In this document: one piece after another, positions 1 through 43,712 of the stretch
Layout of the letters: the number at the start of each line of letters is the position of its first letter
Position numbering within the stretch: position 1 is the first letter of the stretch
Source of the DNA: Sporosalibacterium faouarense
Lineage (GTDB): Bacteria; Bacillota; Clostridia; Tissierellales; VENL01
Assembly (NCBI RefSeq): GCF_016765695.1
Contig: NZ_JAETGO010000061.1
Location: forward strand, 1-43,712
Direction: 5' to 3'
DNA length: 43,712 nucleotides
Program-made: the position numbers and the translations under genes
The notes under the pieces: generated by a model
Told to the model about the DNA's origin: nothing
What the model saw: only the letters and a program-made list of their open reading frames with translations
Database searches by the model: none

Positions 1-68
1 TCAGGTGGAGTAGAGTCTCCATCTGAAGCCCCGATGTTCTGCTTTAGCAGAACGAGTTCACTTGAAAA
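1..68 (+). mobile_element. IS200/IS605-type right end with omega-RNA-like hairpins
   Basis: Two hairpins stand side by side: one at 1-26 (TCAGGTGGAG paired with CTCCATCTGA) and one at 36-53 (GTTCTGC, loop TTTA, GCAGAAC). GAAGCCCC lies between them and GAGTTCAC follows. The order GAAGCCCC, hairpin, GTTCAC is typical of right ends of IS200/IS605 and IS1341-like elements, where it forms the 3' scaffold of the guide (omega) RNA; the flanking DNA just after it would supply the guide. The exact cleavage site cannot be fixed here. The call rests on remembered family patterns. Confidence 0.55.
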
Positions 69-111
69 TTTCATGACAAGATATGATAGATTTGCAAGAT
101 TAAATCCTTAA
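1..111 (+). CDS. tnpB: TnpB (IS200/IS605 family) C-terminal end, partial
   Basis: An open frame enters at base 1 and ends at TAA 109-111, giving 36 residues starting SGGVESPSEAP. The GVE...EAP pattern is like the extreme C-terminus of TnpB proteins of IS200/IS605 elements, where the gene runs into the element's right end. TnpB is an RNA-guided DNA nuclease related to Cas12; its catalytic domains would lie left of the window, so whether it is intact cannot be judged. The overlapping hairpin sequence at 1-68 supports this call more than the peptide does. The alternative is chance open sequence over two hairpins. No tnpA is visible. Confidence 0.5.
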   Translation, partial: SGGVESPSEAPMFCFSRTSSLENFMTRYDRFARLNP

Positions 112-341
112 CTCTCTCCATAAAAATATATACTAAAGAATGACTCACAATATTTAAACTTGCTGGAATGACGTGTATATATTTTTTATGTATATTTTTG
201 CAATTGAGGTTGTATCCCTATATATAAAAGTAACTAAGATCTAATCTTGCATAAAATCATATTATTTAATACATGAAATCACACTTACTTCAAAAATATT
301 GCTTAATATGTTTTTAGAAATATTTTTGTCCTTATTCTTTG
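112..341. other. AT-rich intergenic DNA, no gene seen
   Basis: This lies between the IS end and the 3' end of the minus-strand btuF-like gene. I see no ORF with a ribosome binding site and no convincing terminator for the cobalamin operon. About 245-290 weakly resembles the intergenic repeat described at 1642-1716, but it is too diverged to call. Confidence 0.5.
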
Positions 342-1586
342 TTAAAAATCTAGTTCTTCTGATATTTCAGGATGCAATATATCTATTAAAAGTTTTAATC
401 CTTCATCTATAAGTCTTGGTGAAGGTCTACTAAATATATCCTCATTCACAGTGTAATAGTTTTTATCCTGAATCGCTGACAATATGCTATAGTTTTCTCC
501 AGTTGTCATTGTGTCAATATTGAAGCTTCCTCCAAATATAACATCTGGGTCTTTGTCTATCAGTTTTTCTATACTATATTTCCATCCTGTCACATCACTA
601 GCGGCATTTTCTCCACCTGCTATTGCAATCATTTCTGATACAAAGGTGTCACTACCAGCAGTGTATTCACCCCATTGTCCAGTTCCTACAACATAATATA
701 CTGATGGCTTTTGTTTAATATTACTTAACTTCATATTTGTCATTTGAACTTTTGACTTCATGCTAGAAACTAAAGCCCTTGCTTCATAATTTTTATTCAT
801 TATAGCTCCTAGCTTTAAGGTGTATTCATACATTTCTTCAATTGTTTCTGGGCTTGGTTTTGCTATTACTTCTATACCTGCTTCTTCAAATTTATTTAAA
901 ACCTCTTCTTTATAGTGGGTTGCTGCTATTATCATATCTGGTGATATATCAACTACCATCTCAATGCTTGGTTCAGTCATACTACCAACTACTTGAATAG
1001 ATTCAGCTTCTTGAGGATAATTGCAATACTGAGTTCTTCCTTGTAGTTTGTCCCCTGCTCCTAAAGCGAAAATAGTTTCAGTAACACTAGGTGCCAATGA
1101 CACTACTGTCTTAGGTTGGTCGTATACAGTGTATGTACCTTCTGCCCCTTCTATAGTTATTGGATATACTATTTCTTCCTTCTTATTTGCTAAAACTCTG
1201 CTATTTTCTCCATCCCAGCTTATTTCATAACCTAATGTTTCAAGAATAAATCTTAATGGTAGATATACTTCCCCGTGCTTTGTATAAATTTTTGTATCTA
1301 ATTCAAGATTTATATCATTGACTTTAACCTTATTAGTGTCTAAAGTGAATTCAAAGGAAACTTTGCTATTTTTAACTTCTACCACTTTACCTGAGCTTGA
1401 TACATTAAATCCCATAGATTCTAAAGTTTCACCACTAATTAAGGTCCTTCCCTCTGTTACCTCTAGGTTTTCAGTTTTTACTGATCCATCTACACTTAAC
1501 CCTATTCCTGCCGCAGAAGCAGTCATAGTAAATATAAGTGTGAACAATAATACTAAAGGTATTAATTTTAATTTTTTAATCATCAT
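342..1586 (-). CDS. Cobalamin/iron-siderophore-type ABC substrate-binding protein with copper amine oxidase-like N-terminal domain
   Basis: 414 residues. Residues 1-25 form a signal peptide ending near ASAAG. About 27-140 resemble the copper amine oxidase N-terminal-like stalk domain common in clostridial surface proteins (VYLPLRFILETLGY is typical). About 160-405 form a BtuF/FepB-type helical-backbone binding fold (VVSLAPSVTETIFALGAG, then a GRTQYCNYP segment). It is the last gene of the riboswitch-controlled cobalamin operon, so it probably binds corrinoid outside the membrane. There is no lipobox cysteine, unlike most Gram-positive binding proteins. No BtuC or BtuD partner is in the window. 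An AGGAGG site precedes two adjacent ATGs (1586 and 1583), and either could be the start. Confidence 0.8.
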   Translation of the reverse strand: MMIKKLKLIPLVLLFTLIFTMTASAAGIGLSVDGSVKTENLEVTEGRTLISGETLESMGFNVSSSGKVVEVKNSKVSFEFTLDTNKVKVNDINLELDTKIYTKHGEVYLPLRFILETLGYEISWDGENSRVLANKKEEIVYPITIEGAEGTYTVYDQPKTVVSLAPSVTETIFALGAGDKLQGRTQYCNYPQEAESIQVVGSMTEPSIEMVVDISPDMIIAATHYKEEVLNKFEEAGIEVIAKPSPETIEEMYEYTLKLGAIMNKNYEARALVSSMKSKVQMTNMKLSNIKQKPSVYYVVGTGQWGEYTAGSDTFVSEMIAIAGGENAASDVTGWKYSIEKLIDKDPDVIFGGSFNIDTMTTGENYSILSAIQDKNYYTVNEDIFSRPSPRLIDEGLKLLIDILHPEISEELDF

Positions 1587-1641
1587 ATTACCTCCTAATT
1601 TTATACATTTTAAAAATTATATAATCTAAAATGAAATATAT

Positions 1642-1716
1642 TTTATTGAGGAAATTGCATATTTACAATTTAAATATATTTTTGCAAGATTTCATCTGAG
1701 CTGCAACTTATTTAGT
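1642..1716 (+). repeat. Dispersed intergenic repeat, copy A
   Basis: A segment of about 70 bp between cobD and the btuF-like gene. It begins TTGAGGAAATTGCATATTTA and aligns by eye over its full length with 2955-3020, and over its first 42 or so bases with the complement of 31523-31590. All copies are intergenic. The copies are diverged (roughly 70-80 percent by eye). Confidence 0.5.
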
Positions 1717-1787
1717 CACTTTTTCCTTAAATTGAATAGTAAAGTAGCATTTTATAAGATAAACCTTTATCAAAATCCTTCATGAAA

Positions 1788-2840
1788 TTAAATTTCATTA
1801 ATTAAAATTTCTTTTAATGCAGTTATTAACTTAATATTATCCTCTCGACTTCTCACTGCCAATCTAATATATCTGTCATCTAAACTCAAGAAGTCCTCAC
1901 AGGTTCTAATATTAATATTCTCTTTAAGTAATCTTGTTTTTAATTCTTTAGCATTGCTTTTCTTTAGCTTACAAAGAAAGAAGTTTCCTTCACTGCTAAA
2001 TACATCTAAATATCTAATTCCCTTTAGTTCTTTGTATAAAAATTCCTTTTCCCTTGTGTACCAATTCATAACCTCTTTTCTATATTCCTTATCCTCTAGA
2101 AGCTTAGGCGTAGACCCTAGTGCTAAGGCATTTAAAGTCCAAGGCTCTTTCATTTCATTTAGCCTGGAGATTATATTCTTATTACCTATTCCATAACCTA
2201 ATCTTAGCCCAGGAATAGCATAAAATTTAGTCATAGACCTTAAAATATATATAGGATATTCCCTTATTAATGAAATTGAAGACTCCTTATCTGTGAAATC
2301 TATAAAGGATTCGTCTATAAAAATGGTTGCCTTTATATCCTCCATCTTTATTAAAATATTTTCAATTTCTGATTTATCCATAAATACGCCAGTTGGATTA
2401 TTGGGATTACATAAAACAATTACTTCTGGCTTTATTTTTCTGATTTCTTTTAATAATTCTTCTTTATGCCAACAAAAATCGTTTGTTTCCCGGGAAATAT
2501 AGCTATATATATCACTTTCTGTCATTTCAAAGGCTCTTCTATATTCTGTAAAAGTAGGTTCTATAATTAATACTTTTTTAGGTTTTAATGCCCTGGCAAA
2601 CAAATAGATTAGCTCAGTAGCTCCATTTCCTAATATAATCTCTTCAGGATGTATTGATAGATATTCAGCTAAAATATTTTTACTGGTTTCTCCATCTATT
2701 TCTGGATACCTAATAATAGTATTAAGCTTATCTTTTAGTTCTTTTATTAACTTTTCAGAGGGTCCTAGAGGATTAACATTAACACTAAAATCCATTACTT
2801 CCTTTGTGTTTTCTCCAAAATATCCTCCATGCTTATTCAT
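1788..2840 (-). CDS. cobD: L-threonine-O-3-phosphate decarboxylase (CobD, PLP-dependent)
   Basis: 350 residues, a fold type I aminotransferase-like enzyme related to HisC. It decarboxylates threonine phosphate to (R)-1-amino-2-propanol phosphate, the linker CbiB attaches to the corrin ring. The N-terminus HGGYFGENTKEVMDFSVNVN is typical of CobD rather than HisC. PLP contacts are visible: the CNPNNPTG loop at 144-151, IDES near 175-178 and the Schiff-base lysine in SMTK at 205. ATG follows an AGGAGGAAGTATT site. It lies 182 bp downstream of cbiB, separated by a repeat. HisC is the alternative, but the neighbours and N-terminus favour CobD. Confidence 0.88.
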   Translation of the reverse strand: MNKHGGYFGENTKEVMDFSVNVNPLGPSEKLIKELKDKLNTIIRYPEIDGETSKNILAEYLSIHPEEIILGNGATELIYLFARALKPKKVLIIEPTFTEYRRAFEMTESDIYSYISRETNDFCWHKEELLKEIRKIKPEVIVLCNPNNPTGVFMDKSEIENILIKMEDIKATIFIDESFIDFTDKESSISLIREYPIYILRSMTKFYAIPGLRLGYGIGNKNIISRLNEMKEPWTLNALALGSTPKLLEDKEYRKEVMNWYTREKEFLYKELKGIRYLDVFSSEGNFFLCKLKKSNAKELKTRLLKENINIRTCEDFLSLDDRYIRLAVRSREDNIKLITALKEILINEI

Positions 2841-2954
2841 AATACTTCCTCCTCTATTCCAGTTGGAATTAAAATCTATGTGCTATTCTTTTGTACAATG
2901 AAAGTATAAATGGGGATTTCATAACAGTTTTAATAATCATTTAATAAATACATT

Positions 2955-3022
2955 AAATTGAGAGAATCACATGTTTATAATTCAAATATATTTTAGAAAA
3001 ATTCCATCGCAGCTATGACTTC
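2955..3022 (+). repeat. Dispersed intergenic repeat, copy B
   Basis: It lies between cbiB and cobD, ending at the cbiB stop. TTGAGAGAATCACATGTTTA, then AATTCAAATATATTTTA and an AGCTATGACTT end, match copy A (1642-1716) in the same order with scattered substitutions and small gaps. Confidence 0.5.
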
Positions 3023-3979
3023 TTAAACCAAGAAAACCATTGCAGCTACTAATACCATAATAATCTCCGATGCATACATTACTCTAATAGTTTCTAGGAT
3101 TTTTTGAGGTTTTAAATCTTCTATTGGGTCACCGATTGTAGGTTTATATATGGTCTCCCCAAAATAAGTATTAGTCCCCCCTAGTTGAATCCTTAATAGT
3201 CCTGCAACGGCCGCCTCAGGATATCCACAATTAGGACTTTTATGATTTTTTCTATCTCTTATTAAGATTTTAAAGCCTGTTTTTATATCAAACCCTAATA
3301 CTAATCCTCCTAATAACATACATAAACTACCTATTCTAGCAGGAACAAAGTTAGCTATATCGTCTATTTTTGCCGATGCAAAGCCTATATCTCTGTATTT
3401 TTCGTGTATATATCCTACCATTGAATCGAGAGTATTAATCGTTTTATATATGAATATCATTTGTAAGGGCATCCCTAAAAATATTCCAATTACAAAATAG
3501 AATATTGGAGCTAATACTCCGTCAACAGTGTTCTCTGCAACAGTTTCAACTGCTCCTCTTACCGTTTCCTCTTTAGTAAGCTGCGTTGTATCCCTACCGA
3601 CTAAATATGAAAGCATCTTCCTACCTAGATGAACATTCTCTTTTTCCAATGCCTTATAAACTTTTTTAGTCTCTACAGCTAAACATTTAGCTGCCAATGC
3701 TGTATATGTAAGGTATACCAAGACGATATCCTTAATAATTGGGTGAATAAAATTAGTAACAAATAGTATAAGAGCTATTACAATAAAGACTGTAACTAAA
3801 CTAAGGAAAATAAGTAGAAAGCCACCAACCTTTAAATCCACTATTTTCTGTTTTCTAATCATTCCTTCATATTTTTTTATCATCCAGCCAATATACCTTA
3901 TTGGATGAGGCCATCTTTGAGGATCACCCAAAAAGAAATCTAATAGAACAGCAATGACAAGTATCAAAATATATTTCAT
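3023..3979 (-). CDS. cbiB: Adenosylcobinamide-phosphate synthase (CbiB/CobD family membrane protein)
   Basis: 318 residues, the normal family length. It joins aminopropanol phosphate to adenosylcobyric acid to make adenosylcobinamide phosphate. The family N-terminus is clear: a first membrane helix, then DFFLGDPQRWPHPIRYIGW. Four to five hydrophobic helices follow, with the conserved GRDTTQLTKEETVRGAVETVAENTxDG stretch (about 128-155) and a C-terminal NCGYPEAAVAG...GGTNTYFG region. The start is 2 bp after the cbiP stop, so the genes are translationally coupled. Its substrates come from the two neighbours: cobyric acid from CbiP and the aminopropanol arm from CobD. Confidence 0.93.
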   Translation of the reverse strand: MKYILILVIAVLLDFFLGDPQRWPHPIRYIGWMIKKYEGMIRKQKIVDLKVGGFLLIFLSLVTVFIVIALILFVTNFIHPIIKDIVLVYLTYTALAAKCLAVETKKVYKALEKENVHLGRKMLSYLVGRDTTQLTKEETVRGAVETVAENTVDGVLAPIFYFVIGIFLGMPLQMIFIYKTINTLDSMVGYIHEKYRDIGFASAKIDDIANFVPARIGSLCMLLGGLVLGFDIKTGFKILIRDRKNHKSPNCGYPEAAVAGLLRIQLGGTNTYFGETIYKPTIGDPIEDLKPQKILETIRVMYASEIIMVLVAAMVFLV

Positions 3980-3981
3980 GA

Positions 3982-5472
3982 CTATAACCCCATTATTTCT
4001 TTTATCTTATTAAGATCAATATTTTCTTTTACAATCTTAGCTAACTTGTCATATTCCCTTTCCTTCAAATCTTTATAGCTCAAATTCGAATCTTTTATTT
4101 CCAATCCTTTTTTCTCTCTAATCCTTTTAATAATATTCTTTCTAAAACCATCATTATCAAAAATTCCATGTAAATATGATCCAAACACACTGCCATCCTT
4201 ATTTACAACACCATCCATCCTGCCTTCATCTAACTCAATAGCATAGTGAGCATCTTCTAGAATCTGTGTTTCACCCATATGTATTTCATAGCCATGAATG
4301 AAATCTTCTCCTCCACTATTAAAGAAATCTACTTCTGCTATAAATCTTCCTTTGGTTTGAATTGTCTTTTTATCTTTAAGCATTGTCGTCTTTATATCTA
4401 ATAAAGATAGTCCATTTATCCTAGCACTATATGACTCAACACAATCAGGGTCTATGATTTCATGCCCCAGCATCTGATATCCACCACAAATTCCTATGAT
4501 AGGTACCCCATCTCTATGATTTCTATATATGGCTTTATCAATATTACTATTGATAATAAATTCCATATCCTTAATTGTATTCTTACTACCGGGAATAATT
4601 ATTAAGTCAAAACTCTCTAATTCCTCTGGATGAGATATGTACTTGACTCTAACATCTTCTTCCATTTCTAATGGAGTGAAGTCGGTGAAATTGGACATAT
4701 AGGGAAGCTTTATTACTCCTATATTTATTTCTCCTGAATTGTCTCTATCAAATCTAGTGGTTACACTATCTTCATCGTCTATTTGTACATCCGTGTAAGG
4801 AATTACTCCTAAGCAAGGTTTATTGATTTTTTCCTCAATCATTTTGATTCCAGGTCTTAATATATCAACATCGCCTCTGAATTTATTTATAATAAAACCT
4901 TTAATTCTCTCTCTCTCTTTCTCCTCTAAAAGCATAATTGTTCCATAAATAGAAGCAAAAACTCCACCCTTATCAATATCTCCAATTAATATTACTGGTG
5001 AGTTAACCATTTCTGCCATACCCATATTAACAATGTCATTTTCTCTAAGATTGATTTCTGCGGGACTGCCTGCTCCTTCTAAAACAATTACATCAAAATT
5101 AGAATCAAGTCTATTATAGGATTCTAAAATTATATTTTTAAATTTAGGTTTACTTTTAAAGTAATCCTTAGCTGTCATATTCTTAAATACTTGTCCATTA
5201 ACTATAACTTGACTACCCACATCGCTTGTAGGCTTTAATAGTATAGGATTCATCTCCACAGCTGGTTCAATTCTAGCTGCTTCTGCTTGCACTACTTGAG
5301 CTCTCCCCATTTCCTTTCCATCCTTGGTTACAAAGGAGTTTAAAGCCATATTTTGAGACTTAAATGGAGCAGTATAGTATCCCTCATCTTTAAATATCCT
5401 ACAAAAAGCCGCTGCTAGAATACTCTTTCCAACTGATGAAGCAGTTCCTTGAAACATAATATTTTTAGACAA
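3982..5472 (-). CDS. cbiP: Cobyric acid synthase (adenosylcobyrate amidotransferase)
   Basis: 496 residues, the usual CbiP/CobQ length. It uses ATP and glutamine to amidate side chains b, d, e and g of the corrin. The N-terminal P-loop-like dethiobiotin-synthetase fold is seen in FQGTASSVGKS (7-17). The C-terminal type I glutamine amidotransferase has its nucleophile Cys329 in GICGGYQMLG and a late SYLHGIFD histidine motif. The start is TTG: an AGGAG site lies 8 bases upstream, and MSKNIMFQG matches how family members begin. It is the first gene after the B12 riboswitch terminator, so the riboswitch controls it directly. Confidence 0.95.
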   Translation of the reverse strand: MSKNIMFQGTASSVGKSILAAAFCRIFKDEGYYTAPFKSQNMALNSFVTKDGKEMGRAQVVQAEAARIEPAVEMNPILLKPTSDVGSQVIVNGQVFKNMTAKDYFKSKPKFKNIILESYNRLDSNFDVIVLEGAGSPAEINLRENDIVNMGMAEMVNSPVILIGDIDKGGVFASIYGTIMLLEEKERERIKGFIINKFRGDVDILRPGIKMIEEKINKPCLGVIPYTDVQIDDEDSVTTRFDRDNSGEINIGVIKLPYMSNFTDFTPLEMEEDVRVKYISHPEELESFDLIIIPGSKNTIKDMEFIINSNIDKAIYRNHRDGVPIIGICGGYQMLGHEIIDPDCVESYSARINGLSLLDIKTTMLKDKKTIQTKGRFIAEVDFFNSGGEDFIHGYEIHMGETQILEDAHYAIELDEGRMDGVVNKDGSVFGSYLHGIFDNDGFRKNIIKRIREKKGLEIKDSNLSYKDLKEREYDKLAKIVKENIDLNKIKEIMGL

Positions 5473-5500
5473 ATAATCATCTCCTAGCTATTAGTGCTTA

Positions 5501-5534
5501 AAAATAAAAAAAACACATAGAGAAGGTCTATGTG
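5501..5534 (-). terminator. Terminator of the B12 riboswitch expression platform
   Basis: Read on the minus strand: CACATAGA, loop CCTTC, TCTATGTG, then eight Ts. It lies between the aptamer and the cbiP start, so corrinoid binding is expected to favour this hairpin and stop transcription. Its 8-bp arms are the same as in the terminator at 8733-8756. Confidence 0.85.
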
Positions 5535-5574
5535 CTAATATTCACAAAATGAATCTAACATACTTCCCTCCGAA

Positions 5575-5750
5575 GCAACTTTCATTTTCATCAAGGTAGG
5601 TCTCCTGACTCGTAGTTCAACTTACTTTCTTCTCCTTCCCGGTTTCCCAGTGGTTATAGAAGATTTCATCTCTACTTACAGTAGCGGGGGCTGTAGAGGA
5701 TTTTCACCTCTTTCCCTTTTAGGCTCCTTTTACAGAGCACCTCAATTTTA
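5575..5750 (-). promoter_or_regulatory. Cobalamin (B12) riboswitch
   Basis: The minus strand carries the ordered class I cobalamin aptamer landmarks: AAAAGGGAA and GGTGAAAATCC, then the GCCCCCGCTACTGTAAG core (5676-5692), the B12-box-like ACCACTGGGAAACC (5641-5654) and the closing GTCAGGAGACCTACC (5595-5609). A terminator (5501-5534) and cbiP follow. It should shut off cbiP-cbiB-cobD-btuF-like transcription when adenosylcobalamin is plentiful. The B12 box reads ACCACTG where AGCCACTG is usual. Confidence 0.94.
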
Positions 5751-5770
5751 TTAAGTTTTTAGTCACCTTT

Positions 5771-5799
5771 ATTATAGGTAATAACTATATGTTTGTCAA
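5771..5799 (-). promoter_or_regulatory. Sigma-70-type promoter of the cobalamin operon
   Basis: On the minus strand, TTGACA (5794-5799), a 17-base spacer and TATAAT (5771-5776) match the consensus exactly. Transcription would start near 5764, just before the aptamer. It sits only 12 bases past the modC stop, with no terminator between them. Confidence 0.85.
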
Positions 5800-5810
5800 T
5801 AAAATCCTGC

Positions 5811-6500
5811 TTATATTATTTTTCCATTTTTCAAATGTATTATATCGTCTCCAAACATTTTGCTTTCCTCATAGTTATGAGTAATAAGGATAGTTGGAAT
5901 CTTAAACTTCTCTTTAAAAAACTTAAACTCCTTATAAATAATCTTCTTTGTATCTACATCTAGTGCAGAAAATGGCTCGTCTAAAAGCAAAAGATCCGGT
6001 TTTATTACAATAGCCCTTGCCAAAGCCACTCTTTGCTTTTCACCACCGGAAATGTCCCTTGGGTATTTCTTCTTTAAATGTTTTATTCCAAAAGTCTCTA
6101 TTATATATTCTGAATAATTAATAAGTTTTTCTCTATGAGTTTTATCTTTGTACTTAGATTGATTTTTAATACCATACATAATATTTTGAGAAACCGTTAA
6201 ATTAGGAAATAAAGCATAATCTTGAAATAAATACCCAATATTTCTTTTTCTTATAGGTACATTAACTTTAGAATAAAAAGTGCTATTATCATCTTCTTTT
6301 ATTATGTTATTAAATACTATATTGTCACCTATAACAATTCTGCCTTCATCTGGAGTAGCTATACCAGTTATACAATTAAGTATAGTGGTTTTTCCAGCAC
6401 CTGATTCTCCGTGTATAACTAAAGTTCCTTGATTAAATCTGTAATTAATATCTACTGAAAAATCATCTAACTTTTTCCTGATTTCAAAGCATATTTGCAT
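5811..6500 (-). CDS. modC: Molybdate ABC transporter ATP-binding protein, short form
   Basis: 229 residues from the chosen start. The ATPase powers molybdate (or tungstate) import through ModB. Motifs: Walker A GESGAGKTT, Q-loop FQDYALFP, signature ISGGEKQRVALARA, Walker B LLLLDEPFSALD and the switch histidine in ILITHNYEE. I chose ATG at 6500 because GAAGGTG lies 7 bases upstream and MQICFEIRKKL matches ModC N-termini; an ATG at 6536 in frame has no such site. Classical ModC is about 350 residues with a C-terminal Mop/TOBE domain. That domain is absent here, while the divergent regulator has one. Confidence 0.85.
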   Translation of the reverse strand: MQICFEIRKKLDDFSVDINYRFNQGTLVIHGESGAGKTTILNCITGIATPDEGRIVIGDNIVFNNIIKEDDNSTFYSKVNVPIRKRNIGYLFQDYALFPNLTVSQNIMYGIKNQSKYKDKTHREKLINYSEYIIETFGIKHLKKKYPRDISGGEKQRVALARAIVIKPDLLLLDEPFSALDVDTKKIIYKEFKFFKEKFKIPTILITHNYEESKMFGDDIIHLKNGKII

Positions 6501-6539
6501 TTTATAGCACCTTCTTTTCTGATATGTCTGGTACATAAG

Positions 6540-7211
6540 TTATTTTTTATTTCCTAAATAATTTCTTTTCTTTGCCCACGTATTCAATCCAAATATCAAT
6601 ACAAAGCTAAATATTGTCATTACAAATACTAAAGTGTTTGCAACCTCTGTTTTTCCTGACTCTACTGCAAAATAAATGGCAGTTGGTATAGTTTGTGTCT
6701 TTCCATAAATATTTCCTGCTACCATAAGTGTTGCACCAAACTCCCCTATGGCTCTAGCAAAGGAAAGTACTATGCCACTTACAATTCCTGGCCATGCAAG
6801 AGGAAAAACAATAGTTCTAAATACCTTCCACTCACTACTCCCCAAGGTTCGTGCTGCATTCTCATAAACAGGATCTATGACAGCAAAGGCTGCTTTCACA
6901 TTTTGATACATTAGAGGAAGAGAAACTATACAAGCTGCAATTACTGCTCCTACCCAAGTAAATACGACTTGAATTCCAAAATACTCTAATAAAAGTCTAC
7001 CAATAATACCTCTCTTACCCAATACAATTAGTAGAAGATATCCCGTTATTGAGGGGGGCAGAATTATTGGCATAGTGAGTATACTCTCCCAAATATTTTT
7101 GCCCCTAATACTCTTTTTATTAAGTATATACGCAAAAAATACTCCGAAAATAAAAGAAAAAACTGTAGCTATACTAGCAATTTTTAATGAAAGTAAAATA
7201 GGTGAAAGCAT
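6540..7211 (-). CDS. modB: Molybdate ABC transporter permease
   Basis: 223 residues, normal for ModB, with five to six membrane helices. The coupling loop is clear: ENAARTLGSSEWKVFRTIVFPLAWPG (about 118-143), the EAA motif that docks on ModC. The later RAIGEFGATLMVAGNI segment is characteristic of ModB and related molybdate, tungstate and sulfate permeases. The ATG overlaps the modA stop as TAATG and has no strong ribosome site of its own, implying translational coupling. Confidence 0.93.
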   Translation of the reverse strand: MLSPILLSLKIASIATVFSFIFGVFFAYILNKKSIRGKNIWESILTMPIILPPSITGYLLLIVLGKRGIIGRLLLEYFGIQVVFTWVGAVIAACIVSLPLMYQNVKAAFAVIDPVYENAARTLGSSEWKVFRTIVFPLAWPGIVSGIVLSFARAIGEFGATLMVAGNIYGKTQTIPTAIYFAVESGKTEVANTLVFVMTIFSFVLIFGLNTWAKKRNYLGNKK

Positions 7212-7984
7212 TAGTATATCGTAAATCCGTATTTTTCAAATGTTTTTTTTGCATAATCTGTATCAAGAAATTTATAAAATTCCTTAACTTGCTCTTTTTC
7301 TTGACTTCCTTTTATAATTGCTACAGGATAAACAATAGGATCATGACTTTCTTCAGCTACCTCAGCAATGATTTCTCCTGTTTCAAGCATTACTGCATCG
7401 GATTTGTACACCAAACCACAATCAACATTTCCTGTTTCAACATATTGAAGCACTTGCCTTACATCCTTTGCAAATACCAGCTTGTCCTTAATTTGTTCCC
7501 AAATTCCCATGTATTCTATAGTCTGTTGAGCATATTTCCCTGCTGGAACAGAGTCAGGTGTCCCTATTGAAATTGATCCTACAGAATCGTTAGTTAACGA
7601 CTCTAATGTAACTTTATCACTTTTTTCATACGCTGCTATTAATACTAATTTATTTCTCAATAAATTTTTTCTAGATTCAATATAAATAAGTTCCTCATCT
7701 TCTAATTTATCCATATGTGACTTAGAGGCAGAAATAAATAAATCACATGGGGCTCCCTCTTCAATCTGTTTTCTTAATGTTCCTGATGCAGCAAAATTAA
7801 TATGTAATACATCATCACTTCTATTAGCATATTCCTCTTGAATTTCTGTAAGAGCATCTGTCAAGCTTGCTGCGGCTGAAATACTGATAGTATGCCCTTG
7901 AGTATCATCAATAGTTTTATTACACCCCATAAAAACAATCACAGAAATCAATATAAGTACAAAGACCAATCTTACTTTTCCCAT
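7211..7984 (-). CDS. modA: Molybdate-binding lipoprotein
   Basis: 257 residues, the extracellular oxyanion receptor of the ModABC importer. It has a lipoprotein signal (hydrophobic 5-18, lipobox FMGC with lipidated Cys21). The mature start ISISAAASLTDALTEIQ is the classic ModA strand and anion-binding serines; FAASGTLRKQIEEGAPCDLFISAS follows, also typical. A GTGGAGGG site precedes the ATG. It is the first gene of modABC and diverges from the TOBE regulator at 8176. Substrate choice between molybdate and tungstate cannot be read from the sequence. Confidence 0.92.
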   Translation of the reverse strand: MGKVRLVFVLILISVIVFMGCNKTIDDTQGHTISISAAASLTDALTEIQEEYANRSDDVLHINFAASGTLRKQIEEGAPCDLFISASKSHMDKLEDEELIYIESRKNLLRNKLVLIAAYEKSDKVTLESLTNDSVGSISIGTPDSVPAGKYAQQTIEYMGIWEQIKDKLVFAKDVRQVLQYVETGNVDCGLVYKSDAVMLETGEIIAEVAEESHDPIVYPVAIIKGSQEKEQVKEFYKFLDTDYAKKTFEKYGFTIY

Positions 7985-8035
7985 AAAATCCCTCCACTTT
8001 TTTATAATGCCATTACTAAGTTTATTTTTTATTTT

Positions 8036-8065
8036 AAAACCAATTAAACCAAACTAAACCAAACT
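8036..8065. repeat. Three phased 10-bp repeats, candidate operator of modA/regulator
   Basis: AAAACCAATT, AAACCAAACT and AAACCAAACT lie head to tail at 8036, 8046 and 8056. The last two are identical. The exact 10-base period puts every copy on the same DNA face. They sit between modA and the divergent HTH-TOBE gene, about 50 bp from the modA start. Use as a binding site for that regulator is inference. Confidence 0.6.
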
Positions 8066-8104
8066 CAGTAATACTAATTTATACTATATTCAATATCTTG
8101 TACC

Positions 8105-8133
8105 TTGTCAATGGATTTAAAATCATTTATTAT
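8105..8133 (+). promoter_or_regulatory. Promoter of the HTH-TOBE regulator gene
   Basis: TTGTCA (8105-8110), 17 bases, TATTAT (8128-8133). One mismatch per hexamer at ideal spacing, about 43 bases before the ATG at 8176. Confidence 0.6.
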
Positions 8134-8175
8134 GATATTATAAAGATTAAATCATTACTTAAAGGAGAATCTACC

Positions 8176-8700
8176 ATGAAGGAAGAAAAACTGTATACTC
8201 CAGAAGAGCTTTCCGAAAAATTAAAGCTTTCTAAATACACTATATATGAAATGATAAAGCGTGGCGATATTCCTGCTTACCGTATTGGCAGGAGTCTTCG
8301 TGTTTCAGAATCTCAGCTTAAGCTTTATTTTATAGAAACTAAGAAAGTGGAAAATGTTTATAACGCAGAGATTATTACTGAAGATGATTCTACCTACGCT
8401 TTGACTAATGGAATAAAAATTAGAGTTTCAACAGAATTAAACGGTCGTGTAAAAATATCTATTCCACCAGAAGATATCCTTATAAGCATAGATACTTTTA
8501 CAAGCAGTGCTCGAAATATGTTTAAAGGAACCGTTAAATCTATAGATATTAATGAGAATAAAGTAAAATTACACTTAGATATTGGCATCCCTATTCTAGC
8601 CTTAATTACAAAACAATCTATGGATGAAATGAATATAAAAAAGGGAGATGAACTCTACGCTGTTTTTAAAACCATGTCAGTTAGAGTTATTAACTTATAG
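8176..8700 (+). CDS. Excisionase-type HTH fused to a TOBE/Mop domain; likely molybdate-responsive regulator
   Basis: 174 residues. About 4-50 form a MerR/excisionase-like winged helix (LYTPEELSEKLKLSKYTIYEMIKRG then IPAYRIGRSLRVSES). About 110-174 form a TOBE/Mop-like domain (MFKGTVKSIDINENKVKLHLDIG...DELYAVFKTMSV), the fold that binds molybdate or tungstate in ModE. ATG at 8176 is chosen because AAAGGAGA lies 7 bases upstream; an in-frame extension to 8098 covers the promoter. Its divergent position next to modABC suggests it senses intracellular oxyanion and controls the importer in place of ModE. DNA target and sign of control are inference. Confidence 0.82.
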   Translation: MKEEKLYTPEELSEKLKLSKYTIYEMIKRGDIPAYRIGRSLRVSESQLKLYFIETKKVENVYNAEIITEDDSTYALTNGIKIRVSTELNGRVKISIPPEDILISIDTFTSSARNMFKGTVKSIDINENKVKLHLDIGIPILALITKQSMDEMNIKKGDELYAVFKTMSVRVINL

Positions 8701-8725
8701 GAATCCATCTATATCAATATTAAAA

Positions 8726-8757
8726 TAGAAAAAACACATAGAAAAATCTATGTGTTA
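8726..8757 (-). terminator. Terminator after the HPr gene
   Basis: Perfect 10-bp stem AACACATAGA/TCTATGTGTT (8733-8742 and 8747-8756), loop of four bases, followed on the minus strand by a T-rich run. It ends the levR-HPr transcript. The plus-strand side lacks a T run, so it is a poor terminator for the regulator gene. Confidence 0.8.
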
Positions 8758-8777
8758 AATTAATATGGATATTATCT

Positions 8778-9041
8778 TTATTCTCCAAAACTACTTATTA
8801 TCAGTCCTTTTAAGGACTGAATACTCTCTTTTTCATCATAACCTTCTGCTTCAATTATTATTTTATCTCCGCATTTAGCTCCCATACTCAAGATGCTCAT
8901 TATACTCTTAGCATTGTATTTATTTCCTTCTTTAATTATATTAATTTCTGAACTAAATTTATTAGCTTCTTTCACAAACATACTTGCTGGTCTTGCATGT
9001 AGACCTGACTCATTCTCTAACTGCAGCTCTACTTTATACAT
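8778..9041 (-). CDS. HPr-family phosphocarrier protein
   Basis: 87 residues, full length for HPr. It carries phosphate from Enzyme I to EIIA proteins and PRD regulators. His15 lies in the GLHARPA active-site motif and Ser46 in NAKSIMSILSMG, the site used by HPr kinase in Firmicutes. GGGGGG precedes the ATG. It lies 20 bases after the LevR-type gene and closes the PTS operon. Whether it is the cell's general HPr or a dedicated paralogue cannot be told from this window. Confidence 0.92.
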   Translation of the reverse strand: MYKVELQLENESGLHARPASMFVKEANKFSSEINIIKEGNKYNAKSIMSILSMGAKCGDKIIIEAEGYDEKESIQSLKGLIISSFGE

Positions 9042-9061
9042 TTTATCCCCCCATTTAAAAT

Positions 9062-11863
9062 CTATTTATACTTCTTATTTCCATTAATAACTTGAAGTGC
9101 ATAACATAGCTCGTCATCAGCTATATCTATATTGTAAACTTTTTCTAATTTGACGATAGATTTTCTCATTCTTGAGAATTCCTCACTGTGTTTAGTTATG
9201 AACGATTCAATATCATCAAATATAGCCCGTTGTCCAGTAATAACCCTTTCTATCATGAATCCTAAATGTATAGTTAGATTAGTAATTAACGCTTTATCTT
9301 TATTTAAACTATGAAGGTTTAAATCATTAATAAATTCTCTTATATATATTACGGCTTTTTTAGGGTTTATATATAATGAATACTCTTCAAGCATTTCTAC
9401 TGAAGTATCATAGCATGATTTAGGTTGAGATATATCTCCGTCATCACTCTTACTCTCAATAAATTTATAAAATCTATATCTAGTTTTCTTATTCATAACA
9501 TCTTCCATTGAAAAAAAGGGAAGGTCATCTTTAGGTTTAATATTTCCTACGCAACAAATGATTTCATAATCTTCTTGGAGCTTCTTATATTCCGCAGTAT
9601 TACTTTTAATAGCCATATAATTCATTGTAATTATTTTTATATCATTATTATCATTTTCTTGCAGGATGTTTAAAAGTATGTTTTTTAACATAATACTTGT
9701 GCCTTTACCTGTAGCACAGACTGTCATTATAGCTTTTTGTCTTTTTATGGATTTCTTGGTTTCGTGTTGATCAGCAATAGAAAAATAAATTTCATCCAAG
9801 CTATCATCTTTATATAATACCTTCCTTAATGTCTCCAACACTAAGGGAGTAGAGACTTTATGAATAGTCCTAGTAACAATACCTGTTTCATCTGTTATTC
9901 TTCTGCCAAAATCTTTGAGTGATCCCATATCAACAAGTATTATTACCCCTTTCCCCTTATCAATTGCCTTTGCCATAGCCAATGCCTTCTGATACACTTC
10001 TCCTACATCCTTCTCTAAAGGCATATCAATAGCCTTAACAATATCAGAGTTTAATAATCTATTACATACACTTGCCATACTTGAAGCAGTGCTATTTCCA
10101 TGGCTAATTATTAATACACCTATCTTATCATCCTTAGTAGTTTCTATTTCACTATTTGCTAATAGAATAGCAATAAATCCATTTTCATCAATAGGAATAG
10201 ATAGACTAAATTTTTCTTCGATTTTCTTAACCATTAATGATGCAACCTGATACTCTCTATTATAAATTTCTCTTATCTTAGATAACTCATGATTTACTAT
10301 TGGTTTTTTTAATTGAACTCTTTCTATTAGTGAATTTAAATGAAAAGCGAGACTAAATAAGATTCTATTATCAAATTCCTTATTTAATTCATTAGAAGCA
10401 AAATTAATTAACTCAACTGTAAAATCTACTATTACTTTGTCTAATATTTTATATAGCTTTCTTACATTAAAGTTTTGGTAATTAAATCTCTTTATTATAT
10501 TTTTAAAATAATTTTCTATTTCTTTACTAATCTCAATATCAATTTTCTCTTGACTTAGTCCTTTTTCCTTAAGCTCTGAAAGCCTTTCAGTTATTTTAAT
10601 ATATACATTCTCACTTGAGACTTTACGATCATATTGTTTCTTCTTCGACGGATAAATGCTCATATCTTCATGAAATATATTTAGATATTCTTGGGTATCT
10701 GTATCTAATTTATTTAGATTAAAAATAGAATCTTTAATAAACTTGGGTAATAAATCAAACTCAATTTTTAAGTCCTCTTCACTTTGTAAATATCTTAAAA
10801 ATGCCCTAGCACAAATCAATTTAATATCCGACTTTAACTGACCAATATTACCTTTACACTCATATATCACAAGAGCTTTTAACACTTCTGAAGATACTAT
10901 TAGCTTTCGATTAATTCTTATAGCTTCTTCAATAAAGAGATTTTCAATTATATTCATTCTTTCTCCGATATCCTTCTCCGATAATGGCGCTAATGAGATT
11001 ATTACAGGTATCCTTCTTAAGAAGGTTTTTAATAACACTTCTTGAGGATCTTCAGTGGTAGCAGCTATTATTAGGACATCACTTTTCCTAGCATTTTCAG
11101 TTTCACCTAATCTATGAAATTCTCCGTTATCCATAAGATAGAAAAGCATTTCTTGTCCATCAGGAGGCAATCTATGAACTTCATCTAAGAATAAAATACC
11201 TCCATTAGCTTTTTCAACTAATCCAACCTTATCCATATCTGCACCAGTAAAAGCTCCTTTTACATGACCAAATAATTGTGATAATAAAAGCTGAGGGTTA
11301 TTGTAATAGTCAGAACAGTTAAATGAGATAAATGGATAGGCGTCCTCAGAAAGATTTTTTGCTTTTTTAGCATATAAATACATTGTATTTGCAAATGTGG
11401 TTTTTCCCACTCCACTTGGGCCAATAATTAAAGTATGTAAGCCATTAGGAGGGTACATAATAGCAGCTTTGGCTTGATCGATTTGTGTTTTTAAGCTAGA
11501 GTTACTTCCCACTAACGCTTTAAATGGGTCACTAGCTTCTAAATGATGGATTTCTTTAATACTATTTAATAAATCATATATCCCTTGACTACTATATTCT
11601 TGATGAATTTTACTATTTGGTAATAGACATGCTAAGCCATCAGTGGCTATAAATTTAACTGGCCTACTATTTATTTTTATAAGCTTCTCATCTTTAGTTA
11701 GTGTGTTTAGCAAAGTACTTGCATTATTTCTAATTATTCCTAGCTCTTCTTCTATTTCCTTTGCCTCGACGCCTATTTCCTTTCCATTTAACAAACAACT
11801 CTTAATCCTCTCACAGGATGTTTCTTCCTTTATATAATTATATACTTCATCAATCTTCTTCAT
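9062..11863 (-). CDS. LevR-type sigma-54 transcriptional activator with PRD, EIIA and EIIB domains
   Basis: 933 residues. Order: N-terminal winged helix (about 20-75); AAA+ domain (110-360) with Walker A GPSGVGKTT at 148-156, the sigma-54 contact loop GAFTGA at 203-208 and Walker B GGILFLDE at 221-228; PRD1 (about 460-575, His508); mannose-type EIIA (580-700, His588 in IISHGN); galactitol-type EIIB (709-800, Cys716 in VCATGKG); PRD2 (825-930, His866). This is the LevR/MtlR-like plan in which PTS phosphorylation of PRD histidines sets activity. AAAGGAGGG precedes the ATG. It should activate the -24/-12 promoter at 17504-17520. Confidence 0.92.
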   Translation of the reverse strand: MKKIDEVYNYIKEETSCERIKSCLLNGKEIGVEAKEIEEELGIIRNNASTLLNTLTKDEKLIKINSRPVKFIATDGLACLLPNSKIHQEYSSQGIYDLLNSIKEIHHLEASDPFKALVGSNSSLKTQIDQAKAAIMYPPNGLHTLIIGPSGVGKTTFANTMYLYAKKAKNLSEDAYPFISFNCSDYYNNPQLLLSQLFGHVKGAFTGADMDKVGLVEKANGGILFLDEVHRLPPDGQEMLFYLMDNGEFHRLGETENARKSDVLIIAATTEDPQEVLLKTFLRRIPVIISLAPLSEKDIGERMNIIENLFIEEAIRINRKLIVSSEVLKALVIYECKGNIGQLKSDIKLICARAFLRYLQSEEDLKIEFDLLPKFIKDSIFNLNKLDTDTQEYLNIFHEDMSIYPSKKKQYDRKVSSENVYIKITERLSELKEKGLSQEKIDIEISKEIENYFKNIIKRFNYQNFNVRKLYKILDKVIVDFTVELINFASNELNKEFDNRILFSLAFHLNSLIERVQLKKPIVNHELSKIREIYNREYQVASLMVKKIEEKFSLSIPIDENGFIAILLANSEIETTKDDKIGVLIISHGNSTASSMASVCNRLLNSDIVKAIDMPLEKDVGEVYQKALAMAKAIDKGKGVIILVDMGSLKDFGRRITDETGIVTRTIHKVSTPLVLETLRKVLYKDDSLDEIYFSIADQHETKKSIKRQKAIMTVCATGKGTSIMLKNILLNILQENDNNDIKIITMNYMAIKSNTAEYKKLQEDYEIICCVGNIKPKDDLPFFSMEDVMNKKTRYRFYKFIESKSDDGDISQPKSCYDTSVEMLEEYSLYINPKKAVIYIREFINDLNLHSLNKDKALITNLTIHLGFMIERVITGQRAIFDDIESFITKHSEEFSRMRKSIVKLEKVYNIDIADDELCYALQVINGNKKYK

Positions 11864-11972
11864 ATTACCCTCCTTTCCATCATTATTTTTTCTACTAATT
11901 TAAAGATTTCATTGAAGCTTTTTTTAATTTTTCTCAAAAGATTTATCATGTAGATATAATTTTATAAATCTA

Positions 11973-12194
11973 TTATTTATGCCTCTCATCTACTTCTATA
12001 ATTTTATCAGTTTTTTTAGACATAATTTTAAACTTGTTAAATTGCTTTGGCAAAGGGATATTATCACTATGTCTTTTAAGATATAGTACCAATGCTAAGG
12101 TACCTATTGCCACATAAATATTTTTTGTAAAGAAAGTGATAATCAAAAGAGCTGTAGCCATTACAACGAGAAAATACCATTCCCAAACCTTCAT
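11973..12194 (-). CDS. Small membrane protein of the PTS operon, unknown
   Basis: 73 residues; not recognised. A hydrophobic stretch at about 5-42 could form two short helices (YFLVVMATALLIITFF, then NIYVAIGTLALVLYL). A basic tail with many lysines would lie in the cytoplasm. AAGGAGTTGAGTTAA precedes the ATG, so it looks expressed. It is 16 bases after the first aldolase in an otherwise metabolic operon, and 109 bases before the regulator. It could be an accessory subunit of the EIIC, but no motif shows this. Confidence 0.6.
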   Translation of the reverse strand: MKVWEWYFLVVMATALLIITFFTKNIYVAIGTLALVLYLKRHSDNIPLPKQFNKFKIMSKKTDKIIEVDERHK

Positions 12195-12210
12195 TTAACT
12201 CAACTCCTTT

Positions 12211-12825
12211 TTAGAAATATGCAGGCTCTTCAAAAGAGCTTGCTTGTAAAGCTACATATGCATTTGTCTCTACTCTCTCTAACAAATCATAAGCCTTATA
12301 AATATCTTTATCCGCAATAAGTATTCCATGTCTTCTTAATAGAGCAACTACACCATGCTTCTCTATTTCATCTTTCCTACTTTTGAAGTATTCAGTAGCT
12401 ATCTCTGCCAATTCTACACTGCAAGCCTTACCATAAGGAAGCGTAGGTATCTCTCTAAGCTTCTCACATGCTTCATAGAAAATAGGCATATCTTTACCCA
12501 TACAAGCATATACCATAGCATATTTAGGATGGGCATGTATAACTGTCATGGCTCTAGGTACTTCCTTCAATACTCCTATATGCATGTTTGATTCTCTAGT
12601 GATACCACCATTTCCTTCTATTTTATTTAAATTATAGTCTAGCACAAGAATTTCCTCGGGCTTTAATCTACAAAACTTTCTTTGAGACATTAAAGTTGGA
12701 GTCATAATAACATGTTCATCGTTTATCCTTATAGAAATATTCCCTCCAGCTGCATTGGTGAGATTTCTATCAAACATTATTCTAGCTATTTCACAAATTC
12801 GCTCTCTTTCTTTCAAATATAGCAT
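12211..12825 (-). CDS. Class II aldolase/adducin-family sugar-phosphate aldolase (FucA/AraD-like), first copy
   Basis: 204 residues. The family is zinc-dependent and cleaves ketose 1-phosphates to dihydroxyacetone phosphate plus an aldehyde, or epimerises pentulose phosphates. Seen: the phosphate-binding NAAGGNISIR loop (about 24-33), acid/base region GGITRESNMH, zinc ligands HAHP (near 97-99) and the late RRHGIL histidine. The length suits fuculose-1-phosphate aldolase. AAGGAGTAG precedes the ATG. A second, diverged family member lies upstream at 14522-15154, so one of the pair may act on a different intermediate. The substrate cannot be assigned. Confidence 0.85.
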   Translation of the reverse strand: MLYLKERERICEIARIMFDRNLTNAAGGNISIRINDEHVIMTPTLMSQRKFCRLKPEEILVLDYNLNKIEGNGGITRESNMHIGVLKEVPRAMTVIHAHPKYAMVYACMGKDMPIFYEACEKLREIPTLPYGKACSVELAEIATEYFKSRKDEIEKHGVVALLRRHGILIADKDIYKAYDLLERVETNAYVALQASSFEEPAYF

Positions 12826-12839
12826 TTATATCTACTCCT

Positions 12840-13772
12840 TTATATGTATTGAATTCTAACATCCTTAAGAAATCCTAGAGCTTGATCTATATCAAAATCG
12901 GAACTCCCTTCCTTAGTAGCCTTTGATGCACTTATAGCTGTAGCAAATCTAAAAACTTCTTCCAATTCTTTTTCTTGTGCCATCATAGCTACAGCCCCTC
13001 CTAAAAAAACATCTCCACATCCTGTATCATTTACTTCTCTTATCTTTGGTGGATATACTCGCAATGTTTTATCCTTTGTACTGATTATACTTCCTTCCCT
13101 ACCAAGAGATAGAGCTATAACCTCTACACCAATTTCATTTATTCTTTTTAATTCCTTGATATATTCCTCTTCATCAGCTAGTGATTTATTTACCATTTCA
13201 TTAAACTCTGCTTTGTTTGGTTTAATTAAATCAACCTTTGCTTCTATAGCCTCTTTTAAATATTCTCCACTCACATCTACTACAAGTCTGCCACCATTAT
13301 CCTTTACTGTATTCAATAACTCTCTATATTTCTCCACAGTAATTTTAGGAGGGGGCCCACCAGCAAACACTACTATATCGTCCTTTTTTACTAGATTACT
13401 AAGTTTATCCTTTACTCTATTAAATGTATCATCTTTTATTCCAAAACCCCTCTGGGTTATCATATAGCTTCCTTCTTCATCCTCTGGAACTATTATAAAG
13501 CTTTCTCTAGTTTCATTTCCCTGTTGCCAAACATAATCGCATTTAACATTTTTAGCTTCTAAAAGGTTTTGAACTTTTTTGCCATTTTCTCCTGCCAATA
13601 TACCTGTAGCAATATTTGTGATATCCATACTTGATAGGACAACAGAAACATGAGTGGCCTTTCCACCGATATCATAAATTAATTTCTTCACTTTATTATT
13701 GTGGTTTTTTACAAGCTTATTCACTGAGATAACCTTATCTAATGCTGCATTGAGAGTAACTGTATAAATCAT
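12840..13772 (-). CDS. PfkB-family 1-phosphofructokinase/tagatose-6-phosphate kinase-like sugar kinase
   Basis: 310 residues from the chosen ATG at 13772, preceded by AGAGGTGACAG; an in-frame ATG at 13805 would run into the upstream gene. The start MIYTVTLNAALDK is that of the FruK/LacC subgroup, as are GGKATHVS and FAGGPPP. The catalytic signature VNDTGCGDVFLGG sits about residues 245-258, with the base Asp in GCGD. It phosphorylates a sugar phosphate such as fructose 1-phosphate or tagatose 6-phosphate. The operon context gives no direct hint which. Confidence 0.88.
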   Translation of the reverse strand: MIYTVTLNAALDKVISVNKLVKNHNNKVKKLIYDIGGKATHVSVVLSSMDITNIATGILAGENGKKVQNLLEAKNVKCDYVWQQGNETRESFIIVPEDEEGSYMITQRGFGIKDDTFNRVKDKLSNLVKKDDIVVFAGGPPPKITVEKYRELLNTVKDNGGRLVVDVSGEYLKEAIEAKVDLIKPNKAEFNEMVNKSLADEEEYIKELKRINEIGVEVIALSLGREGSIISTKDKTLRVYPPKIREVNDTGCGDVFLGGAVAMMAQEKELEEVFRFATAISASKATKEGSSDFDIDQALGFLKDVRIQYI

Positions 13773-13791
13773 AATACTGTCACCTCTTTTT

Positions 13792-14508
13792 TCATATTTC
13801 TTCATCTCCTAAATTGAAATAATCCTTTATTTTTCTAAAATCAGTATTTAAGATATCATCTTCTGTTAGTCCACAATATTCAGCAAAGCGTAATCCATTA
13901 TCAAACTCACCTACTTGAAGAGGATAATGGGCATCTGAATTTACTAGAAACTTGACTCCCTGCTTACTGCAGCTTAAAACCATATCCTTAAATCTTTCCC
14001 AATTTTCTTCATCCTTGGCAAGTGCCCTGTTATTTATTTCAATAGCAGTTTTTTTCTCTAATAAAACAGGAATTATCTCATCTATATCTATTGAATAATA
14101 TGGATAGTTCAAGTGAGCTATTGATTTAACATTATATTTTAGCAAACATTTTTTCAGTGCCTTAGTATTTAATATTTTTCCTTTATCTTTCCACGAAAAT
14201 GGATGGAAAGATGCAATGACAAATTTGAGCTGATTTATAATTGACTCTGGTAAATCCATAGATCCTTCGCAATCTACAATATTAGCCTCTACTCCTGGAT
14301 ATATAATCAACCCAGAATCAGATTGAACATTATCAATCAAACTTTTAAAGTAATAATCATGAGCTGATGCTTCCATTTTAGGACCGTGTTCAGTAATAGC
14401 TATACATTTTAAATCCTTCTCGATAGCTACCTGTACAACTTCTCTGATTGTCCCAAACGCATCTCCACTAGCTATGGTGTGGATATGAAAATCTCCTATT
14501 AAATTCAT
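13792..14508 (-). CDS. PHP-domain metal-dependent hydrolase (YcdX-like)
   Basis: 238 residues, one PHP domain. Metal ligands are visible in order: GDFHIHT near 6-11, ITEHGP (about 38-43), the ASFHPFSW segment, AHLNYPY and the terminal NSDAHYP. The family forms a trinuclear zinc site and acts as a phosphatase or phosphoesterase. CGAGGAGAAACT precedes the ATG. It sits between the second aldolase and the kinase with 13-19-base gaps, so it is co-transcribed with the sugar genes; it could remove phosphate from a pathway or dead-end sugar phosphate (inference). Confidence 0.82.
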   Translation of the reverse strand: MNLIGDFHIHTIASGDAFGTIREVVQVAIEKDLKCIAITEHGPKMEASAHDYYFKSLIDNVQSDSGLIIYPGVEANIVDCEGSMDLPESIINQLKFVIASFHPFSWKDKGKILNTKALKKCLLKYNVKSIAHLNYPYYSIDIDEIIPVLLEKKTAIEINNRALAKDEENWERFKDMVLSCSKQGVKFLVNSDAHYPLQVGEFDNGLRFAEYCGLTEDDILNTDFRKIKDYFNLGDEEI

Positions 14509-14521
14509 AGTTTCTCCTCGT

Positions 14522-15154
14522 TTATGGATGCATTACAGCATCAAATTCTTCTTGAGGTATAGCTTCTGGAAGCTTTCCTCCTCCAATCACCATTGAACAA
14601 TAAGCTATTTCAGCAACATCTTCAACGTATTGAGCTTTAAGATATGCATCTTCTAGATCCTTCCCTACTGTAATTACTCCATGCTTTTCTAATAGACATG
14701 CATCAGATTCCTTTAATGGTTCTATGATGCTATTAGCCAATTCTTGAGTTCCTGGTCGTCCATATTTAGCAATAGGAGTTCTTACTCCATATGCTACAGC
14801 TTCAAATACTACTGGCTTTATTTCTAATCCTTGAACTGCAAATGCAGTAGCATAATGAGAATGGGTGTGGCATACTCCAAAAACATCATCCCTTTGTTTA
14901 TAAGCTACAAGATGAACCTTCAATTCACTTGATGGCTTTACATCTGATTTAAGCTCTATAATATTACCTTCTATATCTACTACAGCTATATCTTCTTCTT
15001 TAAGTACTTCACGAGCAACTGCCGATGGAGTAATCAGTATGTATCCTGTCTCATGATCCCTTATACTGAAGTTTCCAGACTTATGCTTACATAACCCTTC
15101 ATTATCAGCTCTTTTAGCAATTTCAACAACTTTTTTCTTTAAATCATTTAACAT
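14522..15154 (-). CDS. Class II aldolase/adducin-family sugar-phosphate aldolase, second copy
   Basis: 210 residues from ATG 15154, preceded by TAGGAGTGATAAAT; an in-frame upstream ATG at 15202 lacks such a site. Seen: KHKSGNFSIRD in the phosphate-loop position, PSSELKVH, zinc ligands HTHSHYATAF, and LLEKHGVITVG with the late histidine. It differs widely from the copy at 12211-12825, so this is not a recent duplication. It is the first non-transport gene of the operon. FucA, AraD and related activities are all possible. Confidence 0.85.
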   Translation of the reverse strand: MLNDLKKKVVEIAKRADNEGLCKHKSGNFSIRDHETGYILITPSAVAREVLKEEDIAVVDIEGNIIELKSDVKPSSELKVHLVAYKQRDDVFGVCHTHSHYATAFAVQGLEIKPVVFEAVAYGVRTPIAKYGRPGTQELANSIIEPLKESDACLLEKHGVITVGKDLEDAYLKAQYVEDVAEIAYCSMVIGGGKLPEAIPQEEFDAVMHP

Positions 15155-15214
15155 ATTTATCACTCCTATCAAATTATTATGAGGAGCATTCCTGCCCCTC
15201 ATTTATTCCATTAT

Positions 15215-16579
15215 TTATGCATTAGTGCTTAGCTCTTGTTCAGCCTGTTCTTCCCTCTTACTCATATGCTTGTAATACCATACAAACAATGCCAACCATG
15301 CAATTAGAACTCCTAATCCTACAATATTTCCATTTATGATATCTGCTCCTTGAGAAAATACCCATCTAAATACTGGCATCTCCATACCGTTCCATGTGAT
15401 TAGTTGATTAGCTGGAATATCTATTGTTCCAACATCTCTACCAAGCTTAGTTATAGTTGGAGCAAAGGTTGTTGCAACATATAGGAAAATAGGCGTAGTA
15501 ATTACTCCTAATATAATCATTCTAAGTAGGTTTTTACCCGTTACAATTAAAGCTGGTACTATAAAGCAAAGATTTATTATACCACCGAATGGTAATGTTC
15601 CATTTCCAGGTAATATAACTGCCATAAGTAAAATAACAGGAATTAAAACAATAGCTGCAACCCATAACTCAGGTTGACCTGCAAGGAAAGGCCAGTCCAA
15701 GCCAATATAGAATTCTCTACCTGGGAACCTCTTTTTCATAAACTCTCCAGCAGCATCAGAAATTGGCGCCAATGCTTGCATAAATAGCTTTGCTACCATA
15801 GGGAACAACATTAAAGCTGTTGCTGCTTGAACTCCTAAAGTAAGAGTTGATTTGAAATCATATCTAGCAAATAGAGCTATTAATATTCCTACAATAAATC
15901 CCATAATATGATTTTCTCCAAATATACCTATCTTTTGTTTTAATTTAGCTGCATCTATATTTAAGTCCTTTAATCCTGGAATAAAATCTAAAATTCTATT
16001 AATTGGTGCTAAAATAACTGCAAATAAGCCCATGGAGTGTGGTAACGCTATTCCAGGTATTTTTGTTATTTTATAAACTTGTTTTTGAGTTAAGTCAGCA
16101 TTTTTCAGTTCAAATACAACTTGAATTCCTGCTACCACAAGAGCTGCTGGTAGACTTCCTGTAACTCCTACAACTAAAACTGCCGTAAGTATTTTATTCC
16201 AAACATTCCACATGTCTACGTTTAAGCAATTAGTCCATCCAAAGCCTAGCATTACTAAATTTATTACTATTTGAATTGGGAAAATAAAGAAAGCATATGG
16301 CCATGCCCATGCTATAGCTGCCAAAGGTGTCCAACCTAAATCTAATGCATTTAGCTGTAATCCAGTATTATTTACGAAAGCCTCGGAAGCCGGACTTATG
16401 GCTCCAAACATAAAGTCCAAAACCATACTCATTCCTAAGAATGCCACTCCTAAAGTAAGTGCTGATGTAAACGCTTTCTTAAGCTTCATCCTAATAATAA
16501 GACCTATAATAATCATTAGTGCTGGTAAAAACACAGCTGGTCCTAAATCCAAAATATAATTAACAATTTGCTTTAACAC
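15215..16579 (-). CDS. PTS EIIC, galactitol (GatC) family
   Basis: 454 residues with about ten membrane helices, the length of GatC. It forms the sugar channel of a PTS permease. GatC family features include the start region ILDLGPAVFLPALMIIIGLIIRMK, the WAWPYAFFIFPIQIVIN helix and the PHSMG and GENHIMGFIVG segments. The start is GTG, with AGGGGG 7 bases upstream. EIIA and EIIB genes lie just upstream in the same order as in gat-type operons. The family also transports substrates other than galactitol, so the sugar is not assigned. Confidence 0.9.
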   Translation of the reverse strand: MLKQIVNYILDLGPAVFLPALMIIIGLIIRMKLKKAFTSALTLGVAFLGMSMVLDFMFGAISPASEAFVNNTGLQLNALDLGWTPLAAIAWAWPYAFFIFPIQIVINLVMLGFGWTNCLNVDMWNVWNKILTAVLVVGVTGSLPAALVVAGIQVVFELKNADLTQKQVYKITKIPGIALPHSMGLFAVILAPINRILDFIPGLKDLNIDAAKLKQKIGIFGENHIMGFIVGILIALFARYDFKSTLTLGVQAATALMLFPMVAKLFMQALAPISDAAGEFMKKRFPGREFYIGLDWPFLAGQPELWVAAIVLIPVILLMAVILPGNGTLPFGGIINLCFIVPALIVTGKNLLRMIILGVITTPIFLYVATTFAPTITKLGRDVGTIDIPANQLITWNGMEMPVFRWVFSQGADIINGNIVGLGVLIAWLALFVWYYKHMSKREEQAEQELSTNA

Positions 16580-16609
16580 TTTTCTTCCCCCTTATTAAAC
16601 AGATTAAAT

Positions 16610-16891
16610 CTACCCTTTAAGTGTCTTTTCTACTTCCTCCAACGCCTCGTTCATTCCCATTCCTGTTAAAAATGGGATACCACTTATTACTGGGACATCA
16701 AATTTTGTAGATGTATTTGGTGTTATTGATATATATAGGTCACAGTTTTTAATATATGTATCTAGTGATTTGATATCTACCGCCTCAACTTCTGCGTCTA
16801 TCCCCCTTTGCTCTAACAAGTCAGCAACCTTGGATGCTACTGTCTGCGAAGTTGCCACCCCTGAACCACATGCTACTATTATTCTTTTCAA
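16610..16891 (-). CDS. PTS EIIB, galactitol (GatB) family
   Basis: 93 residues from a TTG start at 16891 with an AAGGGGGTG site just upstream; this gives the usual GatB length and start (MKRIIVACGSGVATSQT). A longer in-frame reading from 16939 adds 16 residues with no family match. Cys8 in VACGSGVATS is the phosphocysteine that receives phosphate from EIIA and passes it to the incoming sugar. It is co-transcribed with EIIA (78 bases upstream) and EIIC (30 bases downstream). Confidence 0.92.
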   Translation of the reverse strand: MKRIIVACGSGVATSQTVASKVADLLEQRGIDAEVEAVDIKSLDTYIKNCDLYISITPNTSTKFDVPVISGIPFLTGMGMNEALEEVEKTLKG

Positions 16892-16969
16892 TACACACAC
16901 CCCCTTAGTTAAATAATCTATATACTCTTCTGTCATCAAAAGTAATGTCCATTACCAGTTCAACCCCTT

Positions 16970-17443
16970 TTAAAAGACCTGTGTTTCTAGAATATCTATT
17001 ACCTCTACTACTTCTGTGCAACTTTTTAATGAAGTTAGTATTTCTTTGTTACTAAATATATCCATTAACTTTTTTAAAACATCCACCTGTTGCTCTGGAT
17101 TATCTATAGCCATTACAAAAACAAGCTCTGCAGGTATATCATTAACACCATTTCCCATCTCCTTAAAGAATACTGGCTCTTTTAGATTTGCAACTAAAAT
17201 TGCTGGTTTAATAACATACTCAGGCTTTGTATGGGGTAGTGCAACCATAACACCTGGTGTAGGCAATCCTGTTGGATATACTTTTTCCCTTTCTATAACA
17301 GCATCTTCAAATGATTCTTTTGCATATCCTTTTTCTATTAATTGTGCAGATAATTTTTTAAGTAAATCTTCATAATCTTTTGCTTCTACATTAAATAAAA
17401 TCATGTTTGGATCAAATAATGATGAAATTGCACTAGTATTCAT
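16970..17443 (-). CDS. PTS EIIA, fructose/mannitol/galactitol type (GatA-like)
   Basis: 157 residues. The active histidine is His71 in VALPHTKPEY, which accepts phosphate from HPr. GVMVALPH and the LVFVMAID...QQVDVLKKLMDIF region are typical of EIIA family 2. ATG 17443 is chosen over the in-frame GTG 17452 because AAGAGGTG ends 6 bases before the ATG. It is the first gene of the sigma-54 PTS operon, about 61 bases from the -12 element. Confidence 0.92.
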   Translation of the reverse strand: MNTSAISSLFDPNMILFNVEAKDYEDLLKKLSAQLIEKGYAKESFEDAVIEREKVYPTGLPTPGVMVALPHTKPEYVIKPAILVANLKEPVFFKEMGNGVNDIPAELVFVMAIDNPEQQVDVLKKLMDIFSNKEILTSLKSCTEVVEVIDILETQVF

Positions 17444-17503
17444 TCTATACACCTCTTATATATTAGATTTTTTATCTAAAGTTCTTCTTTAGCAATTTAA
17501 AGT

Positions 17504-17520
17504 TGCAAAGTTTATGCCAA
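17504..17520 (-). promoter_or_regulatory. Sigma-54 (-24/-12) promoter of the PTS operon
   Basis: The minus strand reads TTGGCATAAACTTTGCA. It contains TGGCAYR, four bases, TTGCW, with GG and GC separated by exactly ten bases. Only one promoter of this type was found, and it lies before an operon encoding a GAFTGA-containing activator, which makes the assignment strong. Expected start about 12 bases downstream, near 17493. Confidence 0.9.
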
Positions 17521-17525
17521 TTTAT

Positions 17526-17609
17526 TGCATAGTTTATAAACATTGGTATTATCAATATTTAATATTCAATTATGCACTATTTTTCCTTGTACTTAATTAG
17601 TGCATAGTT
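17526..17609 (-). promoter_or_regulatory. Candidate upstream activator sites for the LevR-type protein
   Basis: A 9-bp inverted repeat TATGCACTA (17571-17579) and TAGTGCATA (17598-17606) has an 18-base spacer. The half-site TGCATAGTT recurs at 17526-17534 and 17601-17609. They sit about 10-90 bases upstream of the -24 element, where an enhancer-binding protein would bind. The protein-site link is inference. Confidence 0.6.
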
Positions 17610-17623
17610 CTAAAAGCTAAATT

Positions 17624-17664
17624 AGCCAAAAAAAGCAAAAATAGAGACGATATCGTCTCTATTT
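17624..17664 (-). terminator. Terminator after the SLH/YcdB-like gene
   Basis: A perfect 26-base palindrome at 17639-17664 (AAATAGAGACGAT and its complement), followed on the minus strand by TTGCTTTTTTTGG. It separates the upstream surface-protein gene from the PTS promoter region. The plus side has a shorter T run. Confidence 0.8.
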
Positions 17665-17746
17665 CTGCTTTTACAAATTGTTTTAACACATCTATATATA
17701 ACAATGGAGGTTAGTGTATAAACCCATTGGTAACTAGGTTAATACC

Positions 17747-19900
17747 TTATTTTGAGTTACTATTTAGGTAATTATATATAACCACTGCCCCTTGTTCTCT
17801 GTTTATTTCTGCTTGTGGATATAAGTATCCATCATATCCATTGATGATGCCTAGTCCATTGGCAATAGCTACATGCCCTTTAAGTTCAGATGATATCTTA
17901 TCTGCATCTTTAAAGTTAACTACATATATTCCTTCTATACTTGCAACTTTATCATACCCTAATGATCTTATGATAAATTTAACTGCCTCTTCATTAGTTA
18001 TAGTTTCTTGAGGTGCTATCTCTTCATCTTTTATAATTCCTGCATTTTTAAGTCTATCATAAAGAGCTTTATCAAATTCATCTTCCTCAGAATATGGTTT
18101 TGCTATATAATAGCTATTAGCTTTAGCAAGAAGGTATAAGAAATCTCTTTGAGTAATCTCTGACTTCGGCATGAATTTATCTCCAGGTAATGATATGCCA
18201 TATTGAGCTAAGACCTCAATCTGAGATTTTGCATAACTATCATCTATGTCAGTATATTCGATTACAGTTTCTTCTTGATATACATCACCATTATATGTCA
18301 AAATATCTCCAGTATTTGCATCTATGGTTAATGGCTTATCTTTCTTCATTGCATATACTAATTTAATTTCCGGAGTTTTACTTTCATTTTCAATTTTTAT
18401 ATTTTCATTTTGAGAGTAATCGGAAATATACTTTAACTCCATTCCAATTTCTTTCATAACTGTATTAAATGCCTCATCCATATTCATAGCATTTACAGTA
18501 GTAGGAAGGTCTCCTTTGAACCAAGTATAATTATAATTTGTTACTTCTCCTGTTATAGTGTCTACAGAAACATTAAATCCATCTCCATATACATATGCTC
18601 CATTTGCTTTTCTTTGATAGTTTAAACTATATTGTCTAGGTAATTCTTGATTATCCAATGGATATACTCTAGGTTCTTGCCATGTTACATATTCAACCTT
18701 CTTAAATTTATCAGACTGTAGATTTTTTATAAATTCTTCAGCTATTTCCATTGATTGTTCTTTATTATAAATTGCTTTGTCATCTTCATCATGTTTATTG
18801 TATTTATTGAAACTTTGTATTTCTCCTGTTCTAGCGTCTACATTAACGCTAACACTTCTCACTGTTTTTTCACTGTCATCTTCAAATCTTATGCTCCAAG
18901 TGAATTCTCCCTTGTTTCTCCATTGAGAAAAAAGATTAATATATGATACTTTAAGACTATCATCAATTTTTAATTCTTCAATTGCAATTTTTTGTGCTTC
19001 TTTTTCGCTTAATAATCCTGACATATCTTCAATTGCTGCTTTTTCTGCTGGACTTAATGATGATTGATTAGCAACTGTATCTACCGCTTTTTCCGATCCA
19101 GCGTACATTCTATAGTAATTACCTTTAGTAATTGCTTCACCTGTTTTTGCATCTATAGCATTTTTATCAGTAAGATTAGTATAAATTAAATATGGTTTAA
19201 CTTGATTATCTTCATAGTTAAATTTATAAACTAATTGTAATCCTATCTTATCTTTATAGATTTTTTCCGCACCTTGTAAAGTTAAAATCTTTTCTGGACT
19301 AGGAAATTTCAAGTCATCTTCCCAATTGCAGTAGTAGCTTCTCACTTCACCTGATTCATTATCTATGTTAACTCTTATTGTATTGTTAGAATACAAAATT
19401 CCATTCTCTTCTCTTATGTATATCAGATTATAGTATCTTGAGTTTACATTTAGTATACCTTCATTATCTTCAAGTTTAATATTATCTTTGGACTCTGGAT
19501 TAACTTTTTCAATAAATTTTTCTGCAATTTCTTTAGCTTCATTCAAACTAAATTTTGCTAGTCTTGGACCATACTGTTCTGGATTAGCATCATGTTGATA
19601 AAAATCTGTAACCTTTCCATTAGTATCTATAGTTACATTTATACTTCCCAGCTTTCCATCACTATCATTCCAGTCTAATCTAAATTCAGTTTTACCATTA
19701 TAACTATTGACATTGTAATTAAATTCGTCATAACCATCTGTGATATTAAATAAATTCTTTGCTTTAACAATTGCCACCTTTAAATCCTCATCATAATCAG
19801 AAGAATAATTTTTGCCTGAATAGTCAGCAAAAGTAAATCCTGTAGAAACAACTGTTAAAACCATAACTAGAGCCATGAATAATGCTACTTTTCTTTTCAA
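17747..19900 (-). CDS. Exported YcdB/YcdC-repeat protein with C-terminal SLH domains
   Basis: 717 residues. TTG start with AAGGAGG 9 bases upstream. Residues 1-26 form a signal peptide (VLTVVSTGFTFADY). About 27-540 carry repeated PepSY/YcdB-like modules: recurring pairs of an EAxxIAExFI helix and a sheet ending in VNVDARTGEIQSF or VNVDNESGEVRSY patterns, at about 130-190, 295-365, 380-460 and 470-540. About 551-717 look like SLH repeats (NEEAVKFIIRSLGYDK; LGIINGYDGYLYPQAEINREQGAVVIYNYL), which attach proteins to cell-wall polymers. Single-gene unit with its own terminator. Function unknown; such modules often have inhibitor or scaffold roles. Confidence 0.82.
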   Translation of the reverse strand: MKRKVALFMALVMVLTVVSTGFTFADYSGKNYSSDYDEDLKVAIVKAKNLFNITDGYDEFNYNVNSYNGKTEFRLDWNDSDGKLGSINVTIDTNGKVTDFYQHDANPEQYGPRLAKFSLNEAKEIAEKFIEKVNPESKDNIKLEDNEGILNVNSRYYNLIYIREENGILYSNNTIRVNIDNESGEVRSYYCNWEDDLKFPSPEKILTLQGAEKIYKDKIGLQLVYKFNYEDNQVKPYLIYTNLTDKNAIDAKTGEAITKGNYYRMYAGSEKAVDTVANQSSLSPAEKAAIEDMSGLLSEKEAQKIAIEELKIDDSLKVSYINLFSQWRNKGEFTWSIRFEDDSEKTVRSVSVNVDARTGEIQSFNKYNKHDEDDKAIYNKEQSMEIAEEFIKNLQSDKFKKVEYVTWQEPRVYPLDNQELPRQYSLNYQRKANGAYVYGDGFNVSVDTITGEVTNYNYTWFKGDLPTTVNAMNMDEAFNTVMKEIGMELKYISDYSQNENIKIENESKTPEIKLVYAMKKDKPLTIDANTGDILTYNGDVYQEETVIEYTDIDDSYAKSQIEVLAQYGISLPGDKFMPKSEITQRDFLYLLAKANSYYIAKPYSEEDEFDKALYDRLKNAGIIKDEEIAPQETITNEEAVKFIIRSLGYDKVASIEGIYVVNFKDADKISSELKGHVAIANGLGIINGYDGYLYPQAEINREQGAVVIYNYLNSNSK

Positions 19901-20061
19901 TTAAAATACCTCCTTATTTTTTATCTTTTATATATAAGACGGATTGTTCAGAAAAATGTTCCATTATTTTTATTTATTTTTTAATATTATCCATTTACTA
20001 TCAAATTAAATTCTTCATCATATGATGTAATATAAAATATATAATTAATGGGGTTTTAGCT

Positions 20062-20934
20062 ATGAATAGATTAATATATTATGTTGAGATAACAAGTTTA
20101 TCAGGAGTCCTAGCTCTGTTTAAGTCTTTATTTGGTACGATCAATATATCCTATATCGTATTATTAATATTGATTGCCCTTGATACATTCACAGGTATGT
20201 CAGTAGCCCTAAAGTATCATAGGTTCAGTAGTAAGGGCCTATGTAAACTCTTAAAAAAAATAATAACCTATAGTATGGCTATTCTAACTATTAGACTCTT
20301 AGAGGTTGGGATACTAACTATAGTTGAAACTATCTTTATCTCTCAGGTTGTAGTGACCTTTTTACAGGTTACAGAAACAGTAAGTATATTAGAAAATCTT
20401 ACTCTATTAGGAGTGCCTTTGCCTGCTAATTTTATTAATTTCTTAATTAAACATATTAAAATACCGGGATTAAGTGATGCTATAAGACTTGGTAGAAATG
20501 AACAAAAAGATTTAACTGAAATAGACGATATTATTAACTATCAAATACCTACATTTGAAGATAAGAATGTTAGAGAATTATTAAAAATAAAATTTAACTT
20601 CTGGAGAACTATAGCCTTTAATATTAGAACTATATTTGACGATAATAATAATACAAGTTCTGAACATATTTATTATAAGTTTATGTCATTAATGGAAATT
20701 GAATTGAAAGACATGAATAAAGAATTAAAGAATGCTGACATTCCCAATGAATATCTAGAAAAGTTCGAAAAAAATTATCGTCCACAAGTCGATAGTTTTC
20801 TCCAATATATGAAAGGTGTATGTAATTCTGAAAAAAATAATGATGAAATTAAAGATGATATAATAAATAAAATTGTAGTATTGTCCTATGAAACTATATT
20901 AAAAACTCATAAGATTTTTAATGGTAATTCATAA
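20062..20934 (+). CDS. Holin-family (toxin secretion/phage lysis type) membrane domain with a novel C-terminal cytosolic domain
   Basis: 290 residues. About 10-135 hold four hydrophobic helices with the holin-4 signature: LIALDTFTGMSVALKYHRFSSKGL, then a lysine-rich loop and the next helix. Known family members are about 130-150 residues. Here about 150 more residues follow, rich in charged residues, with predicted helices (IPTFEDKNVRELLKIKFNFW; a pair around KDMNKELKNADIP); I do not recognise this part. No endolysin or phage genes adjoin it. ATG follows TAATGGGGTTTTAGCT, a modest site. It could be a cellular membrane protein that borrowed a holin domain. Confidence 0.7.
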   Translation: MNRLIYYVEITSLSGVLALFKSLFGTINISYIVLLILIALDTFTGMSVALKYHRFSSKGLCKLLKKIITYSMAILTIRLLEVGILTIVETIFISQVVVTFLQVTETVSILENLTLLGVPLPANFINFLIKHIKIPGLSDAIRLGRNEQKDLTEIDDIINYQIPTFEDKNVRELLKIKFNFWRTIAFNIRTIFDDNNNTSSEHIYYKFMSLMEIELKDMNKELKNADIPNEYLEKFEKNYRPQVDSFLQYMKGVCNSEKNNDEIKDDIINKIVVLSYETILKTHKIFNGNS

Positions 20935-20946
20935 TTGATAACATTT

Positions 20947-20977
20947 AAAAAATCCAGTTACCTATACTGGATTTTTT
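20947..20977. terminator. Bidirectional terminator between convergent genes
   Basis: AAAAAATCCAG (20947-20957), nine-base loop, CTGGATTTTTT (20967-20977). It serves both the holin-domain gene and the minus-strand ATPase gene. The ATPase stop codon (20976-20978) lies inside the distal arm. Confidence 0.85.
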
Positions 20978-21362
20978 ATATATACTTGATGGAAACGGCT
21001 TTATTCTTATCTACATAGAATTCATCACTTAACCCGTTCACTAGAACTAATCCCCTGCCATTACATTTTAATTCCATAGGGTCATACGCTCCTTCATCAA
21101 AACAAAATCCCATTCCTTCATCGGTAACTTCTATTTGTAGTCTATTGTTTTTTAATTCTAATCTTATCTTAATATTTTTGCTACAATCTTTTGAGTTCCC
21201 ATGTATAGCCCCATTTGCTACTAATTCATGAAGTATTAATTTTGTATCAAATAAAAGTGTCTCATCATCAATATTTTTCTCAAGTTGATTTAGGATATCT
21301 TGTAAAAACCCTTTTATCTCATTTAAATCGCTACAAATAGACTCGTCAACTATAAAACACAT
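20976..21362 (-). CDS. RsbW/SpoIIAB-like ATP-binding protein (HATPase, anti-sigma type)
   Basis: 128 residues from ATG 21362, preceded by TTTAGGTGGGTG; in-frame extension to 21416 adds hydrophobic residues without family match. GHKL ATPase motifs: N box ELVANGAIHGN (about 52-62), G1 box VTDEGMGF (about 80-87), and a late NGRGLVLVNGLSDEF. This is the anti-sigma factor kinase type that binds a sigma factor or phosphorylates an STAS-domain partner. No STAS or sigma gene is nearby, so its partner is unknown. Single gene. Confidence 0.82.
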   Translation of the reverse strand: MCFIVDESICSDLNEIKGFLQDILNQLEKNIDDETLLFDTKLILHELVANGAIHGNSKDCSKNIKIRLELKNNRLQIEVTDEGMGFCFDEGAYDPMELKCNGRGLVLVNGLSDEFYVDKNKAVSIKYI

Positions 21363-21733
21363 AAGAAAACACCCACCTAAACAAATAATAGTATTGAACG
21401 TGAAAAAATCATGCATATAATTTCAGTTAGTAGTATATCATAAAAATAAGCTTTTATCATGTTGATTCCCTTTTCAGTTATATTTTACCCACTATTTTTT
21501 TCTTTAATCTAATTATAAAAATAAATTCTTATTTATTTTTAGTAAATTATACCAATTATTTTTTTTATAAAATAGGAATTTTCTAGGGATAAAGTATTTT
21601 TTTATTTTATAGTTATAAAAAACATAAAAAGTAATAAAATAATTATAGAAATAAGTTTAAACTTTAGATTTATTGGGTAAAATTATCTTAGAATTAATAA
21701 TTTACCAATATTTAAAATGAAAGGAGTTTTTTT
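21363..21733. other. AT-rich divergent intergenic region
   Basis: It lies between the RsbW-like gene (minus) and rubredoxin (plus). Very AT-rich, with no ORF and no structured RNA that I recognise. One weak rubredoxin promoter candidate lies at 21673-21701. A TATACT box in the minus-strand reading near 21430 has no good -35 partner. Confidence 0.5.
21673..21701 (+). promoter_or_regulatory. Possible rubredoxin promoter
   Basis: TTGGGT (21673-21678), 17 bases, AATAAT (21696-21701). Two mismatches in -35 and one in -10; correct spacing and 32 bases from the start codon. In such AT-rich DNA this could be chance. Confidence 0.35.
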
Positions 21734-21895
21734 ATGGACAAATATGTATGCATCCCATGTGGATATGTTTATGACCCTGCTGAAGGAGACCCAGATGGAG
21801 GTATAGAGCCTGGAACAGCATTTGAAGATCTTCCAGATGATTGGGTTTGCCCAATGTGCGGTGTTGGAAAGGATATGTTTGAAAAACAAGAATAA
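21734..21895 (+). CDS. rub: Rubredoxin
   Basis: 53 residues, the standard length. It binds one iron through two CxxC knuckles, Cys6/Cys9 (VCIPCG) and Cys39/Cys42 (VCPMCG), and carries single electrons in oxygen or peroxide detoxification and other redox reactions in anaerobes. [27 protein letters not shown] is the family core. AAAGGAG precedes the ATG by 9 bases. Single gene followed by a strong terminator; no rubrerythrin or oxidoreductase partner is adjacent. Confidence 0.97.
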
Positions 21896-21917
21896 TAATC
21901 TAGCTATTTACATAGCT

Positions 21918-21943
21918 AAAAAAGTGGCCTAGGCCACTTTTTT
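21918..21943. terminator. Bidirectional terminator between rubredoxin and engB
   Basis: A perfect palindrome: AAAAAAGTGGCCT joined to AGGCCACTTTTTT. T runs on both sides serve both convergent transcripts: rubredoxin on plus, and the end of the long proteostasis cluster on minus. Confidence 0.92.
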
Positions 21944-21947
21944 TAGT

Positions 21948-22547
21948 CTATAACAACTGGTTAACTCTCAATATTTCTTCTATTGTATTTAACACTTTTT
22001 CTCTATTAGTTTTCTTAGATGCCGAAAATGGAATTATGAAGTCTCTATTTTCAACTCCTAAAGTCTTTTTTATGTCGGATATATGCTTATCAATTTTACC
22101 TCTAGATATCTTATCAACCTTTGTAGCAACAACAATACCATTAAATCCTACAGACTTAATCCATTCATACATTCCAACATCAAGCTCAGAAGGAGTGTGC
22201 CTTATATCAACCAATTGAATTATCTCTACCAAACTTTTTCTCGAAGTTATATATGTTTCTATCATTTTAGCCCATTTATTTCTAGACTGTCTAGATACTC
22301 GAGCATATCCATAGCCAGGAAGGTCAACAAATCTAAACTCATCATTTATACTGTAAAAGTTCAAAGTTTGAGTTTTTCCTGGCTGTCCACTGGTCCTAGC
22401 CAAGTTTTTTCTATTAATTAAGCAATTAATTAGAGACGACTTCCCTACATTAGACCTTCCAGCGAAAGCTATCTCTGGGACACCTTCTTCAGGATATTGG
22501 TCAGGCCTTACAACAGTACCTAAGAGCTCAGATTTTTTAATTTTCAT
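21948..22547 (-). CDS. engB: Ribosome biogenesis GTPase EngB (YsxC/YihA)
   Basis: 199 residues. A TRAFAC GTPase needed for maturation of the large ribosomal subunit. G1 GRSNVGKSS, the G2 threonine region, G3 DLPGYG, G4 TKVDK and G5 FSASK are all present. The ATG at 22547 is preferred: the GAGG motif abuts the first ATG (22556), leaving no spacing, but is about 9 bases from the second. It overlaps the end of lon by 11 bases, the arrangement seen in many Firmicutes, and closes the cluster. Confidence 0.95.
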   Translation of the reverse strand: MKIKKSELLGTVVRPDQYPEEGVPEIAFAGRSNVGKSSLINCLINRKNLARTSGQPGKTQTLNFYSINDEFRFVDLPGYGYARVSRQSRNKWAKMIETYITSRKSLVEIIQLVDIRHTPSELDVGMYEWIKSVGFNGIVVATKVDKISRGKIDKHISDIKKTLGVENRDFIIPFSASKKTNREKVLNTIEEILRVNQLL

Positions 22548-24891
22548 TTTTTTCATCCTCTTTGACTAAGGCATGGCTTAGTACTTCTTCCATATTTTCA
22601 ACAAACACAAATTCTAGCTTCTTCCTTACGTTGCTTGGAATATCTTCCATATCCTTTTTATTATCCCAAGGTAATAATACTTTCTTAATTCCAGCTCTAT
22701 TCGCTCCTAGTACCTTTTCTTTAATACCACCTACAGGCAATACTCTCCCTCTAAGGGTTATCTCACCTGTCATTGCTACCTTGCTATTAACTGGCACATT
22801 AGATAGTGCAGATATTACAGCAGTTGCCATGGTAATTCCTGCTGATGGTCCATCTTTAGGTATTGCTCCTTCTGGGATATGTATATGTATATCCTTTTCT
22901 TTGTAGAAATCCTTATCAATTTCAAACTCTTCAGTTTTCGATCTAATGAAACTAATTCCTGCCCTTGCCGACTCCTTCATTACATCTCCAAGTTGTCCAG
23001 TTAATTGAAGCTTTCCAGTCCCTGGCATAGGAGTTACTTCTATTGATAAAGTCTCTCCCCCAACAGCAGTCCAAGCTAATCCAGTTACAATTCCAATTTG
23101 ATTCTCTTTTTTTGCTTTTTCCCTACGATATTTTTGTATACCTAAATATTTATTTAGATTCCCTGCATTTATCTTAGCAGAATCTATATTTTCCTCGACC
23201 ATTCTCTTTGCAACTTTTCTGCATATATTTGCTATCATTCTTTCAAGATTTCTTACCCCAGATTCTCTTGTGTAACTGTTAATAACCTCTCTTACTGCAT
23301 TTTCAGATATGTTTACTTTTTTATCCTTTAATCCATGTTCACCAATCTGCTTAGGTATTAAGTATTTGTTTGCTATTTGAAGCTTTTCTTCTTCTGTATA
23401 CCCCGATATTCTTATTACTTCCATTCTATCTAATAATGGCCTTGGTATAGTATTTAAAGAGTTTGCTGTAGTAATAAATAATACCTTAGAAAGATCAAAT
23501 GGTGCTTCAAGGAAGTGGTCAGTAAAGGTATTATTCTGTTCTGGATCTAACACTTCTAATAGTGCTGAAGCAGGATCACCTCTAAATCCACTACTTAATT
23601 TATCTATCTCATCGAAAAGGAATACAGGATTTTTAGAACCAGCTTTTTTAATTGATGAAATTATTCTTCCTGGTATAGCTCCTACATAAGTCCTTCTATG
23701 TCCTCTTATCTCAGCTTCATCCCTTACTCCTCCAAGGGACATTCTAGTAAACTCTCTATTTAAAGCTCTAGCAATTGATTTGGCAATAGACGTTTTACCT
23801 ACTCCTGGAGGTCCAACTAAACATAAAATAGGACCTTTCATGCTATTAGCTAATTCTCTTATAGCTAAGTATTCAAGAATTCTTTCCTTCACATCTTTTA
23901 AACCATAATGATCTTGGTCTAAAATATCTCTAGATTTTTTAATATCTACTCTATCCTCAGTTTCCTTGTCCCAAGGCAAGTCTACTATCCAATCTAGATA
24001 TGTTCTAATTACTCCTGTTTCTGCTGAAGATGGTGATACTTTAAGTAATCTCTCTGCTTCCTTTAACGCTTTTTCTTTTACTTCATCGGGCATATCAATA
24101 TCTTCAATTTTTTCTTTATATTCTTCTACCTCTTGAGCTATACCCTCATCTTCACCAAGCTCCTTCTGTATAGCCTTTAATTGCTCTTTCAAATAGTATT
24201 CTTTTTGAACCTTATTAATTTGTTTTTTAACTCTTTGAGCTATTTGCTTTTCAATCTGTATAACTTCTAACTCTTCTTCTAATATAGCATGTAAGGTTTC
24301 TAATCTCTCATATGGATCAAAGGCCTCTAGTAATCGCTGCTTATTTGTTGACTTTAATTGTATATATGATGCAATAACATCAGCTAGACGACCAGGCTCT
24401 TCTATCTCTGAAACAGTAATAAGAACATCGGCAGACACCTTATTACCAGCACTCGTATATTCTTCAAATTTTTCTATCACCATTCTCATAATAGCTTCTA
24501 CTTTTTTATCTTTTTCAACCTCTGTACTATAAGAAGGTTCTTCCAGCTTTGCTTCATAATATGGTTCATCTTTTATAATCTCAGTAATTTTAGCACGATT
24601 TATTCCTTCTACCAAGACTCTTACAGTGTCTCCAGGTAATTTTAACATTTGTTTTATCTTACATATTGTACCTACATGATAAAAATCTTCTGGTGTAGGC
24701 ATATCTACTTTTGCTTCTTTCTGGGAAGTTAAAAAAATCATTGAATCATTTATCATTGCCTTTTCCAAGGCGTTTATAGACTTATCCCTACCTACATCAA
24801 AGTGTATTACCATATAGGGAAAAATTGATAGTCCCCTTAATGGTATCAAGGGCATAACTTTACTTTTTTGTGTCCCATTCTTTTTATCCAT
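22537..24891 (-). CDS. lon: ATP-dependent protease LonA
   Basis: 784 residues, normal for LonA. N-terminal substrate-binding domain (about 10-205; PLIPLRGLSIFPYMV), coiled-coil linker, AAA+ module (GPPGVGKTS Walker A at about 360; VFLFDEIDKL Walker B) and C-terminal serine-lysine protease with Ser683 in DGPSAG and Lys726 in GGIKEKV. It degrades damaged and regulatory proteins in the cytoplasm. AAGGAG precedes the ATG; the upstream CPBP gene ends 4 bases away. Confidence 0.97.
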   Translation of the reverse strand: MDKKNGTQKSKVMPLIPLRGLSIFPYMVIHFDVGRDKSINALEKAMINDSMIFLTSQKEAKVDMPTPEDFYHVGTICKIKQMLKLPGDTVRVLVEGINRAKITEIIKDEPYYEAKLEEPSYSTEVEKDKKVEAIMRMVIEKFEEYTSAGNKVSADVLITVSEIEEPGRLADVIASYIQLKSTNKQRLLEAFDPYERLETLHAILEEELEVIQIEKQIAQRVKKQINKVQKEYYLKEQLKAIQKELGEDEGIAQEVEEYKEKIEDIDMPDEVKEKALKEAERLLKVSPSSAETGVIRTYLDWIVDLPWDKETEDRVDIKKSRDILDQDHYGLKDVKERILEYLAIRELANSMKGPILCLVGPPGVGKTSIAKSIARALNREFTRMSLGGVRDEAEIRGHRRTYVGAIPGRIISSIKKAGSKNPVFLFDEIDKLSSGFRGDPASALLEVLDPEQNNTFTDHFLEAPFDLSKVLFITTANSLNTIPRPLLDRMEVIRISGYTEEEKLQIANKYLIPKQIGEHGLKDKKVNISENAVREVINSYTRESGVRNLERMIANICRKVAKRMVEENIDSAKINAGNLNKYLGIQKYRREKAKKENQIGIVTGLAWTAVGGETLSIEVTPMPGTGKLQLTGQLGDVMKESARAGISFIRSKTEEFEIDKDFYKEKDIHIHIPEGAIPKDGPSAGITMATAVISALSNVPVNSKVAMTGEITLRGRVLPVGGIKEKVLGANRAGIKKVLLPWDNKKDMEDIPSNVRKKLEFVFVENMEEVLSHALVKEDEKNEN

Positions 24892-24895
24892 AGTA

Positions 24896-25735
24896 TCAAC
24901 TCCTTGAACGAAAAATACCTATATTATTTAATTCTAAAGCATTAAACCCAACTATTATAATTATACAAATTGCCGCTAAAGTATTAAATATCTTCTTATC
25001 AATTATTATACCCATAAAACCTAAAAAAGCATAAAAATTAAATATAATATGTACAATGACTGAACTAATGTATCCTAATTTATCATATATAAAGCATAAC
25101 ACTATTCCTGTTATAAAGGTAAACAAAATAGTATTGCCATTAAAATGGCTTGACGTAAATATTATAGATGAAATAATAACTGCAAAAATCCGTTTGCTAA
25201 ATTTTTGAGAAAGCCAACAGTCATATATCATAACACGGAAAGTAAGCTCTTCAACAATCGGAGCTATTATACATATTAACCCAAATCCAATCCCATAGTC
25301 AATAAGATTATTATAACTACTTAAAATAGTTCCATTGTTTTGTCCCATACTAATGCCTATAGGTGAAATAATCTTAATTATAATCCTATTTATAAAATGT
25401 ACTAAGATTATTAGCGAAGGTGTTATTAGAATGGAATGAAGTATTTTATCTGGATATATCTTAAATTTCTTTATACTAATATTAAAATACAAACTATACC
25501 TTGTATCCCTTTTAAATTCACCTTTGTATATGAGTATTAAAAATAATGTTACGGAAGGAGCTAAAAATAAATTTTCAAAAAAAATCAGTAGTATGATTTC
25601 ACAGATAGGCAAGATATACTTCAGAGATTTCATTTTTAATTGGTCAAGAAAAATCCAAAATGTACTATATTGCTTAAATATGATTCCAAACAATACTATG
25701 GAAATTAAACTTTCTAACACGAATGAAATCTCCAT
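24896..25735 (-). CDS. CPBP-family intramembrane metalloprotease (Rce1/Abi-like)
   Basis: 279 residues with about seven membrane helices. The CPBP catalytic motifs are all present: EELTFR (EExxxR), FTSSH (FxxxH) and HIIFN (HxxxN) on successive helices. Members cleave membrane substrates or process peptides; the target is unknown. AAAGGGGGAAG precedes the ATG. It sits between lonB and lonA with only 4 bases to the lonA start, so it must be co-transcribed with soluble proteases. The usual lonB-lonA order has no such gene in the examples I know. Confidence 0.85.
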   Translation of the reverse strand: MEISFVLESLISIVLFGIIFKQYSTFWIFLDQLKMKSLKYILPICEIILLIFFENLFLAPSVTLFLILIYKGEFKRDTRYSLYFNISIKKFKIYPDKILHSILITPSLIILVHFINRIIIKIISPIGISMGQNNGTILSSYNNLIDYGIGFGLICIIAPIVEELTFRVMIYDCWLSQKFSKRIFAVIISSIIFTSSHFNGNTILFTFITGIVLCFIYDKLGYISSVIVHIIFNFYAFLGFMGIIIDKKIFNTLAAICIIIIVGFNALELNNIGIFRSRS

Positions 25736-25804
25736 TACACTTCTTCCCCCTTTAGAAGTATATGCTAGTATTATTTTATTTTAAAATCTCTAAATATTCA
25801 AACT

Positions 25805-27493
25805 TTATTTCATATCTAGTCCTTTGGCTATCAACACTTCTCCAGATACTTCAGAATTATTCACAGAAGAACTGTCTTTTTCTTCCTTAAACAATGAATT
25901 AGTTATAACCTCTTCAATTTCCAATACAGGAATTATCTCAATTCCTTCTACTTTTTTAAAGCTTTCTTGGTAATTATCCTTCGGTATAATTACTCTATTA
26001 CAGCCTGCACTTTTAGCAGCATTAATCTTTTCAACAACTCCACCAATAGGTTTAACCCTTCCCCTAACTGATATCTCACCAGTTAGTGCTAACTTATTAT
26101 CTATTTTTAGTCTTTTAATGCTTGAATATATAGCTGTTGCAATAGCAATACCAGCTGATGGGCCATCTACAGGCATACCACCTGGAAAATTTACATGTAT
26201 ATCATAGTTGGTATATTCTATATTAAAGTTCTTTTTTAAAACAGTAAGCACATTTTCTACAGAACCTTGAGCAGTACTTTTTCTTTTAAGCTTTTTATTG
26301 GACGAAGACATTTCCTCTTCACTTATTATTCCTGTAATTGTAAGCTTACCTTTTCCTTTCTCTATAACTGGAATAGCAGAAGCTTCTATTTCCATTAAAG
26401 TCCCCGAGCTTATTCCTAGTACAGCCAAACCATTAATCAATCCAATCTGTGGCTTTTCATGGATTTTTTTCTCAGTTCTTGGAATATACCTTCCACTATT
26501 AATAACCCATTCTATATCCTCTAATGTAATATTATGCCTTCCTTCTGTTAAGCATAATCCTCCAGAGTTTTGAACCATATTTACAGCCTGTCTACCATTA
26601 GTCGCATATCTTTTAATTTTTTCAACAGCTTTATCTTCAATTGTAAATCCACCTTTTTCAGCTGCATTGTTAGCAATTTTACCTATTTCATCAGGTTCTA
26701 GCGGTCTAAAAAAAACTTCGACACATCTAGACCTTAAGGCAGGTGTTAATTCCTCAGGCTGTCTTGTAGTAGCAGCAACTAGTCTAAAGTCGGCAGGAAG
26801 TCCATTTTTAAATACATCATGTATATGCTCAGGAGTATTTGAATCCTCTGAATTGTAATATGCGCTCTCTAGGAATACTTTTCTATCCTCTAATACCTTT
26901 AGTAGTTTATTCATTTGCAAAGGATGAAGCTCTCCAATTTCATCAAGAAATAGTATGCCACCATGAGCCCTAGTAACAGCCCCAGGCTTTGGTTGAGGTA
27001 CCCCTGCTTGACCATAAGCTCCAGCACCTTGATATATAGGGTCATGAACTGATCCCATCAATGGATCTGCAATTGACCTTTCATCAAATCTTAGAGTAGT
27101 AGCATCCATTTCAATAAATTTAGCAACTTTTCCAAATGGAGAAAACATATTTTTCTTTGCTTCTTCTAGTACCACTCTAGCTGCAGCTGTTTTCCCTACA
27201 CCGGGAGGACCATAAATAATCACATGCTGAGGATTTGGACTACATAAAGCTGCTTTCAAAGCTTTTAGACCATCTTCCTGTCCAATGATATCATTGAAAT
27301 CTGACGGACGTGTTTGCTCAGATAATGGCTTTGATAATCTTATTTCTCTTAATTTATTTAATTTTTCCATTTCTTTTTTTGAATTTTTTTGTATCGAATC
27401 CTTTTCTTGTTTTTGTTTTTTCAATAAATTAAAAAAATACAGTCCAATGACTATTGCAAAAAAGAACTGTATTGTAATTAATATACCTCCCAC
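25805..27493 (-). CDS. lonB: ATP-dependent protease LonB (membrane-anchored)
   Basis: 562 residues. An N-terminal membrane helix (about 4-23) is followed by a basic region, a LonB-type AAA+ domain with GPPGVGKTAAA and an inserted loop before GGILFLDEIGEL, and a protease domain with Ser446 in DGPSAG and Lys489 in GGVVEKI. The family is typical of spore-formers. The start is GTG, 7 bases after AAGGAGG; an overlapping ATG in another frame gives only five codons. It follows clpX after a terminator, so it probably has its own promoter. Confidence 0.93.
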   Translation of the reverse strand: MGGILITIQFFFAIVIGLYFFNLLKKQKQEKDSIQKNSKKEMEKLNKLREIRLSKPLSEQTRPSDFNDIIGQEDGLKALKAALCSPNPQHVIIYGPPGVGKTAAARVVLEEAKKNMFSPFGKVAKFIEMDATTLRFDERSIADPLMGSVHDPIYQGAGAYGQAGVPQPKPGAVTRAHGGILFLDEIGELHPLQMNKLLKVLEDRKVFLESAYYNSEDSNTPEHIHDVFKNGLPADFRLVAATTRQPEELTPALRSRCVEVFFRPLEPDEIGKIANNAAEKGGFTIEDKAVEKIKRYATNGRQAVNMVQNSGGLCLTEGRHNITLEDIEWVINSGRYIPRTEKKIHEKPQIGLINGLAVLGISSGTLMEIEASAIPVIEKGKGKLTITGIISEEEMSSSNKKLKRKSTAQGSVENVLTVLKKNFNIEYTNYDIHVNFPGGMPVDGPSAGIAIATAIYSSIKRLKIDNKLALTGEISVRGRVKPIGGVVEKINAAKSAGCNRVIIPKDNYQESFKKVEGIEIIPVLEIEEVITNSLFKEEKDSSSVNNSEVSGEVLIAKGLDMK

Positions 27494-27581
27494 ATTTATA
27501 CCTCCTTAAATAAAAACTATTATATTAATATTTTTTACTTAAGAAGTATTTTTATCCTATTCAAGATATGGAAAAATCAAT

Positions 27582-27608
27582 AAAAAGACCCGTATTATGG
27601 GTCTCTTT
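27582..27608 (-). terminator. Terminator after clpX
   Basis: AGACCC (27586-27591), loop of seven, GGGTCT (27599-27604); the minus strand continues TTTTTATTG. It separates tig-clpP-clpX from lonB. Confidence 0.75.
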
Positions 27609-27610
27609 AT

Positions 27611-28885
27611 TTAAGAAGCATTTTCTTCTTTATTCTTTTTTGTTTTCTTCTTTTTTCTTTTTTCAGAAAGAACCAAAGTAGGTTCTGAACCATTCTCAAT
27701 TGTTTCTTTTGTAACAATACATTTTTCAATATCTTCTCTAGATGGTATATCATACATAATGTCAAGCATTATTTCTTCTAATATTCCTCTTAAACCTCTT
27801 GCACCAGTATTTCTGTCTATAGCCTTCTTGGCAATCATTTTAAGAGCCTCGTGATCTATATCTAAATCTACTTCATCCATTAAGAATAATTCAGTATACT
27901 GTTTCACAAGAGCATTTTTAGGTTTTGTTAGAATTTCAACAAGAGCCTCTTCATCCAATTGATTTAATGTAACTAACACTGGTAATCTTCCTACAAACTC
28001 TGGAATTAAACCATATTTAAGTAAATCTTCAGGCTGGATATGTTTTAGAAGCTCTCCAATATCAGTAATCTTCTTACTTTGTATTTCAGCTCCAAAGCCC
28101 ATTGATTTCTTACCAATTCTTTTTTGAATAATTTTATCTATTCCATCAAATGCTCCACCTACAACAAAAAGAATATTTGTCGTATCTATTTGAATAAATT
28201 CTTGATGAGGATGCTTTCTTCCACCTTGAGGTGGTACACTAGCAACAGTTCCCTCTAAAATCTTTAAAAGTGCTTGCTGAACTCCTTCACCACTAACATC
28301 TCTAGTAATAGAAGGATTTTCTGATTTTCTCGCAATTTTATCAATCTCATCAATATATATGATACCTCTTTCAGCTCTTTCAATATCATAGTCTGCAGCC
28401 TGAATTAGTTTAAGAAGTATATTTTCAACATCTTCTCCTACATAACCTGCTTCTGTTAATGATGTTGCATCTGCAATAGCAAATGGTACATTTAATATCT
28501 TAGCTAATGTTTGCATCATATAAGTTTTTCCTGAGCCAGTTGGACCAAGTAAAACAATATTACTTTTTTGAAGCTCAACCTCATTATTTTTAACTTTTTT
28601 GCTTATTCTTTTATAATGATTATATACTGCAACAGATAGAGATCTCTTTGCTCTTTCTTGTTTAATTACGTATTCATCCAGTATTTCTTTTATTTCAGCT
28701 GGCTTTAAAAGTTCCTTCATCTCTAGCTCTGTGTTTTCTTCAAATTCTTCTTCGATTATTTCTTGACATAATTCTATACATTCATCACAAATGTATACAT
28801 TCGGTCCAGCTATTAGTCTCTTAACTTGCTCCTGTGATTTACCACAAAAAGAGCATTTCAGCTGACTATCATCAAATCTAGACAT
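27611..28885 (-). CDS. clpX: ClpX ATPase, unfoldase subunit of ClpXP
   Basis: 424 residues. The N-terminal C4 zinc finger has Cys11/14/33/36. The AAA+ core has GPTGSGKT, the GYVGED pore loop, IIYIDEIDK and sensor 2 GARGLR. The MGF tripeptide in KKSMGFGAE fits the IGF-type loop that docks on ClpP. It unfolds substrates for ClpP. The tail is unusually lysine-rich (KRKKKKTKK). It starts 20 bases downstream of clpP, behind AAAGAGGTG. Confidence 0.97.
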
Positions 28886-28905
28886 TCTGACACCTCTTTC
28901 AAACC

Positions 28906-29490
28906 TTATTTCCCGGATGTAATAACTTTATCTATTAACCCATATTCTTTGGCTTTTTCAGCACTCATAAAATTATCTCTATCAGTGTCTTTTGCAATCT
29001 TTTCATATGGTTGCCCAGTTCTATCGCTTAATATTTTATTAATTTTCTCACGCATTTCAATAATTCTTTCTGCGTGAATTCTAATATCTTCTGCCTGACC
29101 TCTAGTTCCACCTAATGGTTGATGTATCATTACTTCAGCATTTGGTAGCGCAGATCTCTTACCCTTAGCTCCTGCAACAAGTAAGAATGCTCCCATGCTA
29201 GCAGCCATTCCAATACATATAGTTGCAACATCAGGCTTAATATATTGCATAGTATCGTAAATTGCAAACCCTGCAGTTATTGAGCCACCTGGACTGTTTA
29301 TATAAATTTGAATATCCTTATCTGGATCATCTGCCTCTAGAAATAAAAGCTGTGCTACAACTAAGCTTGCAGTAGTATCATTTATTTCATCGCCAATAAA
29401 AATAATTCTTTCTTTTAAGAGCCTAGAATAAATATCATAGGATCTTTCTCCTCTATTAGTTTGCTCCACTACATATGGTACTAAAGCCAT
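28906..29490 (-). CDS. clpP: ClpP protease proteolytic subunit
   Basis: 194 residues, full length with a typical short N-terminus ([24 protein letters not shown]). Catalytic triad Ser98 (MAASMGA), His123 (MIHQPLGG) and Asp172 (DRDNFM). It forms the 14-subunit chamber fed by ClpX. It follows tig after 24 bases and precedes clpX, the standard tig-clpP-clpX operon. Confidence 0.98.
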
Positions 29491-29514
29491 AAACTAATCC
29501 CTCCGTTTATAATT

Positions 29515-30801
29515 TTATACAAATTTAGCACTTTCTACTAATAAATCAGCAGTCTTGCCTTTAATTATACCCATCTTAATCTGTTCTAAATCTTCTTCTC
29601 TTAATCTTTTCTTAAGTTTATCTACTTCTTGATTATATTGCTTAGCCATTTTTTCAAGCTCTTCACTTAATTCTTCTTCTGTTGCTTCTATTCCTTCTTT
29701 TTTTGCAATTGTTTCTAGAACTAAATCTGTTCTAACAACTTGCTCTGCTCTATCTTTAACTTGCTCTCTTAAGTCGTCCATTGTTGTATTTGTTAGTTCT
29801 AAGTACTTATCAATGTTAAGTCCTTGGAATTGTAGTCTATAGCCAAGTTCATTAATTTCTGAGTCTATTTGTGATTCTATCATAACCTCTGGTAAATCAA
29901 CCTTACTATTAGTTACTACTTTCTCAACAACTCTATTTTCTTTTTCAGCCTTTTCCTTATCCTTAGACTGTTTTTCTTTCTTTTCTTTTATATCATTTTT
30001 ATATTCTTCTAATGTATCAAATTCACTAACATCTTTAGCGAATTCATCATCTAACTCTGGTAATTCTTTTTCTTTTATCTCATTTATAGTAACTTTAAAG
30101 TTAGCATCCTTTCCAGCTAAATGCTCGGCATGATACTCTTCTGGGAATTTAACATTTACTTCTACTTCTTCCCCTTTGTTTTTGCCTACAAGTTGCTCTT
30201 CAAATCCTGGAATAAATCTATCTGAACCTATTTCTAAATTTTGATTTTCAGCAGTTCCACCTTCAAATTGTTCCCCATCAACATATCCTTCATAATCTAT
30301 TGTTAATATGTCTCCTTCTTTTGCTGCTCTATCTTCTACTTCAATTACTCTTGCATTTCTATCTTGTATATCCTTTAATTCTTGTTCTACATCTTCCTCT
30401 GTAACATTATACTCTACATCTTCAACTTCTATACCTTTATATTCTCCTAGCTCTACCTCAGGCTTTACAATAACTTCAGCTGTAAAAACAACTGGTTTAC
30501 CCTTTTCAAGCTCTTCAATATCAATCTCTGGTCTATCCACTGGATCTAAATTATGTTCCTTTATAGCACTATCATATGCTTCTGGAAAAATCATGTTAAT
30601 TGCATCTTCATAGAAAACTCCTTCACCATAATTTAGTTCAATTATTTTTCTAGGTGCCTTTCCTTTTCTAAATCCTGGTAGATTAAATCTTTTTCTATTC
30701 TTCATATAAGATTTTTGAACGCCTTCTTCAAATTTCTTAGCGTCTACCTCAATCTTTAGAGATACTTTGTTACCTTCCTTATTTAAAATTTCTGATTTCA
30801 T
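29515..30801 (-). CDS. tig: Trigger factor, ribosome-bound chaperone
   Basis: 428 residues. N-terminal ribosome-binding domain with the signature GFRKGKAPRK (about 44-53), central FKBP-type prolyl isomerase (about 155-245; DGEQFEGG) and a C-terminal helical chaperone domain rich in lysine and glutamate. AAGGAGGAGC precedes the ATG. It is first in the cluster, behind a clear promoter and a leader of about 100 bases in which I see no CIRCE or CtsR-like box. Confidence 0.97.
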   Translation of the reverse strand: MKSEILNKEGNKVSLKIEVDAKKFEEGVQKSYMKNRKRFNLPGFRKGKAPRKIIELNYGEGVFYEDAINMIFPEAYDSAIKEHNLDPVDRPEIDIEELEKGKPVVFTAEVIVKPEVELGEYKGIEVEDVEYNVTEEDVEQELKDIQDRNARVIEVEDRAAKEGDILTIDYEGYVDGEQFEGGTAENQNLEIGSDRFIPGFEEQLVGKNKGEEVEVNVKFPEEYHAEHLAGKDANFKVTINEIKEKELPELDDEFAKDVSEFDTLEEYKNDIKEKKEKQSKDKEKAEKENRVVEKVVTNSKVDLPEVMIESQIDSEINELGYRLQFQGLNIDKYLELTNTTMDDLREQVKDRAEQVVRTDLVLETIAKKEGIEATEEELSEELEKMAKQYNQEVDKLKKRLREEDLEQIKMGIIKGKTADLLVESAKFV

Positions 30802-30907
30802 CTTTGAGCTCCTCCTTAGAAAATTATATTTATGTATGGACTCTTATGCATCTTTAAGTGTCCTACTTTATATTCACGGCTATTATTCCTTATAAACTAG
30901 TCATTAT

Positions 30908-30936
30908 ATTATACCATATAATTTTTTCACATCCAA
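30908..30936 (-). promoter_or_regulatory. Promoter of tig-clpP-clpX
   Basis: Minus strand TTGGAT (30931-30936), 17 bases ending TATGG, TATAAT (30908-30913). Perfect -10, two mismatches in -35, ideal spacing. The start would be near 30901. Confidence 0.7.
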
Positions 30937-31052
30937 TATATGAATTAAATGTAATAATATATCTATTAAAAACAGGAATAAAGTATGATTATATACTAAG
31001 TAATTTTTACCTATTGAAAAAGCAAATATACAATGCATGAAAAAAACATAGG

Positions 31053-31083
31053 AAAAAAACCAATGGATGCCCATCGGTTTTTC
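31053..31083 (-). terminator. Terminator after tRNA-Leu
   Basis: Minus strand AAAACCGATGG, short loop, CCATTGGTTTTTTT. The stem has one G-T pair and follows the tRNA CCA end by only three bases. Confidence 0.85.
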
Positions 31084-31085
31084 AA

Positions 31086-31170
31086 TGGTGCGGGAAAAGG
31101 GACTCGAACCCCCACGCCTAGTGGCACTAGATCCTAAGTCTAGCGCGTCTGCCAATTCCGCCACTCCCGC
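31086..31170 (-). tRNA. tRNA-Leu (anticodon UAG)
   Basis: 85 bases with encoded CCA. The acceptor GCGGGAG pairs with TTCCCGC, with G-T at the last pair. The anticodon stem CTAGA/TCTAG encloses loop CTTAGGA with anticodon TAG. It has a long class II variable arm and a T-arm GGGGGTTCGAACCCC. It stands alone, flanked by its own promoter and terminator. An ORF over it (30904-31164) is spurious. Confidence 0.96.
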
Positions 31171-31224
31171 AAATATTAATTAAGTTTCATGGAAAGTTAT
31201 TAAAAATTTTTATCGACAAGGTAT

Positions 31225-31253
31225 ATTATACGTGCTTTTAGATAATATGTCAA
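31225..31253 (-). promoter_or_regulatory. Promoter of tRNA-Leu
   Basis: Minus strand TTGACA (31248-31253), exactly 17 bases, TATAAT (31225-31230). It is fully consensus and lies 54 bases from the mature tRNA 5' end, leaving a leader to be trimmed by RNase P. Confidence 0.9.
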
Positions 31254-31522
31254 TTAATTTTTAAAAATTTTTTCTGATTTTTCATTCCATTTTTTTCATG
31301 ATGAATATTCTTTTTTTAGGAATTTCGGATTCATATTAAATTAATTACTTATAGTCAATTATCTTGCCTTTTTTCTTACCTGATTTTATCACTTTGAGAT
31401 TTTCTACCTGCTTTAGTCTCAATTCAAAAATAGTTTTCTCTTTCCTATTATATGCTATATGCATTTATTTGCTAACAATAAATTTGGCATACTCTAAAAT
31501 AGGAAATAAAGAAGTGTAAAAA

Positions 31523-31590
31523 TGAGGAAATTAACTATCAAAATTTTATGCAAAATCACATTTAATTTGTAAATATACAATTTCCTCATC
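31523..31590 (-). repeat. Dispersed intergenic repeat, copy C, with inverted ends
   Basis: The minus strand begins GATGAGGAAATTGTATATTT and matches copy A (1642-1716) for about 42 bases. This copy is bounded by inverted ends ATGAGGAAATT and AATTTCCTCAT about 68 bases apart, and is followed by TTTTT on the minus strand. It may fold into a long hairpin after murF and help end the ddl-murF transcript. Confidence 0.5.
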
Positions 31591-31608
31591 TTTCAAATGA
31601 TCTCTTTG

Positions 31609-33003
31609 TTATTTTAACTTAGGTTCAAAAGATTCCAAAGCTTCTACAACTTCTTCTAAATGTATCACTCTAGACCCTTTAATTAATATTATAGCCTTTT
31701 CCTTAATAACTTCCTTAAGCTTTTCTACTAACTCTTTTTTACTAGTGAATGAAAATACTCTATTTTCTTTATATTTTAACCTTGCTTTTTTTGCAATATT
31801 TTCAGCTAATTCTCCAATTGTAAAAACATAATCAATTTCTTCTGTGTTTATTTCTTCTCCTATTTTTTCATGTATTCTCACTTCATTTTCACCAGTTCCA
31901 AACATATCTCCTAAAACTAAAATCTTTTGTTTATAGTTCTTAAATAGATACATTGTCTCAAGAGCTGAGTTTAGACTAATTGGATTCGATTTATACGCAT
32001 CATTTAAGATGTCAAACCCTTTAGCATGGATAAGTTCATTTCTCATTCCAGTCCTCTCTATGACAGCCATCCCTTCTTGTATTTCTTCATATGATACATT
32101 TAAGTACCTGGCAACAGCTATGGCAGCAGAGGCATTGTACATGTTATGTCTACCAAGCATGGAAAGATGCAATGTTTTGTCAGTTGGTTTCTCTAGCTGA
32201 AAAGAAATCCCATCCTCGTTACTATATAGGAACTTAACCATATAGTCATTCTTTGATTCTATTCCAAAGGTTATCTTCTTTTGTTTTAAGTTCAACTTCT
32301 CTACACCTTCTCTTAATGCTGGACTATCTCCTAAATATGCTAATAGTCCATTTTCCTTCAATCCAAGTACTATCTCAAGCTTTGCTTTAAGTATATTTTC
32401 TACAGATCCTAATGTATTTATATGAACATCTGTTGAATTAGTTATTATTGCTACATCTGGTGATGCTAGATTAGACAATAGTTCAATCTCTCCTAATTCC
32501 TCCATTCCCATCTCAACCACTGCCATTTCAGTATCTTCTTCCATTCTTAATAATGTTAAAGGTACTCCTAAATGATTGTTCAGATTACCACTTGTTTTAT
32601 GGGTCTTATATTTTGTTTTTAAAATACTAGCTAGAATATCTTTTGTTGAAGTTTTACCATTACTTCCTGTAACGCCAATTACTATAGTATTTAATTGATT
32701 ACGATATTCTTTTGATAGTTCTTGAATAGCTTTTACTGTATCATCTACAAGAATCAAAGGGATGTCTACCTCTGGGATCGGTTGTTTTTTGTCCCATAAA
32801 GCAGCTATGGCTCCATTTTCAATTGCATTTACTATAAAATCGTGTCCATTAAATCTCTCCCCAATTATAGGGATATACAATTGATTCTTTTTGATAGTTC
32901 TTGTATCTATTGATACTCCTTCTATTAATCGGTCATTATATTCATTATCTAGGCCAGACCCTTTTACCATATTTTGAATCTGTTTTAATGTTCGTTTAAT
33001 CAT
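31609..33003 (-). CDS. murF: UDP-N-acetylmuramoyl-tripeptide--D-alanyl-D-alanine ligase
   Basis: 464 residues, the normal MurF length. It adds the D-Ala-D-Ala dipeptide to the cytoplasmic peptidoglycan precursor. Mur-ligase motifs: ATP loop GVTGSNGKTSTKD (about 110-122), the VVEMGMEELGEI segment, GRHNMYNASAAIAVA in the central domain and NDAYKSNPISLNSALE characteristic of MurF. AGGAGGACCAA precedes the ATG, which overlaps the end of ddl by 4 bases. The pair makes and then uses D-Ala-D-Ala. Confidence 0.96.
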   Translation of the reverse strand: MIKRTLKQIQNMVKGSGLDNEYNDRLIEGVSIDTRTIKKNQLYIPIIGERFNGHDFIVNAIENGAIAALWDKKQPIPEVDIPLILVDDTVKAIQELSKEYRNQLNTIVIGVTGSNGKTSTKDILASILKTKYKTHKTSGNLNNHLGVPLTLLRMEEDTEMAVVEMGMEELGEIELLSNLASPDVAIITNSTDVHINTLGSVENILKAKLEIVLGLKENGLLAYLGDSPALREGVEKLNLKQKKITFGIESKNDYMVKFLYSNEDGISFQLEKPTDKTLHLSMLGRHNMYNASAAIAVARYLNVSYEEIQEGMAVIERTGMRNELIHAKGFDILNDAYKSNPISLNSALETMYLFKNYKQKILVLGDMFGTGENEVRIHEKIGEEINTEEIDYVFTIGELAENIAKKARLKYKENRVFSFTSKKELVEKLKEVIKEKAIILIKGSRVIHLEEVVEALESFEPKLK

Positions 33004-34079
33004 TTGGTCCTCCTGTCATATAGCAGTGCTTTTCTTTCTTCATAACGTTGAAATCCAAGTTTAATTAACCTTTCAACTAGTTGAGAATAGGTGGTTCCAT
33101 CTGTCTTTTCCCATAATACTGGTGTCATACTTAATTTAGTAAATCCAGGCATAGTGTTTACTTCATTTACATAAAACTTATCTTCATTTGTTACAAAATA
33201 ATCTACCCTAACAAGTCCAGAACAATCTAATGCTTTAAAGGCTCTTACAGCAGCTTCTCTCATTTGCTCAGTAATTTCTTCTGAAACTCGAGCTGGTATG
33301 ACTTGTATGAGCTTTCCATCCAAATATTTTGCGTCATAATCCATAAAATTTCGCTCTTGTATAAACTCACCAATTACCGAGCTTTTAGGAGCATTATTAC
33401 CAACGACAGATATTTGCATTTCTCTACCAACAACTTCTTCTTCAATAACGAGTTTAGTGTCATATAAAAATGCTTCGTTTATAGCTTGTTCCAATTCTTC
33501 TTTATTTACACATCGATTAATTCCAACACTTGATCCTGATCTTGATGGTTTCACATAGCATGGATATCCAGTCACATCTTCTAGATTACTATAAAGATAA
33601 TCTTTATTCTCTATCCACTCTTTTTTACTAAATGCAATATGTTTAGTTTGAGGAATATTGACTTTTGAGAATAGCTCTTTTGTTATAACTTTATCCAATC
33701 CCACTGCCGACGACATCACACCGTTCCCTACATAAGGCAAATCTATAAGATCTAAAAATCCTTGTATGGTTCCATCTTCACCATTGGTTCCATGTAATGC
33801 TGGAAAGATAATACTTTTTTCTTCATTTTTTGCTATTTCGTCTAAGCTTTCAGCCATAGAACCCAATATGGTTTTATTAGAAACACCTTTTAATTCATTA
33901 GTATCTTTTATTTCATCTGTGACTAATCCCTTGTTACACCATAGACCTTCCTTTGTTATGTAAACAGGGTAAACATTGTATCTTTCTTTATCTAAAGAGT
34001 TAATTATTGCAGAAGCTGTCAAAAGTGATACTTCATGCTCTACTGATTTCCCTCCGCAAAGTACATATACGTTTATCAT
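33000..34079 (-). CDS. ddl: D-alanine--D-alanine ligase
   Basis: 359 residues, ATP-grasp fold. Motifs: GGKSVEHEVSL (about 9-19) at the substrate end, GTNGEDGTIQG, KPSRSGSSVGI, EEEVVGREM, and NEVNTMPGFT at the metal site. The omega-loop stretch YDAKYLDGK is of the D-Ala-D-Ala rather than D-lactate type (inference). AGGAGGAGAAATT precedes the ATG. First gene of ddl-murF. No vancomycin-resistance partner genes are near. Confidence 0.95.
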   Translation of the reverse strand: MINVYVLCGGKSVEHEVSLLTASAIINSLDKERYNVYPVYITKEGLWCNKGLVTDEIKDTNELKGVSNKTILGSMAESLDEIAKNEEKSIIFPALHGTNGEDGTIQGFLDLIDLPYVGNGVMSSAVGLDKVITKELFSKVNIPQTKHIAFSKKEWIENKDYLYSNLEDVTGYPCYVKPSRSGSSVGINRCVNKEELEQAINEAFLYDTKLVIEEEVVGREMQISVVGNNAPKSSVIGEFIQERNFMDYDAKYLDGKLIQVIPARVSEEITEQMREAAVRAFKALDCSGLVRVDYFVTNEDKFYVNEVNTMPGFTKLSMTPVLWEKTDGTTYSQLVERLIKLGFQRYEERKALLYDRRTK

Positions 34080-34273
34080 AATTTCTCCTCCTATGAAAAT
34101 AGATTTAATTATATTATCTCACATTTCTATAGTTTATCCATTAATACTTTCACTCTAAAACAATTGTTTTTAATAAAATTGAATAAATTCCAAATTTATA
34201 TGCCTAGCATTGCAATATACGAGCTATACAATTATATAATACATTAAAACTGTTCTAAATATCAAAAAATAAT

Positions 34274-34298
34274 ACCCACAATTCATAAAATCGTGGGT
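34274..34298 (-). terminator. Terminator of the flagellar operon
   Basis: Minus strand ACCCACGA, nine-base loop, TTGTGGGT, then ATTATTTTTTG. It lies 54 bases after the yaaR stop and ends the minus-strand flagellar transcript. Confidence 0.85.
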
Positions 34299-34351
34299 GG
34301 TAATTAACTTTTGTAATTCAACTCTCTATTCCTACTATCTACCTTCGGATA

Positions 34352-34789
34352 CTATGCATAGATATTGATAAGTAGACCTTCAATTTCTCCTGTAAGCCTA
34401 AGAATATTCAGTCCTTTTTTCTCATCCTTTATAACAGCATCCGTTACTTCCATAAGCTTTTTATCTACTTGAGAAACTATCTTAAGAATTCTAGAACGTC
34501 CTCCTCGTCTAAATCCTCCTCTTTTCTCTAAGTTTAACCCATGATCTACTGCCTCGTCCATAAATTCTTTAACCATTTTCTTATATTTCATTAAATTGTC
34601 TACTGTTCTTTTCTCTGATAGTATTTTACCTTGGTCCTTAATATCATTTAAAAGCCCCGTTAATCTCTCTACTGTCTTCTGATCTCTTTTTTCAGACATT
34701 AACTCTTTAAATGATACTTTATCAGAAACTGTTTGATCCTTTGATTTGATTTTTTCTATACTTGATCTTTCAATCCTATTAATTTTCAT
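34352..34789 (-). CDS. YaaR-family protein (DUF327)
   Basis: 145 residues from ATG 34789. An in-frame ATG at 34804 has no ribosome site, and MKINRIE is how YaaR proteins begin; a modest GGATGGGA precedes 34789. Mostly helical and highly charged, with the conserved YKKMVKEFMDEAVDHGL and RILKIVSQVDKKLMEV segments. Function is not established; in Clostridia it often sits with flagellar or DNA-replication-linked genes. Here it is the last gene of the flagellin operon, 50 bases after flagellin. Confidence 0.82.
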   Translation of the reverse strand: MKINRIERSSIEKIKSKDQTVSDKVSFKELMSEKRDQKTVERLTGLLNDIKDQGKILSEKRTVDNLMKYKKMVKEFMDEAVDHGLNLEKRGGFRRGGRSRILKIVSQVDKKLMEVTDAVIKDEKKGLNILRLTGEIEGLLINIYA

Positions 34790-34839
34790 ATAAATCCCAT
34801 CCATTCAAGAATATTATAATTTTTTAAGCATCTAACCCT

Positions 34840-36117
34840 TTATTGTAATAGCTGCAATACTCCTTGAGGCATTTGATTTGCTTGGGCAAGCATAGCCGTA
34901 GCAGCTTGATTAACAATATTTGCTTGAGTAAATCCAGTCATCTCTAATGCCATATCAGCATCTCTAATTCTTGATTCAGCAGCAGTTAAATTTTCTTCAG
35001 CAGTATTCAGATTCCTTAAAGTATGGTCTAATCTGTTTTGATATGCTCCCAATTTAGATCTTTGTTCAATCACTTTAGTAATAGCGCTATCTATTATATC
35101 AATAGCATCACCAGCAATACTCTGCGATGAACTAACGTCTACTCCTGCTTCAGCATTAACTCCGGCAGTAGATATTACAGTTGTATGATCTAGCTGTCTT
35201 GCTATTCCTAATGAGGCAGCATCCATATTGGAAATTTTAATTAACATGTCCTCATTCTCATTAGCCCCAATCTGCATACCCAAAACTAGCTCTTCATCAG
35301 GTCTTGGTGCATAATCAGAATCATTATACTCAATATATAAATTATTTGGTTGTACTACTAACGAATTTCCCATGACTGAATATCCATTCATATTGTCAAT
35401 AGCTGTTGGATCTAAAGCCTTAGCACTATCAATTTCAGTTTTAATGTTATTTAATATATCAGCCACACTTTTACCTTGAATGTCAATTGTGGCAGATTTA
35501 GTTCCTATATTATAGGCTGATGAAGTGCCTGATGCAAAATTAAACGTTACATCATCTATACTCAAATTATCGCCAGCAACTGGAGAATCTAAAAAGCTTA
35601 AATATGTCTCTTCATTGTTATTTATATTTCCACTAAAATTTCCACCACCATTATGGATAACTTCTAGACTTGAACATACCATATACGAATTTGCTTGTAT
35701 ATTCCCAGCCAAGAGGGCCTTTCCATTAAAATTAGTTGTATCAGATATTCTATCCAATTCAAAAGTAAGTTGGTCTATTTCGCTTTGAATTGCAAGTCTA
35801 TCTTTTTGTTCTAACGGTCCATTTGAAGCTTGAATTGCCAGTTCACGCATTCTTTGAAGTATATTAAGACTTTCATTTAATGAGCCCTCAGCAGTTTGTA
35901 CCATTGATATTCCATCTAATGAGTTTCTGTCGGCAACCTTAAGCCCTCTAATTTGAGAACGCATTTTTTCTGATATTGCTAGCCCTGCAGCATCATCGGC
36001 TGCTCGATTTATTCTTAATCCAGATGATAATCTCTCAAGATGCTTTGAAAGCTTGTTTTGATTAAGTGTAAGCTGTTTATAAGTATTTAATGCCTGTATA
36101 TTATGATTAATTCTCAT
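34840..36117 (-). CDS. Flagellin
   Basis: 425 residues. The conserved D0/D1 regions are complete: MRINHNIQALNTY... RLSSGLRINRAADDAAGLAISEKMR at the N-terminus, and the C-terminal helix AANLTAAESRIRD-type pattern ending in MPQGVLQLLQ. About 150-290 form the variable surface domain. The N-terminal NHNIQALNT start and QG-LLQ end are those needed for secretion and filament packing. The variable part holds a cysteine (MVCSS, about 130-140), rare in flagellins. GGGGGAGAGATAAG precedes the ATG, and FliS lies directly upstream. Confidence 0.97.
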   Translation of the reverse strand: MRINHNIQALNTYKQLTLNQNKLSKHLERLSSGLRINRAADDAAGLAISEKMRSQIRGLKVADRNSLDGISMVQTAEGSLNESLNILQRMRELAIQASNGPLEQKDRLAIQSEIDQLTFELDRISDTTNFNGKALLAGNIQANSYMVCSSLEVIHNGGGNFSGNINNNEETYLSFLDSPVAGDNLSIDDVTFNFASGTSSAYNIGTKSATIDIQGKSVADILNNIKTEIDSAKALDPTAIDNMNGYSVMGNSLVVQPNNLYIEYNDSDYAPRPDEELVLGMQIGANENEDMLIKISNMDAASLGIARQLDHTTVISTAGVNAEAGVDVSSSQSIAGDAIDIIDSAITKVIEQRSKLGAYQNRLDHTLRNLNTAEENLTAAESRIRDADMALEMTGFTQANIVNQAATAMLAQANQMPQGVLQLLQ

Positions 36118-36134
36118 TTCTTATCTCTCCCCCA

Positions 36135-36593
36135 TTATTTTTGATATTGAAATCCTTCATCACTATCAGGATTACCTATCGAGTTTTGGTCATATTTTAA
36201 AATATTTTTATTAACCTTCTCTCTATCTATTCCTTTTTCCATGGCTAAATCCCAAGATTTTGATATGTCTCTCATAATTCTTAAAACTATCCTTACAGAA
36301 TCAACATCCTTCTTTATATTAGCCTGTATTAATTCTTCTGCCATATAATTATATAAATTATCTAACTGATCAGCTATAGGTCCTACCTCATATTTTAATC
36401 CTGCACCTAATCTATATATAATATCATTACACTTTTGAAGCAGCTTATTAGCCTTTTCATAATCTTTATCTTCAATAGCTTCGATTGAAATCTTTAATTT
36501 TTCTATACAACCTTTATAAAGGATACTTGTAATTTCCTGTGGAGATTTTTCCAAAAGTATCTTTTCAGTAAGATTCTCAAGTTCTATGGCCAT
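36135..36593 (-). CDS. fliS: Flagellar secretion chaperone FliS
   Basis: 152 residues; a four-helix FliS fold. FliS binds the C-terminal helix of flagellin to stop early polymerisation. The central YKGCIEKLKISIEAIEDKDYEKANKLLQKCNDIIYRL region and the LYNYMAEELIQANIKKD motif are typical. It has a longer C-terminal tail (about 20 residues, Asn/Gln/Asp-rich) than common FliS. GGGGAGGTG precedes the ATG. It is first behind a sigma-28 promoter and directly before flagellin, so chaperone and client are made together. Confidence 0.9.
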   Translation of the reverse strand: MAIELENLTEKILLEKSPQEITSILYKGCIEKLKISIEAIEDKDYEKANKLLQKCNDIIYRLGAGLKYEVGPIADQLDNLYNYMAEELIQANIKKDVDSVRIVLRIMRDISKSWDLAMEKGIDREKVNKNILKYDQNSIGNPDSDEGFQYQK

Positions 36594-36623
36594 TACTTAA
36601 CACCTCCCCAGTTTCTAGTTATA

Positions 36624-36651
36624 ATATCGACATAATTTATTAAATCTTTTA
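36624..36651 (-). promoter_or_regulatory. Sigma-28-type promoter of fliS-flagellin-yaaR
   Basis: Minus strand TAAA (36648-36651), 16 bases, GTCGATAT (36624-36631). This matches the Firmicute flagellar consensus TAAA-N14-16-GCCGATAT with one mismatch, about 31 bases before fliS. Confidence 0.75.
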
Positions 36652-36945
36652 TAAACTTTTCTCCATCTCTTCTAACATTAATAGTACCTCTGCAATTACA
36701 GAATAAAGTTGAGGTGGGATATTTTCGCCTAAGTCCATATCAATTAGATTTCCAATCAAGCTAGAGTCTTCTTGTAATGGCACGTCATTTTGTTTAGCCG
36801 ATTCAATTATTTTTTGTGCAATAAATCCTTTACCCCTAGCCACAACTTGAGGTATATCACCATTTCCCTCATCATAATGTAATGCCACAGCAGAAGGTCC
36901 GTTTATTTCTCTCTTTTTCTTAAGATTAAAATTTTGACGTCTCAT
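36649..36945 (-). CDS. FlhB-like cytoplasmic-domain protein (YlqH/EscU family)
   Basis: 98 residues, matching the C-terminal cytoplasmic domain of FlhB without the membrane part (REINGPSAVALHYDEG...IPQVVARGKGFIAQKIIESAKQNDVPLQED). The NPTH autocleavage motif of FlhB is absent. Known as YlqH in Bacillus. Such proteins may act in flagellar export switching. It overlaps the preceding gene by 4 bases (ATGA) and so is coupled to it, the ylqG-ylqH order of Bacillus. Confidence 0.85.
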   Translation of the reverse strand: MRRQNFNLKKKREINGPSAVALHYDEGNGDIPQVVARGKGFIAQKIIESAKQNDVPLQEDSSLIGNLIDMDLGENIPPQLYSVIAEVLLMLEEMEKSL

Positions 36946-38966
36946 ACTTTGAAATCAAATCCTTTCTTATTGAGTCTATGAGGTATAACTAATGTTTTTG
37001 ATGAATTGCTACTTTCAGTATCCTTTTCTACACTGTTTAGCTTAGTGAAATTTAATCCTACAACGTTATACCCTATCTCCTCTAAGCTCTCTTTAAACTT
37101 ATCAGATAATGGAGTTATTTTATCTTCCATATTCTTGTTATCATTTTTAATGGTAATCGAAAGATTTCTCTCAGTTGAAGAAATTTGTATTCCAGTAGGC
37201 CCCATTTTTTTTGTATCTATTAAAAAATAAAGGCTGGAATTTTCCCAATCTATTTTTTCATTTTGCTTTCTTCCATTTACAAACAACTTTACATTATTAA
37301 TATTACCATCTACTTTAAATGGAATATTAAAAAACATATTCTGGTGATGAGGATTACTATCCTGCTTACTCAAAAGCTGTTGCCCAGTGAGATTATTTAT
37401 TGCCTTCACAACACTCTGATTGGAAGAGCTATCCTTTAATCCCTTTCCTTCTGTTTCTACAAGCTTTAACATCATAGCTTTTATATTTTTCTGAATATCC
37501 TGTTTTGTTAACTCTTCCATGCCACCAGTTAGCTTCTGTGCCGCTTCACTTTCATAATTTAACCCCAATGCCCTAAACAAGTCCATAATATTTCTAGCTG
37601 AAGGTTGTTGGTTCTGGAGATTATTAACTGCTTTATCTATTAAGCCTGGTAAAGAATTACTTTGCACGGAATTTTTCTGTGAAAACATACTTTCTTTAGT
37701 AGCTCCATGAATTATCTTGTTTTCTGAAGGCTTAAATTTTAGATTCATTAATTTGTTCTTAACTTCATTAAGTATTTTAGTTGCCTCATTATTCTGTCCC
37801 TTAGATAAATATCTTCTTGCCTCTGCTAGCTTACTACTAAGTCCTATTAAAGTTCGTTCTGTCTTCATGTCTGCAAATAAAGTTATATCACTTTTCAATA
37901 TTGTTTTATCAATGACATCTATACTATTTTCAATTAATCCCTTAACATGAGAATGAACATTAGTCTTTGCCTCTTTTGTAACTTGAGTAATAGTATCTAT
38001 ATTTCTAATAACTTCTCTCTTAACATCAGTAAAGTCTTTTGTAGCTTTATTCATTTTCTCAGAAACTCTAGACATTAAAAATGCCTTTGATGATGGCTGT
38101 ATATCTCTGCTTTCATTCAACACCCCAGCAGAATTGACTTCAGTTGATTCCAATTGATCCAACACTTTAATCAACCTATCTATACCTTCTTTTTCATAAC
38201 CCATAGTCTTCAATGCATTAGCAGTATGCAAAGCTTTTTCAAGCTGTTCTGCCATATCTTTATTACTTATTTTTTCATTAATTATCTCTAAGATTTTATT
38301 TAAATCTTCTCCTTTAAAGATAAGTTCACGTATCTCATTAATTGCTTCTTTAGATAATAGCTTTTCTTCAGCTATTTTGTTGATATTATCCTCCATAGAA
38401 CCTGATTCTAATCCTTGCTCCACTTCTAGTAATAATCTTTGAATTTCATCTCCATGTAGAGCTTCATGAGCTGCATGTAAATTTGGTTCAGTCAACTCAA
38501 TTCCCTTCTGAGACATTCTCTCGATAGTATCAATTTTTTCAGAAATATTTCCATCAGCCTTGCCTATAAATCTTTCAATATTTTTCAAGGTTTCCCTAGT
38601 AATAGGGATTCCTTTTTCCATCAAAGCTTTAGCTACTTTTTTCATTTCAGCTGTTGGCTTAATTCCAAGTTTTGTTAATACCTTTGTAACATCACTTTCA
38701 TCTTTTTTTTCTGTATTTTCGGTCTTTATATTCTTAACTAAGGTAATATCATTTTTCTGCTTAGTAACCTGAATTAATGCTCTATTGTTTTTAGGTAGGC
38801 CATCTTGGAATTTTACCTTAAACTCTTTTCCCCTAATCTGAACTAAGGCCTCATTATTAGGAAATCTTTCTTTTATCTGAGCACTATAAATATCATTATT
38901 TTTCAATTCTACATTTGTTTTCTTATTACCTAAAAGCTTTCCCATTAGGTCATTAGTAATTTTCAT
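36942..38966 (-). CDS. Large YlqG-like/FliK-like flagellar protein
   Basis: 674 residues, highly charged and mostly helical. About 545-640 (LFLIDTKKMGPTGIQISS...LKESLEEIGYNVVGL pattern) resembles the C-terminal domain of FliK hook-length proteins (LxLPKLGxVxVxI...). The middle, about 110-540, has many amphipathic helices, with LxKxGIPxTRETL repeats near 95-150. Bacillus YlqG sits before YlqH and is somewhat shorter. AAGGGGTGAAGC precedes the ATG. It may regulate export or act as a substrate of the flagellar secretion system (inference). No export genes lie near. Confidence 0.6.
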   Translation of the reverse strand: MKITNDLMGKLLGNKKTNVELKNNDIYSAQIKERFPNNEALVQIRGKEFKVKFQDGLPKNNRALIQVTKQKNDITLVKNIKTENTEKKDESDVTKVLTKLGIKPTAEMKKVAKALMEKGIPITRETLKNIERFIGKADGNISEKIDTIERMSQKGIELTEPNLHAAHEALHGDEIQRLLLEVEQGLESGSMEDNINKIAEEKLLSKEAINEIRELIFKGEDLNKILEIINEKISNKDMAEQLEKALHTANALKTMGYEKEGIDRLIKVLDQLESTEVNSAGVLNESRDIQPSSKAFLMSRVSEKMNKATKDFTDVKREVIRNIDTITQVTKEAKTNVHSHVKGLIENSIDVIDKTILKSDITLFADMKTERTLIGLSSKLAEARRYLSKGQNNEATKILNEVKNKLMNLKFKPSENKIIHGATKESMFSQKNSVQSNSLPGLIDKAVNNLQNQQPSARNIMDLFRALGLNYESEAAQKLTGGMEELTKQDIQKNIKAMMLKLVETEGKGLKDSSSNQSVVKAINNLTGQQLLSKQDSNPHHQNMFFNIPFKVDGNINNVKLFVNGRKQNEKIDWENSSLYFLIDTKKMGPTGIQISSTERNLSITIKNDNKNMEDKITPLSDKFKESLEEIGYNVVGLNFTKLNSVEKDTESSNSSKTLVIPHRLNKKGFDFKV

Positions 38967-39018
38967 GATGCTTCACCCCTTAACAGCTAAGTAAAACTGC
39001 TTTTATCTTTCAAAATAT

Positions 39019-39045
39019 ATATCGACATAATATAGTTTTTATTTA
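39019..39045 (-). promoter_or_regulatory. Sigma-28-type promoter of the YlqG-like operon
   Basis: Minus strand TAAA (39042-39045), 15 bases, GTCGATAT (39019-39026). The same TTATGTCGATAT block occurs in the fliS promoter. It is 53 bases before the start codon. Confidence 0.8.
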
Positions 39046-39153
39046 GTAGTTATTCCTTGAAATATATGTATTTAACATAAAAGTCCTTTCTTAAACATAA
39101 ATTAACGATATAATATACTTAATCAAATTTTTATTAAAGGGGTGACAATTATT

Positions 39154-40377
39154 ATGTCTGAAAATATACCTGGTAAATTTGCCACTGGAATATTAAAGTC
39201 AACTTTAAAGACATTTCTATCATATCGTTCAGATATAGAGGTAGAAATAAATGAAACAGAAAATCTAAAGCCCCCCTACATCATTGTAAGTAATCATGTA
39301 AATAATTGGGATCCTATTCTAATTAACTTATTTATAGACCCAGTTATTAGCTATGTTGCTTCAGATAGATTTTTCAGGAATCCTTTTTTAAAAAAAGTTT
39401 TAGAATATACAGGTGCAATTCCTAAAACCAAATTTATGGCAGATATATCCACCGTAAAAAAAATAATCAAAGCTAAAAGAAATAAAAGGGTTATAGGAAT
39501 ATTTCCAGAAGGAAATAGAAATTGGGATGGTACAACAGGAGAAATCCTTTTCTCAACAGCAAAGCTAATCAAAATGTTGAAAATCCCTGTTGTGGCTGTT
39601 AATCTTAAAGGATTTCACTTAAGTCAACCAAGGTGGGCAAATAATCACAGGAGAGGCAAAGTTCTTATATCTTTTAAAAAGATTATGGATAAAGATGTTA
39701 TTTTAAGCTCTAGTGAAGAAGAAATTTATGGTAACTTGGTAAAAGGCTTGTATCACGATGAATACGAATTTCAAAGGAATAATAGATTTAAGTACTCAGG
39801 CAAGAATCTTGCTGAAAACCTAGAGCTATTACTCTTCACTTGTCCTCACTGCAAAAAAATAGATACTTTGAAGTCTAAAGCCAACGAGTTTTACTGTAAA
39901 GAATGTGGATATAAAATGACATATTCTCAAAAAGGATTTTTTGATTCTAATTCCCATTCTTTAGTTTTTGATAATCCTAGAGATTGGAATAAATGGCAAT
40001 TAGATAATTTAGAATCAATTTTGATTTCAGATGATGATCCTTTCTCAGTAAAGCTTTCAAATAAGGATGCTTCGTTATATAAATTTGATAATAAAAAATT
40101 AAAATTATTACATGAAGGAGATCTATCTTTAGATTCTAAAGCCATGCACTTCCTAAACAAACATTATGATAACACACTATTTATGATTGATAAGATTCAG
40201 GGATTAAATGTGCAATCTAATAACAAAATCGAATTCTATTATAATAATATACTTTATAGAATAGGCTTTAATCAAAGGTTGACTTCTGCATATAAATGGA
40301 TGAAGGCTTTAGAAATATCTAAGGCAAATATCCTATCTAATAATTTAAAAGAGAAAGGGAAGGTGGCGTATGAATAA
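39154..40377 (+). CDS. PlsC-like lysophospholipid acyltransferase with zinc-ribbon tail
   Basis: 407 residues from ATG 39154; the in-frame GTG 39142 lies inside the AAAGGGGTG ribosome site and was rejected. About 35-200 form the glycerolipid acyltransferase domain: SNHVNNWDPI (HxxxxD catalytic motif) and IFPEGNRNWDG (FPEGxR, phosphate binding). About 230-255 hold a CPHC...CKEC zinc ribbon, then an unrecognised alpha/beta tail to the C-terminus. Ordinary PlsC is about 250 residues. It probably acylates lysophosphatidic acid or a similar lipid. Its end overlaps the next gene by 8 bases. Confidence 0.85.
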   Translation: MSENIPGKFATGILKSTLKTFLSYRSDIEVEINETENLKPPYIIVSNHVNNWDPILINLFIDPVISYVASDRFFRNPFLKKVLEYTGAIPKTKFMADISTVKKIIKAKRNKRVIGIFPEGNRNWDGTTGEILFSTAKLIKMLKIPVVAVNLKGFHLSQPRWANNHRRGKVLISFKKIMDKDVILSSSEEEIYGNLVKGLYHDEYEFQRNNRFKYSGKNLAENLELLLFTCPHCKKIDTLKSKANEFYCKECGYKMTYSQKGFFDSNSHSLVFDNPRDWNKWQLDNLESILISDDDPFSVKLSNKDASLYKFDNKKLKLLHEGDLSLDSKAMHFLNKHYDNTLFMIDKIQGLNVQSNNKIEFYYNNILYRIGFNQRLTSAYKWMKALEISKANILSNNLKEKGKVAYE

Positions 40378-41737
40378 TGCATGGACTATAGTAATTGATT
40401 TTACTTGGTTAGCTCTGTTTATTATTATAGCTAATATTCTAAAAAGTAGAATCAAGGCGTTAAAAAAGTTTATTATCCCAACCTCTGTTATCGCTGGATT
40501 CATAGGATTAATTCTAGGTCCAGAGATACTAAAAATAATTCCATTTGATGGTGAAAGATTTGGAACTATAGTTTATCATCTTATGGCAATTGGTTTTATA
40601 GCTATCTCACTTAAGGATAGAAACACAAAGAAAAAAAGCAAAACGATTTTAAACTCAGGAATTCATATTGTAACTACCTATTTAGTTCAAGGTATTGTCG
40701 GTTTTGGTATTGCATTAATTTTATTTTATACAGTATTCCCAGATTTATTTGTAAGTTTTGGTTTGTTGTTGCCTTTAGGTTTTGGACAAGGACCTGGACA
40801 GGCTTATTCTATTGGTAGTTCTTGGGAAGCAATTGGCTTGACTGATGGTGGTAATATTGGACTAACTATTGCTACTTTCGGTTTCTTATGGGCATCTATC
40901 ATAGGTGTTCCTCTGATGAATTATTTAGTAAAGAAAAATAAGATAAAGAAGCATGACGAGAATATTCATAAAAATCATGTAAAAATAAAAGAAGAGATGG
41001 AGCCTGAAGAAATACCTCTTAGTGAATCTCTAGATAAAATCTCAATCCAACTATCCCTTATAGGTATTGTTTATTTGGCAACCTATCTTTCTTTAACAGG
41101 AATAACAAAAGCTTTGGAACCTATGGGAACATTTGGTCAAACCCTGTCTCAATTATTGTGGGGATTTCATTTTAATATTGGAGCTGTATACGGTATTCTT
41201 ATGAGATTTATATTTAACAAACTTAAGCAAAAAGAAATAATCATGCACTCATATCCGAATAATTATTTACTTCAAAGAATTGCTGGTGGTTCATTTGATT
41301 TTATGATTACAGCATCAATTGCTGCTATATCAATATATACGTTAAAAGTTTTCGTTGTTCCAATTATCCTAGTAACAACTCTAGGAGGTATAATAACTGC
41401 TGGATATACTATATTTATGTGTAAAAAGCTGTTTAAAGAAAATACCTTAGAGAATATTGTTGGTTTTTATGGAATGCAAACTGGTACTATTTCAACGGGT
41501 ATGGCTCTCTTAAAGGCAGTTGATCCACATTTTGATTCTGATGCTGCTGAGAATCTAGTTATAGGTAGTGCTGTTGCACTTGCCTTTGGATTTCCTCTAA
41601 TGTTAGTGCTTAACATTCCTATTGTAGGCTATGTAAATAATCAACCAATAATGTATCTATATACTATGCTTGCACTTATCGGATATTTATTATTCTTGTA
41701 CTTCTTATTATATCTAAAGAATAGACAACGAAGTTAA
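40370..41737 (+). CDS. GltS-type sodium/glutamate symporter (ESS family)
   Basis: 455 residues with about ten membrane helices in two halves. GltS features: GPEILK after the first helices, FGLLLPLGFGQGPGQAYSIGSSWEAIG and a repeated FYGMQTGTISTGMALLKAVDP. The two inverted repeats each carry a GxxTGxxxG-like loop of the ESS family. It imports glutamate (or a related organic anion) with sodium. GAAGGTGGC precedes the ATG. The 8-base overlap with the acyltransferase gene implies coupled translation, although no metabolic link is evident. Confidence 0.88.
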   Translation: MNNAWTIVIDFTWLALFIIIANILKSRIKALKKFIIPTSVIAGFIGLILGPEILKIIPFDGERFGTIVYHLMAIGFIAISLKDRNTKKKSKTILNSGIHIVTTYLVQGIVGFGIALILFYTVFPDLFVSFGLLLPLGFGQGPGQAYSIGSSWEAIGLTDGGNIGLTIATFGFLWASIIGVPLMNYLVKKNKIKKHDENIHKNHVKIKEEMEPEEIPLSESLDKISIQLSLIGIVYLATYLSLTGITKALEPMGTFGQTLSQLLWGFHFNIGAVYGILMRFIFNKLKQKEIIMHSYPNNYLLQRIAGGSFDFMITASIAAISIYTLKVFVVPIILVTTLGGIITAGYTIFMCKKLFKENTLENIVGFYGMQTGTISTGMALLKAVDPHFDSDAAENLVIGSAVALAFGFPLMLVLNIPIVGYVNNQPIMYLYTMLALIGYLLFLYFLLYLKNRQRS

Positions 41738-41811
41738 ATCTGACACTACTTTGTGCATATGTAATTGACTTAATATAGCTTAATATCAGAAATTTATAAA
41801 TACTAAAAAAT

Positions 41812-41852
41812 GGCTACTGCACCTAACAAATAAGAGTTAGAATGCGGTAGCC
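41812..41852 (+). terminator. Terminator after the GltS-type gene
   Basis: GGCTAC (41812-41817) pairs with GTAGCC (41847-41852), extended inward with CTAAC and GTTAG; TTAATTTT follows. The T run is broken, so strength is uncertain. Confidence 0.55.
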
Positions 41853-41910
41853 TTAATTTTATGAATATTTCTAATTTTTTCTATTAAACCTCTAAGAGAT
41901 GATATTTGAT

Positions 41911-43712
41911 TTATTTATCTTCAAATAAGATTTCTACAATTACATCATTCATAATTGTGAACTGAGCTTTTTCTCCCATTCTCAATTCATCAACATATTC
42001 TTCTCTTGCTTCATCACTAACCAAATAATTGAAAATATCTTCGTCAACCATTATTGTTAGTTTTAATCCCTGGAGTAAGTAGTTCATGCCATATATATTT
42101 CCTTCAAGCTCTTTAATCACATTTGTAGCAGCTATTTTTGTGATTACACCATTTTGTATCTCAGCTTCAACCATCATTCCTGTTGCTAAGTCTGCTAATT
42201 CTACTTCTCCGTCTTCTAATTTGACTTGTACTTCATCTGCAATAGCATATCTTACTTCATCTATATCAATATATTTATCTGTTGCATTTATTTCAGTTAC
42301 TACTCCTTGTGCCTCTATTTCATCTATACTTCTAGCATTTATCTTCGTAACCTTATCATTAGTAATCTCTAACTGTAGGTACATTCCTACTTCCATATCA
42401 ACTAAAGTTGATACCTCTTCATTGACAATCACTTCAACATTGTCTGACAGACTATATTCTGTATCATTTATAACTATATATCTAGTTAATAGATTTATCT
42501 CTGTTACTCTTCCCTCTTCTTCAGTAATAACTGAATCAATTACTTCTTTTACAAACTTAACTAATTCATCATCATATATCTCTATTCTTACCTTCATTCC
42601 TACTTCTAAGTCTTCAAGCTGTGCCATTTCTCCATCTACTATTATCTCAGCATATTTGGATAGTTCATATTCATTTTCACCTATTGTTATATGATATACA
42701 CCTATCAAGTCTAAATCTGCTATTTTTCCAGTGACTCTCTCAACTGTAACATTCTCTGCTGCCACATCAACAACTAGTTCGTCATTAAGTGTTATTGTTG
42801 CCATCATTCCTACTTCTAGATCCTCCAATGACACCTCTTCTCCATCTACTGTTACAGTAGCTTCTCTAGATAATTGATACTCGTTTCCTTCAACTGTTAT
42901 ATGATAGATACCGATTAAGTCTAAATCAGTTATTTCTCCTTCAAGCTCACTTACTTCCACCACATTTACTTTAATAGCTGAGATTTCATCATTTAATATT
43001 TCAAATTCTATTTCCATACCTTCCTCTAATTCACTCAATTCTACATCTTCATCATTTATCTTCACATCAACATCATCTGCTAATGAATATTCTTCTTCAT
43101 CTATTACAATCACTCTATCTGCTAAATCCATTCCATTAATTGTACCTTCAAGATTTTCAATAGTTTCATCAGTTACACTTATTTCAGTAACTTTATCATT
43201 TACAACCTCTGCTTCTATATCCATGCCAACTTCTAAGTCTTCTAGCTCTGCTTTTTCTCCATTTATTTCAACATCTACTTCATCAGCTATTATAAATGTA
43301 CTATTATCTATATCAATATTCCCTTCTTCTAAACCTAAACTAGTTATACTTCCTGATACTTCTATTTCCATACTGTTGCCATTTATAGCTATTATTTCGG
43401 CATTTTTCATCTCAACGGATACTTCCATACCTAGTTCTAAGTCTTCTAATTGTGACTCTTCTCCATCTACACATACTTTTGCCTCTCTAGATAATAAGTA
43501 TTCCTCATTATCGATAGTTATATGGTATATCCCAATTAAATCTAATTCCTCAATAATTCCTTCTATTTCTATAATCTCTTCTTTAGCTTCTCCATCAATT
43601 ATTATTATTGTTTTATCTTCCAATTTTACTTGAACATCCATTCCTATCACTAGTTCATCTAAATCTGCTTCGTCACCATCTATTTCTATTTCTACATCTT
43701 CTGATAATTCAT
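41911..43712 (-). CDS. Acidic tandem-repeat protein (DUF5666-like repeats), N-terminus outside the window
   Basis: The frame stays open to base 43712 (ELSEDVEIEIDGDEADLDEL precedes a GTG at 43650 that is inside the repeat, not a start). About 600 residues are visible, in eight or nine units of about 70. Unit plan: EGxIxxLDLIGIYHITI, ExEYxLSxxAxVxVDGE, LEDLEVGMxVxxEI, NDxVxxIxA. Three units share a nearly identical LDLIG[IV]YHIT. The pattern resembles DUF5666 beta-barrel domains. The protein is strongly acidic with almost no Cys. No signal peptide or SLH domain is visible because the N-terminus is cut off. The last unit is degenerate. Surface or cell-wall location is likely but inferred. Confidence 0.75.
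   Translation of the reverse strand, partial: ELSEDVEIEIDGDEADLDELVIGMDVQVKLEDKTIIIIDGEAKEEIIEIEGIIEELDLIGIYHITIDNEEYLLSREAKVCVDGEESQLEDLELGMEVSVEMKNAEIIAINGNSMEIEVSGSITSLGLEEGNIDIDNSTFIIADEVDVEINGEKAELEDLEVGMDIEAEVVNDKVTEISVTDETIENLEGTINGMDLADRVIVIDEEEYSLADDVDVKINDEDVELSELEEGMEIEFEILNDEISAIKVNVVEVSELEGEITDLDLIGIYHITVEGNEYQLSREATVTVDGEEVSLEDLEVGMMATITLNDELVVDVAAENVTVERVTGKIADLDLIGVYHITIGENEYELSKYAEIIVDGEMAQLEDLEVGMKVRIEIYDDELVKFVKEVIDSVITEEEGRVTEINLLTRYIVINDTEYSLSDNVEVIVNEEVSTLVDMEVGMYLQLEITNDKVTKINARSIDEIEAQGVVTEINATDKYIDIDEVRYAIADEVQVKLEDGEVELADLATGMMVEAEIQNGVITKIAATNVIKELEGNIYGMNYLLQGLKLTIMVDEDIFNYLVSDEAREEYVDELRMGEKAQFTIMNDVIVEILFEDK
42689..43548 (-). repeat. In-frame repeat units with a shared IYHIT-coding block
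   Basis: Near-identical DNA blocks at 42689-42718, 42900-42928 and 43520-43548 encode LDLIG[IV]YHIT. The first two are about 210 bp apart and the second and third about 620 bp, close to one and three repeat units of 69-70 codons. Intervening units have diverged, which suggests internal duplication of a multi-unit block. Confidence 0.65.

Follow-up and report, generated by a model that had tools for sequence, protein, structure and literature searches.

An operon of the kind analysed here has already been described in Listeria monocytogenes, where lmo2093-lmo2099 comprises EIIABC, a PfkB-family kinase, one 'fuculose-phosphate aldolase', a hypothetical protein and an antiterminator, the substrate being unproven according to the passages of PMC3721983 that deal with it. 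Those passages also suggest Lmo2094 as a possible tagatose-1,6-bisphosphate aldolase. Other points of reference are the gatYZABCD region of Escherichia coli and the DrdK-DrdI-DrdA disposal of 5-deoxyribose (DHAP shunt), in which DrdA is the 5-deoxyribulose-1-phosphate aldolase, as set out in the relevant parts of PMC6079011.

The window, a stretch of 43,712 nucleotides, holds a fuller version of this sugar operon already seen in Listeria and other bacteria. With lmo2093-lmo2099, as outlined in that source, it shares gat-type EIIA-EIIB-EIIC, a PfkB-family kinase and an aldolase; the Listeria operon has an antiterminator and one aldolase, with no PHP, HPr or second aldolase in the source's outline, whereas the window has a further aldolase (AldA), a PHP-domain hydrolase and HPr in addition, and its regulator is a sigma-54 activator of LevR type. 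For the aldolase and the hypothetical protein this comparison rests on the descriptions in PMC3721983 rather than on the Lmo2094 and Lmo2093 sequences. The Listeria-type core (EIIA-EIIB-EIIC, PfkB and an AldB-type aldolase) is present in the window, where a LevR-type activator and no BglG-type antiterminator was found; loci L110-L115 from Bacilli (numbers with L denote fetched loci) offer a comparison. An account of the layout as unprecedented was rejected, since lmo2093-2099 is described in that source.

The E. coli gat region has the EIIA, EIIB and EIIC superfamilies in common with the window, which lacks GatD, GatY and GatZ, and its EIIC match is only 35% identical to the window EIIC. AldA is the same enzyme type as the aldolase of DrdK-DrdI-DrdA, in the account of PMC6079011, but where that pathway has a kinase and an isomerase, the window has a PTS. 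Relatives of AldA adjoin MtnK and MtnA. Compared over a stretch of DrdA, the window AldA shows 34% identity.

The Listeria operon is annotated as a galactitol system, a label that may misname its substrate. Identifying the sugar would aid annotation in Clostridia, Bacilli, Actinomyces, Olsenella and an IncN plasmid of E. coli. It could also bring to light a rare-sugar route and perhaps a bisphosphate aldolase of a new type. Natural variants (AldA only, PfkB-AldB only, both) make the question testable directly with purified enzymes.

Gene content and boundaries

The operon occupies 17605-8733 on the minus strand and runs from EIIA through HPr, ten genes in the order listed here, with intergenic gaps of 13-60 nt except for 109 nt ahead of the LevR-like gene.

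17572..17605, minus: inverted repeat ATGCACTA-N18-TAGTGCAT, predicted upstream site for the LevR-like activator
17504..17519, minus: sigma-54 -24/-12 promoter TGGCATAAACTTTGCA, score 10 of 11
16970..17443, minus: EIIA (PTS_EIIA_2, gat-like); PF00359 116 bits; ATG start 17443
16610..16939, minus: EIIB with CGSGVATS loop; PF02302 51.5 bits; NF007643 (galactitol IIB) 54 bits, under cut-off 95
15215..16579, minus: EIIC, gat superfamily, own subfamily; PF03611 253 bits; TIGR00827 315 bits, cut-off 542
14522..15154, minus: AldA, class II aldolase of FucA/DrdA type; PF00596 166 bits
13792..14508, minus: PHP-domain hydrolase, YcdX-like, predicted phosphoesterase; PF02811 41 bits; 1m65 107 bits
12840..13772, minus: PfkB-family phosphosugar kinase; PF00294 131 bits; TIGR03168 255 bits, cut-off 216
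12211..12825, minus: AldB, second class II aldolase; PF00596 119 bits; NF004979 237 bits, cut-off 216
11973..12194, minus: small membrane protein, 73 aa; from the ORF list, with similar ORFs in relatives
9062..11863, minus: LevR/DagR-like sigma-54 activator; Sigma54_activat with GAFTGA, two PRD stretches, EIIA-man, EIIB (PTS_IIB)
8778..9041, minus: HPr phosphocarrier (GLHARPA); PF00381 99 bits; TIGR01003 95 bits, cut-off 47.9
8733..8756, minus: intrinsic terminator-like stem closing the operon, 3' of HPr; 10 pairs, then a T run

Every gene named by the initial annotation was found by Pfam and ORF scan on the minus strand within 8733-17609, limits that correspond to the end of the terminator-like stem past HPr and to a point 4 nt beyond the inverted repeat; HPr is a gene additional to its list. 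The AldA reading frame opens at 15202, with a preferred ATG at 15154 preceded by AGGAGTG, and that of PfkB at 13805, with a preferred ATG at 13772 preceded by GAGGTG. A second stem (17639-17664) is listed on the plus strand, its minus-strand reading also ending in T runs, and the five terminator-like sites in the region are not above the number in shuffles (mean 3.4, sd 1.8).

Promoter and regulator

Promoter score, unique exact palindrome and similar spacing all favour the sigma-54 control and LevR-type self-regulation predicted initially. Sites scoring 10 or 11 also occur in L004, L006, L007 and L009, making five of seven upstream regions with the window, over a background of 0.087 sites scoring at least 9 per kb per strand (seven loci scanned, real sites included). 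The inverted repeat lies 52 bp upstream of the -24 box, and 53-54 bp upstream of it in three relatives. Its exact sequence occurs once in the 4.12-Mb genome (reversed-pattern control, 0) and, among 132 fetched loci, only in copies of the window (L003, L131) and in L004, L006 and L009. Two observations count against the proposed regulation: L005 and L011 have no sigma-54 site upstream of EIIA, and L005, L007 and L011 have the activator gene and no exact palindrome.

A GAFTGA sigma-54 domain, PRDs, PTS-like domains, the promoter and the upstream repeat place the regulator in the LevR family. Like LevR and DagR it combines Sigma54_activat, PRD, EIIA-man and EIIB domains, and as with them a promoter plus upstream repeat is seen; the domain order of LevR ends with the second PRD. 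At 571 bits it falls far under the TransRegDagR cut-off of 1400, so it is not DagR itself. Under phosphorylation control by this same PTS, the activator would bind the palindrome and fire the sigma-54 promoter when the sugar is present.

The missing dehydrogenase

The gat-like character of EIIA, EIIB and EIIC, claimed initially, is borne out by PF00359, PF02302 and PF03611, and so is the lack of a dehydrogenase: the domain scan found neither gatD (galactitol-1-phosphate dehydrogenase) nor gatYZ in the locus, and no GatY/KbaY-type tagatose-bisphosphate aldolase domain among the nine proteins of the locus that it covered. A dehydrogenase elsewhere under the same regulator would have pointed to an ordinary galactitol route. 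At exact-match stringency the palindrome occurs only at this operon, so no dehydrogenase elsewhere bears this exact site; a zinc-type polyol dehydrogenase was found neither in the locus nor with that site. The genome, 97% complete, has two ADH_N proteins in total, of which one reads as a YhdH-type oxidoreductase and the other, following an EIIB-bearing protein and a 1-PFK, as part of another PTS. By our reading of their neighbourhoods, no dehydrogenase stands beside either of the genome's two other EIIC-GAT genes. Since a layout without AldA and PHP is known in Listeria, going by the account in PMC3721983, the missing dehydrogenase is no oddity of this genome.

Could the dehydrogenase of an ordinary galactitol or polyol pathway simply lie elsewhere? 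The gat-like EII components would suit such a pathway, but EIIC is gat-like and still fails the galactitol model (TIGR00827, 315 against 542 bits), and L005, L006 and L011 retain the gene set with no adjoining dehydrogenase, as their gene lists read. With the single exact palindrome and just two ADH_N proteins in the 97%-complete genome, one of them read as belonging to another PTS operon, this explanation is hardly credible.

One transporter subfamily, two modules

The window EIIC is 68-87% identical to the EIIC of seven loci, two with AldA and PHP, three with both modules and two with PfkB-AldB only. At identities of at least 68%, AldA and PHP stand without PfkB-AldB in L007 (and in L004, which a contig end cuts off), PfkB and AldB without adjoining AldA in L093 and L099, and both modules together in L005, L006 and L011. 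Gene order in relatives, which the initial annotation had proposed to compare, shows the modules to be separable. One EIIC subfamily pairs with AldA (plus DhaKL or PHP), with PfkB-AldB or, as in the window, with both, so the two modules probably act on one sugar.

The co-occurrence counts come from sets biased by the query used, with several short contigs. A search with AldB, at identities of at least 42%, led to four genomes (own, G226, G349, G383), and in all four AldB adjoins PfkB, as it does in eight of the nine found by PfkB; PfkB-AldB is the sole aldolase module adjoining EII genes in L093, L099 and L110-L115. Among 40 EIIC-AldA loci, 26 have DhaK/DhaL, three have PfkB and none has both; eight have none of DhaKL, PfkB or MtnKA, which counts against the explanation favoured below. 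His56, Asp109 and His218 are kept in 39 of 39 DhaK ORFs from the fetched loci, E. coli's own excluded. DhaKL or PfkB could each take care of the distal three-carbon part, an indication that the sugar is a ketohexose. Against this, DhaKL is also present in five MtnK-MtnA-AldA loci that lack EIIC, where, for a 5-deoxy sugar, a triose-kinase reading offers no simple explanation.

AldA and the proposed pathway

The best solved relative of AldA is DrdA (6btd, 109 bits). AldA keeps the metal ligands His92, His94 and His155 and the catalytic Glu73; like AldB it has Glu where AraD has its signature Asp. Its clade includes aldolases of MtnK-MtnA loci, and these, with the likeness to DrdA, support direct cleavage of a ketose 1-phosphate to DHAP and an aldehyde, the activity initially predicted from sequence. 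On the other side, three residues of FucA are changed in AldA (Gly44 to Ala, Tyr113 to Phe, Phe131 to Pro). AldA is under the cut-off of all 25 NCBIfam models listed among the 29 matched. A separate MtnA-aldolase set lies elsewhere in the genome, on C39, so the AldA of the window is not the sole candidate there for a DHAP-shunt enzyme.

We favour, with a probability of about one half, an operon that regulates itself and breaks down a single PTS sugar, a ketohexose being the most likely, with a direct AldA route parallel to a PfkB-AldB route. EI, HPr and EIIABC would import the sugar as a phosphate, which we infer to be the 1-phosphate, the sequence itself telling neither C1 nor C6. AldA would cut it directly to DHAP and an aldehyde, while along the other route PfkB would add a second phosphate and AldB would cut the bisphosphate to two triose phosphates. 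PHP may be a phosphatase acting on a sugar phosphate. What is observed is the gene content, the promoter with its palindrome, the linkage of the modules and the retained catalytic residues. A ketohexose fits best, though our search found no demonstrated substrate for this operon type, which counts against the explanation. Direct cleavage, the only route initially envisaged, accords with AldA and leaves out PfkB and AldB, which travel as a pair and make up a further, separable module beside transporters of this kind. Had the deoxy sugar then entertained no second phosphorylatable hydroxyl, PfkB would have nothing to do.

PfkB, AldB and competing routes

Among solved chains PfkB is nearest to Lin2199 of L. 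innocua (220 bits; next protein 118), to which lmo2095 presumably corresponds. It passes only TIGR03168, matching the 1-phosphofructokinase and tagatose-6-phosphate kinase equivalogs under cut-off. Its sugar loop, GGKATH, has His where FruK (GKGIN) and E. coli PfkB have Asn. Lin2199 has the same His, as do all 13 sequences compared (12 from this operon type, window included, plus L116), so the substrate is probably not fructose 1-phosphate. AldB passes NF004979, a model named hypothetical protein. Its predicted model (pLDDT 89.5) is nearest in fold to DrdA (6btg/6btd, Z 26.5), followed by FucA of S. pneumoniae and E. coli (Z 25.6 to 24.1), with YgbL (24.1) tied with the last. Relative to FucA, Ser71 is Thr, Ser72 is Arg and Gly44 is lost, so its phosphate pocket differs.

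By sequence, PfkB-AldB would imply a second route through a bisphosphate. To our knowledge, enzymes of the FucA/AraD fold are confined to aldolases acting on monophosphates, epimerases and a few others. That AldB is a ketose-bisphosphate aldolase of this fold, forming with PfkB one of two interchangeable modules for an undescribed PTS ketose, both kept in the window, is a tentative proposal with the odds against it; if true, bacteria would have an equivalent of the way liver breaks down fructose, next to the classical bisphosphate route. For Lmo2094, cleavage of a bisphosphate has already been suggested in the portion of PMC3721983 concerned.

Might AldB be no aldolase at all, but an epimerase or decarboxylase interconverting phosphoketoses ahead of cleavage by AldA? 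A midpoint-rooted tree, given without branch support, puts it nearer YgbL (annotated as a putative 3-oxo-tetronate 4-phosphate decarboxylase) than FucA, and its pocket residues are altered. AldB nevertheless keeps the aldolase Glu73 that is Asp in AraD, a residue that YgbL shares and that separates nothing; its closest folds are DrdA and FucA, YgbL being level only with the lowest FucA, and in eight loci AldB and PfkB stand without an adjoining AldA. We regard this role as very doubtful. A LacC-like route, in which EIIABC would yield a ketose 6-phosphate, PfkB would phosphorylate C1 and AldB would cleave, leaving AldA to act on a second sugar or on a by-product that PHP releases, draws on the match of PfkB to a hexose-kinase subfamily model only (TIGR03168), on the eight loci whose sole EII-adjoining aldolase module is PfkB-AldB and on the role proposed for Lmo2094 in that part of PMC3721983. 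It is rather unlikely given L007, which has AldA and PHP and no PfkB-AldB beside an EIIC 77% identical to that of the window, and whose 3.8-Mb, possibly incomplete assembly has no PfkB match at E<=1e-30; AldA can therefore be the sole aldolase beside such an EIIC.

Salvage of a 5-deoxypentose or deoxyketose would have EIIABC import a 5-deoxyribulose-like 1-phosphate, AldA cleave this into DHAP plus a small aldehyde, and PfkB-AldB serve another sugar. DrdA is AldA's nearest among solved structures, and AldA homologues stand with EIIC (no EIIB found in the locus) in the MtnK-MtnA operons L010, L012 and L077. The identity to the DrdA stretch is only 34%, however, a 5-deoxypentulose 1-phosphate offers PfkB no terminal hydroxyl, the genome holds another MtnA-aldolase set and DhaKL occurs in 26 of 40 EIIC-AldA loci, all of which makes salvage quite improbable.

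The small membrane protein between AldB and the activator matched no Pfam or NCBIfam family at E values up to 1. Translated searches found similar ORFs in L005, L006, L007, L009, L011, L098 and L100 (37-68%), and related ones also in L036, L043, L046, L113 and L115.

Organization and control of the operon

The operon lies on contig C50 of an assembly of 4.12 Mb that is 97% complete, and forms a single minus-strand run of 10 genes: the gat-type PTS genes EIIA, EIIB and EIIC, the class II aldolase AldA, the YcdX-like hydrolase PHP, the phosphosugar kinase PfkB, a second class II aldolase (AldB), a 73-aa membrane protein, a LevR-like activator and HPr. With preferred starts the intergenic gaps measure 13-60 nt, except for 109 nt before the activator; longest-ORF starts give gaps of -14 to 30 nt instead. 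The following sites were listed:

17519-17504, minus strand: -24/-12 site TGGCATAAACTTTGCA, from a sigma-54 promoter scan
17639-17664, listed on the plus strand, with T runs following on the minus strand too: terminator-like stem with T run
8756-8733, minus strand: terminator-like stem with T run

Terminator-like sites in the region number 5 against 3.4 (sd 1.8) by chance, which is not an elevated count. At 8098-8700 on the plus strand, an HTH and TOBE (Mop-like) protein faces genes at 5811-7984 whose reading suggests an ABC transporter of the molybdate type.

A -24/-12 site scoring 10 or 11 precedes EIIA in 5 of the 7 loci scanned (the window and fetched loci L004, L006, L007 and L009), against a background of 0.087 sites scoring at least 9 per kb per strand; none with that score was found upstream of EIIA in the other two, L005 and L011. 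The gene preceding EIIA is the activator in L005; in L011, from a Tissierellia relative, two transketolase-half-like genes (5764-7631, by ORF reading) lie immediately upstream. In the window, L004, L006 and L009, an inverted repeat, ATGCACTW-N16..18-WAGTGCAT, stands 52-54 bp before the -24 box. Exact matches to this palindrome occur once in the whole S. faouarense genome (reversed control, 0) and are absent from 127 of the 132 fetched loci, the exceptions being L004, L006, L009 and the window copies L003 and L131. The activator gene is also present in the palindrome-bearing L006 and L009, and the L004 contig stops before that position; L005, L007 and L011 have the activator gene and lack the exact repeat. 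We infer from sequence that the LevR-like activator may bind the predicted palindrome. The genome encodes two sigma-54 factors (C88:46938 and C83:237936) and one full EI. In L006 (13269-16081) the LevR-like gene is split into two ORFs, by mutation or sequencing error, and L007 (884-9493) reads as having a tandem pair of EIIB genes, with its own HPr and an EI-like ORF behind LevR.

Two proposed cleavage modules on one transporter

Gene content around AldA was counted by translated searches over all 80 named loci of the AldA scan, an EIIC being counted as linked at up to 8 kb. Half of them (40/80) have EIIC within this distance; L040 and L041, whose distant EIIC (28-29%) is more than 8 kb off, were scored as without it. 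In the 40 EIIC loci AldA keeps company with DhaK/DhaL in 26, with PfkB and AldB in 3 and with MtnK/MtnA in 3, and DhaK/L and PfkB never occur together (0/40). Another 8 have none of these partners (L004, which stops in PHP, L007, L015, L018, L022, L036, L043 and L046). The 40 loci without EIIC carry MtnK/MtnA in 11 cases and DhaK/L in 7, with 5 loci counted in both groups.

Searches with PfkB (E<=1e-50) matched in 2/299 and 7/398 genomes. EIIC and AldB are present in eight of the nine loci found in this way, the ninth (L116) having neither, and AldA is near none of the nine; in L113 there is, in addition, a DhaK-DhaL pair on the opposite strand at a distance of ~7 kb. Searches with AldB (E<=1e-25) matched in 3/348 and 3/60 genomes, S. 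faouarense in both. PfkB adjoins AldB in all four genomes where AldB is at least 42% identical (S. faouarense, G226, G349 and G383) and is not next to the 35% match in G059. Each module is found on its own: L007 has AldA and PHP without PfkB-AldB, and the G226 locus (L093, whose contig stops in EIIB) has PHP-PfkB-AldB with no AldA in between. AldA-like genes lie elsewhere in the genomes of G176 (up to 48% identity) and G226 (up to 41%); of the Bacilli genomes, two out of seven contain such a gene, at 31-37%, and the other five gave no match at E<=1e-25.

Do the two modules serve one sugar? EIIC identity to the window is 77-87% in AldA and PHP loci (n=2), 73-85% in loci with both modules (n=3), 50-69% in PfkB-AldB loci (n=8) and 46-60% in AldA-DhaKL loci (n=27, L117 included). 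Because EIICs at least 68% identical carry either module, the AldA and PfkB-AldB modules probably treat the same sugar. AldA would split a ketose 1-phosphate, giving DHAP plus an aldehyde for which a triose kinase may be required; its neighbours, MtnK-MtnA or DhaKL, suggest this route. His56, Asp109 and His218, which we take to be functional residues of DhaK, are kept in all 39 DhaK ORFs besides that of E. coli. PfkB-AldB would instead yield two triose phosphates from a bisphosphate. A ketohexose would fit both modules, a 5-deoxypentulose the AldA module only.

Other arrangements were seen among the loci. An E. coli IncN plasmid (L117, NZ_CP027125.1, 3528-10655) carries EIIA-EIIB-EIIC-BglG-AldA-DhaK-DhaL-HPr, and in a plasmid search AldA homologues at 48.8% identity rank top among the best 25 of 209 matching records. 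One aldolase is flanked by two DhaK-DhaL pairs in L020, L032 and L058. By ORF reading, Bacilli PfkB-AldB operons (L110, L111, L114, L115) continue with an FGGY kinase and a phosphoglycerate-mutase-like ORF; the L110 kinase, the one scored, is nearest the xylulokinase model at 220 bits against a cut-off of 380. In Fonticella (L008, 124-13328) the ORFs next to an AldA homologue read as an FGGY kinase, DhaKL and microcompartment-like shell proteins.

The enzymes

AldA retains the three metal His and the catalytic Glu of its family. It differs from E. coli FucA, in the numbering of the latter, at Gly44 (Ala), Tyr113 (Phe) and Phe131 (Pro), positions that presumably have roles in the enzyme. A role as L-ribulose-5-phosphate epimerase was rejected, as AldA has a Glu where the AraD type has Asp. 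Among solved relatives 6btd scores highest (109 bits), followed by pneumococcal FucA (97), E. coli FucA (1fua, 77) and AraD (60). 6btd is DrdA, shown to cleave 5-deoxyribulose 1-phosphate to DHAP and acetaldehyde (PMC6079011). PTS-linked and MtnK-MtnA-linked members are mixed within the AldA clade of a tree (no printed branch support) built from 83 of 103 aldolase ORFs and 8 reference sequences; 20 loci duplicating others, the window or references were omitted, and AldA ORFs missed by ORF picking (13/80 loci) are not included. A further class II aldolase of S. faouarense, on C39, lies beside an MtnA gene and, by reading, an MtnP gene. In the DHAP-shunt-like operons of L010, L012 and L077, a gat-type EIIC (8608-9945, 8606-9952 and 8621-9952, respectively) separates MtnA from the aldolase; EIIA and EIIB were not found in these loci, and this EIIC may transport 5-deoxyribose or methylthioribose independently of a PTS.

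Among solved chains, PfkB matches L. innocua Lin2199 best, at 220 bits against 118 for the protein that follows. Where FruK has the sugar loop GKGIN, the window kinase has GKATH, and His replaces Asn in 13/13 sequences compared, window included, and also in Lin2199; this His is absent from FruK, E. coli PfkB and the 1-PFK on C58. AldB passes a sole NCBIfam model, NF004979 ('hypothetical protein'). The closest fold to its predicted structure (pLDDT 89.5) is that of DrdA (Z 26.5); next come the FucA enzymes from S. pneumoniae and E. coli (25.6-24.1), YgbL (24.1) and AraD (22), a likeness of fold that shows no function. Thr-Arg replaces FucA Ser71-Ser72, and Arg77, Glu118 and Lys122 do not vary across 11 sequences; our guess is that Arg77 or Lys122 might hold a second phosphate. 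PHP resembles YcdX (107 bits), with Asp for the YcdX His of the first metal motif region. This likeness, together with PGAM-like (4/40) and HAD-like (12/40) ORFs near AldA in the EIIC loci, makes a phosphatase role for PHP plausible.

Alternative routes and known systems

The initial annotation proposed that this locus, lacking a polyol dehydrogenase, cleaves a ketose 1-phosphate directly, a reading that a dehydrogenase under the same regulator would overturn in favour of a galactitol route. The genome has two ADH_N proteins: that on C10 reads as a YhdH-type oxidoreductase, and the C58 gene, by ORF reading, follows an EIIB-bearing protein and the 1-PFK of another PTS. Since the exact palindrome is unique, the outcome favours the initial reading for this enzyme class and stringency. 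A galactitol route with a distant dehydrogenase was rejected on the ADH_N contexts and the palindrome, for the ADH_N class at exact-match stringency. The other two EIIC-GAT genes of the genome, on C24 and C48, read as neighbouring transketolase-like and phosphotriesterase- and KDPG-aldolase-like genes, respectively; on C48 (L088, 5063-10578) another EIIABC set is followed, by ORF reading, by phosphotriesterase-, KDPG-aldolase- and creatininase-like proteins and HPr.

The open-licence literature searched, mostly titles and abstracts, gave no tested substrate for an EIIABC-PfkB-AldB or EIIABC-AldA operon, and the main text of a paper on Clostridiales sigma-54 regulons (PMC6615313) mentions aldolase, galactitol and fuculose 0 times. 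The Klebsiella psicose locus (PMC6020474) is annotated with other genes (permease, ribokinase-like kinase, epimerase and deoxyribose-phosphate aldolase), so it was rejected as a model and psicose is unsupported for the window operon. Evolved E. coli uses D-tagatose by way of FruA/FruB, FruK and GatY/KbaY, the last an aldolase type other than AldA/AldB (PMC10101011). The window operon is a variant of the Listeria-type sugar operon: compared with lmo2093-lmo2099 of L. monocytogenes, as described in PMC3721983, it has AldA, PHP and HPr in addition and is under LevR control. The same paper reports negative regulation of Lmo2094, Lmo2097 and Lmo2098 by sigma-L, and positive sigma-54 control is therefore not common to the Listeria operon.
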